From: Paenibacillus sp. FSL R7-0337
GTDB taxonomy: Bacteria > Bacillota > Bacilli > Paenibacillales > Paenibacillaceae
Reading direction: 5' to 3'
Length of the DNA: 64,000 nucleotides
NCBI RefSeq assembly: GCF_037969875.1
Contig: NZ_CP150218.1
Location: 7,006,001 to 7,070,000, forward strand
Within the stretch, counting starts at the first letter, position 1; each line of letters opens with the position of its first letter. Under the pieces are notes generated by a model. The model had not been told where the DNA came from. It did no database searches and worked only from the letters and a program-made list of their open reading frames with translations. The translations under genes were made by a program, and so were the position numbers. Positions 1-64,000 of the stretch are shown here, piece by piece.

Positions 1-2682
1 GGTGCTCCTACAGAGCCAAGTCCTCCGGCCACACCGGAAGTTACAGCAAGCATCGGACCGGTGGCCCTTATGAGGTTCCTGTCCTCAGGGCCGGCAGCGC
101 CTTCGCTGACGCCGCTTGAACCGGAAGAGACTCCGGCACCGGATAACAGTACCGAGCCGGCGGCGACACCTGCTGCTTCGGCAGAAGTAACGGAACCGGC
201 AGCGACACCAGAAGTCAGCACTGATGCCAAGCTTGCAGCTATGGGTCTTGGCGCTTCTGTAAGTGAAGCCACTTACAGCTTTGTCATTCCAGTTAGCGAT
301 AAATTGAACGGAACGCAGTACATTCATCTTATGGTGAAGCACAGCGACAAAACGTACTACTACTCGAAGGCTTATTATTTTGACAATGAAGCACCGGTAG
401 TGTACTTCAGCCCTGATTCAATTGCTTACCCCCTGCCGCTGCAGAAGACGCGGATCAGCGTGTCGGAATTCTACAGCAAAACAGGACTGGTCAGCAAGTA
501 TCAATGGGTCAGACAAGATGCAGGTGCAAAAGTACCTACAGAGTCATCCACAGAATGGAAAGATGTTCCGGCAGGCGGCTCAGTATCCATCGACGACAAA
601 TCGCTGGATGCGGGAGAAATCTCTGAGTTTCGCTTATATGTACTCGCGGTTGACGGAGCAGGCAACAGCACGATCAAGGCAAGTGCAGGAACCTTCAAAG
701 TCTCGGCAACGACCAAGCCGGATGCGCCGGTGTCGGATGCCAAGTCTTCTCTGATCTATCTGTCCGGTGATACAGCGGACGGCTACACAGCCATTATGAA
801 GCTGAGTCTCGAAACGGAGGACAAGACCGGTTATGAATATTCGGTCTCACCGGATAACGGTGTAAGCTGGCTGAACTGGAAGCCGTACACTAACTTTGTA
901 GCAGTTAAAGTTCCGACGAGTAAGGCTGAGGAGCTTCAGGTATGGGTGAAGTACAGAACGCCGGGCGGTCTGATCAGCACAGCGGCCAAGCTTGAAATCG
1001 AGCTCCCTCTTACTACAGTAGAGCCGGTCTATGCGCTAGCTTCACTCAGCGTGAACAGCCCGGTCAATGCCAAAGTTGGTGCGGATATTGAAATCACGGT
1101 CCCGCCGGGTATCCGGGTAATGCCATCGAAGATTAACCCTTCGGTGCCTGTGCGGACCGGTAATTCATTCAAAATCTATCAGAATGGCTACTATAGCTTC
1201 GATCTGACCGATCTTAGTGATCCGGACCGGACAGATACCCTATATCTGGTTGTGAAGAATATTGACGGTACTCCTCCTGAAGGAGCCGTTGAATATTCAT
1301 ACATGGAGAGCACGAACGGCAATGTGGTTGCCTTTCTCCAGAGCACCTCTGAGCCGGTCACGGTGGTGAACAATAGTGGAAAGACAGCCTACACCTTCAC
1401 GGAGAACGGAAAGTTCGAATTCGAAATTAAGGATGCTGCCGGAAATATCAATACGGTTGAAGCTACGGTTGCGAACATTAACAAGGAAGTACCTAGGGTA
1501 AAAGTAGTCCGTTCCTACCAATATGGCGAGAATGGAAGCCAAACCTTCGGCACTCTGAAGGATAACAGCGGCAATGTGCTGTTCTCCACTGGGGTTACGG
1601 TTACGGTAGAGAAGGCAGATGCTTCGGCTAAAGCGTTCAACATTATCAGTCCCGATAAGAGCATTACACTCATGGAGAATGGACCGGCATCATTTACCGT
1701 GGTGGATGTGTACGGCAATACGACAGTTATCAAAGAGAAGGTAACGAATATTCTCTCTGCACCGCCAGTACCGAATAAAGTGGCTTATACCTTTGTAGAT
1801 GCCGAAGGCAAAGCGGTTCCGGCAGATCAGATTGTTACCATCGGCGGACAGAAATATGCCAAAGGCAAAGTAAAGGTTACGCTTAGCGGCACAGTTGCTG
1901 CCCCTAACCACATGTTCTCGGGCGTAAGACCTATTCAGGGCGGAGCCGCGTATACGAACCAGATCAGTAAAGCGGATGGAACGTACAGCTACTCGCGTGC
2001 TTTTGAGAGCAGCGGTTCAGCGGTCATTGCCATCTCGGATCTGCTGGGCAATGTGAACAAGGTTCCGGTGACCATTGCAGGACTTGATAACACTGCGCCT
2101 GAGCTGACTCTGAACAAGGAAACGGTAGGGATTGTCCAGGACAAGAAAGACTTTAGCTTCCGTACGGATCTCGGCGGGTTCACCGTTTCTGATAATGTAT
2201 CGGCTGAAGCTAACGTGAAAGTATCGGTCAGCGGGCTGGATCTGAGCAAGCTTGGACGCCAGCGCGTAGCTTACACAGCAGTTGACCAGGTAGGCAATAA
2301 GTCGGTGGTCTATCAGGATGTGGTGGTCGTGAAGGACGGCGGATTGCTGGTCTTCGGTAACGATACCTTAATCTCTGCTTCATCCGGCGAATCTGCATTG
2401 TTCAATACCAACACCATTACCTTCAAGGTATCCGGCTTCAACCTGATGAAGGTAGGCGGAGTAGACAAGGTCAATCAGGCAGGAACATTCGATATTCTGT
2501 ATTACCCTGGTCTGTACCGCGAAGGACAGCTGAAGCTGGTGAAGCAGAAGCTGACCTATGCTGAGCTGGTGAGCAGTAATTTCAAGGTCACCTTCCCGAA
2601 AACAGGCTGGTACACCATTGTGGTGAGAACCCAGGAGCGGGACCGCGAATTTGCTACCTTCTTTGTCGGCAATCTGAAATAG
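1..2682 (+). CDS. Giant secreted surface protein with Ig-like repeats (5' end outside window)
   Basis: The frame is open from the first base, so the gene begins upstream and the GTG at 61 is not its start. The first 75 or so visible residues are a Pro/Thr/Ala/Glu-rich linker built on TEPAATP-like units, typical of cell-wall-spanning spacers. The remaining 800 or so residues are beta-rich, with repeated signatures such as DNEAPVVYF and DNTAPELTL that mark bacterial Ig-like modules. The visible C-terminus has no SLH domain, LPXTG motif or membrane anchor. It lies 27 bp upstream of another giant exported protein on the same strand and is probably co-transcribed with it. I infer an extracellular structural or adhesive role; the family is not recognised precisely. 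Confidence 0.75.
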   Translation, partial: GAPTEPSPPATPEVTASIGPVALMRFLSSGPAAPSLTPLEPEETPAPDNSTEPAATPAASAEVTEPAATPEVSTDAKLAAMGLGASVSEATYSFVIPVSDKLNGTQYIHLMVKHSDKTYYYSKAYYFDNEAPVVYFSPDSIAYPLPLQKTRISVSEFYSKTGLVSKYQWVRQDAGAKVPTESSTEWKDVPAGGSVSIDDKSLDAGEISEFRLYVLAVDGAGNSTIKASAGTFKVSATTKPDAPVSDAKSSLIYLSGDTADGYTAIMKLSLETEDKTGYEYSVSPDNGVSWLNWKPYTNFVAVKVPTSKAEELQVWVKYRTPGGLISTAAKLEIELPLTTVEPVYALASLSVNSPVNAKVGADIEITVPPGIRVMPSKINPSVPVRTGNSFKIYQNGYYSFDLTDLSDPDRTDTLYLVVKNIDGTPPEGAVEYSYMESTNGNVVAFLQSTSEPVTVVNNSGKTAYTFTENGKFEFEIKDAAGNINTVEATVANINKEVPRVKVVRSYQYGENGSQTFGTLKDNSGNVLFSTGVTVTVEKADASAKAFNIISPDKSITLMENGPASFTVVDVYGNTTVIKEKVTNILSAPPVPNKVAYTFVDAEGKAVPADQIVTIGGQKYAKGKVKVTLSGTVAAPNHMFSGVRPIQGGAAYTNQISKADGTYSYSRAFESSGSAVIAISDLLGNVNKVPVTIAGLDNTAPELTLNKETVGIVQDKKDFSFRTDLGGFTVSDNVSAEANVKVSVSGLDLSKLGRQRVAYTAVDQVGNKSVVYQDVVVVKDGGLLVFGNDTLISASSGESALFNTNTITFKVSGFNLMKVGGVDKVNQAGTFDILYYPGLYREGQLKLVKQKLTYAELVSSNFKVTFPKTGWYTIVVRTQERDREFATFFVGNLK

Positions 2683-2709
2683 TTGAAACAAGAACAGGGG
2701 GAATACTTG

Positions 2710-5700
2710 GTGAAGTTGTTGAAACGCACAGTAGCGGTAATGCTCACCTTAATCATGGTATTTCTGTCCACCTCCGAGAGCTTCCATGCTCTCGTCGAGG
2801 CGGCCAGCAGTACCAAGACAACCATGATCCAGAATGACTTTATTAAGGTCACTGTGGATAACGAAACAGGCCGCTACGGAATTCGCACGGTAGAGGGTCA
2901 ACCGATCCGTAAGAACGACAATAATGTTAACCTGCTGTTCCAGGGAGATGATCCGGAGACGTCGTTCACGACGTTCCGGATTGATGGAACAGATTATATT
3001 TACGGCAATAAATACAAATTCGACAACAGCCATTATTCAGAGACTATTGCACCTAAAGTAGTGGAGAATTCGAATGGCACCAAGCAACTGGAGATGATCT
3101 GGAAGATTAAGGGCGTAGAGATCAAGCAGATTCTGATGCTTTACACCGACAGCAAGGATGCTGTGAATTCCGGGAATGTCAATATCCGCTATGAAGTGAA
3201 TAATAAGAGCGGGGCGCAGGTGCAGATCGGCAGCCGGATTCTGCTGGATACGATGGTCGGCGGAAACGACGGACCGCAGTTCCAGATTGGCACAGCCTAC
3301 AAGTCACCGCTGCAGGTAGAGCGGAAGCTGGTGCATAACCCGGAGGATGATGCCGGAATCCCGGAAGAGGACAGAGCGTACTTCAAGATTCCTTCTTACT
3401 GGGTTATGCGCGATAAGCTGGATCTGACGAATCCTCAGGCAACCAATGTGGTGGCCTACGGCTTCAATAACTTTGCCGAGCAGAATATTAATATTGTGGA
3501 TGAGATGATTGTGGGGCATTGGAACGGTCTGGCGAATACGAAATGGGATTATAAAGTCCATCCGAATCTGGACTTCACTAGGGACACCAATGATTTCGGC
3601 ACAGCGGACTCCGCCGTCGCCTTCTACTGGAACCCGGAGAAGCTGGCACCTGGCGGCCTCCAGAGCTTCGAGACTGTATACGGACTAGGAGAACTTACTG
3701 CACCGGATAAAGTGTTCTCGATCCGTTATGTAGATCAGGTTCAGCAACTGGCTACCGAGCCGGTAGACGGCGGAGGAGTGCCGACGAAATATGAGAAAAA
3801 CGGTGTCTTCGACGTTATAGCAGAAGTAGAGAACCTGCAGGCCTACAATATGGAGCACTCCAAGATCGAAGTGGAGATGACCTTGGAGAGCGGGCTAAGC
3901 TTCGTCAGGCAGGATGAGAAGGGTTATGATGTCCTGGATGCCAATGGTAATCCGGTCCTGGAGAATTCCCGCAGCAAAATGCTGGAATTCAAAAAGTCAG
4001 CCACACCTGATGAAGCGGCGATGGGCATTGAGCCGAAGTACAAGCCGGGTGACGCAATTACCGCGACCTTCCGCGTTCAAGCCAAAGGCAGACCTTGGCC
4101 GGTTACCCGGGAGTACATGATCTCCGCGAGAAGCCCCGAAACGCAAGGTAAAATCGAAGGCGTTAAGGATGAGGGCATTAAAGCCCAGTATGAATCGACC
4201 CGTACCAACTTCATTCTCCTGCCGCCGGTGGGAGAAGCAACCGCTACGTATTCCTATGCACTCGCTCCGGCAGAGCTGTATAGCACAGATGTGAAATATC
4301 TGACGGTCAATCTGTCGAATATTGAAGCTTACAATACGGGCAATGCAACGACTGCTCCGAACTTTGACCTGTACCTCAAGAATAAAGCAGATGGAAACCG
4401 GTACAAAGTCAATGTTCAGGATGCAGTGGTGATGCAGCCGACGGATGACGGATTCTCCGGCGCCATGCGGATTACGTACCGCGGCGGTGACCAGGTGGAT
4501 TCAGGCGGCAATGTGCTGGAAGCCGGACTTGGACCTGAATTGCCGCTCGGTGAGTACCAGGTGGAGATTGATTACAAAGGTGATGCCGGCGGGGATGAGG
4601 AAATAGCGGCTCTCTATGATATGACCACTCCGCAATCCTTCCTGGTCACTGATAATAACGACACACGAATCCGTGAAGCCGGAGTAATGGCGGTATACAA
4701 GGAAGCTGTGGATATCAGCGGCCTTGCAAACGGCGCTTCTGTAAAGGATGAGCTGGTGGATCAGCTGAACTCTCTGTTCCCGGGCAAGCCTTTCAAGGAC
4801 GGTTCGTTCCTGTACAAGGCTGTTACCGAATATAAGAAAACCAAGGCCTTGTTCGGCGCAGCGAGCAAAGCGGTTGATCCGAAATTCGATATCAGTGAAT
4901 TTATGGATGAAGAAGCGCTGAAAGAGACTCCAATGTATGCTTACAAGCTGTTTGCAACAGAAGAGGACTTTGAGGAATTCAAGGAAGAAGCGGAAGCCAA
5001 GGACCCGGAATTCGACCGTGAGATTCTGGTAACTGTCCGTGGCATGATCAAGCAGGTTGGCACAGGTGACGAAGAGCAGGTCATCGTGGATACCAAGACA
5101 GAACCGGCAATTATTAATGATGCTGTAGCTTATAAAGGTAAGGACCTGTCTTTTGTACGCGGTAAGCTGGATATTTTCGGCAACACCCTTCCTGGCGATC
5201 TGCCTTTCCTGGATACCCTGTTCATCAAGGGTGAAGGGACGCTGAGTGTAGCGAGCAGCGGGTTCGTCTTCCATAAGGGCGAATGGACGCTCGACTTCTT
5301 CAACGGCTTCAACAAGTCGCTTGGAGAAGAGGACTTCGATCCTACCAAGAAGGATGACGAAGAGGATAAAGACAAAGATGACGATAAGAAGGATGAGAAA
5401 GGCAATGACGGCAATCCGGAAGACGATAGTCAGAACGGCAGTCTGAAATGGGCCATCGGCGGTGTGGGTGACAGATTGAACCCGCTGCGCCAGATCATGA
5501 TTGAGGATGTGTACTTCAACAAGCAGTCTTTGTTCGGGGCACCAAGCTTCTCAATCGACGGCTTTGGCTTCTCCTTCAATGATTTCATTCTGCGTGAGAA
5601 TGGTATTTCCTTCGGAGGCTCGTTGTCCCTGAAGATCATTAACTCCGAAATCAAGAATGTAATCTTCAACAGTGCCGGCTTCTATGGCGTCGATGCCTCC

Positions 5701-8700
5701 TTGGGCTTCGATCTCAATCAGGAGATGGGGTTGTTCGGACCGGATAAGAAGAAGGATGCGGATAAGAAAAAAGGTCCTGATGCTCCGAGCGGCAAGGTTA
5801 CGATTAAGCATGCTGTGCAGGATGGCGGCGTAGGCAATGAATACGGCCTGGAGTTCGCGGCACAACTGAAGAATATGATGGGTGTGGAGATTGAATTCTC
5901 ACTTAAAAAAGTAAAGGACGGCCGGATTCTGCCGGATGTCATTGCCTTCGGTGCAGAGCTTCCGCAGCCGGGTATCCTGGTCACAGGTGCAACTTACCTG
6001 ACAGCAATCCGGGGTGCAGTACGTGAACTGGCGGACACTATTGCCGGCGGCACGGCAGAAGATCCGTTCCCGCTGACGATTCAAGCAGGTGTGGGCATGC
6101 GGTTCGGGATCGCTCCGGCGTATTTCTTCGGAGATGTAGACCTTACGGTGAAGCGTACCGGGCTTAAGGTGGAAGGCAGGCTGGATTTCGCTGCCAAAGC
6201 CGATGCGGAGAAAGATGACCGGCTTCCGATGCTGACCAAAGCGCTGCTCGAAGCACAATGGGTAACCCCATGGTTCGTGCGCGTGGAAGCAGAGATGGAT
6301 ATCGGCGGATGGGATATCATCATCGGGAAGGCGGGTATCTTCGTCGGACAGAATCTGGAGAAGAACCGCACTGATTTTGAAGGCTATATCAGCTCCAAGG
6401 TGCAGATTCCGAATGATGTACCGGTTGTCGGCGGCATGCCGCTGTCGAGTATGTTCCTCGGCGTCAACAATGATAAGGTCTGGGGCAGTATCGGTATTCT
6501 GCTAATCTCCTTAGGCATTACTTACTACTGGAGTGGCGGCATTGAATTCGGTACTTCGACCGATCAGCTGCCGGAGGGAATGATCCATCTGGTGGTGGAT
6601 GATCCTGAGCTTGGACCTCGTCTTATGGTGATTGGTGCAGGCGTACAGACGCTGGCCACCTCCAAGGTAGCTTCCGAGGAAGAGAATCAGGAAATTATCT
6701 ACCGTAAGGTAGATGAGGGAGTCAAATATGTAGAGAACGGATCAATCAATGTCGGCGTAGGCGGCATTACGGTCAAGAACGGCGGCAGAATCCATGAGAT
6801 TCCGATGGACGGCGTAGCCGGCAATGCAATCATTGAGATGGAGTACAGCAGCAAGGAAATGCCGGAATTCAAGCTGCAGGATGCATCTGGCAAAATGTAT
6901 CCGGTGAAATTCGATAACACGAACACTGATCCTACGGCAAATGCTTTTACACAATATATTCCTGCAAGCTTCAAATCTGAAGATCCGTCCAGGCTGAGCG
7001 ATGAAGTGGACATTCGCAGAGCTTATATCATTATTCCTGAGAATGAAGCTACAAAAGGCGGCACTTGGAAGCTGACAGCCGTCTCGGCTGTTGATACCAA
7101 GCTGCTCAACGTTCCAACCCTGCCTACTCTGGGTGAAGTCAACCTGGCGAAGGACAGCTCGAATGCGAATAAGTTCACAGCCTCCTGGAAAGTTGCTAAC
7201 GCAGCCGAAGGCGATACAGTGAACCTGTACCTGGCTGAGGATGCGGTGACAAGCCGCAAGGAAATGCTGAATGGCCAAGAGATTCTGCAGACAGGTGATC
7301 CGGGTATGCTGATCGCCAAGGATGTACCAGTTGGAGCTGGCGGCTCGGTTAGCGGCGGAATCACGAGCGGCAGCAAAGTGATCGATGTCACCAATGTAAC
7401 ATTGATGGGCAATCCCGAGGATATCCGCGGGCTGCTCAGACAAGGCAACTATTACCTGCGGGCCGAGCTGAAATCCAGCGCGAACTTCGGGACGAAGACT
7501 TCGCCGCAGCGGTTTGAAATTATTGATCCGCTGGCACCTCAGAGTGTTAGTGATGTCAAGGTTGAGCCTGCCGGCAACGGATTGTTCTCGCTTTCCTTCA
7601 AGCCGGGAGCGAAGAAATCGGGACACAGCGGCTTCGAGCACAGCTACGTAGTAGATGCGAAACTGGATGCTGAAGGTAAACTGAGTGAATATGCTCCGTT
7701 TGGAGAACTTTTGTATACCGAACAGGAACTTAAGCCTTACTGGAATGCATCCACAGGCAAATATGAAGGTCTGTTGATCGGCGGCTGGAAGGCTGTAACT
7801 ACAACAGATGAAGTCTACAAGGGAAGCCTTGAAGGCACAGTGATTGATCTGAGTAAGGTGAAATACGTCGGCCTGGAAGTGAAGAAGAATTACGTCATCG
7901 GCGTTACTTCAGCGGCGGTTCCAACCGAGGATGCCGACAAGCATCAGAACTATCATTATGCCGAGCGGCAGAGCAGCAGCAGCACATGGTTGCCGGTTCC
8001 GAGCCTGCCGAAGCTGACGGTATTGAGTTCATCAGGGACGGTAGATGCCTCTTCCGGGAACTACGTTAACCTGTTAACGAATGAAACGAAGCAGAAGCTG
8101 ACGCTCTCTTCAGGCCAGTCCAATGTGACGGTGGAAGCATTCTATGCTGACAAATCCATTGCGACAGTAGCTCTGAAGAATAAAGCAGATGGCACAAGCG
8201 AAGGCATACTGAATCTCGACCAGTTCCAGACGGACGGGCCGTATGCGATTGAACTCAGGGCCAGAAATACGGCAACGAAGGATATCTCAGTGACCATGCT
8301 GTATCTGACGGTAGATACGATCGCACCGGTGCTGTATCTCACAGAGCCTGTAACGGGCGAACGTACTGCACAGGGTGCCGTTCGTGTAGCCGGAACAACA
8401 ACTACAGGAACGAAGCTGGCTGCAGTTTATACCGTGAGTCAGTTACAGCCGGATGGGAAATACAAGGATGTTGAGATTTCTGCTCCACTTACAGTGGACT
8501 CGTTAACCGGTGATTTCAACGGAACTGTGAAGATTGACTCGAATGAACCTTCTGTAGCCCTCAATATTGTGGCTAAGGACGAAGCGGGCAATCAGAATAC
8601 GGCAGTAGTGGATATTACGAATGCCGGATTCAAAGTACCGGTTGCCTTGATTCTGAAGGGAGCGGAGAAGCTGACGCCGGGTGCGGCAGGCCAAATCCAG

Positions 8701-10479
8701 GCCTATCTCAAGGTGTCGGATGGCAAGGATGACAATGGCAAGCCGAAATTCAAGGAAGAGCCGGTTACCGGTAAGGATCTAGCTAATCTGACTTATGAAG
8801 TGGCCGTAGGCGATTCGGTATCCCTGTCGGCACAAGGCAATGTTACTGCACTGGCTACAGGCTCCAGCCTGATTGAGGCAGAGTATAAGGTGTCCGAGGG
8901 TGTAACGCTTAAGGGCATGCTTGCGGCAACCGTAGCCGTTCCGGATTCGGATGAATTGGGAGTTGTGCAAGCCGTATCCTCTCCAATCAGCGGAGACAGC
9001 AACCGCACGAAGATTACGGTGACTTCAGCCGGAGATATGACTGGACAGCAGATCGCTTACAAGGTCTTCTCGTCAAGTCCTGAAGTACTGAAGTATAAAG
9101 ATAATGTAAGCTCATGGAGTCTGCTTCCGCTCGATGGTATCGTATCCGCTCATTCGGGTGCCACCATTGTGCTGGCTAAGCGTACCTCTGTGGACAAGCT
9201 GGTTAAGGCTTCCGGCAGTGTAGCTGCATCGGTCTGGACCAGCAGTGGTTCAGGCGGCGGTGCTGGCGGTGGCGGTGGCGGCGGTGGTGCCGTACCGGGA
9301 GTTGTTGAAGAACAAGCACCGGAGCAGGCAGCCCAGATTACCGTCAACGGCCAAGCCATGAAGACAGAGTGGAATGGACTTACAGCGATCGTACACATTA
9401 CGGATAAAGAAGCTGTTGCAGGTAGTGACCTCACGGTAAGCTCTGCTGATCCGAATGCCAAAGCATTCAGTATCCGGGTAGACCAGAGTGTGGTCCAGCA
9501 GCAGCTGACTGCGAAGAAGAAGATTGTGATTGAAGTTCCTATGGGACAACTGGTCATTGCTCCTGAGAATCTTGCAGGTGTGACCGCAGGACTTACTACC
9601 GGCATTGGCGGTAATAGCACTGCTGACCAGCAGGCGATGAAGGCTATTGCGGATCAGCAAGGCTTCACGCTGATGGCGGCAGGGCAAGGTGTAACAGTGA
9701 ACGTTAACCTGCCGAAGGGCAGCTGGACACCGGCGCTTGCAGCCAAGATTGCCATTCCTGCGCCGCTTGCGGCCAAGGAAATTACGGCCATGGTGCTTAA
9801 GGATAAAGACGGCAACTGGACAACTGTACCGTGGAAGCTGGACAGCAGCGGCACGGCGGTCAATACACAGCTGACCGGTGAAGGCAGCCTCTTCTTCATC
9901 CGCAACCAGAAGACTTTCAAGGATATGCCTTCAGGCTGGGGGAAGGAAGGTATCGCTGCGGCATCCGCCAAGCTGTTCGTGCTAGGGAAATCTGCGGAAC
10001 AGTTCGATCCGGCAGGCCAAGTGACCCGGGCAGAATATCCAACCATTCTGCTGCGCGTTGCAGGTCTCATGAACAAGCAGGCAGCTTCGGCAGCCTTCAG
10101 TGATGTCAGCGGCAGCAGCTGGTATAACCGCAGTGTCTCCATTGCAGCCGAACTGGGGATTGTTACCGGACTTGAAGGCGGCAAGTATGCGCCTAAGGAT
10201 ACGCTGACAAGAGTTGAAGCGATGACGATGCTCGGCAGATTGCTGAATCAGGTCCATCCGGGCAGTGAACTTAGCGAAGCCGAAGTCACTTCGATCCTCA
10301 GCGGCTTTACAGACAAGGGCAAGGTTCCAGCATGGGCAAGACAAGCAGTGGCAATGAGCATTAAGAACGGCATTATTCTCGGGGAAGGCAATAAGGTGAA
10401 CCCGTCAAGTCCGCTTACGCGTGAGCAGGCGGCAGCCATAGCCATCCGGCTTGATCAGTTCATTACAGCCAAGCAATAA
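2710..10479 (+). CDS. Giant SLH-domain surface protein (about 2,590 aa)
   Basis: The frame is open from a TTG at 2683, but AGGGGG at 2696-2701 fits the GTG at 2710 (or the TTG at 2707). That start gives a clean signal peptide: MKLLKR, then a hydrophobic stretch ending near ALVEAAS. The body is very long and beta-rich. It has an Asp/Lys/Glu-rich charged stretch near residues 880-905 and a second Lys/Asp-rich patch near residue 1015. Ig-like segments containing DTIAPVLYL follow. A Gly-rich linker near residue 2180 precedes three SLH domains at about residues 2400-2589, with FKDM, FSDV and FTDK openings and VTRAE, LTRVE and LTREQ motifs. SLH domains bind pyruvylated secondary cell wall polymer, so the protein is probably anchored non-covalently outside the cell. 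The function of the body is unknown. Confidence 0.85.
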   Translation: MKLLKRTVAVMLTLIMVFLSTSESFHALVEAASSTKTTMIQNDFIKVTVDNETGRYGIRTVEGQPIRKNDNNVNLLFQGDDPETSFTTFRIDGTDYIYGNKYKFDNSHYSETIAPKVVENSNGTKQLEMIWKIKGVEIKQILMLYTDSKDAVNSGNVNIRYEVNNKSGAQVQIGSRILLDTMVGGNDGPQFQIGTAYKSPLQVERKLVHNPEDDAGIPEEDRAYFKIPSYWVMRDKLDLTNPQATNVVAYGFNNFAEQNINIVDEMIVGHWNGLANTKWDYKVHPNLDFTRDTNDFGTADSAVAFYWNPEKLAPGGLQSFETVYGLGELTAPDKVFSIRYVDQVQQLATEPVDGGGVPTKYEKNGVFDVIAEVENLQAYNMEHSKIEVEMTLESGLSFVRQDEKGYDVLDANGNPVLENSRSKMLEFKKSATPDEAAMGIEPKYKPGDAITATFRVQAKGRPWPVTREYMISARSPETQGKIEGVKDEGIKAQYESTRTNFILLPPVGEATATYSYALAPAELYSTDVKYLTVNLSNIEAYNTGNATTAPNFDLYLKNKADGNRYKVNVQDAVVMQPTDDGFSGAMRITYRGGDQVDSGGNVLEAGLGPELPLGEYQVEIDYKGDAGGDEEIAALYDMTTPQSFLVTDNNDTRIREAGVMAVYKEAVDISGLANGASVKDELVDQLNSLFPGKPFKDGSFLYKAVTEYKKTKALFGAASKAVDPKFDISEFMDEEALKETPMYAYKLFATEEDFEEFKEEAEAKDPEFDREILVTVRGMIKQVGTGDEEQVIVDTKTEPAIINDAVAYKGKDLSFVRGKLDIFGNTLPGDLPFLDTLFIKGEGTLSVASSGFVFHKGEWTLDFFNGFNKSLGEEDFDPTKKDDEEDKDKDDDKKDEKGNDGNPEDDSQNGSLKWAIGGVGDRLNPLRQIMIEDVYFNKQSLFGAPSFSIDGFGFSFNDFILRENGISFGGSLSLKIINSEIKNVIFNSAGFYGVDASLGFDLNQEMGLFGPDKKKDADKKKGPDAPSGKVTIKHAVQDGGVGNEYGLEFAAQLKNMMGVEIEFSLKKVKDGRILPDVIAFGAELPQPGILVTGATYLTAIRGAVRELADTIAGGTAEDPFPLTIQAGVGMRFGIAPAYFFGDVDLTVKRTGLKVEGRLDFAAKADAEKDDRLPMLTKALLEAQWVTPWFVRVEAEMDIGGWDIIIGKAGIFVGQNLEKNRTDFEGYISSKVQIPNDVPVVGGMPLSSMFLGVNNDKVWGSIGILLISLGITYYWSGGIEFGTSTDQLPEGMIHLVVDDPELGPRLMVIGAGVQTLATSKVASEEENQEIIYRKVDEGVKYVENGSINVGVGGITVKNGGRIHEIPMDGVAGNAIIEMEYSSKEMPEFKLQDASGKMYPVKFDNTNTDPTANAFTQYIPASFKSEDPSRLSDEVDIRRAYIIIPENEATKGGTWKLTAVSAVDTKLLNVPTLPTLGEVNLAKDSSNANKFTASWKVANAAEGDTVNLYLAEDAVTSRKEMLNGQEILQTGDPGMLIAKDVPVGAGGSVSGGITSGSKVIDVTNVTLMGNPEDIRGLLRQGNYYLRAELKSSANFGTKTSPQRFEIIDPLAPQSVSDVKVEPAGNGLFSLSFKPGAKKSGHSGFEHSYVVDAKLDAEGKLSEYAPFGELLYTEQELKPYWNASTGKYEGLLIGGWKAVTTTDEVYKGSLEGTVIDLSKVKYVGLEVKKNYVIGVTSAAVPTEDADKHQNYHYAERQSSSSTWLPVPSLPKLTVLSSSGTVDASSGNYVNLLTNETKQKLTLSSGQSNVTVEAFYADKSIATVALKNKADGTSEGILNLDQFQTDGPYAIELRARNTATKDISVTMLYLTVDTIAPVLYLTEPVTGERTAQGAVRVAGTTTTGTKLAAVYTVSQLQPDGKYKDVEISAPLTVDSLTGDFNGTVKIDSNEPSVALNIVAKDEAGNQNTAVVDITNAGFKVPVALILKGAEKLTPGAAGQIQAYLKVSDGKDDNGKPKFKEEPVTGKDLANLTYEVAVGDSVSLSAQGNVTALATGSSLIEAEYKVSEGVTLKGMLAATVAVPDSDELGVVQAVSSPISGDSNRTKITVTSAGDMTGQQIAYKVFSSSPEVLKYKDNVSSWSLLPLDGIVSAHSGATIVLAKRTSVDKLVKASGSVAASVWTSSGSGGGAGGGGGGGGAVPGVVEEQAPEQAAQITVNGQAMKTEWNGLTAIVHITDKEAVAGSDLTVSSADPNAKAFSIRVDQSVVQQQLTAKKKIVIEVPMGQLVIAPENLAGVTAGLTTGIGGNSTADQQAMKAIADQQGFTLMAAGQGVTVNVNLPKGSWTPALAAKIAIPAPLAAKEITAMVLKDKDGNWTTVPWKLDSSGTAVNTQLTGEGSLFFIRNQKTFKDMPSGWGKEGIAAASAKLFVLGKSAEQFDPAGQVTRAEYPTILLRVAGLMNKQAASAAFSDVSGSSWYNRSVSIAAELGIVTGLEGGKYAPKDTLTRVEAMTMLGRLLNQVHPGSELSEAEVTSILSGFTDKGKVPAWARQAVAMSIKNGIILGEGNKVNPSSPLTREQAAAIAIRLDQFITAKQ

Positions 10480-10486
10480 CAAGGAT

Positions 10487-10516
10487 GTGCCCGTTCGCTC
10501 GTAAGCGGGCGGGCAC
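10487..10516 (+). other. Intercistronic hairpin between two SLH-protein genes
   Basis: GTGCCCG (10487-10493) pairs with CGGGCAC (10510-10516), and inside it CGCT pairs with AGCG around a CGTA loop. No T-run follows, so it is not a simple terminator. It begins 8 bases after the stop of the upstream giant gene and ends 50 bases before the next ATG. It could stabilise the upstream message or set the ratio of the two surface proteins. Confidence 0.5.
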
Positions 10517-10565
10517 ACTCTGCTGGGGAATCCTCAAATCACAATACTATTCAGGTGGTGTCAAT

Positions 10566-13500
10566 ATGGCTTTGAAGCGAAAATCATGGATAGGTTATCT
10601 AATAGCACTGGCGGTAATTGTCGTTGCCGCAGTTGCCGGAGGCATCATGGCCAAGGCTGATCCGCAGACCTGGGACAGCGCAGCCGATACCAATTGGTAC
10701 GTGCCAACGAATGATACCTTCAAAATTAAGACTGCTGCAGAGCTGGCAGGTGTAGCCAAGCTCGTTAATGAAGGTACCGTAAACGGACTCAGCGGTAAGA
10801 TTCTGGATATTACGAATGACCTGAATCTCTCAGCTTACCAGTGGGTGCCAATCGGTACGGCCGAGCATCCCTTCCGGGGAACATTAATCACGGAAGGCGG
10901 ATTAATGAAGAAGATTAACGGTTTGAATGTAATAGCGAACCGTTCTTACCAGGGCTTGATAGGAAATATGCAAGGTGGTACAGTAGGCGGCCTGATTTTT
11001 GAATCAGGCACCATCTCTGTGACCGGAGTAACCTATGATGTCTATGCCGGCTCTGCCGTAGGTAAAATGAGCGGCAGCAGCATTGTTTTTGACATTACCA
11101 ACCAGATCAATATCACTTCGGACGCTTCACCGTACCACTCCTACACAGGCGGTATTGTCGGGATGGGCGAAGGGATGATCTCGAACTCTATCAATAATGG
11201 AACCGTTACGGTGTATGGTTCAGCTGATGTTGGCGGAATTATGGGCTATGGCGGTTCCAAAGGCAACATCATCAAAAAAGTAGTCAATAATGGAGCGATT
11301 CTTGCCCAAGGGACGGACAGTTCCGTGCTCACCGCAGGCGGAATTGCAGGGCACACCACAGGCTCGCTTCGTCTAAATGATGAAGACACTCCAATCATCA
11401 ATACGGCGGCGGTTACTATCGCTGGCGGGAGTCAGGTTGCGGCAGGCGGGATAGCCGGAAAAGTAGACAACACCGTCGTGTTCTCCAACATGACTACCAA
11501 TAACGGTGCAATTACCGTTGATGCAGCAGCGGCAGTGAACTCGGCAGCCGGGGCACTGGTAGGTGCAACAGGTACGGTAGCAAGCGAAGCGGCTTCCATT
11601 ACCTTTGTGAATACAGCGCCGGTTACCAATAACGGCGGCAAAAACGTATATACTGGCGGGATTGCCGGATATACCGGCAGTAAATTCACCTGGACGCATC
11701 CTTATGCGAATACACAGCAGATTACAGCAACAGGCTCAGAGAATGTAGCTACCGGCGGATTCATCGGATATGCCGCAGGCGGGCTGGTTACCAGCAATGC
11801 TACGGCGGGAGTATTCGAGAATAGAGAGCTGATCTCGGTTAACGGCGGTAAAGGAGTCTATACCGGCGGGATTGCCGGCTATGATGCAGGCGGGAACATC
11901 ACCCAGACCTCTTCCACAGGCGAACTGATGGTTAAAGGTACTGCGGATGTCTATACCGGCGGTACCGTGGGTTACGAAATTGGCGGAACCATTGCATCGG
12001 CAGTGACCGGCAAGACTACAGCGGGTCATCTGAATATTACTTCCGATGGTACCATCGGCGGAATCGCCGGTTATCTGGAAGGAACCGTGACTAATTCTTC
12101 TATTAAATATGCAACGCTTCAAGTGACCTCGGCTGGCGGCGTTGTCGGCGGAATCGCCGGTAACGCACAAGGAACGGTAAGCGGAGTTACTGCGGGAGAT
12201 GCTGAATCGGCAGGCTACAGCACCTTGGTGCTTCAGGCTGCGGTAGCAGGTGCAGCAGACGGGCAGTATAATGTCACGTTTGGCGGACTCGTGGGCGTGA
12301 ACACCAAGCCTCTGACGCTGACCGGCGGTAAGGCTGCACGGATCAGCTTCCTGAATGAAGCTGGAACAAGCGGATATACAATCGGCGGCGCAGCAGGCAA
12401 GCTGACTGCAGATGCGGTAATCGGATCTGCCGCTGTGCCTGTACAGGTACAAGACATCCGCACAGAGCTGAAGGCTGACAAGGTGAGCTTCGGCGGCGGT
12501 GCAGGGCATAACTCGGCTGCCCAGTTCAATGGTCACACGAATCGTATTGACATCAAGGCTACAGGCATTTCGGTAAAAGCCGGCGGGATGTTCGGCGAGA
12601 ACCATTCGGCCGCAGCCGCTCCGTACAATCATGCGGAGAATGTTGTCATCACCGCAAGTGGTGCGGATAACCAGCTTGGCGGGAATACCGGCTTCAATGC
12701 CGGACAGCTGGTTAACGCTACAGTGACCCAGTTGTCTATTGAAGCAAATGGTGTCCGTGCTGAAGCAGGCGGAATCGCCGGACATTCCGAAGGGGCGGCG
12801 ACGCCTGAAGCACGTGCAGGCATTGCATCCGCTGTACTGAATGTTCCCGGTGCTGAACCGATGATTACGCTGACAGCAGTGGATGCGAAAGCAGGAGCTA
12901 TCGCAGGTGCTGCCAGAGCAACGGATATTACATTGCCGGAAGTGAATGCGGAAAATAGTGCCTTGATGCTCATTCAGGCGCAAGCAGCGAAGCCTTCTGT
13001 CGGCGGCTTGGCAGGTATACTAACGGACAGCAGTATCAGCAGTGACAGTAAAATGGTCAACCTGGAGAATATGCTGATTCTGGTAGGACCGGCGGCTACA
13101 GATGCCTATATCGGCGGGTTTGTGGGCTACAATGAAGCCTCCAGGCTGGAACGTCTGGCCGGATCAACGCTTAGTCTGACACTTAATGCACCACGCGCTA
13201 CTGCAGGCGGGGTAGCCGGATATAATCACGGCAGTGGTTCGGGAATTATTGCGAACACGTATGTAAGTGCTCTGAATCTGAAGGCTAACGCCAGTGCAGT
13301 GTCCTCTTATGTCGGGGGAATTGTGGGCCTGAATGCGGCCCAGAGTAATGAACCTGTACTGAATCCTGTAACCTCTATTAGCACGATTCAGAATACCCGT
13401 GTACTGGGTACGGTCTCAGCAGCTTCCGCAAATGCCATTGTGGGCGGTATGGTTGGTGAGAACCGCGCGCTGATTGCCAACAACAGCATTACCGATAAAA

Positions 13501-16500
13501 TCACAGTCATTTCAAGAGGCAATTCCTCCATCATCGGCGGTCTGGCCGGTGTCAATACGGCATCAGGAACACTCTACTACACTTACTCCAATGCGAACCT
13601 GACCATTGAAGGGACAGGTACACATGCTGGCGGCCTGGCAGGCAGCAATGCTGGCCCTGTCATTGGTTCTTATGTAGATATTGATGTGACAGGCGATGCT
13701 CAAGGAACATCAAGCGGCTCGGTTTACCTCGGCGGACTGATCGGCAGAAATACTGCCGGTACAGTGGAGCAATCGTATTCCGCTTCCAAAGTTACTGCGA
13801 AAAACATATATACGATTGTCGGCGGTCTGGTCGGAGAACTGTCCGGCGGGAACATCAAGAACTCCTACGTAGCGAAAAGTGTTAACGCTGAGAACAATAA
13901 TTCTTACGCCGGCGGCTTTGTAGGCAGAATTACAAACGGTAAGGTGAGCAATGTCTACTCAGCTGCAGAGGTTAATGTAGCGAAGGGTAAGAGTGCTTAT
14001 GCCGGCGGCTTCGCCGGGCGTTATGACAATGCAAGTAAAGAACTGCTCTATAAGTCTTACTATATTAAAGACGAAGCACTGAACATCAACCGCGATCTGC
14101 CTGATTTCGCAGAGGGCAATCACCGCTGGCTGAATGTACATGTCCGGTTGACTACGATTCTGTCGGAGACGCTGAAGGACAGAGCTGTTTTCCCTGGATT
14201 GTCGGGCTGGGACTTTGAAGGAGCCTGGAAATACGGCTCGCTGAGCGCAGTATACCGGTATCCTGAAGTTAACCGCGTGGCCAATGTGGGCGGTGACAAC
14301 GGGAATAACGTGAATGCCAATATCAACTGGTACGTGAAGGATAAAGATGCGATTGGCTTCGAGATCACCTCGGAGGCTGAGCTTGCCGGTCTGGCGGGAA
14401 TTGTCAACGGCACGATTGCCGGTGTGGACCAGTTCAGCTTTACGGACAGAACGGTGACGGTCATGAATCCGATTCACATTCAGTCCAAGCAATGGGTGCC
14501 TATCGGCGATAAGGAGACTACTCCATTTGAAGGAACCTTTGAAGGAAAGAACCACTTGATTGACGGCTTAACGCTTCAGCCTGTGTATACTCATTCCGGC
14601 TTGTTCGGAATCATTGGAGTCAAGGCTGCAGTGCAGAACATGAATCTTGAGCCGCTTACGGTTGCCGGTAACGGCTACACCGGCGTACTGGCCGGAACGA
14701 ACCTGGGCACGGTCAAGAATGTGGACCTTAAGCTGCTTGACGGCGTGAAGGTTAGCGGCGGTATTGTCGGCGGCATCATCGGCCAGAACTCAGGCAGTGT
14801 TGCTGGTCTGCAGCTTACGCTGGACGGTGGAAGCCGGATTGAGACGGTGGCTGAAGGCGGCATCGCCGGCGGTCTGATCGGCGACAACACAGCGGATATT
14901 ACAGCTGACACTTATGTCATCCACGATAAGGACGGCAGCATCGGCAGCGCGGCTGACCATGCCGTTATCGGCGGAATTATCGGGGTTCAGAACGGGAATG
15001 TGAAGGGTCTGGCTCTTGAGGTGAATTCTAGATACCGGATTTCCTCCACGGGAATGGAAGCCACGGTTGGCGGACTGGTTGGACATTACCAGACAGGTCA
15101 AGCTGAAGGGCTGACCGTAAGCTTTGCAGACGGAACCCTGGAAGCGCGGGGGCTTGGCTCCATCCTTGGCGGTATGATCGGTCAATCCGATCAGGGGAAC
15201 AGCATCCGTAATGTAACAGTAACCGGCTCCGGCAGCGGCGTACAACTGACAGCAAACGGATCTGCCGGTGGTGTAGTTGGCTCTAAGGAGGGCAGACTCG
15301 GCGGAATGCTGGCCCGCTCTGTAGATAACAGCAGCAGCTTCGATGTTGAACATGCAGCAGTGTCAGGTGTGAAGCTGGCTACGACCAGCGACAGCTTGAA
15401 GGCTGTGCTCGGCGGGATTGCCGGATCGGCTTCCCGGACGGCGATCAACGACGCCAAGTTCAAGGCTTCCCTACAGGCCGCCGGTGAAGTGATCACTGCC
15501 GGAGGTATTGTGGGCGAGAGTGATAATTCCATCATCTACAATGCGGATTCATCACCAGATCTTCAGGCAGCGGCGAAGAGTGGCGAGGTTGTGGTCGGCG
15601 GGATTGCCGGAACGATCACAGCCGTGGATATCAATCAGGGCTTTGATTTTGGCAAGGCATATCCGCTGTATAAAGGGATTTATATTGCCAAGGTTCATAA
15701 CGGCCAAATCACAGTCAATGGAGCAGACCATCGTGCTGACCTCTATGCAGGCGGTTTGACCGGTAAGAATACGGATGCTTCCATCTATAGCTCAGAGGTT
15801 GCTACAGAGCTGAAGGTAACCGGCGGCAACACAGTGAATGCAGGCGGAGTTGCCGGATACAGCAGCGGTATCATTGTAGATACCATTGTCAGAAGTGGTC
15901 TTAATGTGGACAACACCAGAGTGAATAATGTAGGCGGGCTTGTGGGCTGGGGAGAAGGCGGCGAGATTCATTACAGTAAAGTCATCGCCGGCTCTGGACG
16001 GACACTTACCTTAGGAACGGCAGTAACACTTGGCCAATCTGTACCGGCTACACGGGCTGGCGGGGTTATCGGTATGGGGGATCATGTGAGTATTGCACAT
16101 TCCCATTCAGATCTTCCGGTAGTAATTACAGATACCAATCAGGATAATACGATATATGCAGGCGGCTTAGCCGGACTCCTGGGTGAGAACGGTACGCTTG
16201 CCGGACAAATTCAGCAGTCTTATGCCACAGGCAAGCTGAATGTCAGCGGCAGATTAGGTGCTTATGTCGGCGGCTTCGCCGGTTCTGTTGATCATTATTC
16301 GATCACAGATTCCTATGCTTCCGGTGACGTAAGCAATACCGGCTTCGACACGCGCAGCGGCGGCTTCGCAGCAGCAGTGGAGAGAAGCGGCAGCATCAGC
16401 AAGTCTTACGCTTTGCAGAGCAAGATTTCTACTGTCGGGGTGAAGTCCTCGACCCGCTCCTATAACGGCGGCTTTGCCGGATATAGTGATGGAACGTTAA

Positions 16501-19286
16501 CCAGTGTCTATGCCAATGTGCCGCAGATCACCGCCGCAGTTGCAGGCGACAATGTCTATATTGGCGCACTGGTCGGCTATAACTTCCGGGATGGCAAAAT
16601 TATTAGTTCATCCTACACAGGCACACTAGGTGCCATAGGCCGTAACACAGGTGCAGCCGCAGCTGCCGTGAGTACAGCAGCGGTTAACCCGCTGAGCTCG
16701 GGATTATGGGATATTGATTTTGATACCACCTTCCTGAACGGCCTGACGGACGCATCCATTACGGTGCGAACTCCGCTACAGCTTGCGGGTGCAGTCATGT
16801 TCTATAACGAGACTGGACTGAATTATTACAAGCTGTTCAACAGAACGGCAGCGAACAAGCCGGAGCTGGCAACAATCTTGCTTGATGCGGATATCGATCT
16901 TGCCGGACGCAGATGGACCGCGTTCGACAGCTTTACAGGCGTGTTCGACGGCCAGGGCCATACGCTTAACGGACTCTCGCTGAAGCGCTCTGAGCAGCAG
17001 ACAGCCGGATTCATCAAGGATAACCGTGGTCAGCTCCTGAATGTTAGCTTCACCGGAGCAGAACTCTCCGGCGCAGTGAATGCAGGTATTGCTGCCGGGA
17101 TCAACCACACAGGTGCAGTCATCCAGAATGTGAAGGTCAGCGGTTCTGTGGCTGGCAGTGCTGCCGCAGGCGGGGTAACAGGCGTGAATCAGGGAACTCT
17201 GAAGAAGGTTACGAATGAAGGAGTGAAGCTAGCCGGAGCAGGCCGGATTGGCGGCATTGCCGGAAGCAACGCTGGTGTGATTCACCAGGCTGTATCGAAG
17301 GGCAACATTGATGGTTCATCTGCACTGGCCGCAGGCGGAATTGCCGGTGAGAATAGTGCGGAAGGCTCCATCACTGATTCAATGGCCTATGGCGATATCC
17401 GTGTGGCTTCGGCCCAGGCGATCGCTGGCGGGATCAGCGGTCTGAATGCGGGAGAGATCAAGAACAGCTACTCTGCCGCCACGGTTCTCGCCGAAGGCAT
17501 GTCTACTGCATGGGCTGGCGGAATTGCCGGTCTGGCAGAGAGCGGCTCCATTACTTCTTCCCTGAATACCGGAGAAGTGAAGGCTGGAGTAAAAGGCAAG
17601 ATTCAACCGCTGCAGACCTTCTTCGGGGGAATTGCCGGACAGAAGTCAGACAATGCCACGATCAGCGGTTCCTTCTTTAACAGACAAATGCTCAAGAATA
17701 ATATTGCGTACTACAATCTGAATGGCCAGGCAGTAGCCGGAGCCGGCAGCGGTGCAACGGGACTTCTCGGCACCGAGCTGACCGGTGCGAATCTGCCGGC
17801 AGACCTGGATGCCGGTGTCTGGACAGCCCAGAATACCTTCTATCCAGTACTTGCAGTCTTTAACGGAACAGACGAAGGGACTCTGGCTTCAGCCGCTGTT
17901 ATCCTGGACCCGCAGGATTTGATTAACCGCGTGGGTTCGGCATTCCACATGAGCAGCGGCTTAGCACTCTCCTGGAGCGCTGATTCGTCCAAGGTTGTAG
18001 TGAACGGTACAACCGGCAGCCTGATATCAGGCGGCAGTGCAGTGCTGAAGGCAACTGCTGGAGGACAGAGCAGAAGTATTGCTATTAATACAGCAGCACT
18101 CCAGTACCCGAGCGCAGCAGTTGCACCAACTGCAACTCCTGCAGATAAGAATTTCACCACTGAAGTGAAGGTGGAGCTGGCAACAGGTGAGCAGGGAGGA
18201 AGCATCTACTATACACTGGACGGTACAACACCTACAGAGACGTCCCTGGTCTACAGCGGACCTATCGTTCTTAAGAGCACCACAACGGTTAGAGCCGTTA
18301 CCATTGCTCCCGGCAAAGAGTACAGCCCGGTTGCAGCCTGGACCTGGACGCTTGTAGTCCCTAATCCCGGCTCAGGTTCCGGCCCTGGCGGCGGAGGCGG
18401 AGGCGGTGGTGGCGGTGGCCTGGTAGCTCCGCTTCCGAGCCCGACACCTGCACCGGCAGCTCCCGCGATTACCGCGATTGCTGGAACATCAACAGTAACT
18501 GGTGATAGTGAAGCTCCGGTCAAGATTGTGAGGAACAGCAAGCTGGAGCTGACAGCTCCAGCAGGGCAGACGATCTATTACACAACGGACGGCAGCATTC
18601 CGACTATCAAGAGCACGAAATACACCGGTGAGCTGCTGATTACCAAGAGTATGACGATTAAAGCCATCACGGACAAAGACGATAAAGTCATTACCATTGA
18701 ATATGTGGTGGAGAATGCGAAGTACAGCTTGAAGAGTAACAGCGGCGAGATCAAGTATATGGCTGCCTATCCGAATGGTCTGTTCATGCCGAACGCAGCT
18801 ATTACCCGGTATGAGCTGATCCAGTCCCTTGCACCGCTGCTTGACATGGAAGAAGTAAATGTAGGGAACCTGTTCAATGATGTCAATGCCGAGAAAGAAG
18901 GCCTGACCGGATTCTTCGCATCGGCCGGCATTATTGAAGGCTTCCCGGATGGCGGATTCGGCGGAACGAAGGGCTTGACCCGAGCTGAGTTCTCCAAAAT
19001 CATGACTACCGTCCTGAAGCTTGATGTGACTGGGGCAGGCGTTACGAAGCAGAAGGATATCCGCGGACACTGGGCAGAGAAATACGTGAATGCCCTGTCG
19101 CAGGCGGGATATGTGCAAGGCTTCCCAGACGGAACCTTCAAGCCGGGAACACCGATTACCCGTGCGCAGGCCGTAGTGCTGATCAACCGGATTGCCGGCA
19201 CGAAGCTGACGGTAACCTCTGTACAGTTCAAGGATCTTCCAGCTACTCACTGGGCTTACAAAGACATCATGTCGGTTGTGAAATAA
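10566..19286 (+). CDS. Giant GLUG-repeat SLH surface protein (about 2,906 aa)
   Basis: The ATG at 10566 follows TCAGGTGG and opens a signal/anchor segment (MALKRKSW, then about 20 hydrophobic residues). The longer frame from 10485 has no ribosome binding site. Three modules begin with an ELAGLAK-like helix followed by QWVPIG and FxGT(F)xG, near residues 30, 1250 and 2050. Each leads into a run of GLUG-type repeats (GGIAGYxxG, GGLVGxN), roughly fifty by eye. This architecture is known from IgA1-protease-like and adhesin proteins as a beta-helix; no HExxH protease motif was noticed. Two chitobiase-C-terminal-like domains (YYTLDGTTPT near residue 2550 and YYTTDGSIPT near 2670) flank a Gly-rich linker. 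SLH units fill the last 180 residues, the final one stopping after its first helix. It is probably a wall-anchored filamentous adhesin or S-layer component. Confidence 0.85.
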   Translation: MALKRKSWIGYLIALAVIVVAAVAGGIMAKADPQTWDSAADTNWYVPTNDTFKIKTAAELAGVAKLVNEGTVNGLSGKILDITNDLNLSAYQWVPIGTAEHPFRGTLITEGGLMKKINGLNVIANRSYQGLIGNMQGGTVGGLIFESGTISVTGVTYDVYAGSAVGKMSGSSIVFDITNQINITSDASPYHSYTGGIVGMGEGMISNSINNGTVTVYGSADVGGIMGYGGSKGNIIKKVVNNGAILAQGTDSSVLTAGGIAGHTTGSLRLNDEDTPIINTAAVTIAGGSQVAAGGIAGKVDNTVVFSNMTTNNGAITVDAAAAVNSAAGALVGATGTVASEAASITFVNTAPVTNNGGKNVYTGGIAGYTGSKFTWTHPYANTQQITATGSENVATGGFIGYAAGGLVTSNATAGVFENRELISVNGGKGVYTGGIAGYDAGGNITQTSSTGELMVKGTADVYTGGTVGYEIGGTIASAVTGKTTAGHLNITSDGTIGGIAGYLEGTVTNSSIKYATLQVTSAGGVVGGIAGNAQGTVSGVTAGDAESAGYSTLVLQAAVAGAADGQYNVTFGGLVGVNTKPLTLTGGKAARISFLNEAGTSGYTIGGAAGKLTADAVIGSAAVPVQVQDIRTELKADKVSFGGGAGHNSAAQFNGHTNRIDIKATGISVKAGGMFGENHSAAAAPYNHAENVVITASGADNQLGGNTGFNAGQLVNATVTQLSIEANGVRAEAGGIAGHSEGAATPEARAGIASAVLNVPGAEPMITLTAVDAKAGAIAGAARATDITLPEVNAENSALMLIQAQAAKPSVGGLAGILTDSSISSDSKMVNLENMLILVGPAATDAYIGGFVGYNEASRLERLAGSTLSLTLNAPRATAGGVAGYNHGSGSGIIANTYVSALNLKANASAVSSYVGGIVGLNAAQSNEPVLNPVTSISTIQNTRVLGTVSAASANAIVGGMVGENRALIANNSITDKITVISRGNSSIIGGLAGVNTASGTLYYTYSNANLTIEGTGTHAGGLAGSNAGPVIGSYVDIDVTGDAQGTSSGSVYLGGLIGRNTAGTVEQSYSASKVTAKNIYTIVGGLVGELSGGNIKNSYVAKSVNAENNNSYAGGFVGRITNGKVSNVYSAAEVNVAKGKSAYAGGFAGRYDNASKELLYKSYYIKDEALNINRDLPDFAEGNHRWLNVHVRLTTILSETLKDRAVFPGLSGWDFEGAWKYGSLSAVYRYPEVNRVANVGGDNGNNVNANINWYVKDKDAIGFEITSEAELAGLAGIVNGTIAGVDQFSFTDRTVTVMNPIHIQSKQWVPIGDKETTPFEGTFEGKNHLIDGLTLQPVYTHSGLFGIIGVKAAVQNMNLEPLTVAGNGYTGVLAGTNLGTVKNVDLKLLDGVKVSGGIVGGIIGQNSGSVAGLQLTLDGGSRIETVAEGGIAGGLIGDNTADITADTYVIHDKDGSIGSAADHAVIGGIIGVQNGNVKGLALEVNSRYRISSTGMEATVGGLVGHYQTGQAEGLTVSFADGTLEARGLGSILGGMIGQSDQGNSIRNVTVTGSGSGVQLTANGSAGGVVGSKEGRLGGMLARSVDNSSSFDVEHAAVSGVKLATTSDSLKAVLGGIAGSASRTAINDAKFKASLQAAGEVITAGGIVGESDNSIIYNADSSPDLQAAAKSGEVVVGGIAGTITAVDINQGFDFGKAYPLYKGIYIAKVHNGQITVNGADHRADLYAGGLTGKNTDASIYSSEVATELKVTGGNTVNAGGVAGYSSGIIVDTIVRSGLNVDNTRVNNVGGLVGWGEGGEIHYSKVIAGSGRTLTLGTAVTLGQSVPATRAGGVIGMGDHVSIAHSHSDLPVVITDTNQDNTIYAGGLAGLLGENGTLAGQIQQSYATGKLNVSGRLGAYVGGFAGSVDHYSITDSYASGDVSNTGFDTRSGGFAAAVERSGSISKSYALQSKISTVGVKSSTRSYNGGFAGYSDGTLTSVYANVPQITAAVAGDNVYIGALVGYNFRDGKIISSSYTGTLGAIGRNTGAAAAAVSTAAVNPLSSGLWDIDFDTTFLNGLTDASITVRTPLQLAGAVMFYNETGLNYYKLFNRTAANKPELATILLDADIDLAGRRWTAFDSFTGVFDGQGHTLNGLSLKRSEQQTAGFIKDNRGQLLNVSFTGAELSGAVNAGIAAGINHTGAVIQNVKVSGSVAGSAAAGGVTGVNQGTLKKVTNEGVKLAGAGRIGGIAGSNAGVIHQAVSKGNIDGSSALAAGGIAGENSAEGSITDSMAYGDIRVASAQAIAGGISGLNAGEIKNSYSAATVLAEGMSTAWAGGIAGLAESGSITSSLNTGEVKAGVKGKIQPLQTFFGGIAGQKSDNATISGSFFNRQMLKNNIAYYNLNGQAVAGAGSGATGLLGTELTGANLPADLDAGVWTAQNTFYPVLAVFNGTDEGTLASAAVILDPQDLINRVGSAFHMSSGLALSWSADSSKVVVNGTTGSLISGGSAVLKATAGGQSRSIAINTAALQYPSAAVAPTATPADKNFTTEVKVELATGEQGGSIYYTLDGTTPTETSLVYSGPIVLKSTTTVRAVTIAPGKEYSPVAAWTWTLVVPNPGSGSGPGGGGGGGGGGGLVAPLPSPTPAPAAPAITAIAGTSTVTGDSEAPVKIVRNSKLELTAPAGQTIYYTTDGSIPTIKSTKYTGELLITKSMTIKAITDKDDKVITIEYVVENAKYSLKSNSGEIKYMAAYPNGLFMPNAAITRYELIQSLAPLLDMEEVNVGNLFNDVNAEKEGLTGFFASAGIIEGFPDGGFGGTKGLTRAEFSKIMTTVLKLDVTGAGVTKQKDIRGHWAEKYVNALSQAGYVQGFPDGTFKPGTPITRAQAVVLINRIAGTKLTVTSVQFKDLPATHWAYKDIMSVVK

Positions 19287-19316
19287 CAGAAATTCATAAG
19301 TAAAGGAGATCGGCGG

Positions 19317-20006
19317 ATGAAAACAAAGCTGCTTGCCGTAAGCCTGGTCCTCTCATTGATCTCGGCGATACTCTTCTATTCAGACACCACCAGTGCAGAT
19401 ATACCTGAGGCGTTTAGCGCTGAACAAAGCTATGGAATAGCGGGTAAGGCGATCTTTTATCTGCGTGTGCTGAAAAGCGACGGTACTGCAAGCTCCACCG
19501 GAACAGGAATCATCCTGACTCCGGCCGGTACCGCAGCAACGGCGTATCATGTGGTCAAAAACGCACAGCGCATTGAAGGAGTCATGGCGGATGGCACGGT
19601 GATCAGTCCGATTAAAGTCATCAAGTCCGACGAGCTGAAGGATGTGGCCATCCTTGAACTGCCAAGTCCTGCCGCGATGAAGCAAAAGGATAATGCCTAT
19701 GCTTATCTGCCGTTGCGGGGGGAGAAGCTGAGACATGGTGAAGCGGTGTATGCCCTCGGGTATCCGCTTAAGAATACAGCGATCATCACGGAGGGGATCG
19801 TCAACACTCCGGCAGCCGACATTAACGGCCGAAGCCGAATTCTAACCTCGGCCCAGGTGGCAAGCGGAATGTCCGGGGGGCCTCTGCTGGATACGCACGG
19901 CGAGCTGGCGGGTATCATCTCCGGTTCCCTGCGGACAATGAATAACATTCATTTGATTGTGAATATGGAGGATCTGCGCAGCCTGCTGCCAGCTTCCTTC
20001 AACTAA
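19317..20006 (+). CDS. Secreted trypsin-like (S1C/HtrA-type) serine protease
   Basis: This 229-residue protein has a signal peptide (MKTKLLAVS, then a hydrophobic run to about residue 22). It carries the complete catalytic triad of the chymotrypsin fold: His78 in TAYHVV, Asp109 in LKDVAIL and Ser186 in GMSGGPL. It has no PDZ domain and no transmembrane anchor beyond the signal peptide, so it is shorter than DegP/HtrA and resembles single-domain secreted S1 proteases. The ATG at 19317 follows AAAGGAGAT with good spacing. It lies 30 bp after the GLUG/SLH gene on the same strand and ends at a terminator, so it may belong to the same transcript. Processing of the neighbouring giant surface proteins is a reasonable guess without direct evidence. 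Confidence 0.8.
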   Translation: MKTKLLAVSLVLSLISAILFYSDTTSADIPEAFSAEQSYGIAGKAIFYLRVLKSDGTASSTGTGIILTPAGTAATAYHVVKNAQRIEGVMADGTVISPIKVIKSDELKDVAILELPSPAAMKQKDNAYAYLPLRGEKLRHGEAVYALGYPLKNTAIITEGIVNTPAADINGRSRILTSAQVASGMSGGPLLDTHGELAGIISGSLRTMNNIHLIVNMEDLRSLLPASFN

Positions 20007-20058
20007 AAGCATTACCAGAAGCAGCTTACACTTGAGGCTGCAATATAATACCGACTAT

Positions 20059-20107
20059 GGCTGTCCTTAAGCGTTTCTTGGCAAACGCGGGGACAGCAAT
20101 TTTTTTA
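20059..20107 (+). terminator. Rho-independent terminator after the surface-protein cluster
   Basis: GCTGTCC (20060-20066) pairs with GGACAGC (20091-20097), with an inner GCGTTT/AAACGC stem. A run of T follows from about 20100. It closes the 1-20 kb transcription block. Confidence 0.8.
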
Positions 20108-20172
20108 CAAACAAGAATGTACAAGCTGCTTGATAATCGTAATGCATCCCTATGGAAGGAGGAGGAACCCGG

Positions 20173-20535
20173 GTGATTAAAGCCTATTTGCTGGATGTGA
20201 ATCAGAAGGATCTCTATAAGCTGTCATCGATGCTTCAGCATACAGGCAAGGTAAATGTGATCGGCATGTCTGCTTATCCCGAGAATGTTGTGGACCGGAT
20301 TGTCTTGCTGCAGCCCGATGTGCTGTTTCTGGATCTTCAGCTGCCCGGCCACCAAGGAGTCGTTGTAGCCGAGCTGGTGAAGAAAAGGCTGCCGGATATT
20401 CAGATTGTAGTGGTCACAGAGACGAAGCAGCATGCCCTGTGGGCCTTCGACCAGGACATTGTGGATTATGTGCTGAAGCCGCTGGAGGAGGTCCGGCTGG
20501 GCCAGTCTCTGGAGCGGCTGCGCAAGGGAAGCTGA
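20173..20535 (+). CDS. Stand-alone response-regulator receiver protein
   Basis: The GTG at 20173 sits 7 bases or so after GGAAGGAGGAGG; the upstream in-frame ATG at 20152 would place that ribosome binding site inside the gene. The 120-residue product is one CheY-like receiver domain. The phospho-acceptor is Asp54 in FLDLQLPG, the switch Thr is at 82 and the conserved Lys is Lys102 in VLKPLEE. The usual N-terminal acidic pair is reduced to one Asp (Asp8 in LLDVN). The sequence resembles receivers of LytTR-type regulators, but no DNA-binding domain follows: the frame ends at a stop and no output-domain sequence appears downstream. No kinase gene is adjacent. Its partner is unknown. Confidence 0.75.
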   Translation: MIKAYLLDVNQKDLYKLSSMLQHTGKVNVIGMSAYPENVVDRIVLLQPDVLFLDLQLPGHQGVVVAELVKKRLPDIQIVVVTETKQHALWAFDQDIVDYVLKPLEEVRLGQSLERLRKGS

Positions 20536-20559
20536 AGCAGGCTGGCGGATGGAATCAGG

Positions 20560-20592
20560 ATGCCGGATGTCTCTGCCCATGGTACAATGTAC
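20560..20592 (+). promoter_or_regulatory. Candidate promoter with overlapping palindrome, upstream of patB
   Basis: TACAAT at 20583-20588 could be a -10 element, 17 bases after a weak ATGCCG. A perfect palindrome, GTACA-A-TGTAC (20582-20592), overlaps it and would suit a dimeric repressor. Confidence 0.35.
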
Positions 20593-20621
20593 GGACAAGC
20601 AGAAAGGATGGGTGATTTTAG

Positions 20622-21803
20622 TTGAAGTATGATTTTAACCGTATCATTGACCGCCGCAATACCCGTTCCTACAAATGGGACCAGTCCGAGAAGCTGTTCG
20701 GAGACAAGGAGATTCTTCCGCTATGGGTGGCCGATATGGACTTTGCAAGCCCTCCTGCGGTACAGGAAGCGATTCTGCGCCGCGTACAGTCAGGAATATA
20801 CGGCTACAGTGTGTCGGGCGACTCTTACAAAGCGGCAATTGCCGGCTGGTACCGCAGACGCCATGACTGGGAGATTCAGGAGGAGTGGATCTCTGATTCT
20901 CCGGGGATTGTAACCTCACTCAGCCTGTCTGTGGAGCTGTTCAGCCAGCCGGGGGATCAGGTGATTGTGCAATCGCCGGTCTACTATCCTTTCTATGATG
21001 TGATCCGGATGAATGACCGCAAGGTGGCGGTGAATCCGCTGAAGCTGGAAGCAGGCCGTTATGTCATGGACTACGCCCAGCTGGAAGAGCTGATGGCGGG
21101 TGGCGCGAAGCTGCTGCTGCTGTGTAACCCGCATAATCCGGGCGGCAGAGTATGGGAACGGGAGGAACTGTTGCGTCTCGGCGAGCTATGCCTGCGGTAT
21201 GGGGTAACGGTGATCTCGGATGAGATTCATTGCGACATGATCATGCCCGGACACAAGCATATTCCGTTCGCTTCCTTGTCCCCGGAGCTGTCTGACATTA
21301 CGCTGACCACACTGGCGGCTACCAAGACCTTCAATCTGCCGGGTCTGCAGACCTCATATATCGTCACCTCCAGCCCGGAGCTGAAACAGAAGTTCGATTA
21401 TAAAATTAAGACGCTTAGCCTGCACATGTCGGCATTCTTCTCGCCAGAGGCTGTGGAAGCGGCATATAACGAAGGGGAAGAATGGCTGGATGAGCTGATC
21501 CTGCACATTAACGGCAACGCTCACTACGCCATCTCCTATCTGGCCGGGCATCTTCCGCAGGTGAAGCCGATGCAGCTGGAAGCCACCTATCTGCTGTGGA
21601 TCGACTGCCGGGCCCTCGGACTCGATGCAGACGGGCTCAAGCAGCTGATGTACCGTGAGGCTAAGGTGGCATTTAACGAAGGTTCGGTCTTCGGACTGGA
21701 AGGCCAAGGCCATCTGCGGATCAATCTGGCCTGCCCGCGTTCCGTGCTGGTTGAAGCGCTGGAGCGGTTCACTGGGGCGGCGGCCGCTTATGTAACCCGA
21801 TAA
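20622..21803 (+). CDS. patB: PatB/MalY family PLP-dependent C-S lyase (cystathionine beta-lyase type)
   Basis: The 393-residue product is a fold-type I PLP enzyme of the MalY/PatB class. The evidence is LPLWVADMDF near the N-terminus, NPHNPGGR, SDEIHCD (the Asp contacts the PLP pyridine nitrogen) and AATKTFNLPG with Lys235 as the PLP Schiff-base lysine. Members cleave C-S bonds in cystathionine, cysteine or cysteine conjugates, giving pyruvate, ammonia and a thiol. The length matches the family. The start is a TTG at 20622 preceded by AAGGATGGGTGA; no better ATG exists. It forms its own unit: a terminator lies upstream of the preceding receiver gene and another follows this gene. A role as a general aminotransferase cannot be excluded, but the motif set favours C-S lyase. 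Confidence 0.85.
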   Translation: MKYDFNRIIDRRNTRSYKWDQSEKLFGDKEILPLWVADMDFASPPAVQEAILRRVQSGIYGYSVSGDSYKAAIAGWYRRRHDWEIQEEWISDSPGIVTSLSLSVELFSQPGDQVIVQSPVYYPFYDVIRMNDRKVAVNPLKLEAGRYVMDYAQLEELMAGGAKLLLLCNPHNPGGRVWEREELLRLGELCLRYGVTVISDEIHCDMIMPGHKHIPFASLSPELSDITLTTLAATKTFNLPGLQTSYIVTSSPELKQKFDYKIKTLSLHMSAFFSPEAVEAAYNEGEEWLDELILHINGNAHYAISYLAGHLPQVKPMQLEATYLLWIDCRALGLDADGLKQLMYREAKVAFNEGSVFGLEGQGHLRINLACPRSVLVEALERFTGAAAAYVTR

Positions 21804-21812
21804 TATGTAATG

Positions 21813-21850
21813 AAGAATCCGTCGCCTGATGAGGCTGGCGGATTCTTTAT
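21813..21850 (+). terminator. Rho-independent terminator after patB
   Basis: AAGAATCCG (21813-21821) pairs with CGGATTCTT (21839-21847) around a short inner GCC/GGC stem, followed by a modest T-rich tail. Confidence 0.7.
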
Positions 21851-21950
21851 TGTGTGGAAACCATATTGAGCCGCAGGTAACCCCATGTTAAGATGAGCAG
21901 TGCGACTAAGCCTAGAGAGCAAAGTTAATATAGGGAGTGGAGAAATAGAG

Positions 21951-22907
21951 ATGAGTAACAGCACAACTAGAATCATCATCGATTGTGACACAGGAATAGA
22001 CGATGCACTGGCCATATTGTATGCGCTCCGGGCACCGGGGGTAGTGGTTGAGGGGATTACGACGGTGTTCGGCAACATTGATGTGCAGCAGGCGGCGGAG
22101 AATACGCTGCGGCTGCTTGAGCTTGCGGCTCCGGGCTATGGAATCCCGGTGGCGCTGGGAGCTTCCCGGGCGCTGGTGCGTGAGCTAACCGGCTTTTCCA
22201 CCCATGTTCACGGGGAGAATGGCATTGGCGGCGTTCAGCTGCCACCCTCCCGGCAGGTGCCGGTGCAAGAGACGGCGGCAGAGTTCATCGTGCGGATGGC
22301 AGATTCGAATCCGGGAGAACTGGTCCTGGTGACGCTCGGACGGCTGACGAACCTGTCGCTGGCCCTGGATCTGGACCCGCAGCTGACCTCCAAGCTGAAG
22401 AAGGTAGTAGTTATGGGCGGTACGGTCTTTAAGCCGGGCAACGTTACGCCGGTAGCCGAGGCCAATCTGTGGGGCGACCCGGAAGCGGCTGACCGTGTAT
22501 TCACTTCAGGACTGCCTGTAATGATGATCGGGCTGGATGTGACACTTCAGACGCGGATCACTTCAGAGCATGTGGAGCTGCTGAGGCGGCATGGACGGGA
22601 AGAGAATAAGGCGGTCATTGACTTTATGGAAGAGTCGCTGGCGTATTATTTTAAATTTTACCGCGAGGCGAACTATCTCATTAACAGCGCTCCGCTGCAT
22701 GATCCGCTGGCCCTGATGGCTGCCTTGCAGCCGGATCTGGTAACCTGCCGCCGGATGAAGGTCCGTGTAGAGCATCAGGGGGCGTTCACCTCCGGTATGG
22801 TCGTAGCAGACTTGCGGGCACAGCCCAAAGAAGGAGAATTCATCGAAGTGGCTGTAGAGGTGGATGCTGAACGGGCTGTTGGTGTCTTTTTGGGCGTGTT
22901 CATGTAG
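21951..22907 (+). CDS. Inosine-uridine preferring nucleoside hydrolase family protein
   Basis: The protein of 318 residues opens with IIDCDTGIDDALAIL, the DxDxxxDD calcium-binding and catalytic signature of IunH/RihA-type hydrolases. Later family features include LVTLGRLTNL, VVMGGT and HDPLAL near the C-terminus. The enzymes split the N-glycosidic bond of ribonucleosides to release base and ribose, usually in cytosolic nucleoside salvage. The frame is open from 21900, but the ATG at 21951 follows GGGAGTGGAG and begins just before the conserved domain. It stands alone between the patB terminator and a GH18-like gene, so context adds nothing about the preferred base. Confidence 0.85.
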   Translation: MSNSTTRIIIDCDTGIDDALAILYALRAPGVVVEGITTVFGNIDVQQAAENTLRLLELAAPGYGIPVALGASRALVRELTGFSTHVHGENGIGGVQLPPSRQVPVQETAAEFIVRMADSNPGELVLVTLGRLTNLSLALDLDPQLTSKLKKVVVMGGTVFKPGNVTPVAEANLWGDPEAADRVFTSGLPVMMIGLDVTLQTRITSEHVELLRRHGREENKAVIDFMEESLAYYFKFYREANYLINSAPLHDPLALMAALQPDLVTCRRMKVRVEHQGAFTSGMVVADLRAQPKEGEFIEVAVEVDAERAVGVFLGVFM

Positions 22908-23048
22908 GTGTAAGGAGAACCCCGGACGGGTGAATCTGCAATGGTTACAATCTCTTCATTTGCTATATTTATCTAGTTTGCTAGAATAGTAGGGGATGTA
23001 AGGTTGAGAGATTCACAATCTATCTAAGAGGATGGGGAACTTACTTAT

Positions 23049-24299
23049 ATGAAGTATTTGGCCAAAATAGTATTATGCGCAGCGATCTCACTCGGCAGCC
23101 TCTCGGCACTTCCGGCAAGTGCGGTCCATGCTGCACCTGCGGGTGTCAGTATCATGCTGGACGGTTATCCGTTGCCGTTCCCGGTAGAGCCGGTGATGAT
23201 GAACGGAACGACCATGGTGCCCTTCCGCGCCATCTCTGAAGCCCTGGGCATTCAGGTGGAATGGGATCAGAAGGCCCGCAAAATCACTGCCACCCGGAAG
23301 GCCGCAGCTGGTGCCGCTCCAACTGTAGTCGTCCTGACGCTCGGCAGCAAAAATGCCGTCGTGAACGGGGCGGTAGTGAAGCTGGAAGTAGCACCGCAGG
23401 ATATCCGCGGAACGACGATGCTGCCGCTCAAATTCTTCAGCCAGCAGTTCGGGGCGGCAGCCTCCTGGGATCAGGCGTCCAAGACCGTGTCCATCACCTC
23501 CCCGAAGCGGGACATGTATACCTTAGGCTTCTACGCACAGAAGGCGTACAGTGAGGTCTCGCTTATTCCAAGCTTTGATGCGGTTGCTTTTGGCTGGGCG
23601 CGGATTGACAAGGACGGCCAGTTCACCACCACAGGCAAGGATTTCTGGTGGCCGGAGGCGGCAGGCGAGGTTACGCCGGAGTCGATTGTGCAGAATGCGG
23701 CGGCGGGAGGGACCGCTCCCTACCTGATGGTCTATTCCAGTGACTCAACACTTGAGCTGAGTAAGAATCTAGAGGACCCGCAGCTTCAGCAGCAGACGAT
23801 TGCCAGTATTGTCGATTTGGCCTCGCAGAAGGGATTTAAGGGCATCGGACTGGATCTTGAAGGACTGGGGCTGACGGGGGATAAGGCCCTGGTGCAGAGT
23901 CAATATAACGCTTTTGTCAAAAATCTCTCCACAGCCGCCCGCGCCGCCAGCCTCAAGCTGACCGTCATTCTGCATCCGCTGAACAGCTCCTACAAGGGGT
24001 ATGATTATAAGACGCTGGGGACACTTGCGGACGATCTGGTTATCATGGCTTACGCCTATGAAGGGGAGACCGGGCCGGAGCCGATGAATAAGGTCGATGA
24101 GAGCATCCGCCTGGCCTTGAAGCAGGTCAGCAAGGAGAAGCTGATTCTCGGGATATCGGTCTACAGTGAGAACGAAGCCTCCGTCAATGCCAAGATCGGC
24201 CTGGCTAAGCGTTACGGCCTTAAGGGAATTGCGATCTGGCGTCTGGGGATCATCGGCCAGCCGGTGCTGAACCGGATGGGCGAAGCTATCGAGCTGTAG
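23049..24299 (+). CDS. Secreted copper-amine-oxidase-N-like / GH18-like protein
   Basis: A signal peptide (MKYLAKIVLC, ending near AVHAAP) is followed by a stalk domain of about 110 residues. That domain has the MNGTTMVPFRAISEALG motif and a second TTMLPLKFFSQQFG half, as in the copper amine oxidase N-terminal-like domain common in Paenibacillus. The rest looks like the TIM barrel of glycoside hydrolase family 18 (YaaH/SleL type). The beta-4 motif reads KGIGLDLEGLG: Asp269 and Glu271 align with the last Asp and the acid Glu of DGxDxDxE, but the first two Asp positions are Lys and Gly. DDLVIMAYAYE fits the later MxYD-type strand. It is likely wall- or spore-cortex-associated; catalysis is uncertain. 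A weak promoter (TTTGCT, 17 bp, TAGAAT at 22982) lies upstream and a terminator follows. Confidence 0.75.
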   Translation: MKYLAKIVLCAAISLGSLSALPASAVHAAPAGVSIMLDGYPLPFPVEPVMMNGTTMVPFRAISEALGIQVEWDQKARKITATRKAAAGAAPTVVVLTLGSKNAVVNGAVVKLEVAPQDIRGTTMLPLKFFSQQFGAAASWDQASKTVSITSPKRDMYTLGFYAQKAYSEVSLIPSFDAVAFGWARIDKDGQFTTTGKDFWWPEAAGEVTPESIVQNAAAGGTAPYLMVYSSDSTLELSKNLEDPQLQQQTIASIVDLASQKGFKGIGLDLEGLGLTGDKALVQSQYNAFVKNLSTAARAASLKLTVILHPLNSSYKGYDYKTLGTLADDLVIMAYAYEGETGPEPMNKVDESIRLALKQVSKEKLILGISVYSENEASVNAKIGLAKRYGLKGIAIWRLGIIGQPVLNRMGEAIEL

Positions 24300-24318
24300 C
24301 AGGTACATCTATCTTAAT

Positions 24319-24364
24319 GAAGACTGCTGTATGGTGAGCCTATAACCGTGCAGCAGTCTTTTTG
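24319..24364 (+). terminator. Rho-independent terminator
   Basis: AGACTGCTG near 24321-24329 pairs with CAGCAGTCT near 24351-24359, followed by a T-run. It ends the GH18-like gene. Confidence 0.8.
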
Positions 24365-24389
24365 CAAAGAACAAATATCAAATGTCACA

Positions 24390-24416
24390 TTAACCTCGCG
24401 GGCTAACCTGTATAAT
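24390..24416 (+). promoter_or_regulatory. Candidate promoter for the radical SAM gene
   Basis: A consensus -10 TATAAT lies at 24411-24416. The best -35 is a poor TTAACC at 24390, with 15 bp spacing. The position, about 50 bases before the start codon, is right. Confidence 0.4.
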
Positions 24417-24469
24417 TCTATAGTTAACTTTATTGCGAATGTTTGCACATCCAAGGAGGACTATAGAAG

Positions 24470-25423
24470 ATGAGTACGAAATATAAAGCACTGGAACTGG
24501 ATAAGCCGATGACGTATGAGCTGGAAGGTCTGGAAGTCGGCGTGACCTCGAATTGCAATTTCCGCTGTGATTACTGCTGCGCTTACAATAGAAACGATGG
24601 TCAGACACTGGACGGTAAGGAGGTCATCCGCATTCTGGAGGAGCTGCCTAATCTGAAGCGTGTGCGTCTGTCGGGCGGAGAGGTTACACTGAAGTTTCAG
24701 GATTGTGTGGAGATCGTTGCCTATTGCACCTCCCGGGGCATTCAGACCCAGCTCAACTCGAACGGCAGCCTGCTGAATGAAGAGCGAATTGCACAGCTGG
24801 TCGAGGCAGGTCTGACCACGATACATATCTCTTTCAACTTCACCACCGCTGAGGGCTTCTCGCGTTATTACAACATTCACACCAGCGTCTATCACAAAAT
24901 TAGAGAGAACATCACCATGTTCGCCAAAACAAATGTGAATGTCGTCCTGGAGACGCTGCTGTTCAATGAGACGCAGGACCATATGCAGGAAATCAGCGAG
25001 CATGTCTACTCTATGGGCGTAAGAACGCATGAAATCCAGAATAGTATTATCATGGGACATACCGGCTGGAAGGCGATTGCCGCCCGGGAACAGCTGAAGA
25101 ATGCCGTCAATGAGCTGATTGCGCGGAAGCCGGCGGATACCACCCTCTACTTCACCTGTATGGACCGGTTCATGGACGCAATGGGCTTCGAGGAGCAGCC
25201 GGGCGTCTATTTCCCGCATTGCATTGAAGGGATGAAGCAGCTTCATCTGCACGGCAATGGCGACATTCTGATCTCCGAGCTGTGCCACCCGGTCATTATC
25301 GGCAATATCTATAACGGAACGTCACTGAAGGACTTGTACAGCAACATGCCGGCACCGCTGTCGGACTATCTGGAGAAACGGCCTTGCCCGGCGCTGGACG
25401 CTTTGTTCCCGCAAGGAGTATAG
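24470..25423 (+). CDS. Radical SAM protein with Cys-rich C-terminus
   Basis: The 317-residue protein carries the radical SAM cluster motif C29-x3-C33-x2-C36 (CNFRCDYC) followed by another Cys. RLSGGEVTL further on is the GGE-type SAM-binding motif. The C-terminal third has Cys residues in CMDRF, PHCIEG, SELCHP and RPCPAL, which could hold an auxiliary iron-sulfur cluster as in SPASM or twitch domains. The general look is MoaA-like, but the molybdopterin MoaA C-terminus (a paired CxxC plus GGxxGRR tail) is absent. The substrate cannot be read. The start at 24470 follows AAGGAGGA. No peptide-maturase partner or precursor peptide lies next to it, so a RiPP role has no local support. Confidence 0.75.
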   Translation: MSTKYKALELDKPMTYELEGLEVGVTSNCNFRCDYCCAYNRNDGQTLDGKEVIRILEELPNLKRVRLSGGEVTLKFQDCVEIVAYCTSRGIQTQLNSNGSLLNEERIAQLVEAGLTTIHISFNFTTAEGFSRYYNIHTSVYHKIRENITMFAKTNVNVVLETLLFNETQDHMQEISEHVYSMGVRTHEIQNSIIMGHTGWKAIAAREQLKNAVNELIARKPADTTLYFTCMDRFMDAMGFEEQPGVYFPHCIEGMKQLHLHGNGDILISELCHPVIIGNIYNGTSLKDLYSNMPAPLSDYLEKRPCPALDALFPQGV

Positions 25424-25502
25424 CTCATTTACCGGATCTGGCAGCAGAGAGAGTCAGTGCAGCGGTGTATGATGGCATAGTTAACATGGAGGGATGAGAA
25501 CC

Positions 25503-26537
25503 ATGCTTGGTGCAGTAAGACGCGGATTAATATCATCCAACCGTGTGCTGGAGCGGATCATGCCGCTGCTAACACCCGCAGCCATCGTAGTTGGCGTGCT
25601 TAATGAGGTGTCCCTGCTTCCTTTAACGTGGCTGGTGCCTTGGATCTTCGCCGGTATGACGCTGATCGGCAGTTTGAAATCGAATTTCCGGGATCTGCTA
25701 GCCGTGCTGGTCAAGCCGCAGAAGCTGATTATTCTGCTGGTTATCCTGCACGTTGTAATGCCGCTGATCGGCTGGCTGGCCGCGATGCTGTTCTTCCCGG
25801 GCGATCCTTATACGGTTACAGGGTATGTGCTGCTGTTCGCGATTCCAACCGGGGTGGTCAGTGTAGTCTGGGTATCCATGCATGGCGGGAATATTGCGCT
25901 TACGCTGGCTCTGATCCTGATTGATACGCTGTTATCGCCATTGATTGTACCGGCTACCTTATATGTCCTGATGGGGGCAAGCGTACAGATGGACGCCGGT
26001 GAGATGATGCGGGGCCTGCTCTGGATGGTGGTGCTCCCCTCCGTAGCGGGAATGCTGCTGAATCAATTCAGCAAAGGCAAGATCAGTGCTGCCTGCGGGC
26101 CACCGCTGGCCCCGTTCGTCAAGGTGGGCTTGTTCACGGTGGTGTCAATCAACGGTGCCAGCATTGCCCGGTACCTGAAGCATCCGGACGGCAAGCTCGT
26201 TCTAATTATTGCGGTTACCTTCGTTACGGTTGCGCTCGGCTATGTTATTGGAGCATTCGTCTCGCGCCGCCTCCATTATGACCATGAGAGCTCCGTGGCC
26301 GTGCAGTTCAACTCCGGCATGCGTAATCTCAGTGCAGGCGCAGTATTGGCTGTTAGCTACTTCCCGCCAGCCGTGGCGCTGCCTGTGATCTCCGGTATGC
26401 TGTTCCAGCAGATTCTGGCTGCCTGTACCGGCATGTTCATCCGCAGCAGGGTGAGACGGCGGCAGCAGGCTGATCTGCTGGCTGACGGGCTCGTCGCTCC
26501 AGCTTCATCCGACATTCGCAGATCTCTTACTAAATAG
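25503..26537 (+). CDS. Bile acid:sodium symporter (BASS) family membrane protein
   Basis: The protein of 344 residues is almost entirely hydrophobic, with about nine or ten predicted membrane helices. Features of the BASS/SBF fold include IPTGVVSVVWVSMHGGNIAL and a late SVAVQFNSGMRNLSAGAVLA segment, corresponding to the two broken-helix core regions. Family members move organic anions such as pantoate, pyruvate or sulfonates with sodium; the substrate cannot be told from sequence. The frame is open from an ATG at 25494, but GGAGGG at 25488-25493 is correctly spaced only for the ATG at 25503. A terminator follows, so it is monocistronic. Confidence 0.8.
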   Translation: MLGAVRRGLISSNRVLERIMPLLTPAAIVVGVLNEVSLLPLTWLVPWIFAGMTLIGSLKSNFRDLLAVLVKPQKLIILLVILHVVMPLIGWLAAMLFFPGDPYTVTGYVLLFAIPTGVVSVVWVSMHGGNIALTLALILIDTLLSPLIVPATLYVLMGASVQMDAGEMMRGLLWMVVLPSVAGMLLNQFSKGKISAACGPPLAPFVKVGLFTVVSINGASIARYLKHPDGKLVLIIAVTFVTVALGYVIGAFVSRRLHYDHESSVAVQFNSGMRNLSAGAVLAVSYFPPAVALPVISGMLFQQILAACTGMFIRSRVRRRQQADLLADGLVAPASSDIRRSLTK

Positions 26538-26551
26538 AATGTGTGTATATG

Positions 26552-26606
26552 AACCCGCTTTTCCTGTTTATGCCGTAGTCTGCGGCGGTACCGGAGGGCG
26601 GGTTTT
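26552..26606 (+). terminator. Rho-independent terminator after BASS-family gene
   Basis: AACCCGC (26552-26558) pairs with GCGGGTT (26598-26604) around a long GC-rich loop, ending in TTTT. Confidence 0.65.
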
Positions 26607-26668
26607 GTACTGTTTGGAATGAAATGTAATTTTCATGCTGTCATTCGACAAAAAGTGATAATATTTCT

Positions 26669-26699
26669 GAAAATAATACAAGGAATATTCATTATTTTC
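26669..26699. promoter_or_regulatory. AT-rich inverted repeat upstream of chemotaxis receptor
   Basis: GAAAATAAT (26669-26677) and ATTATTTTC (26691-26699) form a perfect 9-bp inverted repeat with a 13-base spacer. It lies 23 bases upstream of the candidate SigD promoter and could be an operator. Confidence 0.35.
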
Positions 26700-26721
26700 G
26701 AGGAAAATCCGATAATAATTG

Positions 26722-26748
26722 TAATAAAGTATGCTATTTGGCTGATTA
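26722..26748 (+). promoter_or_regulatory. Candidate SigD-type (motility) promoter
   Basis: TAAT (26722-26725), 15 bases, then GCTGATTA (26741-26748) resembles the SigD consensus TAAA-N15-GCCGATAT. A SigD promoter is expected for a chemotaxis receptor gene. Confidence 0.45.
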
Positions 26749-26789
26749 GAAGCTAGAGGATAAGAAAAGGGTGGAAGGAAGTAGAAATC

Positions 26790-28823
26790 ATGAAGATTCG
26801 TATGAAGCTATCGGTTATGATGATTGTCGTTACACTTATTTCTACAGCATTAATGGGGATTTTTACGTACACTAAATCCACGGGCACCATCATGAATCTG
26901 ACCGAATCTTCCATGGAGCAGGCTAACACCAACAAAGCGCAGACCATTGCCGCCATGATTGATAAAGAGAAGCGGAGTATGCAGCTGGTTGCCGGGGACA
27001 GCGAGATTGTGCAGCTTCTGACCCAGGCTGGTAATAACGGCTTGAGCGGCGGGAATCCCCTGCAGAGTCAAGTGAATGTGAAGCTTCAGGGTCTGGTGAA
27101 GGATGCAGGCAACCTGGAGCATATGTTTGTGGTTGATCTGAAGGGAACGGCGGTAGCGGACAGCGATACCAAGCTGGTCGGCGCCAACTTCAGCGATAGA
27201 AATTATACGAAGAATGTCTTGAAGACCGGGATGCCTGTAATCAGTGAGACGCTGAAGTCTAAGTCAACAGGGGCTTATATTCTGGCTTTTGTCCATCCGG
27301 TGATGAGTGGGGAGAAGATGGTCGGATTCGTCGCTTCGGCAGTCAGGGCGGACAGTCTGGTGACTTATCTGGCAGATGCCAAGGTGGCGGGTGCGCCTTC
27401 CTCTTATGCTTACTTGGTGGATGAAACGGGGAATACGCTGTATCATCCCAACGAGAAGAAGATAGGTTCACTGGTAGAGAACGAATCCATCAAAGCCGTG
27501 GTCGAGCGGGTGAAGGCGGGGGAGAGCGTTGCGGATGGCATTGTGGAATATACCTTCAATGGGGCCAAGAAAAAAGCGGCCTACGCCGTGCTCCCGGAGA
27601 CGAAATGGACCTTGGTGCTGAGCGGAGATGTGGACGAGGTGCTGCAGCCGGTGAACGAGATGACGAACTTCATTATGCTGCTCGGCCTGGGAAGCCTGCT
27701 GCTCACCCTGCTGATTGGGACTACAGTGGCTACCCGTATCTCCTCGCCGATCATCAAGCTCACGGAGCTGGTGAACCGCACGGCAGAGCTGGATCTCAAG
27801 TATGATAATCAATATGAATATTTGACTAAAAATAAAGACGAGACAGGAACTATCGCCAAGGCTATGTTCCGTACCCGTGCGGCGCTGCGTGAGATGGCGG
27901 GCAGTCTGATTGCAATCTCCTCCAAAGTGCTGGATAATGCCGAGACGCTGGAGAAGCTGTCGAACGAGGTCAGAGAGAATGCGCATGATAATTCAGCCAC
28001 GGCAGAAGAGCTGTCCGCAGGGATGGAGGAGACGGCGGCTTCTACCGAGGAGATGACGGCGGCCATTCACGAGACCCTGAGTAATGTCAGAGTGATCAGC
28101 GCTAAGGTAAAAGAAGGCTCCGGGGTATCGGGCCAAATTACGCAGCGGGCCCTGGAGCTTCAGCATGATGCAGTGACGTCCACAGAGAACGCGAAGCAGA
28201 TCTACAGCTCCGTCCGCAGTGAGATGCAGCAGGCCATTGAGCAGTCAGAAGCGATCCATGAGATCAACGTATTGGCCGATACGATTCTCTCTATTACAAG
28301 CCAGACCAACCTTCTGGCCCTGAATGCAGCGATTGAAGCCGCGCGGGCAGGTGAGGCGGGCCGGGGCTTCGCTGTGGTGGCCGGGGAGATCCGCAAGCTG
28401 GCAGAGAAGTCCTCCGAGACGGCCTCAGGCATTCAAGAGGTTGTGCGGAATGTGTATGCCTCCGTGGAGCAGATGACCCGGCATTCCGAGGCCGTGCTGA
28501 GCTTCATTGACCGCAATGTGCTGGGCGATTATGAGCGCCTGACCGAGGTCAGCCAGCAGTACAATGATGATGCTTCCACGATTAACGGGCTGATGAACCA
28601 GTTCGAGGCGGCGGCCGATCACCTGAACGAGACCGTCTCCAGCATCGCCATCGCTGTCAATGAGGTGGCGGCTACCGTGAACGAGGGAGCCATCGGGGTG
28701 CAGGATATCGCCGAGAAGACGGCGGATATTGTGGAGAAGACCTTCCATGAAGCCACAATGGCCGACGAGAATACGCAGAGCGCTAAGGAAATGCAGCAGC
28801 TGGTTGAGAAATTCAAAATCTAA
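26790..28823 (+). CDS. Methyl-accepting chemotaxis protein with extracellular Cache sensor
   Basis: The protein of 677 residues has the classic receptor layout. A first membrane helix lies at about residues 8-28, followed by an extracellular double-Cache-like domain to about 285 with SFSDRNYTK- and [10 protein letters not shown]-type segments. A second membrane helix lies at about 290-315, then a HAMP linker ([20 protein letters not shown]) and a long coiled-coil signalling domain. The signalling tip near residues 501-540 contains [17 protein letters not shown] and [15 protein letters not shown], the CheW/CheA-contacting hairpin. It senses a small extracellular ligand and controls CheA. The ATG at 26790 follows GGAAGGAAG. 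It is monocistronic, with a SigD-like promoter upstream and two terminators downstream; no che genes are nearby. Confidence 0.92.
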
Positions 28824-28872
28824 AATTCGTTTCAGCAGATCTTTATCTGGGCTTCATCTGTTTTTAAGCTTG

Positions 28873-28905
28873 AGGGGGTATAGTACTCACATACCCCCCT
28901 TTAAT
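28873..28905 (+). terminator. First hairpin of a double terminator
   Basis: AGGGGGTAT (28873-28881) pairs with ATACCCCCCT (28891-28900); the following sequence is only weakly T-rich. Confidence 0.6.
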
Positions 28906-28914
28906 ATAACTTTT

Positions 28915-28949
28915 GGCCCCGCCGGACGCTGGCGGGGTCCCTTTTTTTT
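28915..28949 (+). terminator. Second hairpin of a double terminator
   Basis: GGCCCCGCC (28915-28923) pairs with GGCGGGGTC (28931-28939), followed by eight T residues. It is strong and insulates the leader RNA downstream. Confidence 0.85.
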
Positions 28950-28977
28950 GAAAGACCGGAGACTGGTATGCTATAGT
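28948..28977 (+). promoter_or_regulatory. Extended -10 promoter for the CD3324-family gene leader
   Basis: TTGAAA (28948-28953), an 18-base spacer, then TATAGT (28972-28977) preceded by TGC, an extended -10. A second TGC-TATAGA element at 29129-29137 with TTGGCC at 29110 (16-base spacer) may be a second promoter. Confidence 0.55.
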
Positions 28978-29016
28978 CAATATAAGCTATGTTAGATACT
29001 GGAAGGAGGACGCATC

Positions 29017-29121
29017 ATGACAAGATTAATGCTCAGCTCTACGCAAAGTCTATGGATCAACAGACAGCGGTTATTGTGTAGAGCGGATAGCTATTCTCCG
29101 CTGCAACGTTTGGCCGGATAA
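29017..29121 (+). CDS. Possible 34-residue leader peptide upstream of CD3324-family gene
   Basis: An ATG at 29017 lies 6 bases after a near-perfect GGAAGGAGG ribosome binding site and opens a frame of 34 codons ending in TAA. The peptide starts MTRLMLSSTQSLW, is basic and ends LQRLAG. It begins about 40 bases after the predicted promoter and ends 62 bases before the next gene. Its coding sequence overlaps most of a long hairpin (29043-29143). A regulatory upstream ORF is more likely than a functional protein, but translation is strongly suggested by the ribosome binding site. Confidence 0.4.
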   Translation: MTRLMLSSTQSLWINRQRLLCRADSYSPLQRLAG

Positions 29122-29143
29122 GGTTCTGTGCTATAGACTTTGC
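29043..29143 (+). other. Long structured leader RNA element
   Basis: GCAAAGTCTATGG (29043-29055) and CTATAGACTTTGC (29131-29143) pair over 13 positions with one G-U. Inside, ACAGA pairs with TCTGT (29060-29064 with 29125-29129), then CAGCGG with CCGCTG (29065-29070 with 29098-29103). The result is a roughly 100-nt nested hairpin in the leader of the next gene. Confidence 0.5.
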
Positions 29144-29183
29144 TGCCTTGATAAGTTGAATAACTTAAGAGGAGCGGAGCTAT

Positions 29184-29459
29184 ATGAAATATGTAAATGC
29201 AGACCTGGTATTACCGCAGCAGCTGCTGCAGGAGGTTCAAAAATATATGCAGGGCGGGATGCTCTATATCCCTAAGCCCCAGGGACAGCGCAAGCGGTGG
29301 GGGGAGAATTCAGGCGGCAGATCCTACTTAAGCGCCCGGAACCAGTCCATTCGTGAGCATTATGCCAGCGGACTAAGCGTAACCGAGCTGGCGGAGCAAT
29401 TCTGCCTGTCGGGCGACAGCATCAAGAAGATTGTGTATGGAAGCAAGCAGAGAGGATAG
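29184..29459 (+). CDS. CD3324-family protein (small helix-turn-helix protein)
   Basis: The 91-residue protein begins MKYVNADLVLPQQLLQEV and continues with GGMLYIPKP and a basic RKRWGE stretch. This matches the conserved start of the CD3324 family found across Firmicutes. The second half, RNQSIREHYASGLSVTELAE followed by SGDSIKKIVYG, has the spacing of a helix-turn-helix of the Mor or sigma-4 type, so it probably binds DNA. The ATG at 29184 follows AAGAGGAGCGG. It has an unusually elaborate leader with an upstream ORF and a long hairpin, suggesting regulation after transcription starts. No partner gene is adjacent and its targets are unknown. Confidence 0.7.
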   Translation: MKYVNADLVLPQQLLQEVQKYMQGGMLYIPKPQGQRKRWGENSGGRSYLSARNQSIREHYASGLSVTELAEQFCLSGDSIKKIVYGSKQRG

Positions 29460-29511
29460 AGGTCTTAGGGCGCGCAACCTTAAGGCCTATGATGTTCACC
29501 CCGAGAGCTGG

Positions 29512-29652
29512 CTTCGATTGCATTATGTACACTAGATTCCTCTAAAACCCCTCGAAAAATAGCATCTGCTGCACTCTGTACAGTAGAATTTTGCACAGGC
29601 GGAATTTTGGAGCATAAATGCAGAAATCTAGTGTATGAAATACAATCGCAGC
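29512..29652. repeat. Imperfect long inverted-repeat element (MITE-like)
   Basis: The arm near 29515-29541 and the arm near 29622-29648 are inverted copies. They share CGATTG and an 11-base TACACTAGATT core with a few mismatches, and enclose about 80 bases that contain the palindrome CTGTACAG (29576-29583). No protein-coding frame looks real; both strands carry short Ser/Val-rich frames only. It fills the 393-base gap between two genes and looks like a non-autonomous palindromic intergenic repeat. No second copy was found in the window. Confidence 0.45.
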
Positions 29653-29705
29653 GTTCATAGACAAGCGCCCACGCCTGGCACTCAAGCTGATCCACACTTA
29701 ACAAA

Positions 29706-29758
29706 GAAGGCTGTCCCAAGAAGTCGTGTCATGACTCTTGGAGCAGCCTTTTCTTTTT
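29706..29758 (+). terminator. Rho-independent terminator
   Basis: AAGGCTG (29707-29713) pairs with CAGCCTT (29744-29750), with further pairing of CCAAGA with TCTTGG inside, followed by TTTTCTTTTT. Confidence 0.8.
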
Positions 29759-29814
29759 GTGCAAAAGTCAGGTTATACCTGTCTATTATCTATGTCCGCC
29801 GCCTCCGCCGACCC

Positions 29815-29834
29815 TATAATGAATGTAGACATTC
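29815..29834 (+). promoter_or_regulatory. -10 element and operator-like palindrome before APH-like gene
   Basis: TATAAT lies at 29815-29820 with no clear -35. Directly after it, GAATGT-AG-ACATTC (29821-29834) is a perfect inverted repeat at the expected transcription start, a typical repressor position. Confidence 0.5.
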
Positions 29835-29852
29835 ATAGGAGGAGACAGGCAG

Positions 29853-30842
29853 ATGACAATAGAAACAGCAACAAGAAATATAGTATTCCGGGCGCTCAAG
29901 GCATACGAATTAGTTTGGACAAAAATTGAATATATAAAGGAATCCGATAGTATCACGTTCAAGATAGAGACGGAAAACAAGCAGAAGCTGCTGCTGCGGA
30001 TTCATGGCGGACGGTGCAGCCGGGAGGAGATTCTGTCGGAGCTGGAATGGCTCAGACATCTCAGTCAGACAGCAGACCTGATTGTTCCTGAAGGGCTGCC
30101 CGATTCAAGCGGCAGTTATATTCTGGAGACTAGAAGTGAAGCTGGCAGTGAAGCACAGCCACTAAACTATGTTACCCTCATGCGCTGGGTCGAAGGGGAG
30201 CATTCAGAGGGCAATCTGCTGGATGAGCAGCTCTACGCTGTAGGCGTTATGCTGGCCGGGATACATGAAGCGGGCAAACAGTTTGTTCCCTCTGGAGAGT
30301 TCACCCGTCCGGTATGGGGAGCAGACAGCTTCCGTAAGGAGTGGGACAAGCTGGAGAAGCACCATGAACTTATGGTCCCGGAAGCTTGGTGGAAGCTTTA
30401 TCAGGCGGCTGCCGTGAAGATCCCGGGTGAACTCAATGCTATGGCGCCGGACCCCGGTAACTATGGTCTGATTCACGGTGATCTGCACGGCGGGAATGTG
30501 GTGTTCGCTGCAGGCAAGCCGCGCGCCATCGATTTCGGCCGCTGCGGCTACGGCTTCTACCTCTATGATCTGGCAGCTGCTCTGCTGGAGCTGTCCCCGG
30601 AGCAGCGCAGGAGCCTGATCGGGGGCTATAGCAGCGTCCGTGCGCTGGAGCCGGATTATGAACGGAAGCTGGAATGCTTCTTCATTATGATCATGATCGG
30701 GAACTACAGCCACCACATCTCTAATCCAGACGAACTCCCCAGCTTGAGGGAGGAGCAGACGTATGCACTGGCCTATCTTAGAGAGTATCTGGCGGACTCC
30801 AGGTTTCTGTTCGATAGAATTCAGCCCATCGAAATCAACTGA
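29853..30842 (+). CDS. Aminoglycoside phosphotransferase (APH)-fold kinase
   Basis: The 329-residue protein has the eukaryotic-kinase-like APH fold. A nucleotide-binding lobe carries LLLRIHGG. The catalytic loop HGDLHGGNVVF starts near residue 208, and AIDFGRCGYG contains the metal-binding Asp227. This family phosphorylates hydroxyl groups of antibiotics, choline, homoserine, fructosamine or spore-coat substrates. The sequence is not close enough to a known resistance enzyme to assign a drug. The ATG at 29853 follows GGAGGAGACAGG. A palindrome at the predicted promoter suggests repressor control. Its 3' end overlaps the 3' end of the convergent hisS gene by 22 bp, with no terminator between them. 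Confidence 0.75.
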   Translation: MTIETATRNIVFRALKAYELVWTKIEYIKESDSITFKIETENKQKLLLRIHGGRCSREEILSELEWLRHLSQTADLIVPEGLPDSSGSYILETRSEAGSEAQPLNYVTLMRWVEGEHSEGNLLDEQLYAVGVMLAGIHEAGKQFVPSGEFTRPVWGADSFRKEWDKLEKHHELMVPEAWWKLYQAAAVKIPGELNAMAPDPGNYGLIHGDLHGGNVVFAAGKPRAIDFGRCGYGFYLYDLAAALLELSPEQRRSLIGGYSSVRALEPDYERKLECFFIMIMIGNYSHHISNPDELPSLREEQTYALAYLREYLADSRFLFDRIQPIEIN

Positions 30843-32101
30843 ACCGCCTCCGCCGCTGTAACCAGTTCCTCGCTCCCCAGCTCCATATCCTTCAGCCGCA
30901 GCTTCTGCACTGCGGCTTCGCTCTCTCCGACCATGATCACGTAGCGGATGCCTTTGGCTGAAGCTGCGGCCAGCGTTTTTTTGAGCCTGCGCGAGCCGGA
31001 GTCCACCGTGGTCCGGATACCGGCGGAACGCAGGCTAGCTGCTGCCGCCAGCGCCTGCGGCATATATCCTCCGATCGGAACAATCAGCACGCTGGAACGG
31101 TCTGCCATATCTGCCGGGCGCTCACCCAGCAGGGCCATGATCGACTCCATACCGAAGGAGATGCCGACGGTAGGGTATTCTATATCATCACGCCCCACCA
31201 ACTTGCCGATGATGGCATCATACCGACCGCCGCCGCCCAGGCTGGAGGGATAGCTGCCTGAAGCATCGAAGATTTCATAGACCGTTCCCGTGTAGAACGA
31301 CAGCCCGCGTGACAAAAAAGGATCGAAGACGCACACATCCGCAAGTCCAACCGCATCAATCAGCTGCTGCAAGGCAAGCACTTCGAGCGTGCCCGGCTGC
31401 TCTTCCAGCTTATATCGTTCTACCAGTTCTGCGAATCCCGGGTTCTCCAGCTCCAGCAGCTCCGAGATCAAGGTAATCGTCTCAGCGGTCAGATTCTTGT
31501 CCGTCAGCTCGACCAGCACCCCGCCGCTGCCGATCTTAGCCAGCTTGTCGAGGGTGAGCATGACAGAGAGCTGCTCCTCCTGCGGCACAAAGGCCGCCCC
31601 CAGAATCTCGCCGAGGAAGCGGCGGTTATTCCACTTCAGCATCACCGGAATTGCAAGTCTGCGGAACACCTCAGCGGCGAGCTGCATCAGCTCTGCTTCC
31701 GCCTGCGGTCCGGCAATACCGACGACATCGGCGTCACATTGCAGGAATTCGCGCAGTCGGCCTTTTTTGACCGGACCATCCCGGAACACCTTGCCGATCT
31801 CATACCGCCGGTAGGGGAATTCAATCCCCGGATTTAAGGCAATCACCTTGGCAAAAGGAATCGTCAGATCGTACCGCAGCCCCAGCCTGCGCCCGCCCTG
31901 ATCGGCCAGCTTGTACATTTCGCGCAGAATCTCATCGCCTCCGGCGTATTTGGAGGTCAGCAGCTCCAGCTCATTCAGCAGGGTCGTCTCCATCGGCTCG
32001 AAGCCGTACAGCTCGAACAGCTCCTGCAGCGTAGTCCGTACCTTCTGGCGGATGGCTTGTTCCCGGCCGAAGTAATCATAAGTTCCTTTAATATTTTGCA
32101 T
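30821..32101 (-). CDS. hisS: Histidyl-tRNA synthetase (class II)
   Basis: The 426-residue protein opens MQNIKGTYDYFGREQ and has class II synthetase motif 2 (KVFRDGPVKKGRLREFLQ), the substrate loop SRGLSFYTGTVYE and motif 3 (GGGGRYDAI followed by GISFGMESI). A C-terminal anticodon-binding domain (SVLIVPIGG to the end) is present, so it is not the truncated HisZ paralogue. It charges tRNA-His with histidine in the cytosol. The loop normally reading GLDYY has Ser in place of Asp and motif 2 has a Lys-Lys pair. These differences suggest a divergent or second HisRS. It is not beside aspS, its usual Bacillus partner. The ATG at 32101 follows AAGGGAG. A leader-peptide attenuator of about 215 nt lies upstream. 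Confidence 0.88.
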   Translation of the reverse strand: MQNIKGTYDYFGREQAIRQKVRTTLQELFELYGFEPMETTLLNELELLTSKYAGGDEILREMYKLADQGGRRLGLRYDLTIPFAKVIALNPGIEFPYRRYEIGKVFRDGPVKKGRLREFLQCDADVVGIAGPQAEAELMQLAAEVFRRLAIPVMLKWNNRRFLGEILGAAFVPQEEQLSVMLTLDKLAKIGSGGVLVELTDKNLTAETITLISELLELENPGFAELVERYKLEEQPGTLEVLALQQLIDAVGLADVCVFDPFLSRGLSFYTGTVYEIFDASGSYPSSLGGGGRYDAIIGKLVGRDDIEYPTVGISFGMESIMALLGERPADMADRSSVLIVPIGGYMPQALAAAASLRSAGIRTTVDSGSRRLKKTLAAASAKGIRYVIMVGESEAAVQKLRLKDMELGSEELVTAAEAVQLISMG

Positions 32102-32138
32102 CCTAAGCAGCTCCCTTGAATATGAATTCGGTGAAAAT

Positions 32139-32170
32139 AAAAAACGCGCCGGACCTCATGGTCCCGCGCG
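32139..32170 (-). terminator. Attenuator terminator in the hisS leader
   Basis: On the minus strand, CGCGC-G-GGACC (32170 to 32160) pairs with GGTCC-G-GCGCG (32155 to 32145) around an ATGA loop. There are five plus five base pairs with one G-G mismatch, followed by six T. It ends 38 bases upstream of the hisS ATG and points into the gene, so it must be conditional. Confidence 0.85.
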
Positions 32171-32243
32171 ATTATCTATGCCGCAGGGAGGTCAAACGCG
32201 AAATGCGTTAGCCCGCCCTGAATCAATTCAGGTGTGCTAACGC
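32162..32243 (-). promoter_or_regulatory. hisS attenuator: mutually exclusive hairpins
   Basis: GCGTTAGC (32243-32236), at the leader-peptide stop codon, pairs with GCTAACGC (32212-32205) around a perfect CCTGAAT/ATTCAGG hairpin. The same AACGC (32209-32205) can instead pair with GCGTT (32199-32195), with CAGGG/CCCTG closing that alternative. TCCCTGCG (32189-32182) can pair with CGCGGGA (32168-32162), the 5' arm of the terminator, as antiterminator. Which set forms would depend on where the ribosome halts in the leader peptide. Confidence 0.7.
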
Positions 32244-32290
32244 TGCTTGTGATGATGAAGTTGATTCGTTATGATGGACAAGCGGTTCAT
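32237..32290 (-). CDS. hisS leader peptide with three consecutive His codons
   Basis: On the minus strand an ATG at 32290 opens a 17-codon frame, MNRLSIITNQLHHHKQR, ending in TAG at 32237. The codons CAT-CAT-CAC at 32257-32249 encode His12-His14. AAAGGA, 9-10 bases upstream of the ATG, is a credible ribosome binding site. The stop codon lies inside the first attenuator hairpin arm, just as in enteric his and trp leaders. It starts about 28 bases after the predicted transcription start. The peptide itself is probably functionless; its translation measures charged tRNA-His. Confidence 0.75.
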   Translation of the reverse strand: MNRLSIITNQLHHHKQR

Positions 32291-32324
32291 GTGAATCAAT
32301 TCCTTTCCATCTGGATTACAGCAC

Positions 32325-32353
32325 ATTATAGCGGATCAGGAGCAGCGGCGCAA
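32325..32353 (-). promoter_or_regulatory. hisS promoter
   Basis: On the minus strand TTGCGC (32353-32348), a 17-base spacer and a consensus TATAAT (32330-32325) form a sigma-A promoter. Transcription would start near 32318, giving a leader of about 215 nt. Confidence 0.75.
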
Positions 32354-32387
32354 GACCTGCATTATTTATCACGAAGGAGCAAACCTA

Positions 32388-33041
32388 ATGAATGATACAC
32401 AGCTGATCACAGCAGCGGAGAATTTCGCCAAAGAACAATTAGGAAGGGACACCACCGGACATGACTGGTTTCATACCAATCGGGTGCGGAATACGGCAGC
32501 CCTGATTGCCGGAATGGAAGGGGCGAATGTGGTGATCTGTTCGATAGCCGCCCTGCTGCATGATGTAGCAGACGAGAAGCTGAATCCTTCCAAGGAGGCG
32601 GGGCTGCTCAAGGTGAGTGACTGGCTGGACAGACATCTGCCGGATGAAGCTGCTCGTAAGCATATTATGGAGATTATTGCCACGATGTCCTTCAGCGGCG
32701 GCGGGGGCGAGCCCATGTCAACGCTGGAAGGGCAGGTGGTCCAGGATGCGGACCGTCTGGATGCGCTGGGGGCTATCGGCATTACGCGGACCATGGTCTT
32801 TTCGGGAGCCAAGGGCCGTCCGGTCTATGATCCGCAGCTCCCTCCGCGTGACGAATCGCTGCAGAAGGAATACCGGGACTATACCAAGGGGACAGCGGTC
32901 AACCATTTTTATGAGAAGCTGCTGAAGCTGAAGGATCTGATGAACACCGCTTACGGCAGGCAGCTTGCAGAGGAGCGGCATCAGTTCATGCTTAGTTTTT
33001 TGGAGCAATTCTATAAGGAATGGAATCAAGGGGCAGAGTAG
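32388..33041 (+). CDS. HD-domain phosphohydrolase
   Basis: The 217-residue protein has the metal-binding HD signature: GHDWFHTNRV near residue 24, AALLHDVADEK with the HD pair near residue 60, and a downstream VVQDADRLDALGAIG with a conserved Asp. This is the layout of small YedJ/YpgQ-type HD hydrolases, some of which act on nucleotides. The substrate is not known from sequence. The ATG at 32388 follows AAGGAG at good spacing. It diverges from hisS; its promoter must lie within the few dozen bases before 32388, close to the hisS promoter. It ends just before an extended -10 (TGTTATAAT, 33043-33051) serving the helicase gene. Confidence 0.8.
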   Translation: MNDTQLITAAENFAKEQLGRDTTGHDWFHTNRVRNTAALIAGMEGANVVICSIAALLHDVADEKLNPSKEAGLLKVSDWLDRHLPDEAARKHIMEIIATMSFSGGGGEPMSTLEGQVVQDADRLDALGAIGITRTMVFSGAKGRPVYDPQLPPRDESLQKEYRDYTKGTAVNHFYEKLLKLKDLMNTAYGRQLAEERHQFMLSFLEQFYKEWNQGAE

Positions 33042-33131
33042 CTGTTATAATGAAGGTATGCGCAAGATGGATGGAACGCGGGAGATCCCGCCTGAACCGG
33101 AACAATCGGCATAGAAGAGGTAGAATATAAT

Positions 33132-34583
33132 ATGAGTGAAGTACAAGTACAGTTTAGTGATTATGGTCTGGATGAGGAGATTATCCGTGCGCTGGAGGTT
33201 CTGAAGTACACGGACCCTACAGAGGTGCAGCGGAAGGTTATTCCGGTGGCGCTGAAGGCGCAGGATTTGATCGTCAAGTCCCAGACCGGCAGCGGCAAAA
33301 CCGCAGCATTCGCCATCCCGCTCTGCGAGCTGGCCGATTGGGCGGAGAACAAACCCCAGGCGCTGGTGCTGACCCCCACCCGGGAGCTGGCCCAGCAGGT
33401 ACGAGAGGATATTACGAACATCGGGCGCTTCAAGCGGATCAAGGCGGTAGCGCTGTTCGGCAAGCAGCCGTTCGCCCCGCAGAAGCTGGAGCTGACCCAG
33501 AAGACACATGTCGTTGTAGGCACGCCGGGCCGTGTATTCGATCATATTGAGCGCGGTACGCTGAACCTGAGCCGCATTCAATATTTGGTGATCGACGAAG
33601 CGGACGAAATGCTCAGCATGGGCTTCATCGAGCAGATCGAGAAGATTATTAAGCAGTTGCCCAAGGAACGTGTAACGATGCTGTTCTCGGCGACACTGCC
33701 GGATGTGATCAAGAATCTGTGCCGGAAGTATATGACGGACCCGGTGGACATTGAGATTGAAGCCAGCGGAATTACGACAGCATCGATTGAGCATGCACTG
33801 ATTGAGGTTGTACAAGCTGCCAAGTTCGGGTTGCTAAGCGATCTGCTGACGGTGGAGAACCCGGATAGCTGTATTATTTTTTGCCGGACCCAGGAGCAGG
33901 TGAACGCCCTCTTCCGCGGGATGGCTGACCTCGAATATCCGGTGGACAAGATCCACGGCGGCATGGAGCAGGACGAGCGGTTCGAGGTAATGAATGCCTT
34001 CAAGCGCGGCCAGTTCCGTTATCTGATCGCCACCGACGTTGCAGCCAGAGGAATTGATATCGAGAACATCACCCATGTCTTTAACTACGATATCCCGCTG
34101 GAAAAAGAGAGCTACGTCCACCGCACCGGCCGCACCGCGCGCGCAGGCAAAAGCGGCAAAGCGATCACCTTCGTGACTCCAAACGAACACAAATGGGTCA
34201 GAGAAATCGAAGGCTATATCGGCTTCAGCCTGCCCGTCATGAAGGCTCCTTCAGACGATGCCGTGGCCTATGCCAAACCGGCCTTCGACCAGAAGTTGGG
34301 CAAGCAGCAGGTCCGCAAAGCGGGCAAAACCGAGGTCATGAACCAGGACATCATGAAGCTGTATTTCAATGGCGGCAAGAAAAAGAAGCTCCGCGCGGTG
34401 GACTTTGTCGGCACCATTGCGAAGCTTGAGGGCATTACGGCTGAGGACATCGGGATCATCACGATTCAGGATAATGTGACCTACGTCGATATTCTGAACG
34501 GTAAGGGACCGCTTGTACTCCAGACGATGAAGGAGACCACGGTCAAGGGCAAGCTGCTGAAATGTCATATTGCCAAGAAATAA
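33132..34583 (+). CDS. dbpA: DbpA/YxiN-type DEAD-box RNA helicase
   Basis: The 483-residue protein carries the full helicase core: a Q motif ([14 protein letters not shown] with TEVQ), Walker A AKTGSGKTA-like [26 protein letters not shown] in [16 protein letters not shown] in LFSATLPD, and the C-terminal [10 protein letters not shown]. The last 75 residues, starting [20 protein letters not shown], match the DbpA RNA-binding domain. In E. coli DbpA and B. subtilis YxiN that domain docks on hairpin 92 of 23S rRNA and directs the helicase to large-subunit assembly. The ATG at 33132 is preceded by AGAAGAGGTAG. An extended -10 (TGTTATAAT) at 33043-33051 is the likely promoter, and a strong terminator follows. 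Confidence 0.93.
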
Positions 34584-34615
34584 GCCGGAGCTGCTGCTAT
34601 TGCAGCCGGGTATCG

Positions 34616-34662
34616 AACGCTGTCACACTGGGTAACAAGGCCGGGGTGACAGCGTTTTTTTG
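34616..34662 (+). terminator. Rho-independent terminator after dbpA
   Basis: AACGCTGTCAC (34616-34626) pairs perfectly with GTGACAGCGTT (34646-34656), followed by a run of T. Confidence 0.9.
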
Positions 34663-34689
34663 AAATAGTGATGTATGATACAATAATAT
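34660..34689 (+). promoter_or_regulatory. Candidate promoter of the cat unit
   Basis: TTGAAA (34660-34665), an 18-base spacer and TAATAT (34684-34689) place a start about 20 bases before the leader peptide ATG. The -35 overlaps the terminator T-run. Confidence 0.45.
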
Positions 34690-34716
34690 GAACTCTTTTT
34701 AAAGGATGGGCTTCTA

Positions 34717-34746
34717 ATGAAGAAAGCAGACAAGTCAGCCTCCTAA
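34717..34746 (+). CDS. cat leader peptide (9 aa)
   Basis: ATG at 34717 opens MKKADKSAS followed by TAA, preceded by AAAGGATGGG. It closely resembles the leader peptides of inducible Gram-positive cat genes (for example cat-86, MVKTDK...), where a chloramphenicol-stalled ribosome sits at about codon 6. Here codon 6 is Lys, in the same context. The last codons form the 5' arm of the hairpin that hides the cat ribosome binding site. Confidence 0.8.
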   Translation: MKKADKSAS

Positions 34747-34774
34747 ATTCAGTTTACACAAACATTTAGGAGGC
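34738..34774 (+). promoter_or_regulatory. Translational attenuator sequestering the cat RBS
   Basis: GCCTCCTAAAT (34738-34748) and ATTTAGGAGGC (34764-34774) are perfect 11-base inverted repeats. The 3' arm contains the TTAGGAGG ribosome binding site of cat. When the hairpin forms the site is masked. A ribosome stalled in the leader would cover the 5' arm and open it. Confidence 0.88.
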
Positions 34775-34781
34775 ATAGCCA

Positions 34782-35441
34782 ATGATTTTTAATCTGATTG
34801 ATAGGGATAACTGGAAGAGACAAGAGATCTTTAATCATTATCTGAACCAGGGTACGACCTTTAGCCTGACAGCAGAAATCGAGATTAGCGTTTTATACCG
34901 AATAATAAAACAACAAGAATATAAGCTGTATCCTGCCCTTCTATTCTTAATGACCCGTGTGGTCAACTCCAATATTGCGTTCAGAATGGGATACAATTGT
35001 ACGGGGGAATTAGGGTATTGGGACAAGGTAGACCCGCTGTATACAATTGCCGACAGTGTCTCAGAATCCTTTTCGGCGATTTGGACGGCGGGCACGAATG
35101 ATTTCAAAGCGTTCCATGATGCTTATGTTTCTGATGTGGAGAATTATAAGGATTCCGGGAGATTGTTCCCTAAGACACCTATACCTGAGCATACATTTTC
35201 TGTATCTATGATTCCGTGGACTTCCTTTACGGGATTTAACCTGAATATCAGCAATAACGGGAATTACCTTCTGCCCATTATTACCGCAGGTAAATTCACG
35301 ACCACAGGCGATTCAATATACCTGCCACTGTCGTTGCAAGTCCATCATGCAGTCTGTGACGGCTATCATGCAGGATGGTTCATGAACGAGGTCCAGGCCA
35401 TGGCAGATCGTGCTGAGGAATGGATTGGCGGAGGTTGTTAA
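34782..35441 (+). CDS. cat: Chloramphenicol acetyltransferase (CatA type)
   Basis: The 219-residue protein has the classical trimeric CAT layout. It opens FNLIDRDNWKRQEIFNHY, and FRMGYNCTGELGYWD is present. The catalytic segment is VHHAVCDGYHAG, with the tandem His188-His189 of the HHxxxDG motif. The enzyme transfers acetyl from acetyl-CoA to the 3-hydroxyl of chloramphenicol in the cytosol and so inactivates it. Length matches CatA. It is preceded by a leader peptide and RBS-masking hairpin, the known signature of chloramphenicol-inducible cat genes. Base composition is visibly more AT-rich than the flanking helicase and ABC genes, which suggests acquisition by transfer, although no mobile-element remnants are visible. 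The following small gene is translationally coupled. Confidence 0.93.
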   Translation: MIFNLIDRDNWKRQEIFNHYLNQGTTFSLTAEIEISVLYRIIKQQEYKLYPALLFLMTRVVNSNIAFRMGYNCTGELGYWDKVDPLYTIADSVSESFSAIWTAGTNDFKAFHDAYVSDVENYKDSGRLFPKTPIPEHTFSVSMIPWTSFTGFNLNISNNGNYLLPIITAGKFTTTGDSIYLPLSLQVHHAVCDGYHAGWFMNEVQAMADRAEEWIGGGC

Positions 35442-35442
35442 T

Positions 35443-35844
35443 TTGGCTAAAATACAAGACTATTATAAGAATGATAAATCTTTGACTATAGAATTTGTCT
35501 ATCGTGATAAGAGACCTGATCAGGGCTGTAAGTTTATCGTTACAATTACAGAGAATAGAAGCATCGTTGTGAGTGAAGTAGGGTGGACGAATTTTACATT
35601 AAATAAATTTGTTGAGATGCTTAATAATTTCCCGATGGATTTATATAATGGTTATTTTTCGCATTATGACGAATCCTTTGAGTGGAAATGGATAGAACAA
35701 TCCGATCATCAACAGTTGTTTCTAATCACCGTTTTTACTGCGGGCGATGAATTTTCTTACACCAGCAGTATTCAAGAGATTAGAGCCCTTGGTGCAGCGA
35801 TCCTTGAGGAAATTAATTATGCACCACATTTTGATTCAAAATAA
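35443..35844 (+). CDS. Hypothetical protein downstream of cat
   Basis: The track frame begins inside cat, but GGAGG at 35430-35434 points to the TTG at 35443, one base after the cat stop. The product is then 133 residues, starting AKIQDYYKND. It is acidic, rich in Phe, Tyr and Trp, without signal peptide or membrane segment, and predicted to be a compact alpha/beta cytosolic protein. It has no motif I recognise. Like cat it is AT-rich, so the two probably arrived together; a terminator shared with the convergent ABC gene follows. A role in chloramphenicol resistance is possible only by association. Confidence 0.65.
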   Translation: MAKIQDYYKNDKSLTIEFVYRDKRPDQGCKFIVTITENRSIVVSEVGWTNFTLNKFVEMLNNFPMDLYNGYFSHYDESFEWKWIEQSDHQQLFLITVFTAGDEFSYTSSIQEIRALGAAILEEINYAPHFDSK

Positions 35845-35846
35845 AG

Positions 35847-35893
35847 AAACCTTCCGGTATACGGCTTAAGCCGCATTTCGGAAGGTTTTTAGT
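35847..35893. terminator. Bidirectional terminator between convergent genes
   Basis: AAACCTTCCG (35847-35856) pairs with CGGAAGGTTT (35879-35888), with an inner GCGGCTTAAGCCGC-like stem. T-rich tails serve both strands. Confidence 0.8.
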
Positions 35894-35917
35894 TTGAGTC
35901 CGTATCAATAGAAATGT

Positions 35918-37633
35918 CTACGCATTATACTGCGCCTGATACAACCGGCTATAAGTGCCTCCGGCATTCACCAGCTCCTCGTGGCGGCCTTCCTCGGAGA
36001 TGCCGTCCTCGCTTACAACAACGATCCGGTCAGCGTTCTTGATCGTCGTCAGGCGGTGGGCAATGACCAGCGTGGTACGGCCCACAGACAGATCGGCCAG
36101 CGACTGCTGGATCGCCGCTTCAGTCTCGGTATCAAGCGCCGAGGTAGCCTCATCCAGAATGAGAATCGGCGGATTCTTCAGGAACATCCGGGCAATCGCC
36201 AGGCGCTGCTTCTGTCCGCCGGACAGCTTGACGCCGCGTTCGCCGATCACAGTGTCCATGCCACTCGGCAGGCTGTTAATCAGCTCCTCCAGGCGGGCCT
36301 GACGGGCAGCCTGCCAGATTTCCGGCAGCCCTGCATCAAGCTTGCCGTAGGCAATATTCTCTCGGATCGTGCCGGAGAAGAGGAACACATCCTGCTGCAC
36401 GATTCCGATCTGCTTGCGCAGCGAGCTGAGCTTCATATCACGGATGTCGATCCCATCGATGGAGATTGCGCCGCCGGTCACATCGTAGAACCGGGGGAGC
36501 AGGCTGCAGATGGTTGTTTTACCTGCACCGGAAGGGCCAACGAATGCGATGGTCTCCCCGGCGTTAACCTCCAGGCTAATATCCTCCAGTACCTTCCGGT
36601 TCGCTTCATAGCCGAAGCTGACATGGCTGAAAGAGATGTCTCCGCGAAGCTGGCCTGCCTCTACGGCATCCGGTTTGTCGGCAATGTCCGGTTCAGTGTC
36701 GATGACTTCAAGATAACGTTTGAATCCGGCAATCCCCTTCGGATAACTCTCAATAACCGCATTGATCTTCTCAATCGGCCGGAAGAAGACATTAGACAGA
36801 AGAATGAAAGCGACAAATTCCCCGATTTCCAGCTCTCCTTTGATGAAAAACCACGCCCCGCAGACCATCACGACAATGGTGATCAGACGGGTCATCATAT
36901 AGCTGACCGACGAGCTTTTGGCCATCAGCTTATAGGCCATTAGCTTGGTCTCACGGAACTTCTGGTTGTCCACAGCGAACAGCTCTTTCTCGAATTCTTC
37001 ATTGGCAAAAGACTGGACCACGCGGATTCCGCCGACATTGTCTTCAATCCGGGCATTGAAGTTCCCTACATTGCCGAATAGACGGTGATAGGTTTCAGTC
37101 ATGCTGCGCCCGAAGTGGATAATGACCCAGGCCATAATCGGCACGATGATGAACGTAATTACGGCCAGCTGGAGATTGATATCGGCCATCAGTATAAATG
37201 CGCCGACCAGCGTCATGACCGCAATGAACACATCCTCCGGCCCGTGATGCGCAACTTCCCCGATATCATTCAGGTCATTGGTAATTCTGCCAAGCAGATG
37301 ACCGGTTTTGTTATTGTCGAAGAACCGGAAGCTGAGCTTCTGGATATGATCGAACATTTTTTTGCGCATATTGGTTTCAATATTAATGCCCAGCATATGC
37401 CCCCAATAGGTAACCACATAGTTCATGGCTGTGTTAAGTGCATAGATCCCGAGCAGAACCACGCAGGCAATCAGAATCAGGGGCCAATCCTGACCCGGCA
37501 GCAGATCATCAATGAATTTATTGACAGCCACCGGAAAAGCAAGCTCCAGCAGACCCGCACCCACCGCACAGGTGAAATCAAGGATAAACAGCTTCTTGTA
37601 GGGACGGTAATAGGAGAAAAAACGACGCAGCAT
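35918..37633 (-). CDS. ABC exporter half-transporter (permease fused to ATPase)
   Basis: The 571-residue protein has about six membrane helices in the first 310 residues (exporter type I fold), then an ATPase domain. The ATPase has Walker A GPSGAGKTT, a Q-loop, signature LSGGQKQR, Walker B ILILDEATSALD and the H-loop IAHRLTT. Such half-transporters work as homodimers or heterodimers; no second half is adjacent, so a homodimer is likely. The substrate may be a drug, lipid or siderophore. The ATG at 37633 has only a weak ribosome binding site. A Fur-like box, TGAGAGTGATTCTCA, lies 44 bases upstream, suggesting iron control. A long open frame on the opposite strand (35981-36943) is a composition shadow. 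Confidence 0.88.
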   Translation of the reverse strand: MLRRFFSYYRPYKKLFILDFTCAVGAGLLELAFPVAVNKFIDDLLPGQDWPLILIACVVLLGIYALNTAMNYVVTYWGHMLGINIETNMRKKMFDHIQKLSFRFFDNNKTGHLLGRITNDLNDIGEVAHHGPEDVFIAVMTLVGAFILMADINLQLAVITFIIVPIMAWVIIHFGRSMTETYHRLFGNVGNFNARIEDNVGGIRVVQSFANEEFEKELFAVDNQKFRETKLMAYKLMAKSSSVSYMMTRLITIVVMVCGAWFFIKGELEIGEFVAFILLSNVFFRPIEKINAVIESYPKGIAGFKRYLEVIDTEPDIADKPDAVEAGQLRGDISFSHVSFGYEANRKVLEDISLEVNAGETIAFVGPSGAGKTTICSLLPRFYDVTGGAISIDGIDIRDMKLSSLRKQIGIVQQDVFLFSGTIRENIAYGKLDAGLPEIWQAARQARLEELINSLPSGMDTVIGERGVKLSGGQKQRLAIARMFLKNPPILILDEATSALDTETEAAIQQSLADLSVGRTTLVIAHRLTTIKNADRIVVVSEDGISEEGRHEELVNAGGTYSRLYQAQYNA

Positions 37634-37676
37634 CTCTTGTTCACTCTTTTCTATAATATGTTATGTATCTGGTTAC

Positions 37677-37691
37677 TGAGAGTGATTCTCA
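37677..37691. promoter_or_regulatory. Fur-box-like operator
   Basis: TGAGAGTGATTCTCA is a near-perfect inverted repeat (TGAGA...TCTCA) close to the 7-1-7 Fur core TGATAATnATTATCA. It lies just upstream of the ABC exporter gene on the minus strand. PerR or Zur could also use such a site. Confidence 0.5.
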
Positions 37692-37853
37692 ATTAAACCT
37701 TCTGCTTAGGATACTAAAGATGGTTACATGTTTTGTCAACGGTGAGAATCGTAAAAATTGAAATATACTGCGGAATTGATTGCCGTTTAACCCAAACCAA
37801 GAACGTAATTTATACATATTTTAACAGTATCCAGGCATAAAGGAGGAGTTAAC

Positions 37854-37958
37854 ATGGGCGAAAATGTTGGAGGATACGGCGGAGTTTTCACTTCCACTGG
37901 CGCAATCCTGGTTCTGTTCATCCTGCTCGTAATCATCACGAAATCCTTCTGTCTCTAA
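37854..37958 (+). CDS. YjcZ-family sporulation protein (34 aa)
   Basis: ATG at 37854 follows AAAGGAGGAG. The 34-residue product begins MGENVGGYGGVFTSTG and is then a single hydrophobic helix ending ITKSFCL. A short Gly/Tyr-rich head and one membrane helix define the YjcZ family of tiny sporulation proteins. Upstream, CATATTTTA at 37815-37823 matches the CATAnnnTA -10 shared by SigE and SigK, consistent with mother-cell expression. A strong terminator follows 14 bases after the stop, so it is a complete small transcription unit. Confidence 0.8.
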   Translation: MGENVGGYGGVFTSTGAILVLFILLVIITKSFCL

Positions 37959-37971
37959 TTTTGTTCACCTG

Positions 37972-38000
37972 CCGCTGGTCGCTTGACCGGCGGTTTTTTT
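37972..38000 (+). terminator. Rho-independent terminator after yjcZ-like gene
   Basis: CCGCTGGTC (37972-37980), loop GCTT, GACCGGCGG (37985-37993) and seven T. Confidence 0.9.
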
Positions 38001-38005
38001 AAGAA

Positions 38006-38070
38006 TTGGGGCCCCCGCAAAGTGCCTGAATTATCTTCGAAGCTAAATCCCCACTTTGTGGGGTTATATT
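38006..38070 (+). repeat. Dispersed structured repeat R2, copy A
   Basis: This sequence of about 65 bases recurs at 44109-44175. CCCCGCAAAG (38013-38022) pairs with CTTTGTGGGG (38054-38063) with one G-U. The right half alone can also fold as CCCCACTTTGTGGGG, and TTAT follows. It lies between the yjcZ-like terminator and the MFS gene promoter. Confidence 0.7.
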
Positions 38071-38211
38071 CTGGCCCCGGGAGACTGCTCCGGCAAGCGA
38101 TATGATATAATGAAATAATGCGCCTTGGATGAAGGGCGTAATACATATAGCGGCTATTCCCTGACAAGCTCCGGGCTTGACGGGTGTTTTGCTGCGACCT
38201 GGAGGTACCAC

Positions 38212-39432
38212 ATGAAGCTCGGCCGTGAAAATAACAAGAGGACAAGCCCGGCCTTGTCCTCATCTGCTGCGGATGTCCGCAGCAGATGGATGCTCGTCAC
38301 CGGAATCATCTGTGTGGCCGCTGCCCTGCGCGCCCCCTTCACTTCCGTCGGACCTCTGCTGGAGATGATCCGGGATGACCTGGGGTTGTCTAATACTCTA
38401 GCGGGGGCGATTACGACTTTGCCTTTACTGGCTTTTGCTCTACTGTCACCCTTCGCGCCGCGGCTAGCCCGCAAGCTGGGACTGCCCAATATCCTGGTGC
38501 TGGCCATGCTCACACTGTCCATGGGAATTCTGGTCCGTTCGGCTTCCGGCACGGTAACCTTCTTCGCAGGTACGGCCATGATCGGTTTGTCGATTGCCGT
38601 CTGTAATGTGCTGCTGCCGGGACTGATCAAGGGGAAATTCCCGCACCGCATCGGTCTGATGACCGGAATCTACACCGTGTCTATGAACATATGTGCAGCG
38701 GCTGCCTCGGGGCTGAGTGTTCCCTTGGCCACCCGTGCGGGGCTGGGGTGGAGAGGGACGCTGGCGCTCTGGTTCATGATTGCTGCACTGGCTACGATCT
38801 TCTGGATTCCGCAGCTGAAGAGTCTGGGCACGGGACAGGCAGGCACTGTATCCTCATCAGCGGCACGGGTCTGGCGCTCCCCGCTCGCCTGGCAGGTTAC
38901 GCTGTTCATGGGACTGCAATCCCTGCTCTATTATGTGCTGATCGCCTGGTTCTCAGTGATCCTCGGAGAGCGGGGGATGTCTGCCGGCCATGCCGGCTGG
39001 ATCCTCTCGCTGATGCAGCTGGCCCAGCTGCCGTTCACATTCTTCGTGCCGCTCTGGGCCGGAAGGATGAAGAACCAGCGGCTGCCGGTGGTGATTACTT
39101 CTGTTCTGTTTATCACCGGTATCCTTGGCGTCTGGCTGGGCAGTACCGCACTAATGGCGTTATGGGCTATCTGCATTGGGATTGCCGGGGGCTTCGCCTT
39201 CGGTCTGGCAATGATGTTCTTCAGCCTGCGCACCCGGACTACGCAGGAGGCCAGCGAGCTGTCCGGCATGGCCCAATCGGCAGGTTATCTGCTCGCCGCG
39301 ATGGGTCCTGCGCTGTTCGGCCTGCTGCATGATGCTGCGGGGAGCTGGAATGTACCGCTTGCGCTGCTTGCTGTAGCCAGTGTGTTGCTATTCGCAGCCG
39401 GTATGGGGGCCGGACGCGACAAATATATCTAA
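38212..39432 (+). CDS. MFS transporter, CynX/NimT family
   Basis: The frame is open from 38125, but GGAGGTACC precedes the ATG at 38212, giving 406 residues. After a hydrophilic N-terminus of about 28 residues there are twelve predicted membrane helices. Segments such as VAAALRAPFTSVGPLLEMI and GIYTVSMNICAAAASGLSVP are typical of the CynX/NimT (cyanate and 2-nitroimidazole) MFS subfamily. Substrates in this group are small anions or drugs and cannot be told from sequence; it is probably a proton-coupled exporter. An extended -10 (TGATATAAT, 38103-38111) gives a leader of about 95 bases containing a CAAGC/GCTTG hairpin. R2 lies just upstream and R1 just downstream. Confidence 0.82.
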   Translation: MKLGRENNKRTSPALSSSAADVRSRWMLVTGIICVAAALRAPFTSVGPLLEMIRDDLGLSNTLAGAITTLPLLAFALLSPFAPRLARKLGLPNILVLAMLTLSMGILVRSASGTVTFFAGTAMIGLSIAVCNVLLPGLIKGKFPHRIGLMTGIYTVSMNICAAAASGLSVPLATRAGLGWRGTLALWFMIAALATIFWIPQLKSLGTGQAGTVSSSAARVWRSPLAWQVTLFMGLQSLLYYVLIAWFSVILGERGMSAGHAGWILSLMQLAQLPFTFFVPLWAGRMKNQRLPVVITSVLFITGILGVWLGSTALMALWAICIGIAGGFAFGLAMMFFSLRTRTTQEASELSGMAQSAGYLLAAMGPALFGLLHDAAGSWNVPLALLAVASVLLFAAGMGAGRDKYI

Positions 39433-39531
39433 TTGTTGAAGTCAATGATTAGATTACATACTGCTTTAACAATCGGGTGTTATATTGAGTGTGCCTCAGC
39501 TTGTATGTGTGATTATATCTGGTGAACTCTG

Positions 39532-39561
39532 GACCCTGCCTGCTGGCAGGGTCATTTTTTT
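39532..39561 (+). terminator. Rho-independent terminator
   Basis: GACCCTGCC (39532-39540), loop TGCT, GGCAGGGTC (39545-39553), then A and seven T. It lies 100 bases after the MFS gene; the T-run is also the left end of repeat R1. Confidence 0.9.
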
Positions 39562-39665
39562 GAAATATAAGAATTTATATGTTGCACATGATAAATTATC
39601 CTTCTATTTCTCGCTGAAACGGTACCGTCCTTTAAAAGGACGGCAAAGCCGTTTCTACTTGTTGA
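39555..39665 (+). repeat. Dispersed structured repeat R1, copy 1
   Basis: About 110 bases, nearly identical to 43988-44095 (about eight differences). It starts in a terminator T-run and ends at CTACTTGT. GAAACGG/CCGTTTC (39616-39622 with 39649-39655) encloses CCGTCC/GGACGG with a TTTAAAA loop. An 84-codon frame across it (39485-39739) is not credible as a gene. Confidence 0.8.
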
Positions 39666-39691
39666 CCGTTAGATTTCTTGACAAAAAAGAG

Positions 39692-39720
39692 CTTGCAATT
39701 CCCCAAAAAAGAGAGTATAT
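39692..39720 (+). promoter_or_regulatory. Promoter of tRNA-Leu
   Basis: TTGCAA (39692-39697), a 17-base spacer and TATATT (39715-39720) lie 40 bases before the tRNA. A perfect TTGACA (39677-39682) just upstream has no matching -10. Confidence 0.6.
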
Positions 39721-39759
39721 TCTTAATTACGGTGATTGAATCACTGAACCACATAATAT

Positions 39760-39843
39760 GCGGTCATGGCGGAATTGGCAGACGCGCTGGCTTCAGGTGC
39801 CAGTGATAGCAATATCGTGGAGGTTCGAGTCCTCTTGACCGCA
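39760..39843 (+). tRNA. tRNA-Leu (anticodon CAG)
   Basis: The acceptor stem GCGGTCA (39760-39766) pairs with TGACCGC (39836-39842), with A as discriminator. The anticodon stem CTGGC/GCCAG holds the loop TTCAGGT, anticodon CAG. A long variable arm marks a class II tRNA, and GGTTCGAGTCC is the T-arm. CCA is not encoded. It decodes CUG leucine codons. Confidence 0.95.
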
Positions 39844-39855
39844 TCCGCATTACTC

Positions 39856-39886
39856 AATAGCCCTTCTTCGGAAGGGCTATTTTTTG
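39856..39886 (+). terminator. Rho-independent terminator after tRNA-Leu
   Basis: AATAGCCCTTC (39856-39866), tetraloop TTCG, GAAGGGCTATT (39871-39881), then T-run. Confidence 0.95.
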
Positions 39887-39990
39887 CGTTTCTACTCCAG
39901 TTGACGGGGAAGAGACTTATTTCCCAGAAGCGATGCAAAGGAATGCCGAAACAGGTGTAACGTAAGAGTGCTACAGAGGCATATGGACCC

Positions 39991-40051
39991 AATGTATGCC
40001 AAAAACAGCATACATAATGCTCGCAAGCAGGCACCTGGGCCAAATGTTTGG
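39991..40051 (+). repeat. Diverged intergenic repeat R3, copy A
   Basis: The order GTATGC-AAAAAC-ATACAT ... GCAGG ... GGCC-AATGT-TG is shared with 52626-52688, with indels. The gap from 39887 to 40293 otherwise shows no credible gene: only this repeat, a terminator-like hairpin and the ECF promoter. Confidence 0.4.
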
Positions 40052-40151
40052 ATTTCCATGCTGCTCATGTTTCATGCTATATGCCGCCAGAAAGCAGAGT
40101 GGATGGAGGCGCGTAAAGTACTGCCTACACGTGGCAGGAGGTACCGGCATC

Positions 40152-40180
40152 ATTCACCCGTTGGGGTGATTTTATTTTTT
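40152..40180 (+). terminator. Terminator-like hairpin upstream of the ECF operon
   Basis: TCACCC (40154-40159), GTT loop and GGGTGA (40164-40169) are followed by TTTTATTTTTT. No gene ends here, so it may terminate an unrecognised short RNA or read-through from the tRNA. Confidence 0.65.
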
Positions 40181-40191
40181 CACGGACAAAC

Positions 40192-40220
40192 TGTAACCTT
40201 TTGCCTTACTTGAACGAATA
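40192..40220 (+). promoter_or_regulatory. Candidate ECF-type autoregulatory promoter
   Basis: TGTAAC followed by CTTTT (40192-40202), and CGAATA (40215-40220) 17 bases after TGTAAC, resembles ECF promoters (a TGaAAC-like -35 with CGT/CGA at -10). It sits 74 bases before the sigma factor gene. Confidence 0.4.
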
Positions 40221-40293
40221 AGCAGTAGACGGCTGGGCAGGAGAGGAGGCGTGTGAGACGAACGGGAGCGAAAGGGAGCGGGGAGAAGGTCTT

Positions 40294-40923
40294 GTGGCAG
40301 TGGACCAGGAGACGGCAGATGAGGCGGCAGCTTCTCTGCTGGATGAAGAGGCGGTGCTAATCAGGTTCAGGGAAGGGAGCCGGGATGCGTTTGGATGGCT
40401 GGTCCGGCAATACCGGGAGTCTGCTGTGCGGTTTGCGTACCACTTGACCGGGGATTATCATACCGCCGAGGATCTGGCGCAGGACTGCTTCGCCTATCTG
40501 CTGGTGTACCCGGAGAAATATGATTATCGAGCGTCCTTCAAAACCTATCTGTTTACCATCCTCCGCAACAAGAGCATAGACTCGGTCCGTAAGCGTGCAA
40601 GGCAGCAGAGCTTGCCGTATACGGCGGAGAGCAGCAGCGTACATAACCCGGATGAGGGAAATCCTGAACAGCTGGCCATCATCCGTGAAGAGGATGTGGA
40701 ATGGCGCAGAAGATTGTATCAGATGAAGCCTGATTACGGGCAGGCGGTCTATCTGGTGGATGTGGGACAGATGTCTTATGAACAGGCGGCCGCAGTGATG
40801 GGCCGGAATCAAGTGAGCTTCAAGGTCCTGCTGCACCGGGCGCGCAAGAAGCTGAGGCAGATCTACGAGAAGGAGGAGTGGGATTGTGAAGTCAACGGAA
40901 CAAGAACAGCTATTTCTGGATGA
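40294..40923 (+). CDS. ECF-family RNA polymerase sigma factor
   Basis: The 209-residue protein has region 2 (FGWLVRQYRESAVRFAYHLTGDYHTAEDLAQDCF, with a YDYRASFKTYLFTILRN stretch) that binds the -10 and core polymerase. Region 4 is a helix-turn-helix (MSYEQAAAVMGRNQVSFKVLLHRARKKLR). No region 3 is present, as in ECF factors. The GTG at 40294 follows GGGAGAAGG; a GTG at 40300 is an alternative. It overlaps the next gene by 38 bases and starts a five-gene operon with an ABC transporter. The usual zinc-finger anti-sigma factor is missing; the next small membrane protein is the obvious candidate for control. Confidence 0.9.
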   Translation: MAVDQETADEAAASLLDEEAVLIRFREGSRDAFGWLVRQYRESAVRFAYHLTGDYHTAEDLAQDCFAYLLVYPEKYDYRASFKTYLFTILRNKSIDSVRKRARQQSLPYTAESSSVHNPDEGNPEQLAIIREEDVEWRRRLYQMKPDYGQAVYLVDVGQMSYEQAAAVMGRNQVSFKVLLHRARKKLRQIYEKEEWDCEVNGTRTAISG

Positions 40924-41179
40924 AGTCTACCGCAAGGCCCGTCTGCTGGAATACGACAAGTGTGAAGCACAGAAAGTACTGCATAACCGCAAGGTGCTGG
41001 CCAGACGGCAAATTCTTACAGTTTCAGGTATCACAATCATTACAGCCGTATTCGCCCTGATGATTTGGGTCGGTAAGGTGGATCAGGGGTTGTGTGTTGC
41101 GCTGTCGCTCCTTCTGATTACAGCAGGTCTGTTGATCGAGAAGCTTGAATTGCTGTGGAGTCTGGAGAACGACGGTTGA
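40886..41179 (+). CDS. Small two-helix membrane protein, possible anti-sigma factor
   Basis: GTG at 40886 follows AAGGAGGAG and lies inside the sigma factor gene (38-base overlap), so the two are tightly coupled. The 97-residue product has a charged cytosolic N-terminus of about 48 residues (STEQEQLFLDEVYRKARLLEY). Two membrane helices separated by a short GKVDQG turn follow, then a short charged tail. It lacks the HxxxCxxC zinc motif of typical anti-sigma factors. Position and topology would fit a membrane-tethered sigma inhibitor, but a transporter accessory subunit is equally possible. Confidence 0.65.
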   Translation: MKSTEQEQLFLDEVYRKARLLEYDKCEAQKVLHNRKVLARRQILTVSGITIITAVFALMIWVGKVDQGLCVALSLLLITAGLLIEKLELLWSLENDG

Positions 41180-41210
41180 ACAGGATTTGCAGGAAAGGGA
41201 GAGAAATGAA

Positions 41211-42086
41211 ATGGAGCTAATCATTAACCATTTGACCAAGACTTACAGAAGCAAGACGGCACTGCAGGATATCAGCTTTCGGGTAGGCGAGGGCATTCAC
41301 GGCCTGCTGGGGCCGAACGGGGCAGGCAAAACTACGCTGATGCGGCTGCTAGCCACTCTGCTGACGCCCAGTTCAGGAACGGTAGAGATAGGCGGGGTTT
41401 CCTTGCAGGATAAAGCCCGGGTACGCGAGCTGGTTGGCTATCTGCCGCAGGAGTTCGCCTTCTATCCTGGAATGACTGTCTATGAGGCTATGGATTATCT
41501 TGCGCTGCTGTCCGGAATAGGCGGCCGCTCCGAACGGAAGCGGAGAATAGATGATCTGCTGGAGCAAGTGAACCTTACGGAGCAGCGCCGGACCAAGGTC
41601 AAGGCGCTGTCCGGCGGCATGAAGCGGCGGCTGGGTGTAGCCCAGGCCATGGTGCATGAGCCGAAGCTGCTGATTGTCGATGAGCCGACAGCGGGGTTGG
41701 ACCCCGAGGAGCGCATCCGCTTCCGGCGGCTGCTGGGACGGTTCGCCGAGGGCAGGATTGTTCTTCTGTCGACGCATGTCGTTGAGGATGTGGAGTCCAC
41801 CTGCGAGCAGATGACCGTACTGCAGAAGGGGAGTCTGCGGTATCACGGCAGAATAGGCGATCTTACCGCCGCTGCGGCCGGCCGTGTCTGGATCGCTGAG
41901 CTGGACCGGGCGCAGTGGGAGCGGGACCGCGACCGCTTTCCGGTACTGTCTGCCGTGCCGGAGGGTGCAGGCATGCGGGTCCGGGTGCTCGCTGAGGAGC
42001 AGCCCTACGCAGGGGCACAGCAGGCCGCGCCATCGATTGAAGATGCGTACCTCCACCTGATGCGCAGGGAGGAATCCTGCGTATGA
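41211..42086 (+). CDS. ABC transporter ATP-binding protein
   Basis: The 291-residue ATPase has Walker A GPNGAGKTT, a Q-loop in GYLPQEF, signature ALSGGMKRRLGVAQ, Walker B LLIVDEPTAGLDPEE and H-loop STHVVED. A C-terminal extension of about 80 residues is typical of drug or peptide exporter ATPases of the CcmA/NatA type. The frame runs from 41145, but GGAAAGGGAGAG precedes the ATG at 41211, where homology begins. Its stop overlaps the first permease (ATGA). It powers the export complex formed with the next two genes, under the ECF sigma factor. Confidence 0.9.
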   Translation: MELIINHLTKTYRSKTALQDISFRVGEGIHGLLGPNGAGKTTLMRLLATLLTPSSGTVEIGGVSLQDKARVRELVGYLPQEFAFYPGMTVYEAMDYLALLSGIGGRSERKRRIDDLLEQVNLTEQRRTKVKALSGGMKRRLGVAQAMVHEPKLLIVDEPTAGLDPEERIRFRRLLGRFAEGRIVLLSTHVVEDVESTCEQMTVLQKGSLRYHGRIGDLTAAAAGRVWIAELDRAQWERDRDRFPVLSAVPEGAGMRVRVLAEEQPYAGAQQAAPSIEDAYLHLMRREESCV

Positions 42087-43315
42087 TGGCATTGATCGGC
42101 AAGGAGATGCGCATGACGTTGCGCAGTCTGGTATTCTATCTGTTTGTGATTGCCAGCATATTCTTCTATTTCACTTCGTATGCTACGGAGGAGACCTGGG
42201 GAGCGCTCGGTCCTCCTGTAATAAGTAAGCCGCAGAATATGGGAACTGCGGAACAACCTTATTACGGTTGGGCCACTCCGAGGGATACCCGCAGCTTGGC
42301 TGAACAGATGAAGATCCAGATGAAGCGGGATCTGAATGCGGGAGTCATCGAGAAGATCAGGCTGGGCTTCCCGATGGAGGTGGAGTTGGATGCCGGAGAG
42401 AAGGCGGCCTTGACCGCTGCAATCTCACAGCTGGCTAAGATCCTGAAGGACCCCAGCCAATATAGCATGGATGAGGTTTATCGTGTCGCTGAGGCATTGA
42501 ACAGTAGATTGGGCGGGAACAGCATGTACCAACAACAAGGACTGGATGGTTACAGTTATGTTATAAAGTCTGTGGACGAAGCAGAGAAGGCACAGCAAGC
42601 GCAGCTTGCGGACTATAATGCCAAGGTAGACGCTGGGGAACTGCTTCCCGGAGCCGCCCGTTATTTCAGTGATTATCTGTCGTTGCCCGCAGGGATTTTC
42701 CCGGTCTTTCTGTCCGCCTTCCTGCTGCTGCGGGACCGCTCCAGCCGGATGAATGAATTGATCTACAGCCGCAGGGTCTCCCAGTGGGTATATGTCGGGT
42801 CCAAGTTTATCGCCCAAGGGATTATGCTCTCCCTCGTCTACCTCATTCTCGCTGTCATTGGGGGCTGGCAGACGGTGGATAAGCTTGGGCTTACTGGTCA
42901 GACGGGACAGGCTATATCAGTCTTTCTCAGCTATACCGCCTGGTGGCTGCTGCCCACCTTGTGGATCTCTGTCGCCTTCGGGATGTTCGGCTCCATGCTG
43001 TTCCGCCGGGGCATTGTGCCTATCGCCCTGCAGATCATCTGGTGGTTCGTATCCGTACTGCCGCTTATGGGCTCCTATGGGCTGAACCGGCTGTTCATCC
43101 GCTTCAATTCACCTAATGACTATAATCTGTACCAAGGCTGGGCAGATGAGATTGCCCTTAACCGCAGCATCTACCTGCTGTTGGCCGTTCTTCTGACCGC
43201 CGGGGCAGCCTGGCTGTGGGAAAGAAACCGTAGCCGTATGGATTCTGCACAGTCTCTTGGCAGGAAGAAGACGAAGCGGACTCCGGCGGTGCCCGCATCT
43301 GGAGCACTGAGATGA
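42083..43315 (+). CDS. ABC-2-like membrane protein (permease 1)
   Basis: The 410-residue protein starts MMALIGKEMRMTLRS, then a first membrane helix. A large extracytoplasmic domain of about 165 residues follows, with many polar and Tyr-rich segments. Five or six membrane helices and a basic tail (RKKTKRTPAV) complete it. A first helix, large loop and helix bundle match ABC-2 type permeases of NatB and multidrug type. Start and stop overlap both neighbours by four bases (ATGA), so the operon is translationally coupled. The loop is unusually large and may bind the substrate or a signal. Confidence 0.8.
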   Translation: MMALIGKEMRMTLRSLVFYLFVIASIFFYFTSYATEETWGALGPPVISKPQNMGTAEQPYYGWATPRDTRSLAEQMKIQMKRDLNAGVIEKIRLGFPMEVELDAGEKAALTAAISQLAKILKDPSQYSMDEVYRVAEALNSRLGGNSMYQQQGLDGYSYVIKSVDEAEKAQQAQLADYNAKVDAGELLPGAARYFSDYLSLPAGIFPVFLSAFLLLRDRSSRMNELIYSRRVSQWVYVGSKFIAQGIMLSLVYLILAVIGGWQTVDKLGLTGQTGQAISVFLSYTAWWLLPTLWISVAFGMFGSMLFRRGIVPIALQIIWWFVSVLPLMGSYGLNRLFIRFNSPNDYNLYQGWADEIALNRSIYLLLAVLLTAGAAWLWERNRSRMDSAQSLGRKKTKRTPAVPASGALR

Positions 43316-43944
43316 GCCGGCAGATCATCGCTCCGCTCGCCCGTTATAATCTTAAGCTGACAGTGCATTATTCCTGGCTGCTGTCAGCGGTACTTTTGGC
43401 AGCCGTACCGGTATTCATAGACCCTGTATTCATGGACAGGCTCCAGGTTGCGAAACTGGGAGAATTCCTCGTCAGCCTGCTGGGACTGATAGTCTATCCG
43501 CATCTAGGTCTGTTGGAGGATGGCGGCATCCAGGAGGTGCTTTATGCCAAGCGGGTACGTCATCTTCCGTTATTTCTGTTCCGCTGGCTGCTTACCGCTC
43601 TCTATCTCTTCCTTGCAATTGCTGCTTTGTTCACCTGGATACATGGAAGCGGCGCAGATTTCGAGCTATGGCCGATGGTGGGAGGGACGGCAATCACCGC
43701 CATTGTGATGGGGTCAGCCGGTCTGACGGCCACTCTTCTGGCAGGGAACCTCTCGGCTGGATATATTGCCGGATTCTCCTGGTATCTGCTGGATTTCACC
43801 ACCAAAGGCAAACTGACCGGGCCCTTTTACCTGTTCGGCCTGCTTAAGGAGCCAGGGGATAACGGCAAATGGCTGCTTGCCGGTCTATCGCTGACACTGG
43901 TACTCTTCTGTGCTTTCTGGCTGCCGCGCAGGAGACTGGACTAA
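43312..43944 (+). CDS. ABC transporter membrane protein (permease 2)
   Basis: The 210-residue product is almost entirely hydrophobic, with about six membrane helices and a short basic N-terminus (MSRQIIAPLARYNLKL). It is coupled to permease 1 by ATGA and is the last gene of the ECF operon, with a terminator 11 bases beyond its stop. It probably forms the translocation pore with permease 1. No specific family is recognised. Confidence 0.7.
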   Translation: MSRQIIAPLARYNLKLTVHYSWLLSAVLLAAVPVFIDPVFMDRLQVAKLGEFLVSLLGLIVYPHLGLLEDGGIQEVLYAKRVRHLPLFLFRWLLTALYLFLAIAALFTWIHGSGADFELWPMVGGTAITAIVMGSAGLTATLLAGNLSAGYIAGFSWYLLDFTTKGKLTGPFYLFGLLKEPGDNGKWLLAGLSLTLVLFCAFWLPRRRLD

Positions 43945-43954
43945 CCTATAACCC

Positions 43955-43994
43955 ACCGCCTTGACGTCATGAAAGTGACCAGGGCGGTTTTTTT
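43955..43994 (+). terminator. Rho-independent terminator of the ECF/ABC operon
   Basis: ACCGCC (43955-43960) pairs with GGCGGT (43983-43988), followed by seven T; the T-run merges into repeat R1 copy 2. Confidence 0.8.
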
Positions 43995-44095
43995 GAAAAT
44001 ATAAGACTTTATATGTTGCACACGATAAAGTATCCTTCTATTTCTCGCTGAAACGATACCGTCCTTAAAAGGACGGCAAAGCTGTTTCCACTTGT
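43988..44095 (+). repeat. Dispersed structured repeat R1, copy 2
   Basis: Same roughly 108-base element as 39555-39665. It again starts in a terminator T-run and contains CCGTCC-TTAAAA-GGACGG. The outer stem is weakened here (GAAACGA against CTGTTTC). R2 copy B follows after only about a dozen bases. Confidence 0.8.
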
Positions 44096-44108
44096 AGAAT
44101 GTATATGT

Positions 44109-44175
44109 TTTGGGGTCCCCGCAAAGTACCTGAGTCATCACCTGCGCTAAAGCCCCACTTTGTGGGGTTATTTTG
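44109..44175 (+). repeat. Dispersed structured repeat R2, copy B
   Basis: CCCCGCAAAG (44117-44126) pairs with CTTTGTGGGG (44158-44167). The interior differs from copy A while both arms are identical. It lies upstream of the hybrid kinase promoter (TATAAT at 44268-44273). Confidence 0.7.
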
Positions 44176-44317
44176 TGTGTGAATATGCACCGTTTCCAGC
44201 GGCAGCTTGTCCTGCACACCATCATTAGCGGGACTTTAGGTCTGGAGCATAAATTCCGAATAAAAGGTATAATGTTACTAAATTATGTCCCCCATTTTCT
44301 CAGAGGAGGCTCTAGCT

Positions 44318-47300
44318 TTGTCCGACACACTATTTAAGCACTTGTACATGCGGTCCTCAATAGGATATGCGGCAGTATCCATTACGGATGGAACTATGCT
44401 CATGGCCAACCCTGCGCTTTGCGGGATGTTGGGATACACCGAGACCGAACTCAAGGAGCTGCGTTATCAGGATATCGTCTTTCCGGATGAAGGGTATACC
44501 CTGGATCACGGGCAGATTATGAATGATTTAATAAGCAGTCCCGATATGGCTGTAGATACCGAAAAGCGGTTCGTACATAAGAATGGCGAGATGCTCTGGG
44601 TTGCCCTGCATCTTTTTCTGATCATTGATGAACAGACTGGAAGTCCATCCCATCTGGTTGCGGAGATGACGGATATTACCGCGCGCAAGATCGCGGAGAA
44701 GAAGATAGAGGAGGACCACCAGCTCTACGAGCTGGTTACGGAGCACACTCCGGATATGATTTCATTCTCCGATCCTGACGGGACGCTGCGCTACGTCTCC
44801 CCGTCAGTCGAAACGCTGCTCGGCTATCCGGCAAGCAGCATGATCGGCCGCAACAAAACGGAATATTACCATGAAGCGGATGCGCTGGAAATGACTGAGC
44901 CGGGGAAGCTCTACTCTGACAGTGACACCTTCACACGCAGGGTCAGGCATAGGGACGGCCATTATCTTTGGATTGAAAGCTCCCTTCAGGTGGTGCGGAA
45001 CCTTGAAGGCGAAGTACGGCAGATCCTGACGATTGCCCGTGACATCACCGAGCGGAAGAAGGTTGAAGATATGCTGGCTGCCGCGCAGGAGCTTGGACAA
45101 ATGGGCTCCTGGGAGTGGAATTCCATCTATGAGCAGCTGATCGTCTCCGGCCAGCTGATGGCTATCTTTGAATTAGGCGGGAATTGCGGAAATCATACCG
45201 TGGTCCATTATACTCAGTTGCTTGACTGTGTAGTGCCGGAGGACCTGGACAGATTGCGTGAAGAGCTGCATTATACGCTGAAGTCCGGGGCTAAGGGCGA
45301 GGCGATTTTCAGAGTGAAGGGTAGTGAGGATCGTAAGTCTCTCTACGCACACTGGGAAGTGATCCTGGATGCCTCCGGCAAGGTTCAGCAGATCCGCGGT
45401 ATGGTGCAGGATGTGACCGAGCGTGAACGGATGGAGGAGCAGCTGCGTGAGAGCGAGAACCGCTACAAGTCGCTTTTCGAATACAATCCGTCTGCCATCA
45501 GTGCCATGGATCTGCAGGGGTACATTCAGTCAATGAACGCCAGTCTGGAGCAGCTGACTGGATACAGCAGGGAGACCCTAATACATTCCAGTTACTGTGA
45601 GATTATTGAAGAGGATGAGCTGGAGCATGTGAATATGCGGTTTCTGGCGGCAGCCGGAGGCATGGCCCAGACCTTCGATACCCGGGTGATCCGTCACGAC
45701 GGCGAGCGGGTGGAGGTGGGGATGATTTATGTCCCTATGCTGATTGATCATGAAGTGGTCGGCGTATTCGCCATTACCAGTGATATTACAGAGCCTAAGC
45801 GGTATCTGGAGCAGATTGAGAAGCTTAGCTATGAGCATGCGCTGATCCTGAACTCTGTGTCGGAGGGGATTTTTGGCATGAATCTGGAGGGGGAGACCGT
45901 ATTTATTAATCCCGCTGCCTCTGTCATGCTCGGGTATAATCCGGGGGAGCTGGCCGGTAATATCAAGCTGCATACGATCGCGCAGACCTGGATGGACGGT
46001 GAGCTGTATCCCGGGGGACACCGGACGCTGGCGGAGCTGCTCAAGACCAAGCTCTCTTATGAGCAGGAGCAGGAAGGGATTTTCTGGCGTCAGGACGGCT
46101 CCAGCTTCCTGGTCAAATACCGGATGACGGCACTATATGATAACGGGGAGCATAAAGGGGCGGTGGTGGTCTTCCGGGATATCACCGAGGAGAAGGCTGT
46201 GGAGCGTGCCAAGGAATCTGCGGAGAAGGCTGACCGGGCCAAGTCGGAGTTCCTGGCGATTATGAGCCATGAGCTGCGTACACCGATGAATGGAATTATC
46301 GGGATGGCGGATCTTCTGTCGGGAACAGAGCTTACGGAGGAACAGCAGTATTACACCCAGATTATTAATAAAAGCGGCGCCGCGCTCGTACATATTCTTA
46401 ACGAGGTGCTGGATTTCAGTAAAATTGAATCCGGCATGATGACGCTGGATCTCCAGCCGGTCGATATCCGGCAGGTTGTTCAGAACGTCTGTGAGCTATT
46501 CTATCCGCGTATCCAGGAGAAAGGGCTGATTCTGCGCAGCCATATTGAGCCGGATATTCCGGCTGTTGTCATCACCGACGAAACCAGGCTGAGGCAGGTG
46601 TTGGTGAATCTCGTCGGCAATGCGGTCAAGTTCACGGAAGAAGGCGAGGTCGGCGTCTGTGTGAAGCTGGAGGCTGCCGGGGAGCCGGGCTCGCTGATTC
46701 TGAGGTTCACGGTAACTGATACCGGAATAGGCATTCCGCAGGGCAGCCAGAACCTGTTATTCCAGTCCTTTTCCCAGCTGGACCCTTCGATCAACCGTAA
46801 GTACGGCGGGACGGGACTGGGGCTGGCGATCAGTAAGAAGCTGGTCGAGCTGCTGGACGGAGCTATCGGTGTGAATAGCGTCGAAGGGGAGGGCTCGGAA
46901 TTCTACTTTACCATCGGCGTGATGTATTCGGTGGAGGAGCCGGGCCAAGCGCTGCTGGCAGGAGTTGCTGCCACTCAGGAGTATAAGGGCGGGATCTTCA
47001 ACCTGGATCATCCCGAGGGCCAGTACGGACCGTTGTCTATCCTAGTCGCAGAGGATCATCAGGTGAATCAGCAGATCCTGCAGACTTTTCTCAAAAAGCG
47101 CGGCTACTCCTCAGACCTGGCAGTGAACGGGGAACAGGCGGTAGAAGCTGTACGTTCCCGGCATTATGATCTGGTGTTCATGGATATTCAGATGCCGGGC
47201 ATGGACGGAATTGAAGCGACCCGGCAGATCCGCGAGGCGATGGGGCTGTCCCCGGTTATTATTGCCGCCACGGCCTTTGCCCGTAAGGAAGATGAAGAGA

Positions 47301-47401
47301 TGTGCCTCCGGGCAGGGATGCAGGACTTTATCCCCAAGCCGATCCGTGGAGAAGAGCTGGACAGAGTGCTGAGGGAATGGTCGGGCAGCATCCGCAGGTA
47401 G
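44318..47401 (+). CDS. Cytosolic multi-PAS hybrid sensor histidine kinase
   Basis: The frame is open from an ATG at 44285, but that codon is only about 12 bases after the -10 TATAAT (44268-44273) and has no ribosome binding site. AGAGGAGG at 44302-44309 fits the TTG at 44318, giving 1,027 residues. Four or five PAS/PAC modules fill residues 1-620, with repeated DITERKK-type ends. A HisKA domain follows with phospho-acceptor His in IMSHELRTPMNG near residue 651, then HATPase_c (N, G1 DTGIGIP, G2 GTGLGLAI). A C-terminal receiver has its Asp in VFMDIQMPG near residue 955. There are no membrane helices, so it senses a cytosolic cue such as redox state, light or a small ligand. No response-regulator gene is adjacent. 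Confidence 0.92.
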   Translation: MSDTLFKHLYMRSSIGYAAVSITDGTMLMANPALCGMLGYTETELKELRYQDIVFPDEGYTLDHGQIMNDLISSPDMAVDTEKRFVHKNGEMLWVALHLFLIIDEQTGSPSHLVAEMTDITARKIAEKKIEEDHQLYELVTEHTPDMISFSDPDGTLRYVSPSVETLLGYPASSMIGRNKTEYYHEADALEMTEPGKLYSDSDTFTRRVRHRDGHYLWIESSLQVVRNLEGEVRQILTIARDITERKKVEDMLAAAQELGQMGSWEWNSIYEQLIVSGQLMAIFELGGNCGNHTVVHYTQLLDCVVPEDLDRLREELHYTLKSGAKGEAIFRVKGSEDRKSLYAHWEVILDASGKVQQIRGMVQDVTERERMEEQLRESENRYKSLFEYNPSAISAMDLQGYIQSMNASLEQLTGYSRETLIHSSYCEIIEEDELEHVNMRFLAAAGGMAQTFDTRVIRHDGERVEVGMIYVPMLIDHEVVGVFAITSDITEPKRYLEQIEKLSYEHALILNSVSEGIFGMNLEGETVFINPAASVMLGYNPGELAGNIKLHTIAQTWMDGELYPGGHRTLAELLKTKLSYEQEQEGIFWRQDGSSFLVKYRMTALYDNGEHKGAVVVFRDITEEKAVERAKESAEKADRAKSEFLAIMSHELRTPMNGIIGMADLLSGTELTEEQQYYTQIINKSGAALVHILNEVLDFSKIESGMMTLDLQPVDIRQVVQNVCELFYPRIQEKGLILRSHIEPDIPAVVITDETRLRQVLVNLVGNAVKFTEEGEVGVCVKLEAAGEPGSLILRFTVTDTGIGIPQGSQNLLFQSFSQLDPSINRKYGGTGLGLAISKKLVELLDGAIGVNSVEGEGSEFYFTIGVMYSVEEPGQALLAGVAATQEYKGGIFNLDHPEGQYGPLSILVAEDHQVNQQILQTFLKKRGYSSDLAVNGEQAVEAVRSRHYDLVFMDIQMPGMDGIEATRQIREAMGLSPVIIAATAFARKEDEEMCLRAGMQDFIPKPIRGEELDRVLREWSGSIRR

Positions 47402-47489
47402 TCTTGTAATATAGAAGGCCGGATAGCTGGCAGGCAAAGCGAGCGCTATTCACGTTGACAGCTTTTCCTTGTCTGCATTACTATTATAT

Positions 47490-47509
47490 AAATCGTAAAT
47501 ATTACGAAT
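47490..47509. promoter_or_regulatory. Zur-box-like operator 1
   Basis: AAATCGTAAATATTACGAAT contains the palindrome CGTAA-ATA-TTACG and matches the Bacillus Zur consensus (AAATCGTAATnATTACGATTT). It lies just downstream of TTGACA (47455) with TACTAT (18-base spacer) and about 30 bases before the NusG-II gene start. Confidence 0.75.
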
Positions 47510-47538
47510 GAATAACGGCAAGCGAAAGGGTCAATAGA

Positions 47539-47943
47539 GTGAAAACGATGAAGCGCGGAGATTTCCTGCTGATTCTCATTGTATTGCTGGCCGCCGGTTC
47601 CATCTACGGTTACAAGTGGTTCTCTAACCACAATCATCCGTATAAGCAAGGGGAACTGGAGGCCGTAATCACCGTGAACGGCAAAGCCTACAAGACTGTA
47701 CAGCTGACCAAGGAAGAGCAGATTATTGATATCCGCACCAGATATGGTCATAACACGCTGAAGGTATTCGATTATGGTATTCAGATGACCTATTCCGATG
47801 CTCCGCTGACCATTGCGCTGGACATGGGATTCATCTCCCGGCCGAAGCAGCAAATTATCTGTATTCCGGCCCGTCTCCTGGTGGAAATCTCGAACCCGCA
47901 GTCTTCGCTGGAGGATGACAACGGGCTGGATGCGGTCATCTAG
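47539..47943 (+). CDS. Membrane-anchored NusG domain II protein
   Basis: GTG at 47539 follows GAAAGGG by 8 bases and gives 134 residues. One membrane helix (residues about 8-24, LLILIVLLAAGSIYGY) is followed by an extracellular domain. The segment GELEAVITVNGKAYKTVQLTKE, the later GHNTLKVFDYG and IICIPARLLVEI are typical of NusG_II (COG5341) proteins. These occur in Firmicutes, often beside FMN-binding or prenyl-diphosphate genes, with unknown function. Here it follows a Zur box directly and faces a zinc-associated operon tail to tail (the neighbour's stop begins at the next base), so zinc-starvation expression is likely. No metal-binding motif is obvious. Confidence 0.75.
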   Translation: MKTMKRGDFLLILIVLLAAGSIYGYKWFSNHNHPYKQGELEAVITVNGKAYKTVQLTKEEQIIDIRTRYGHNTLKVFDYGIQMTYSDAPLTIALDMGFISRPKQQIICIPARLLVEISNPQSSLEDDNGLDAVI

Positions 47944-48801
47944 TCAAGGCTGCAGCTCTGTCCATGCCGCTGCGGCATCGGCGTTCGTGTACACATAAGG
48001 TGTGGACGGTGCTGCCATAGCGGTTATGCTCTGCGGAGCGATCTGCAGAGTCTCTACGCCCTCACGGAGCGTCACATGAAGCTTGCCCCGAACCTCAATC
48101 CAGGTATCGGCGGGCAGGCTTATTTGTGTACCCGGCGCAAGGAGAATGCCGAAAGGGGTGGCATCTGCCGTACAGCACTGAACCAGGAAGCGGCTGACAG
48201 CGTAGCCGGATTGACCGGACCCCTGCGGCTCACGGTACAGGAAGCCGGATACGGAGATTTCCTTGCCCTCGAACTGCGATTTGTAGAGATTAAGGGCGCC
48301 TAGCGTTTCTGAGAAAATCTCAGGGAATACAGGGATGACGGGCTGCCTGTAGAGCTGTCCTGCCAGCTCTGCAAATTCGGCCTCATAGGGGTTGGCCGGA
48401 GTGAACCTGTCCCCAGTGTCGGACTCTACGGCGGTATAAGTCAGGGTAAGGCCCTTCTTGGCCGCTGCGGCACTGCCGAGTGCCCGGTCGGGCAGCAGGA
48501 ACCCGAGCAGCAGCGGAAGCAGGAACAGGCTGTACAGCGCGGAGCTGCCCATGAATGAACGGGGCAGGCGGTGCTCGCAGTCGCAGAGGGCGGAGCTTCG
48601 GCCCAGCGCACCTTGGAGCCCGAGGCTGAGCGCCATTAGGGACAGCGGAATTGGGCATAACCTGATCCAGCGGGCCAGCTTAGGCGCAACATAATAATGG
48701 AGGGCGTCCTGCTGGACCAGATGTCCGATATAGAGGGCGAAGGCGAGCAGAATAACCGCCCTGAGTACATAGTGAAACCGGATGCTCCCGGAGTTATTCA
48801 T
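47944..48801 (-). CDS. ycgQ: TIGR03943/YcgQ-family membrane protein
   Basis: The frame extends to 48888, but GGAGGAG precedes the ATG at 48801, giving 285 residues starting MNNSGSIRFHYVLRAVILL. Two or three membrane helices fill the N-terminal half, and the C-terminal half is an extracytoplasmic OB-like domain (GKEISVSGFLYREP and PADTWIEVRGKL). This matches the TIGR03943 partner of the COG0701 permease, YcgQ/YcgR in B. subtilis, a pair that comparative genomics links to COG0523 GTPases and zinc. It is the last gene of a minus-strand operon GTPase-permease-YcgQ. A Cys pair (CCTADATP) in the OB part could bind metal. Confidence 0.8.
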   Translation of the reverse strand: MNNSGSIRFHYVLRAVILLAFALYIGHLVQQDALHYYVAPKLARWIRLCPIPLSLMALSLGLQGALGRSSALCDCEHRLPRSFMGSSALYSLFLLPLLLGFLLPDRALGSAAAAKKGLTLTYTAVESDTGDRFTPANPYEAEFAELAGQLYRQPVIPVFPEIFSETLGALNLYKSQFEGKEISVSGFLYREPQGSGQSGYAVSRFLVQCCTADATPFGILLAPGTQISLPADTWIEVRGKLHVTLREGVETLQIAPQSITAMAAPSTPYVYTNADAAAAWTELQP

Positions 48802-48838
48802 GCAGATACTCCTCCAGATATTTGGAATTTCAGGGCAG

Positions 48839-49828
48839 CTACAGCCAGAATGAAGCCAGCACGGAGCCGGTGAAGACGGCCGCGGCAATGAGGAAGAACA
48901 GGTACAGGGCGAATCTGGTCTTGAACAGCGAGAGCAGCATCAGGGCGTTCTTGAAATCCAGCATTGGTCCCAGCACCATGAAGGCTAGCAGCGCTCCTGC
49001 CGGGAAGGTATGCAGGAAGGTGGACGCAACGAAGGCGTCGGAGGTGGAGCAGAGTGAGAGTGCGAAGGCCAGCCCCATCATGAATATGTAGGAGCCGAGC
49101 GGACGGTCACCAATGGCGGACAGGCTGCTCTGATTCATGAAGGTCTGGATGCCCGCAGTCAGCAGACAGCCGATGATCAGGAACTTGCCCATCTCAAAAA
49201 ATTCATCCGACGTATGCACCAGGACCGCCGCCGCCCGGCCCCCGCGTAGTGTGCCATGCTGCTCTTCGCTTCCCTCCCGGCGGATGGACAGGCGCAGCGG
49301 CGATCTGCGGATGGTCCCGTAGATGATCAGGCCAATACATGCCGCGACGGCAAAAGCCAGTCCCATCCGGGTGTAGGCCAGCTCCGGATGGGAGCGGAAG
49401 GCCGTCAGGGTGGCCCCGTAGACGACCGGATTGAGGATCGGGCCGGACAGAATGAAGACGATGGCAACATAGAGAGGCATCCCCTTATGCATGAGGCGGC
49501 GGACCAGTGGAATCATTCCGCATTCACAAACGGGGAAGAGGATTCCGAGCAGGCAGCCGAAGAGAATAGCCGGAACCGCGCGGCGCGGAATCCAGCGCGA
49601 GATCAGCTCGTCCGGCACGAAGACGCGGAGCAGGGAGGAGAGCAGCGCGCCCAGCAGGACAAACGGCAAGGCCTCCAGCAAAATGCCGAGGAATGCAGTT
49701 TTGAACGTGTCGACATAGCCGTTGTCCAGCAGGCTTAGATGCCCGGGCAACCACAGGCTGCCCGCTGTAAGCAGAAAAGCGGCGGAAAAGAGCAGCGGCA
49801 ATATTTTAAACGGAGTAAAGGTGGTCAA
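48839..49828 (-). CDS. ycgR: COG0701-type permease (YcgR-like)
   Basis: The product has about eight membrane helices. Features typical of the COG0701/DUF318 permease family are ECGMIPLVRRLMHKGMP in the middle and a later CSTSDAFVASTFLHTFP, both with conserved Cys in membrane-proximal loops. GAAGGAG on the minus strand is placed for a TTG at 49828 (about 330 residues). A GTG at 49852 is possible without a ribosome binding site, through coupling to the upstream GTPase stop 8 bases before it. It probably moves a metal or metal complex with its YcgQ-like partner. The charge-rich linker between helices 4 and 5 (near SIRREGSEEQHGT) is cytosolic. Confidence 0.8.
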   Translation of the reverse strand: MTTFTPFKILPLLFSAAFLLTAGSLWLPGHLSLLDNGYVDTFKTAFLGILLEALPFVLLGALLSSLLRVFVPDELISRWIPRRAVPAILFGCLLGILFPVCECGMIPLVRRLMHKGMPLYVAIVFILSGPILNPVVYGATLTAFRSHPELAYTRMGLAFAVAACIGLIIYGTIRRSPLRLSIRREGSEEQHGTLRGGRAAAVLVHTSDEFFEMGKFLIIGCLLTAGIQTFMNQSSLSAIGDRPLGSYIFMMGLAFALSLCSTSDAFVASTFLHTFPAGALLAFMVLGPMLDFKNALMLLSLFKTRFALYLFFLIAAAVFTGSVLASFWL

Positions 49829-49859
49829 GGGTTTATCGGCTCCTTCCCGCACAAGGTTC

Positions 49860-50900
49860 TTAGCTGAATAACGCCGCCCAGCTGCGGCTGATCGCCCTCT
49901 CGTCCAGATTCAGGCCAATGCAGACGATGTAAGGCTGGCCCGGGTAACTTGAAGGCTCCCAGGAGATGCGGTTCCCCGCGAGCTGCACCAGCTGCACGGA
50001 ATCCCGGCCTGCAAGCCGTACATGGCCCTTTGCCCGCAGTAGACTGTAGCCCCATTGCCGCAAAAATTGCTCCAGCTCCTCCTGCCGGAGGCTTCCGGTC
50101 CATGCCGAGGGAACGGTTAACGTCACTGCTGCCACTTGGGAAAAAGAGCCGTCCGTCCCGGATTCAGGCTCATGTACTGCCGTTGCGCTGCCGCCGCTGC
50201 TGCTATTGTCCGTGTTCATCCGCTGGAGGGTAGCGCCGCTGATATTGCCGGGGCCGCGCCGGGGAGAAGAGCCCTTGAATCCGCGTGCTGCGATACCTAT
50301 CAGCAGCGGAGCGAGATTAATCTGGCTGTAGTGGGTGAAGACAATCTCGGATTCCGAATTTTGCTTGTAGACCATCTTCTCAATCTTCCATAGAGTCTCC
50401 GGTTCTACCAGATCGCTTTTGTTGACGATGATGAGATCAGCGGTGGTGATCTGCTTGCGCAGGGTGCGGACGAGCTGCTTGTCGGACGAGAAGCGGCTGC
50501 TGTATTCCAGTGCATTCTCGGCATCTAGCAGCGTAATGGCGTGGTGCAGCTGCAGCCGGTCTGCCAGCGCCGGAGCCAGCAGCGACTTCGCGATCTCATC
50601 CGGGTCAGCTACCCCTGTAAGCTCGATGTAGATGATGTCCGGGCGGCGTGCCAGCAGGGCGATCAGGCTGCGCGGCAGCTCCTCCTTGCGGCTGCAGCAG
50701 ATGCAGCCGTCCAGCAGCTTTTCCACACTTGTGCCGGTACTCTCCTGAAGGATATAGCCGTCCACATCCTTTGCGCCCAGCTCATTCATGATTACTCCCG
50801 GGTTCAGCCCTCTCCGCTGGCTCTCCTTCAGCAGACTCAGCAGCAGGGTCGTCTTTCCGCTCCCCAGAAATCCGCTCAGTATAATCACAGGTATCTTCAT
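49860..50900 (-). CDS. COG0523 (CobW-like) GTPase, putative metallochaperone
   Basis: The 346-residue protein has a P-loop (GFLGSGKTT), the metal motif GCICCS (CxCC), a switch/Walker B region with ELTGVADP and the NKSD base-recognition motif. A divergent C-terminal CobW_C domain follows. COG0523 proteins insert or deliver metals using GTP; zinc is the usual cargo for members under Zur. It is shorter and less canonical than the second COG0523 GTPase at 51314, and a Ser/Gly-rich linker (near SSSGGS) separates its domains. It heads the minus-strand operon with the YcgR/YcgQ pair. The Zur box at 51073 lies about 175 bases upstream, between divergent units, so dual control is possible. Confidence 0.85.
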   Translation of the reverse strand: MKIPVIILSGFLGSGKTTLLLSLLKESQRRGLNPGVIMNELGAKDVDGYILQESTGTSVEKLLDGCICCSRKEELPRSLIALLARRPDIIYIELTGVADPDEIAKSLLAPALADRLQLHHAITLLDAENALEYSSRFSSDKQLVRTLRKQITTADLIIVNKSDLVEPETLWKIEKMVYKQNSESEIVFTHYSQINLAPLLIGIAARGFKGSSPRRGPGNISGATLQRMNTDNSSSGGSATAVHEPESGTDGSFSQVAAVTLTVPSAWTGSLRQEELEQFLRQWGYSLLRAKGHVRLAGRDSVQLVQLAGNRISWEPSSYPGQPYIVCIGLNLDERAISRSWAALFS

Positions 50901-50920
50901 GGCTCACTCTCCCGCTCCAA

Positions 50921-50966
50921 TAGTACCGTCCCCATAAGAAGGCGGCCAAGCCGCTTCCGCTTGTAA
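50921..50966 (+). repeat. Degenerate partial copy of repeat R1
   Basis: TACCGTCC ... AAG-GGCGGCCAAGCCGCTTCCGCTTGT matches the hairpin half of R1 (39623-39662) with several substitutions. It sits in the divergent regulatory region of the zinc block. Confidence 0.45.
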
Positions 50967-51038
50967 TTCCATCTATACGTCAAGCTTATTCAGGAAAGAA
51001 CACTAATCTAAGCGAGCTGAAATGTTCGGGGACAGCTG

Positions 51039-51068
51039 TTGACAGCGGAGGGCTGGAGCGTGTAAAAT
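51039..51068 (+). promoter_or_regulatory. Promoter of rpmG/GTPase unit
   Basis: A consensus TTGACA (51039-51044), an 18-base spacer and TAAAAT (51063-51068). The Zur box begins 5 bases downstream, over the transcription start. Confidence 0.7.
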
Positions 51069-51072
51069 GTGT

Positions 51073-51094
51073 AAATCGTAATAATTACGATTAA
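51073..51094. promoter_or_regulatory. Zur-box-like operator 2
   Basis: AAATCGTAATAATTACGATTA is an almost perfect palindrome around A and fits the Bacillus Zur consensus at every conserved position. It overlaps the start site of the rpmG promoter, the ideal place for repression. Confidence 0.85.
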
Positions 51095-51115
51095 ATAGAA
51101 AGGAGCAAGATGGAG

Positions 51116-51265
51116 ATGAGAGTAATCGTTACCTTGGCCTGTACGGAGACGGGCGACCGCAACTATACCACCACGAAGAATAAGAGAACGACACCGGAAC
51201 GCCTTGAGATGAGAAAATATTGCCCGCGCCTGAAGCGCATCACGCTGCACCGGGAGACCCGCTAA
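51116..51265 (+). CDS. rpmG: Zinc-independent 50S ribosomal protein L33
   Basis: ATG at 51116 (RBS AGGAG at 51101-51105) gives a 49-residue protein starting [20 protein letters not shown]; an ATG at 51110 would add two residues. It is clearly L33, but the four zinc Cys positions read C9, T12, C36, L39 (CTET and CPRL). Both CxxC pairs are broken and it cannot hold the usual zinc. In B. subtilis such C-minus L33 paralogues are Zur-repressed and replace the zinc form when zinc is short, sparing ribosomal zinc. A Zur box over its promoter supports the same here. It is the first gene of a unit with the COG0523 GTPase. Confidence 0.92.
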
Positions 51266-51313
51266 GCTGATTAGCCGCGCTATTCTGAAAATATAATATA
51301 CAAGGAGACTACA

Positions 51314-52522
51314 ATGGACAAAATTCCTGTAACAGTGCTAAGCGGATACCTTGGCTCCGGCAAGACTACCCTGCTCAATCATATTTTGCATAACCGTGAG
51401 GGCTTGAAGGTAGCCGTTATCGTCAATGATATGAGTGAAGTGAACGTGGATGCGAATCTGGTAAAATCCGGAAGAAGCCTCTCCCGCACAGAGGAGAAGC
51501 TGGTGGAGATGTCCAATGGCTGCATCTGCTGCACCCTCCGCGATGACCTGCTGCGCGAAGTGAATCATCTCGCCTCGGAGGGGCGTTTTGATTACATTCT
51601 GATTGAATCCTCCGGCATCAGTGAGCCGGTCCCGGTGGCCCAGACCTTCACTTACCCGAACCCTGAGCTGGATATCGACCTGACCGAGCTGGCCCGGCTG
51701 GATACGATGGTGACGGTGGTCGATGCCAATCGCTTCTGGCATGATTTCGCCTCGGGCGACAGTCTGCTGGACCGCAATATGACGGCGGGTGAAGGCGACT
51801 TCCGGGATATCGTCGATCTGCTGATCGATCAGATCGAGACCTGTGATGTGCTGCTGCTTAACAAGTGTGATCTGGTGGAGGAGGTGGAGCTTAACAAGCT
51901 GGAGGCGGTTCTGCGCAGACTTCAGCCGCGGGCGAAGATCATTCGCACGGTGAATGCACAAGTGGAGCTATCCGAGATTCTGAATACGGGATTATTCGAT
52001 TTCGAACAGACTAGCCAGTCATCCGGCTGGATCGCTGAGCTTGCCAAGGAGGAACACACACCGGAGACTGAGGAATACGGCATTACCTCCTTCGTCTACC
52101 GCCGGAGAGCGCCGTTCCAGCCGCAGCGGCTGAGCTTCTTCTTCAGTAACTGGCCCTCTGAGGTCGTCCGGGCAAAAGGACTGGTCTGGCTGGCGGCCAG
52201 CGGTGATCTGGCAGCGACCATCAGCCAGGCGGGGCCGTCCATCCAGTTCGGTCCCGCCGGTTATTGGCTGGCTACCCTGCCGGAGGAGCAGCAGCAGGAG
52301 GTGCTGGCTGCGGAACCGGATGTGCTGGCGAAGTGGGACGGGCAGTGGGGAGACCGGCTGAACGAGATCGTCTTCATCGGAGTCCAGATGAACCGTGAGG
52401 ATATCGAAGCCCGCCTGGACCGCTGCCTGCTGACTGCAGAGGAGATGCAGCAGGACTGGACGGCATTCAACAACCCGCTTCCTTGGCCCGTCGAGGAACT
52501 GCTTGCGGCGGGGCAGGAATAA
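51314..52522 (+). CDS. zagA: COG0523 zinc metallochaperone GTPase, ZagA/YciC type
   Basis: The 402-residue protein has a P-loop [14 protein letters not shown], the metal site [14 protein letters not shown] (CxCC), [15 protein letters not shown] and a long CobW C-terminal domain ([14 protein letters not shown] through [19 protein letters not shown]). This full-length form with an acidic linker matches ZagA (YciC) of B. subtilis, a Zur-regulated GTPase that supports zinc-dependent folate synthesis during zinc shortage. ATG at 51314 follows AAGGAGACT. It is 48 bases after zinc-free rpmG under the same Zur-controlled promoter. A hairpin terminator follows. Confidence 0.9.
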
Positions 52523-52546
52523 CTGCTTCTGTAATTGATAGTCTGA

Positions 52547-52581
52547 AAAGCCGGAATCCGCACAAAGGATTCCGGCTTTGT
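52547..52581 (+). terminator. Terminator after zagA
   Basis: AAAGCCGGAATCC (52547-52559) pairs perfectly with GGATTCCGGCTTT (52567-52579); the T-run is short. Confidence 0.75.
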
Positions 52582-52625
52582 GCTGGTTAGGGAGTAGTTG
52601 CCGCGAAGGTAGGTGGAGCAAAAGC

Positions 52626-52688
52626 GAACGTATGCGAAAAACCAAATACATTGTTTAGGCGCAGGTGCGCATAGGCCGAATGTATGCG
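52626..52688 (+). repeat. Diverged intergenic repeat R3, copy B
   Basis: It shares GTATGCxAAAAAC, ATACAT, GCAGG and GGCCxAATGTxTG in the same order as 39991-40051. It occupies part of the 519-base gap between zagA and znuC, which otherwise holds the Zur sites and promoter. Confidence 0.4.
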
Positions 52689-52781
52689 CTCTGAATGGCT
52701 TGGAGTTTGATGTTTTGCCGCACACTGGATTAAGTCGAAGAGGGTTAATCAGTGCGATTACGATTAATTTGAAGATTTGGG

Positions 52782-52810
52782 TTTACAAATCGTAATGATT
52801 ACGATAATAT
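52782..52810 (+). promoter_or_regulatory. Promoter of the znuCBA-rpsN operon
   Basis: TTTACA (52782-52787), exactly 17 bases, then TAATAT (52805-52810). The spacer is the Zur box itself, so Zur and RNA polymerase would compete directly. The leader is about 225 bases. Confidence 0.7.
52787..52805. promoter_or_regulatory. Zur-box-like operator 3
   Basis: AAATCGTAATGATTACGAT carries the perfect core CGTAAT-G-ATTACG and fills the promoter spacer. A half-site (GCGATTACGATTAA, from 52755) lies just upstream. Confidence 0.85.
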
Positions 52811-52827
52811 CAATGGAGTTGAATCAT

Positions 52828-52846
52828 AATCGTAAATTTTACGAAT
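52828..52846. promoter_or_regulatory. Zur-box-like operator 4
   Basis: AATCGTAAATTTTACGAAT has the core CGTAA-ATT-TTACG and lies about 12-30 bases downstream of the predicted start. With operator 3 it gives tandem Zur sites at the uptake operon. Confidence 0.75.
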
Positions 52847-53041
52847 AAAATCCATGCCTGATTTGTTTAATCCGTGGAACATACTTGGGCCAAACCAACA
52901 AGCGTCCAACAGCAGACGCGGAAGTAACTACGGAAGGAGCCGTAGGACCAAGCTCGAAACCAAGCACAGAATTAGGAATAGAATCAGGCACGGGAGCGTG
53001 ATTACAGCGCACGGCGGGCCGACAAGAGAGGGGGAGGAACA

Positions 53042-53749
53042 ATGATTTTGTCATCCATCAGGGATGTGGTGTTCGGTTACGGGGATGAGCCGGTCATTGA
53101 CCGCTTGTCGCTGGATCTGGAGGCCGGACAGTTCATAGGGATTACCGGACCGAACGGAGCAGCGAAGACTACGCTGCTGAAGCTGATGCTGGGCCTGCTT
53201 AAGCCCTGGAGTGGAACGGTCACTCTGAACCGGGGAATTACCGGAGGAGGCAGGCTGGAGGTCGGCTATGTGCCGCAGCAGGTAGCCTCCTTCAATGCCG
53301 GATTTCCGAGCAAGGTGATTGAGCTGGTCCGTTCCGGCTGTTATTCAGGGCTGGGATTGTTCCGCCGCTTCACTAAGGAGCAGGAGGCGCTTGTAGAGAG
53401 CAGCCTGCGGCAGGTGGAGATGTGGGAGTACCGTAACCGGAGAATCGGCGAGTTGTCCGGCGGACAGAAGCAGCGGATCTGTATCGCCCGTGCGCTGGCC
53501 CAGCAGCCGCAGGTGCTGGTGCTTGATGAGCCGGTAACGGGGATGGATGCTGCCAGCCGCATCGGGTTCTACGAGCTGATGCGGCATTATGTCAGCCGCC
53601 ATGGCCGGACCGTCATTATGGTTACACACGGCCTGGAAGAGACAAGTTCTTATCTGGATACCGTGATTACGCTAGAACGCAAGGAGCAGGAGGGCTGGAC
53701 ATGCTTGGTTACGAATTCATGCAACGCGCATTTTGGGCAGGAGGCCTGA
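53042..53749 (+). CDS. znuC: Zinc ABC transporter ATP-binding protein
   Basis: The 235-residue ATPase has Walker A GPNGAAKTT, in which the Gly before Lys is Ala, a variant I recall from zinc/manganese ABC ATPases. It also has GYVPQQVASFN, signature LSGGQKQRICIARAL, Walker B VLVLDEPVTGMD and MVTHGLEE. It drives high-affinity zinc import with ZnuB and ZnuA. ATG at 53042 follows GGGGGAGGAAC. It is first in the operon under tandem Zur boxes. Its 3' end overlaps znuB by 49 bases. Confidence 0.9.
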   Translation: MILSSIRDVVFGYGDEPVIDRLSLDLEAGQFIGITGPNGAAKTTLLKLMLGLLKPWSGTVTLNRGITGGGRLEVGYVPQQVASFNAGFPSKVIELVRSGCYSGLGLFRRFTKEQEALVESSLRQVEMWEYRNRRIGELSGGQKQRICIARALAQQPQVLVLDEPVTGMDAASRIGFYELMRHYVSRHGRTVIMVTHGLEETSSYLDTVITLERKEQEGWTCLVTNSCNAHFGQEA

Positions 53750-54555
53750 TCGGACTAATCGGACCTTTGCTGGGAGTGTATCTGATGCTGCGCAGGCAGG
53801 TGCTGATGGCGGATACATTGTCTCATGTCTCCCTTGCCGGAGTTGCCCTGGGTTCCGTACTGGGATGGAATCCAGCTCTTAGCGGCTTTGTTGTAGCTGT
53901 AGCAGGAGGGCTGATTATTGAACAGCTGCGCCGCTCTTACCGTACATACAGCGAACTTCCGGTAGCCATTATTATGACCTCCGGCCTGGCACTGGCTGTC
54001 GTGCTGATGAGTCTGAAGCAGAATCTGACCAAGAGCTTCAGCTCTTATCTGTTCGGCTCCATCGTTGCCGTAAGCGATACTCAGCTTAAGCTGATTGCCG
54101 TGGTGGCCGCAGCCGGTCTACTCTACTTCATCATTCTGCGCCGCCCGCTGTACAGCCTGACCTTCGACGAAGAGACCGCCGCTATCAGCGGTGTCCATAC
54201 CGGGTGGTTGTCCTTTTCGTTCGCTGTCCTAACCGGCATGACCGTTGCCGCAGCCATGCCGGTGGTGGGAGTACTGCTTGTATCGGCTCTGATTGTGCTT
54301 CCCGCCTCCATTGCGCTGCGGATGGCCTCAGGCTTCACGGCAGCTATCATAATCTCCGTCAGCGTGGGGCTGACCGGTGTGTTCAGCGGACTTACAGCTT
54401 CCTACTATATCAACACGCCTCCAGGAGGCACGATTGCACTTATTCTGCTGTTATTTCTGCTGCTGGCCATTGCGGTGCAGAAGCTGATCAGGCTGCGCAG
54501 CCGCAGCCAGTATTCATCTCAAGCTAATGAAGAAAAGGGGTCTCACAACATATGA
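53701..54555 (+). CDS. znuB: Zinc ABC transporter permease
   Basis: The 284-residue protein has about eight membrane helices. Its early segment MADTLSHVSLAGVALG and later TFDEETAAISGVHTG with VVGVLLVSALIVLPA are hallmarks of the ABC-3 (ZnuB/AdcB/TroC) permease family. It forms the zinc channel across the cytoplasmic membrane. ATG at 53701 has AGGAGGGC seven bases upstream, inside znuC. Its stop overlaps the znuA start by ATGA, so the subunits are translationally coupled. Confidence 0.92.
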   Translation: MLGYEFMQRAFWAGGLIGLIGPLLGVYLMLRRQVLMADTLSHVSLAGVALGSVLGWNPALSGFVVAVAGGLIIEQLRRSYRTYSELPVAIIMTSGLALAVVLMSLKQNLTKSFSSYLFGSIVAVSDTQLKLIAVVAAAGLLYFIILRRPLYSLTFDEETAAISGVHTGWLSFSFAVLTGMTVAAAMPVVGVLLVSALIVLPASIALRMASGFTAAIIISVSVGLTGVFSGLTASYYINTPPGGTIALILLLFLLLAIAVQKLIRLRSRSQYSSQANEEKGSHNI

Positions 54556-55742
54556 TGAAATTCAAATCCATAGCAAAGTCCAATTCGGCAGCACCGTCCA
54601 CATTCAGATTCCGTCATCTTGCCGCCTTGTCCCTGACCGCCATGCTGGTGATCTCCGGCTGCGGCAACAATACTGCGACTAAGTCCGCTTCTACCAGTAG
54701 TCCGGCGGCAACACCAGCGGCTACGGCCGAAGCTTCGTCTATACCGGCAGCGGATAAATTGAACATTAAGGTCAGCTTTTACCCGATGTATGAATTCACA
54801 AAAAGCATTACCGGCGATCTTGCCAATGTGGAGGTGCTGGTTCCGCCCGGGGTCGAGCCGCATGACTGGGAACCAACCGCGAAGGATATGGCCGATATTT
54901 CGGATGCAGATGTGCTTGTCTATAATGGGGCAGGCTTGGAAGGCTGGGCGCAGCAGGTTGTGGACGGTGCGGACGGAGGCGCTCTGATTACGATAGAGGC
55001 GAGTAAAGGACTCCAGATTACTGAAGGAACAGAACATGAACATGAGCACAGCCATGAGGAGGAAGCTGCGGGTGAAGCGGACCATGATCATGACCATCAT
55101 GATGAATCCACAGCCGAAGGAAGCGGTCACGGCCATTCCCATAATGATTCCGCTGCCGGCGAAGCAGACCACGATCATGACCATGACCACGGCCACGACC
55201 ATGACCACGATCATGGCGGGCTTGATCCTCATGTATGGCTGGACCCGGTGATGGCTATCCAGGAGGTTAAGACCATTGAAGCAGCACTCTCCGCAGCTTT
55301 TCCCGGAAATGCAGCGGCCTTCCACGCTAACAGCGATGCTTATATCGCCAAGCTGGAGAAGCTGGATCAGGATTTCAGAGCCGGGCTTCAGAACACGAAG
55401 CGCAAGGACTTTATTACCCAGCATGCCGCCTTTGGTTATCTGGCACAGCAATATGGCTTGACGCAGGTGCCGATTGCCGGACTGTCGCCGGAGCAGGAGC
55501 CGTCTGCTGCACAGATGGCTAAGATTGTGGAGTTCGCCAAGGCGAATAAGGTGACTACGATCTTTTTTGAGACCTTGGTCTCCTCCAGTGTCGCCGATAC
55601 TATTGCCCAGGAAATAGGAGCTAAGACCGCTGTTCTGAATCCAATCGAAGGATTAACAGAGGAAGACGCTGCCCGTAATCTAGATTACCTAGGTCTGATG
55701 CGGCAGAATCTTGAAGCGCTGATCCAGGCATTGAACGAATAA
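54552..55742 (+). CDS. znuA: Zinc-binding lipoprotein of the ABC transporter
   Basis: The 396-residue protein has an N-terminal signal with lipobox VISGC (Cys near residue 37), so it is a lipoprotein outside the membrane. The cluster A-1 solute-binding fold shows FYPMYEFTKSITGD, VEPHDWEPTAKD (His ligand), DPHVWLDP (His ligand), ITQHAAFGYLA (His ligand) and a late FFETLVSS. Between the first two ligand segments lies a loop of about 60 residues very rich in His/Asp/Glu (HDHDHDHGHDHDHDHGG). That feature is usual in zinc-specific ZnuA/AdcA and acts in capture. The loop is long with several repeated blocks, probably by repeat expansion. It delivers zinc to ZnuBC. Confidence 0.93.
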   Translation: MMKFKSIAKSNSAAPSTFRFRHLAALSLTAMLVISGCGNNTATKSASTSSPAATPAATAEASSIPAADKLNIKVSFYPMYEFTKSITGDLANVEVLVPPGVEPHDWEPTAKDMADISDADVLVYNGAGLEGWAQQVVDGADGGALITIEASKGLQITEGTEHEHEHSHEEEAAGEADHDHDHHDESTAEGSGHGHSHNDSAAGEADHDHDHDHGHDHDHDHGGLDPHVWLDPVMAIQEVKTIEAALSAAFPGNAAAFHANSDAYIAKLEKLDQDFRAGLQNTKRKDFITQHAAFGYLAQQYGLTQVPIAGLSPEQEPSAAQMAKIVEFAKANKVTTIFFETLVSSSVADTIAQEIGAKTAVLNPIEGLTEEDAARNLDYLGLMRQNLEALIQALNE

Positions 55743-55763
55743 TAACGAAGGAGCTGATCTATA

Positions 55764-56033
55764 GTGGCCAAGAAATCCAAGGTTGTGAAGGAACTGAAGC
55801 GGCAGGAGCTGGTGGCGAAGTACGCTGACAAGCGCAGAGAGCTGAAGGCGGCAGGCGATATAATTGCACTGCAGAAGCTGCCCCGGGATTCCTCAGCCAC
55901 CCGCCAAAAGAACAGATGCAGCGTGTCCGGCAGACCGCGCGGCTATCTGAGTACATTCAAGGTATCCCGGATCGTCTTCCGCGAGCTGGCGCATAAGGGG
56001 CAAATTCCGGGCGTTACCAAGTCCAGCTGGTAG
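55764..56033 (+). CDS. rpsN: Zinc-independent 30S ribosomal protein S14
   Basis: GTG at 55764 follows AAGGAG and gives 89 residues. The sequence ([21 protein letters not shown] then [10 protein letters not shown]) is S14 of the long, C-minus type: the CxxC pairs of the 61-residue zinc form are absent and one Cys remains. In B. subtilis the C-minus S14 paralogue (YhzA) is induced by zinc starvation through Zur. Here it is the last gene of the Zur-controlled znu operon, 21 bases after znuA, an arrangement that directly links uptake and ribosome remodelling. Confidence 0.93.
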
Positions 56034-56061
56034 GCTGTTAACTTCATAGATGCTATAACGG

Positions 56062-56104
56062 CAAGGCGGCTGATCTCTCTGTGCTACAGGAGCCAGCCGT
56101 CTTG
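56062..56104 (+). terminator. Hairpin after rpsN
   Basis: CAAGGCGGCT (56062-56071) pairs with AGCCGTCTTG (56095-56104) with one G-U; no strong T-run follows. Confidence 0.55.
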
Positions 56105-56119
56105 CTGTGTCCATAGACT

Positions 56120-56148
56120 TTGCCGGATCGGGTAGAGTGGACTATGAT
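56120..56148 (+). promoter_or_regulatory. Promoter for the DUF6157-like gene
   Basis: TTGCCG (56120-56125), 17 bases, TATGAT (56143-56148). The preceding CCATAGACTTTGC (56111-56123) is the exact reverse complement of the hairpin arm at 29043-29055. Confidence 0.55.
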
Positions 56149-56185
56149 AGGAGGATAGTATTGTCCTACAGAAGGAGGCTTACCT

Positions 56186-56605
56186 ATGAGCTATACCGAT
56201 ACTTTTATCCGGATTGCAGATGATTGCCCGGTGGAGACCGGAACCATCCCTGTCTCTGATCGTCCGCTCCCGCCTGCTCATGTTATCCAGTATCATCTGC
56301 TGGCCGGCTCACCTTACCGTTATAACCATGAAGAACTGCTGTACCAGGTGTATGTGCGGCACAAGGCCATTCCCGAAGAAGAGCGTGAATCGCGCCGGGA
56401 GGAGATCTGGGCAGCGCTGTTCTCGAAGAATCATCCATGCCTGCGGGCCTCCATGCTGCCCAAGAAATACGGCTGGGGTGTCCACTACGATGCTGAGGGG
56501 AAGATCGCACTCTATGCCAAAGAGTCCCCAGAGTATGATTATTACACAAGTGGGGATGAAGCCGGAGTGAAGCTGCTGAATGCCATGCGGAATAAGCGGC
56601 GTTAA
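56186..56605 (+). CDS. DUF6157-like protein
   Basis: The 139-residue protein starts MSYTDTFIRIADDCPVETG, with IQYHLLAGSPYRYNHEELLYQVYVRHK-type segments. I recognise this as the DUF6157 family, small cytosolic proteins of unknown function in Firmicutes and Bacteroidetes. It is rich in Tyr and Glu, has no signal or membrane segment, and the C-terminus is basic (MRNKRR). ATG at 56186 follows AGAAGGAGGC. It has its own promoter and is followed 49 bases later by a methyltransferase gene, possibly in the same transcript. Confidence 0.75.
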   Translation: MSYTDTFIRIADDCPVETGTIPVSDRPLPPAHVIQYHLLAGSPYRYNHEELLYQVYVRHKAIPEEERESRREEIWAALFSKNHPCLRASMLPKKYGWGVHYDAEGKIALYAKESPEYDYYTSGDEAGVKLLNAMRNKRR

Positions 56606-56654
56606 TCTTTGGACCACGCAGGATCATATTCTGAACACAGAAAGAAGGAGCAGC

Positions 56655-57278
56655 ATGACAGAGTACTGGAGTAAAAGATTTGCACAGGAGGGGATGATCT
56701 GGGGGAGTGAGCCAAGTCCGTCGGCAGAATGGGCGAAGCGGAAATTTCAGAAGGCAGGAGTATCCACTGTGCTTGTTCCGGGCGCAGGTTATGGGCGGAA
56801 TACCAAGGTATTCTCTGCTGATTTTACAGTATACGGCATAGAGTTAAGTGAGCCGGCGCTGGAGCTGGGCGAAGCATGGGACCCAGGAACGAGCTTTATT
56901 GCAGGCTCGGCACTGGAGCCGCAGCTTGGGCAGCCTGTAGATGCTGTCTACTGCTATGATGTTCTGCATTTATTCCTCGAAGGGGACCGCCGCAGGCTGA
57001 TTGAGGCCAGTCTCAGTCAGGTCAAGACCGGAGGACTGCTCTATTTCACCAGCTTCTCCGATGAAGACCCCAATAACGGCTGCGGAAGAGAGTTGGAGCC
57101 GGGCACCTTTGAATACAAAGAGGATAAATATGCCCACTTCTTCAGCGATGCCGATTTGCGGGAGCATTTTGCCGGGACGGAGATTCTGGAGACAGGTTCC
57201 TTTAGCGAATCACTACAGAGCCCGCAAGGCGGGACTCATGAATACATACTAAGAACGATCCTTGCGCTCAAACGGTAA
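56655..57278 (+). CDS. Class I SAM-dependent methyltransferase
   Basis: The 207-residue protein has the Rossmann motif VLVPGAGYGRNTKVF (motif I), VYGIELSE (motif II acidic end), DAVYCYDVLHLF (motif IV) and GGLLYFTSFS (motif VI). N-terminal YWSKRFAQEGMIWGSEPS is typical of TehB/thiopurine-like small-molecule methyltransferases. The substrate is unknown; it may be a toxic oxyanion or a small metabolite. The frame extends to 56580, but GAAGGAG precedes the ATG at 56655. Confidence 0.85.
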   Translation: MTEYWSKRFAQEGMIWGSEPSPSAEWAKRKFQKAGVSTVLVPGAGYGRNTKVFSADFTVYGIELSEPALELGEAWDPGTSFIAGSALEPQLGQPVDAVYCYDVLHLFLEGDRRRLIEASLSQVKTGGLLYFTSFSDEDPNNGCGRELEPGTFEYKEDKYAHFFSDADLREHFAGTEILETGSFSESLQSPQGGTHEYILRTILALKR

Positions 57279-57393
57279 CTGCCCTCTGCGTAAGAAACGT
57301 CAACATGGCCCCTCTCTGAGGCGAGAAGGACCTTACTGTGAAACTGATGCTGTGCGTGTTCCCTAATCATTCTGCGGCTTCCTATTAATGAAG

Positions 57394-57978
57394 TTAATGC
57401 AGCTCGCAGTCGGCGAACAGGATATGCCGCGGAATGCGGAAGAAATTCTCGGCTTTCTCTTGCAGGGCCAAGGTAGGCAGATGACAATGATGCAGCCACT
57501 TGCGGAAGGTGCCGGGATGGACGCCGATCCAGATGCTGACATCGGTTACAGAGAAATCATAAACCATGCAGAGTCCGGTCAGAATCGCGTTATGCTGCGG
57601 TGAATGGGCGAGCGTTCTTTTCATGAAACGGGATGGGGTCGGCTGGCACACAATCGGACTTTGCCGCAGAAGAGCTTCGTTGAACAGGATATGGGGCGGA
57701 TAGCCTAAATGGCGGCAGACCTTGTCCAGATTGGTTCTGGAGGGAATACGTCCTTCATATACCCATGCGCTTACGCTGCGTGAGGAGACGGAGAGCTCTT
57801 CTGCAAGCCGGGAGAGCTTCATGTCCTTGGCCATCAGGATGGCCAGCAGAACGCGGTTGCGGATCTGGCTGCGTTTGGGGCGGCGAAATCTTTTGACCCG
57901 TACGCCTTGTCCAAGATATTTGCGGTTGATCAGAGACCAGGCCTGAATTTTATGTGTTTCTTGCTGATTTTTAGCCAT
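57394..57978 (-). CDS. Helix-turn-helix regulator (XRE-like, two HTH regions)
   Basis: The 194-residue basic protein has a clear helix-turn-helix near residues 52-78 (KLSRLAEELSVSSRSVSAWV followed by YEGRIPS). A second, weaker one lies near 143-168 (SVTDVSIWIGVHPGTFRKWL). The duplication suggests two DNA-reading heads in one chain. Two regions end in similar PPHILF/PRHILF motifs, again pointing to an internal repeat. ATG at 57978 follows CGGAGGT. It diverges from the Dabb-domain gene; an inverted repeat, GTAATGA/TCATTAC (58031-58054), lies in the shared upstream region and could be its operator. No specific regulator family is recognised. Confidence 0.7.
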   Translation of the reverse strand: MAKNQQETHKIQAWSLINRKYLGQGVRVKRFRRPKRSQIRNRVLLAILMAKDMKLSRLAEELSVSSRSVSAWVYEGRIPSRTNLDKVCRHLGYPPHILFNEALLRQSPIVCQPTPSRFMKRTLAHSPQHNAILTGLCMVYDFSVTDVSIWIGVHPGTFRKWLHHCHLPTLALQEKAENFFRIPRHILFADCELH

Positions 57979-58030
57979 AATACCTCCGGGTGTACTGATT
58001 TAATGAAGTGACGGATCATCTAGTTTAGCT

Positions 58031-58054
58031 GTAATGACTTTACCATTTCATTAC
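58031..58054. promoter_or_regulatory. Inverted repeat in divergent regulator/Dabb intergenic region
   Basis: GTAATGA (58031-58037) and TCATTAC (58048-58054) form a perfect inverted repeat with a 10-base spacer, a plausible operator for the divergent HTH protein. Confidence 0.4.
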
Positions 58055-58177
58055 GGCATTCGTCCAGAGTGCAAAGCTCCTGTTTTGGTCATGAACCAAG
58101 ATTGTTTCAGTAATGCTGCGGTTTATGATATATTTTTAGTAATCAATTTCACATTAAACAGGCTGGGAGCGGGATAG

Positions 58178-58465
58178 ATGATCAAGCATATTGTTTTCTT
58201 CAAATTAAAGGACCGGTCCCCGGACAAGGTCGCAGAGACTGTTGCAGTCCTCCGTAATATGGAAGGAAGAATTCCGCAGCTGTTGTCCATTGAAGTCGGA
58301 GCCGATCTGATTCACTCGGAGCGTTCGTTCGATATCGCCCTGGTCACCGTTGTGGCCTCGATGGAAGATCTGCAGGCGTATCAGGTGCATCCGGCCCACA
58401 AGGAAGTCATTGCCCATATTAACGAGGTCAAGGAACTGTCGGTAGCAGTCGATTACGAGATCTGA
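58178..58465 (+). CDS. Dabb-family (stress-responsive A/B barrel) protein
   Basis: The 95-residue protein begins MIKHIVFFKLKDRSP and contains YQVHPAHKEVIAHI, the pattern of the dimeric alpha-beta barrel (Dabb) domain. Some members act in polyketide cyclisation or stress responses in plants, but bacterial copies are mostly uncharacterised. It is a single full-length domain. ATG at 58178 follows GGGAGCGGG. It is divergent from the HTH regulator and may be its target. Confidence 0.85.
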   Translation: MIKHIVFFKLKDRSPDKVAETVAVLRNMEGRIPQLLSIEVGADLIHSERSFDIALVTVVASMEDLQAYQVHPAHKEVIAHINEVKELSVAVDYEI

Positions 58466-58520
58466 GACTGCATGTACTTGCAAGGCTGGAACCCATTAAG
58501 CACGGAAAGCGGTGAGCGGA

Positions 58521-58631
58521 ATGCGCGAGCTTGAGTATCCGATGGAAGCATTGACGTATCTGATTGTTTTTATGGCGGCGTGTGTCGTGATGGTGTTCTG
58601 GCTGAAGCGCCGGGGCAGGCGGGGGAAATAA
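58521..58631 (+). CDS. Putative 36-residue single-helix membrane protein
   Basis: ATG at 58521 opens 36 codons. The product starts MRELEYPMEAL, has one hydrophobic helix (TYLIVFMAACVVMVFWL) and a strongly basic tail (KRRGRRGK). This is a normal small membrane protein with the positive-inside tail. The ribosome binding site is weak (GGTGAGCGG). It lies between the Dabb and YutE-like genes on the same strand. Confidence 0.45.
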   Translation: MRELEYPMEALTYLIVFMAACVVMVFWLKRRGRRGK

Positions 58632-58684
58632 CGGCAGTTCATGTTAGGGAAGGTCACTAAATACCGCAGGGTGGAGGGTCAGCT

Positions 58685-59125
58685 GTGTATTATGTCAACC
58701 GGAAGCAAATAGAAGTTATTCTTGAACAGATCCCTGATCTTAATGAAGGTCTAGCACATGCAGCTTCTTCCTGGGACGGCAGTACGCTGCTGGGTCTAGT
58801 GCAGGAACGGTGCTTACATCTGGCCGTTGAAGTCGTGACGGATGTGGGCAGCTGTCTGATTGACGGGTTCATTATGCGTGATGCAGGAAGCTACGAAGAT
58901 ATTATATCTATTATTCATGAGGAAAAGGTGCTGGGAGACAGCGGGATCTACGAGGATTTGACTTCGCTTGTGGCTTTGCGCAAGCCGCTGGTTCAGGATT
59001 ATTTCGTGTGGGAACGCAAGAATCTGCACCCCATGACCCGGACGCTGCCGGATATTCTGGACAAATTCGCCTGTGAGGTGCGCCGGTATCTGGATCAGGA
59101 GCTGGGCAGCGGAGTCACGGGCTAG
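58685..59125 (+). CDS. DUF86/HepT-like protein (YutE type)
   Basis: The 146-residue helical protein (start GTG at 58685 after GGAGGGTC) has VQERCLHLAVEVVTDVGSCLID and the segment LRKPLVQDYFVWE. DUF86/HepT proteins form the toxin half of HEPN/MNT systems, where RxxxxHxY is the RNase motif. Here RKPLVQDY has Gln in place of His. No MNT nucleotidyltransferase gene is adjacent. Together this argues for an inactive or housekeeping member such as B. subtilis YutE rather than a toxin. Confidence 0.75.
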   Translation: MYYVNRKQIEVILEQIPDLNEGLAHAASSWDGSTLLGLVQERCLHLAVEVVTDVGSCLIDGFIMRDAGSYEDIISIIHEEKVLGDSGIYEDLTSLVALRKPLVQDYFVWERKNLHPMTRTLPDILDKFACEVRRYLDQELGSGVTG

Positions 59126-59169
59126 CTGAAGCGGGAGCCGTGTGCAATCAGACAGAAAGGAGGTCCTTT

Positions 59170-59835
59170 ATGGCGAAGAAGAGTCAGGAGAGCGGTTCAA
59201 CCCGGCGGATGATTATGACGCTGCTGAAGATGAGAGGTCCGCTGACGATCAGCGCTCTTGCCGAGGAATTGGGAATTACCGAGATGGGTGTCCGCCGCCA
59301 TGTACTTCAGCTGGAGCAGGAGTCGCTTGTAAGGACCAAGGTCGTGCGCCAGGCCATGGGACGTCCGATGCATGTATATTCGCTTACCGAGCGGGCGGAG
59401 GATCATTTTCCCAAAAGCTATCACAATCTGGCGCTGGAGCTGCTGCGGGAGCTGGACCACGGGAGCGGGACGGATGCGGTCAATATGCTGTTTGAAGGCC
59501 GTAAGCGGCGGATGCTTGCCCAGTATAGCCCGATGATGAAGAGCGGTGATCTGGAGGAGCGGGTGGCGGAGCTGTCAACCATCCAGAATGCCGGGGGCTA
59601 TATGGCGGAGTGGAGCAAGGAAGAGGACGGCTCGTACACACTGCGGGAGTATAATTGTCCCATCCGTCAGGTAGCTGCCCAGTACCCCAAGGCCTGCCAG
59701 TGCGAGCAGCATTTGTTCGAGGAGCTGCTGGAGGCGAAGGTGACCCGCAGTGAGTGTATGGCGGAGGGCGGCCAATGCTGCCGGTATGCTATCACGCCGA
59801 ATCCCAAGCAGAAAACTTCCGAAATCAAGGGCTGA
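59170..59835 (+). CDS. SufR-like winged-HTH regulator with Cys-rich C-terminus
   Basis: The 221-residue protein starts at ATG 59170 after a perfect AAAGGAGGTCC. Residues about 12-75 form a winged helix (TISALAEELGITEMGVRRHV). The C-terminal half has Cys163-x12-Cys176-x-Cys178-x17-Cys196-x6-Cys203-Cys204. The first pair and general layout match SufR, an iron-sulfur sensing repressor of the suf operon in cyanobacteria; related proteins occur in Firmicutes and Actinobacteria. The extra Cys pairs could allow a different cluster. No suf or isc genes are in the window. The frame extends upstream to 59140 without a ribosome binding site. Confidence 0.8.
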   Translation: MAKKSQESGSTRRMIMTLLKMRGPLTISALAEELGITEMGVRRHVLQLEQESLVRTKVVRQAMGRPMHVYSLTERAEDHFPKSYHNLALELLRELDHGSGTDAVNMLFEGRKRRMLAQYSPMMKSGDLEERVAELSTIQNAGGYMAEWSKEEDGSYTLREYNCPIRQVAAQYPKACQCEQHLFEELLEAKVTRSECMAEGGQCCRYAITPNPKQKTSEIKG

Positions 59836-59937
59836 GCAGTCACAGGACATCCTCTCTATGCTTATGATATAGCAGAAATAGGCGATCGCCCGGGTGGCCG
59901 GGCAGAGGCACAATAGAATCCAAAGGAGAGATTGATG

Positions 59938-60414
59938 ATGAAAAAAGATAACAAAAGCTTGCTCTGGGGCGTCATTGCCGGCAGTATTGTAGGATCGGTG
60001 ACAGCGCTGCTGTTCGCCCCTAAGCCGGGTAAGGAGCTGCGCAAGGATATTGCCGAAGGCACAACGGAAGCGGTGGATAAGGTTCAGGTGATTGCCGGCC
60101 AAGCCAGCGAGAAGACTACAGAAATCTATGGTAAGGCTAAAGAAGCGGTTGTCTCGGTGGCGCATGAGGTGAAGGAATGGAGCAAGTCCGCTAAATGTGC
60201 GGTGGAAGAAGCCGATGTAGCCACAGTAAGCGGTATTGCTGAGCAGGCTGTAGAGGTCACAGATGCAGTGGAAGCTGTAAAAGATGAGATCGCTGCTTAT
60301 GAAGCTGCGGAGCAAGCCGCCGTGGCTGACGCTGAGATCGAAGCTGTGACTGGTACAGATGCAGCTGTAGCTGAAGCTATCGAGGATGGCAAGAACGCAG
60401 GGAAGCTGTCCTAA
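59938..60414 (+). CDS. YtxH domain-containing protein
   Basis: The 158-residue protein begins MKKDNKSLLWGVIAGSIVGS with one membrane helix, followed by the YtxH signature ALLFAPKPGKELRKDI. An Ala/Glu/Val-rich helical, acidic tail follows that probably forms a coiled coil. YtxH proteins are small general-stress membrane proteins of unknown biochemical role. AAAGGAGAG fits the ATG at 59938 best; ATG 59935 and TTG 59932 are too close. A terminator follows. Confidence 0.85.
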   Translation: MKKDNKSLLWGVIAGSIVGSVTALLFAPKPGKELRKDIAEGTTEAVDKVQVIAGQASEKTTEIYGKAKEAVVSVAHEVKEWSKSAKCAVEEADVATVSGIAEQAVEVTDAVEAVKDEIAAYEAAEQAAVADAEIEAVTGTDAAVAEAIEDGKNAGKLS

Positions 60415-60434
60415 GCTTGATCTAAAAGGTATGG

Positions 60435-60470
60435 AGCCGTTTTCCGCTGAACAGGCGGGAGGCGGCTTTT
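60435..60470 (+). terminator. Rho-independent terminator after ytxH-like gene
   Basis: AGCCG with CGGCT, and CCGC with GCGG inside, form a two-part stem followed by TTTT. Confidence 0.65.
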
Positions 60471-60525
60471 GCGTGTTACGGCAGGCTTCGGGTGGGTCCA
60501 TATTGGGGCTTGTCTATCTCTCTAC

Positions 60526-60554
60526 TTGAACTGAACCGGCAAATGGGGTATTAT
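60526..60554 (+). promoter_or_regulatory. murI promoter
   Basis: TTGAAC (60526-60531), 17 bases, TATTAT (60549-60554), giving a leader of about 72 bases. It lies inside the longer open frame from 60492, which excludes that upstream start. Confidence 0.65.
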
Positions 60555-60632
60555 CTGCAATTGGGGCTGAAATCCTGGTACACATTATTCCAGCCTTACA
60601 TAAGCTACACAAAACGAGTTAAAGGATGCGGT

Positions 60633-61445
60633 GTGTTCGTGCAGCAGGCAATAGCAATATTAGACTCAGGTGTAGGAGGATTGACCGTTGTCAAGGAAGT
60701 GATGCGACAGCTCCCCCGGGAGAAAATCATCTATTTCGGCGATACGGCAAGAGCCCCGTACGGACCCCGTTCCACTGAGGAAGTGAAATTGTTCACTGAA
60801 CAAATCGTGGACTACTTAATTCAATTTAATCCTAAAATGATCGTCATTGCTTGCAACACAGCAACAGCAGCAGCTCTTAATTATATCTCCGCCAAGGTAG
60901 CTATTCCTGTGATCGGAGTCATTCACCCCGGTGCCCGCGCTGCCATCAGCGCATCCAAGAGCGGACAGGTCGGCGTGATCGGCACAATTGGTACGATTAC
61001 AAGCGGTGCCTATACGGCGGCGCTGAAGCAGCTGTCTCCCTTTGTTCAGGTGGTCAGCCAAGCCTGCCCGGCGCTTGTGCCCTTCGTAGAGCAGGGGTTA
61101 TTCCGCTCGGAGGAGAGCCATCTGGCGGTGGCCGAATCACTGAACGGCATCAAGTATGAGCCGATTGACACGCTGATTCTCGGCTGCACTCATTATCCGT
61201 TCCTGGTCGAGCCGATCGGTAAGGTGATGGGACCCGGCGTCAAGCTGATCAGCTCGGCGGATGAGACGGCACGGGAGATCAGCACCATCCTCTACGATAA
61301 AGGCCAGCTGGCGCGCGGGGATGAGAGTCCGATTCACCAGTTCTTCTGCAGCGGAGATGCGGAGATCTTCCAGCGGATCGCCCGGGACTGGCTGGGCGAG
61401 CAGATCAGCCGGACACCTGTTGTATGGCAAGTATCCACTCTGTAG
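60633..61445 (+). CDS. murI: Glutamate racemase
   Basis: The 270-residue enzyme interconverts L- and D-glutamate for peptidoglycan. It has AIAILDSGVGGLTV, IIYFGDTARAPYG, the first catalytic Cys in VIACNTATAA and the second in LILGCTHYPF, each in its conserved place. The frame extends to 60492, but a promoter lies within that extension. AAAGGA at 60621-60626 supports the GTG at 60633 (GTG 60639 is also possible). It is monocistronic with a terminator. The following gene encodes a cell-wall peptidase, a loose functional link. Confidence 0.93.
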   Translation: MFVQQAIAILDSGVGGLTVVKEVMRQLPREKIIYFGDTARAPYGPRSTEEVKLFTEQIVDYLIQFNPKMIVIACNTATAAALNYISAKVAIPVIGVIHPGARAAISASKSGQVGVIGTIGTITSGAYTAALKQLSPFVQVVSQACPALVPFVEQGLFRSEESHLAVAESLNGIKYEPIDTLILGCTHYPFLVEPIGKVMGPGVKLISSADETAREISTILYDKGQLARGDESPIHQFFCSGDAEIFQRIARDWLGEQISRTPVVWQVSTL

Positions 61446-61511
61446 GATGAGAGCATTACAGCGGCGAACTGAATAGGGACAAACCCCTTGCAGGGAATGT
61501 CCGGAAGATGA

Positions 61512-61536
61512 GACCGGGAGGGCTTCCCGGTCTTTT
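61512..61536 (+). terminator. Rho-independent terminator after murI
   Basis: GACCGGGA (61512-61519), loop GGGCT, TCCCGGTC (61525-61532), then TTTT. Confidence 0.85.
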
Positions 61537-61698
61537 GCTGCTGGATTCTTCGTGGACAGTTCTGCACACCTCCGAGTTGTTACATTTCCACATGACACGT
61601 TGCTGCTGCTCATATACTAGGCGTGAGGGCCGGTTCCCGCATGTCATCACGCAGGATGTAAGGGACGCAGGCACAAGAGGGCCAGGAGGATGAGACCT

Positions 61699-62907
61699 AT
61701 GCAGCAATACATTGCCCGCAGGGGAGACACCGTAAGCCGTATCGCCGCAAGACACGGATTGACACCGGAGCATGTCATACAAGGAAATCCATGGGCTGGA
61801 AGCCAGCCCTACTTATATCCGGGCCAGGTGCTGTTCCTGCCGTCTGCACCGCGCAAGCGGTATGCGGTGCAGACGGGGGACGATGCGCAGAGCATCGCGT
61901 CCTTGTTCGGGGTGGGCGTAGATGAGCTGGAGATGCTGAATCCCGGGGTAAGCTCGGGACGCGTCTGCCTGCCGGGTAAGGTGCTGGTAATTCCGGCAGT
62001 CACCCGAGGGACAGCGGTCTATCTGCGCGGGGAATACGGCCCGGCTGAGGTAGAGGCGGATGCTGCAAGGCTTGCGGCCCGCTATTCTTGTGTCGGCAGC
62101 GAAGTTATAGGCCACAGTGTACTCGGCAAGCCGCTCCGCCTGCTGCGGATCGGCAGCGGCCCGCGCCACCTGCATGTGAATGCCGCGCTGCATGCCAACG
62201 AATGGCTGACGGCCCCATGTCTGATGCGCTTCATAGAAGAATATGCGGCCGCGTATGAATCAGGCAAGGACTGGCACGGACGTCAGCCTGCGGACTGGCA
62301 CCGGGACTGGACGCTCTGGGCTGTGTCGATGGCGAATCCCGACGGCGTCGAGCTGGTGCAGGAAGGGGCGATGCCGGACCATCCTCATTATGCGCAGCTG
62401 ATGAGGTGGAACAGCGGCAGGCGCAGCTTCCGGCACTGGAAGGCGAACATCCGCGGCGTCGATCTGGGGGACCAGTTCCCCGCACACTGGGAGGAGGAAC
62501 GTGCCCGGCGGCAGGTGCCCGGCCCGGCTCCGCGCGATTACAGCGGCCTTGCGCCGCTTAGTGAGCCGGAGGCGGCGGCGCTGGCGGCGCTGGCTGAGCG
62601 TGTTCCGGGCGATGCGGCCGTCTCGCTGCACAGCCAGGGGGCTGAGATCTACTGGAACTACCGGGGCTATGAGCCGCCGGAGAGTAAGGATTGGTCAGTT
62701 AAGCTGGCAGCGGCCAGCGGCTACCGGGCGGTGGAGTTGACCGGCAGCGACGCCGGGTACAAGGACTGGTTCATCGAGCGCTTCCGCAAGCCGGGCTTCA
62801 CCGTCGAGCTGGGAGTGGGCAAGAATCCGCTGCCCGTGGCTGATTTTGAGGATATGGCGCTGGACACCGGCCTAATTCTCAGTGCGATTCTGTCAAATTT
62901 GAAATAA
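61699..62907 (+). CDS. LysM / M14 peptidase (gamma-D-glutamyl-DL-endopeptidase type)
   Basis: AGGAGG touches the ATG at 61690 and is correctly spaced for the ATG at 61699, giving 402 residues. Two LysM domains (QQYIARRGDTVSRIA and RYAVQTGDDAQSIA) bind peptidoglycan. A zinc carboxypeptidase (M14) domain follows: HANEW supplies the His and Glu ligands, SLHSQG the third His, and FTVELGVG the catalytic Glu. The same layout is known in spore endopeptidase I, which cleaves gamma-D-Glu-diaminopimelate bonds in cortex or wall peptides. There is no signal peptide, consistent with mother-cell or forespore action. CATATACTA at 61611-61619 matches the SigE/SigK -10 CATAnnnTA. Confidence 0.88.
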   Translation: MQQYIARRGDTVSRIAARHGLTPEHVIQGNPWAGSQPYLYPGQVLFLPSAPRKRYAVQTGDDAQSIASLFGVGVDELEMLNPGVSSGRVCLPGKVLVIPAVTRGTAVYLRGEYGPAEVEADAARLAARYSCVGSEVIGHSVLGKPLRLLRIGSGPRHLHVNAALHANEWLTAPCLMRFIEEYAAAYESGKDWHGRQPADWHRDWTLWAVSMANPDGVELVQEGAMPDHPHYAQLMRWNSGRRSFRHWKANIRGVDLGDQFPAHWEEERARRQVPGPAPRDYSGLAPLSEPEAAALAALAERVPGDAAVSLHSQGAEIYWNYRGYEPPESKDWSVKLAAASGYRAVELTGSDAGYKDWFIERFRKPGFTVELGVGKNPLPVADFEDMALDTGLILSAILSNLK

Positions 62908-62956
62908 AAATGAAACAATCTCTGCAAATTTGCGTAAGATAACAGCAAAGGGCACG

Positions 62957-63002
62957 GCCGCAATCCTGACCAACTGATGCTTTGCGGCTGTATCCTTTTT
63001 TT
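62957..63002 (+). terminator. Rho-independent terminator after LysM/M14 gene
   Basis: GCCGCAA (62957-62963) pairs with TTGCGGC (62982-62988), followed by TGTATCC and seven T. Confidence 0.75.
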
Positions 63003-63010
63003 GCGTGGGA

Positions 63011-63192
63011 ATGAAGAGCACAAATGCCCCTGATATCGGCAAAAGTGGGCTAGGTGAGCAAATGAAGAGCAGAAGTGCCCCTGATTCCCGCCTCGCGCCG
63101 ATTTTCTGCGGATTCAGGGTATAAATCCCCCTGAATTCCTCAAAAGTGGGCCAGGTGAGCAAATGAAGTGTATAAATCCCTCTGAATCGGCT
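63011..63192. repeat. Degenerate tandem repeats in intergenic spacer
   Basis: A unit of about 51 bases (core AAATGAAG, then CCCCTGA, then AAAAGTGGGCxAGGTGAGC) occurs about three and a half times, with one copy interrupted. Reverse frames spell repeated RGIYTL and GALLLFI motifs but have no ribosome binding site. It fills most of the 465-base gap between the LysM/M14 gene and the FAD oxidoreductase; the remainder shows only a terminator. Confidence 0.65.
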
Positions 63193-63372
63193 GATCATCC
63201 AGCCCAGCCCCATCAGCCCGCCCACATCACCCCCAAAGAGTCAAAATAATACACATCAACCCGTATGAAAGCTATACCGTACTCACAAAAGTCTCTTGCT
63301 AAAATTAGTACATAGAAGAGTGGCAGACGGCTTCAGCACAAGAGGGATGTCTGCCGGGAAAGTGAGGGCCTT

Positions 63373-64000
63373 ATGGAGAACGGAACATATACACTTAAAA
63401 GTAAACCCATCCCGCTGAATACCACCTACGACGTCATTGTTGTCGGAGGCGGTCCGGCGGGCTGCACCGCCGCAGCGGCGGCGGCAAGAGAAGGGGCGCG
63501 GACCCTGGTGGTTGAAGCGACCGGCAGCCTGGGCGGAATGGGAACCTCAGGCCTGGTACCGGCCTGGTGCCCCTTCTCAGATAAAGAGAAGATGGTCTAC
63601 CGGGGTCTGGCGGCCAAGGTGTTCAATAATCTGAAAGCACAAATGCCGCACGTGCCGGAGGAAGCGATGGACTGGGTGCCGATCGAGCCGGAGAAGCTCA
63701 AGCGGGTCTATGACGATCTTGTCACGGAGTCCGGTGCGCATATCCTGTTCCTGACCACCCTTGCGGATGTGGACAGAGACGACAACGGCAACATCACCAC
63801 CCTCCTCCTCCTGAACAAAGGAGGTCTGCAGGCCTTCCGTGCGGCTGTCTATGTCGATTGCACGGGGGACGGTGATGTCGCCGCATGGGCCGGAGCCGAG
63901 TACCAGATGGGGGACGAAGCGACCGGCGAGCTTCAGCCGGCGACCCACTGCTTCATCCTTGGCAACGTGGATGATTACGCTTATCAGAATGGGCCGAAGC
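63373..64000 (+). CDS. FAD-dependent oxidoreductase (3' end outside window)
   Basis: ATG at 63373 follows GTGAGGG; the frame stays open to the window end (209 codons seen). After a short lead, VIVVGGGPAGCTAAAAAARE is the GxGxxG dinucleotide-binding fold. VVEATGSLGGMGTSGLVP follows, the pattern of the FAD-dependent oxidoreductase group PF12831. CTGDGDVAAWAGAEYQMG fits a second FAD-contact region. Substrates of this group are unknown or include glycan and organic-acid derivatives. Nothing upstream suggests a pathway. Confidence 0.85.
   Translation, partial: MENGTYTLKSKPIPLNTTYDVIVVGGGPAGCTAAAAAAREGARTLVVEATGSLGGMGTSGLVPAWCPFSDKEKMVYRGLAAKVFNNLKAQMPHVPEEAMDWVPIEPEKLKRVYDDLVTESGAHILFLTTLADVDRDDNGNITTLLLLNKGGLQAFRAAVYVDCTGDGDVAAWAGAEYQMGDEATGELQPATHCFILGNVDDYAYQNGPK

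Follow-up and report, generated by a model that had tools for sequence, protein, structure and literature searches.

A His-codon leader very probably acts as a transcription attenuator upstream of a second histidyl-tRNA synthetase gene in Paenibacillaceae

In the trp and enteric his attenuators, a stalled ribosome masks arm 1 of the leader RNA, and a leader that is not translated leads to termination. For Bacillus, His leader peptides were predicted before hisS* and hisZ in a 2010 survey by Naville and Gautheret, who noted that, with the exception of ermC, leader peptides had until then been demonstrated in Proteobacteria and Actinobacteria alone (PMC2965389). Candidate His-leader attenuators were later described, in a 2022 study, before the his operons of the B. 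cereus group, Peptostreptococcaceae and Erysipelotrichales (PMC9413887). The locus considered here lies in a 64,000-nucleotide stretch of the genome of Paenibacillus sp. FSL R7-0337 (the window, whose coordinates are used throughout); leader and gene are read on the minus strand, and Rfam searches and folding were run at the same site.

The gene behind the leader, hisS2, is a spare gene and not the housekeeping hisS. Its product scores 553.7 bits against the NCBIfam family PRK12420 (histidine--tRNA ligase; curated cut-off 540), comprises a tRNA-synt_His domain and an anticodon domain, carries the archaeal/eukaryote-like LRYDLT motif and shares 24% identity with the canonical HisS of the same genome. 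Judged by its sequence, HisS2 is probably an active enzyme, because it retains the RGL..YT and GGGGRYD motifs of canonical HisS, and with them the 'RGL' Arg that is missing from HisZ, which is encoded elsewhere in the genome. The canonical hisS is located at about G000:C1:2411404-2412663 and is preceded, about 65 nt upstream, by a T-box with the GGGUGGUACC element. The original prediction of a hisS gene without a T-box is thus correct for the gene in the window, with the qualification that this is the second hisS, while the canonical one does have a T-box.

All the parts that had been predicted for the leader, i.e., promoter, ribosome binding site, 17-codon leader, pairing arms and a terminator 38 nt before hisS, could be re-read in the sequence (Table 1). 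The gene upstream of the leader is divergent, and transcription would start from the promoter-like element, the TATAAT-like box of which is found at the equivalent place in most relatives. An SD-like motif ahead of the leader start, required in our leader survey, is present. The leader frame ends in HHHKQR* (asterisk, stop codon), and its stop codon lies inside arm 1, of which GCGTTAGC (32243-32236) is complementary to GCTAACGC (32212-32205) in arm 2. The competing hairpin consists of AACGC/GCGTT and CAGGG/CCCTG, the antiterminator of TCCCTGCG/CGCGGGA and the terminator of CGCGCGGGACC/GGTCCGGCGCG followed by TTTTTT. The 214-nt leader as a whole folds 3.8 s.d. below its dinucleotide shuffles.

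Table 1. Features of the hisS2 leader and gene in the window.
Feature	Position	Strand	Basis and remarks
Promoter-like TTGCGC-17-TATAAT	32325..32353	-	Sequence; TTGCGC box 32353-32348, 17 nt spacer, TATAAT box 32330-32325
Shine-Dalgarno AAAGGA for leader frame	32301..32306	-	Sequence and leader survey
Leader peptide MNRLSIITNQLHHHKQR*, 17 codons	32237..32290	-	ATG 32290; His codons 32257-32249; stop TAG 32239-32237
Arm 1 (GCGTTAGC...CCTG)	32229..32243	-	Overlaps leader stop codon; partner arm 2
Arm 2 (CAGGGCGGGCTAACGC)	32205..32220	-	Alternative partners arm 1 or arm 3; comparative pairing and folding
Arm 3 (GCGTTTGACCTCCCTGCG)	32182..32199	-	Alternative partners arm 2 or arm 4; comparative pairing and folding
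Arm 4 (CGCGCGGGACC)	32160..32170	-	Pairs with arm 3 (antiterminator) or forms the terminator's 5' half
Arm 5 (GGTCCGGCGCG) and U run	32139..32155	-	Intrinsic terminator, ending at 32139, 38 nt before hisS ATG (32101); sequence and pairing in 42 leaders
hisS2, second histidyl-tRNA synthetase, 426 aa, archaeal-like 'RYDLT' type	30821..32101	-	NCBIfam PRK12420

We consider it highly likely that these parts form a ribosome-mediated five-arm transcription attenuator which senses charged tRNA-His and controls the spare HisRS gene. A ribosome extends about 15 nt beyond its P-site codon, and 14 nt separate the first His codon from arm 1. Under a shortage of charged tRNA-His, the ribosome would stall at the first His codons with its front just short of arm 1; arm 1 would then take arm 2, leaving arm 3 free to take arm 4, so that the terminator is held open and hisS2 is transcribed by readthrough. 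When His-tRNA is plentiful, the ribosome would reach the stop codon within arm 1 and cover this arm, whereupon arm 2 would take arm 3, arm 4 would be free for arm 5 and transcription would end. The masking is assigned to the terminating ribosome, and the geometry therefore predicts that an untranslated leader, with arm 1 free, is ON by default.

This switching logic, as put forward in the original prediction (a stall frees arm 1 and is ON, a ribosome at the stop covers it and is OFF), agrees with both the ribosome geometry and a two-state folding analysis, and is well supported by computation. Eighty-three leaders were folded with the ribosome placed either at the first His codon (A site) or at the stop, with 420 dinucleotide shuffles as the control. 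Helix 3:4 forms in 79/83 leaders in the stalled state; in the stop state helix 2:3 forms before arm 4 emerges, and the terminator forms, in 83/83. Both outcomes are combined in 79 of the 83 leaders versus 14 of the 420 shuffles, so that opposite folds for the two ribosome positions are an observed property of these leaders, as are their parts, their conservation and their compensatory pairing. Against the main reading, the terminator persists in 45/83 full-length folds of the stalled state; helix 1:2 does not exclude helix 4:5, and antitermination must therefore be kinetic.

The pairing of the arms was analysed in 42 diverse leaders. In helix 1:2, the eight outer pairs are standard in all 336 cells, with two-sided changes present; the helix as a whole is 93.5% paired, nine of its pairs have changed on both sides, a level reached in none of 500 shuffles, and its covariation is far above that of slid controls. 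Helix 2:3 also shows two-sided changes, fewer than helix 1:2, including a GC to AU swap on both sides in six leaders and, in the NUDIX-type leaders (see below), GGGATGG facing CCATCC. Helix 3:4 is 96.8% paired and nearly invariant, and consequently has no two-sided covariation to support it in the 42-leader set, which counts against the main reading. Terminator helix 4:5 is 94.8% paired. In 42/42 leaders one arm-4 base has its pairing partner in arm 3, but in 23/42 the terminator stem leaves this base mispaired, which suggests that this base is constrained by the antiterminator and not by the terminator.

The leader was present at all 52 hisS2 loci fetched by protein similarity from Paenibacillus, Saccharibacillus, Cohnella and relatives, with extra sequence between leader and hisS2 at one of them (L041). 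A covariance model built from 39 leaders, used to search 346 Paenibacillaceae genomes, matches upstream of 96/96 PRK12420-type hisS2 genes, on the same strand and at a distance of 20 to 749 nt; this count is a prevalence and not an independent discovery, the training loci being from the same family. Since every one of these genes has the leader upstream, the association is more than chance. Weak matches of the model outside the family (L179-L187), on inspection, do not resemble the leader in their layout and were set aside as terminators matched by chance. Comparison with relatives, proposed together with the original prediction, showed the small frame, the stop position and the paired arms to be conserved with compensatory changes; neither this result nor the Rfam search (see below) gave the outcome that had been named beforehand as refuting the prediction. 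The leader is real and conserved, and it is very probably a leader-peptide attenuator.

As far as comparison can tell, the leader frame appears to be translated. Its stop codon has a fixed place relative to arm 1 in 84/88 leaders (one further leader, L043, lacks this stop and ends at the following one), length changes beside the His run are of whole codons and in frame, and the sole leader whose His run is frameshifted, L079, belongs to a damaged hisS2. Towards its N-terminus the peptide differs between leaders in both length and sequence, and the residues outside the sensor codons vary as well. These sensor codons, at positions -6 to -4 before the stop, comprise 198 His, 36 Tyr, 16 Phe, 1 Leu and 1 Arg (n=252); 250/252 are thus His, Tyr or Phe, and none is Asn, Asp, Gln or Pro, though each of these is one base from His. 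At least one His occurs within the last eight codons of 84/84 leaders, and 51 have three or more. Further points against the main reading are the 54/252 sensor codons that do not encode His and three hisS2 leaders (L044, L048 and L138) in which the codon nearest arm 1 is the sole His codon. These three end in FYYHKQR*, where a stall at the His codon would partly cover arm 1 and the sensor may be Tyr.

The same plan recurs in leaders of other sequence. Brevibacillus-like hisS2 leaders (genus inferred) end in QQHHHT*, QLHHHD* and the like and otherwise share little sequence with the window leader; when folded in full, one of them (L117) shows all five arms and both states of the window leader, and the distance from the first His codon to arm 1 is 15 nt in this type versus 14 nt in the window. 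A third type, MPVQQLTFAISHHHIN* and MTMNFVQTYTTKHHHSQ*, precedes PRK12420-type genes on Planococcus and Lysinibacillus plasmids; its arms 1 and 2 and its terminator are clear, and an antiterminator was looked for in it and not found. A plasmid filed under Stenotrophomonas rhizophila (L132, CP065518.1) carries a hisS2 and a leader that hardly differ from their counterparts on a Lysinibacillus plasmid (L131), and its record may be misassigned.

Most leaders precede hisS2. Among 132 strong leader matches in Paenibacillaceae, 36 are not upstream of a hisS2 passing E 1e-100. Downstream of these 36 lies a NUDIX hydrolase gene in 15 (L173-L176, L194-L196, L199, L202, L203 and L220-L224), a gene for a small protein in three (L192, L193 and L197; RFHGNY.., about 125-140 aa in L192 and L193, with no Pfam or NCBIfam match for that of L192), an arylamine N-acetyltransferase-like gene in one (L198:1231-2091, minus strand; leader ...YYYHE*), an S66 peptidase gene in one (L210:2552-3484, plus strand; closest solved structures MccF-like proteins, including BA_5613), a damaged or decayed hisS2 in eight and nothing clear in eight. 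Outside the family, a Bacilli genome has a leader with HHHH, MNRTMPNQLHQLHHHHKQR*, in front of an ABC-F gene of ribosome-protection-like type (L163 and L255:892-2436, minus strand); this copy and those before the S66 and acetyltransferase genes are single cases each. Most of the NUDIX-type copies are in genomes that lack hisS2, and the canonical hisS is present in the four checked genomes that have a non-hisS2 leader and no hisS2. In four records (L206-L209), each from a different genome, a leader ending like ..YYHFNQR* stands before a gene whose product resembles HisRS only faintly and over one stretch; a methyltransferase-like gene comes next.

These copies show that a whole leader-peptide attenuator can end up before unrelated genes, and their target genes, some of which resemble antibiotic-resistance genes, hint at the purpose of the spare HisRS. 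A tentative and rather doubtful reading makes the leader a mobile stress switch, ON by default, that has recruited, in different Paenibacillaceae and neighbours, a regulon against inhibitors of HisRS or of His decoding, the members of which would be the spare HisRS, the S66/MccF-like peptidase, the NUDIX hydrolases, the acetyltransferase and the ribosome-protection-like ABC-F protein. A resistance role against HisRS inhibitors is speculative, and a literature search on natural HisRS inhibitors returned nothing specific; if true, this reading would point to natural HisRS-directed antibiotics as yet unknown.

The copies before the ABC-F, S66/MccF-like and acetyltransferase genes bear also on a different signal, namely that the leader senses translation stress or antibiotics in general and reports ribosomes slowed or blocked on an aromatic/His-rich stretch and not uncharged tRNA-His as such, like leaders of the ermC, msrD and bmrCD types. 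The replacement of His by Tyr or Phe in 52/252 sensor codons (about 20%) and the predicted ON state of an untranslated leader would fit such a sensor. We nevertheless think it quite unlikely in view of the His retained in every one of the 84 leaders, the majority position before hisS2, the Brevibacillus-like leaders that retain HHH without any Tyr or Phe in it, and the variability of the residues beyond the sensor codons. It is far less probable still that the hairpins do no more than terminate transcription and that a functional micropeptide is made from the conserved short frame. An intrinsic terminator and a conserved peptide C-terminus are indeed present, but the divergent upstream gene and the variable N-terminal part speak against this explanation, and the C-terminal Arg-stop lies inside arm 1, so that RNA pairing explains its conservation. 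Control by a T-box or another riboswitch with an incidental small frame, which the usual T-box control of Firmicute hisS and the 26 T-box matches in this genome might suggest, is hardly credible, being contradicted by the conserved frame, stop position and sensor codons and by Rfam, which, in line with the original claim, gives no plausible family match at the leader site, T-box included, even with E up to 10.

The attenuator that very likely governs hisS2 can now be set beside the known systems. The T-box (RF00230) has no covariance-model match at the site, the positive control, the canonical hisS (L024), being matched; it controls that canonical hisS, presumably by transcription attenuation, and, unlike the hisS2 leader, it works by direct binding of uncharged tRNA, with no leader peptide involved. 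The candidate attenuators of PMC9413887 resemble the present leader in their three to five consecutive His codons, their terminator and antiterminator and their occurrence in Firmicutes, whereas they control biosynthesis operons and not a tRNA synthetase, hisS being absent from the main text of that study. The Bacillus hisS*/hisZ leaders of PMC2965389 are similar by description, with a short frame that has a His-codon run before a terminator, a hisS paralogue downstream and a main hisS under a T-box; Paenibacillus is absent from the main text of that survey, and the available part of it gives no switching geometry, Tyr/Phe substitution or spread beyond the hisS family. A class-wide protein search identified no further genus as a source of the Bacillus cereus hisS*. 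The original view that such sensing would be unusual at a Gram-positive aminoacyl-tRNA synthetase gene has to be softened, leader-peptide attenuation of hisS paralogues having been predicted in Bacillus in 2010 (PMC2965389).

No Rfam model covers the hisS2 leader, and the Proteobacterial His leader (RF00514) has no covariance-model match at the site. The principle is already known; as far as the searched literature shows, with its incomplete coverage, the Paenibacillaceae leader family, its geometry, the Tyr/Phe substitutions and the spread to other genes are new. The hisS2 leader resembles the enterobacterial his leader and trp-type attenuators in a leader peptide whose regulatory codons stand in tandem, in its alternative hairpins and in its intrinsic terminator, and it has what is general to attenuators: an SD-preceded frame with clustered relevant codons, and mutually exclusive hairpins that include a terminator before the gene. 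Its geometry departs from the trp/enteric his switching order: there the stall covers arm 1, whereas in the Paenibacillus leader the stall would free arm 1 and the terminating ribosome would cover it, which predicts expression when leader translation fails, opposite to the textbook attenuators. One genome would thus monitor the state of its histidine tRNA in two different ways, by a T-box at the housekeeping HisRS gene and by a translated leader at the spare one.
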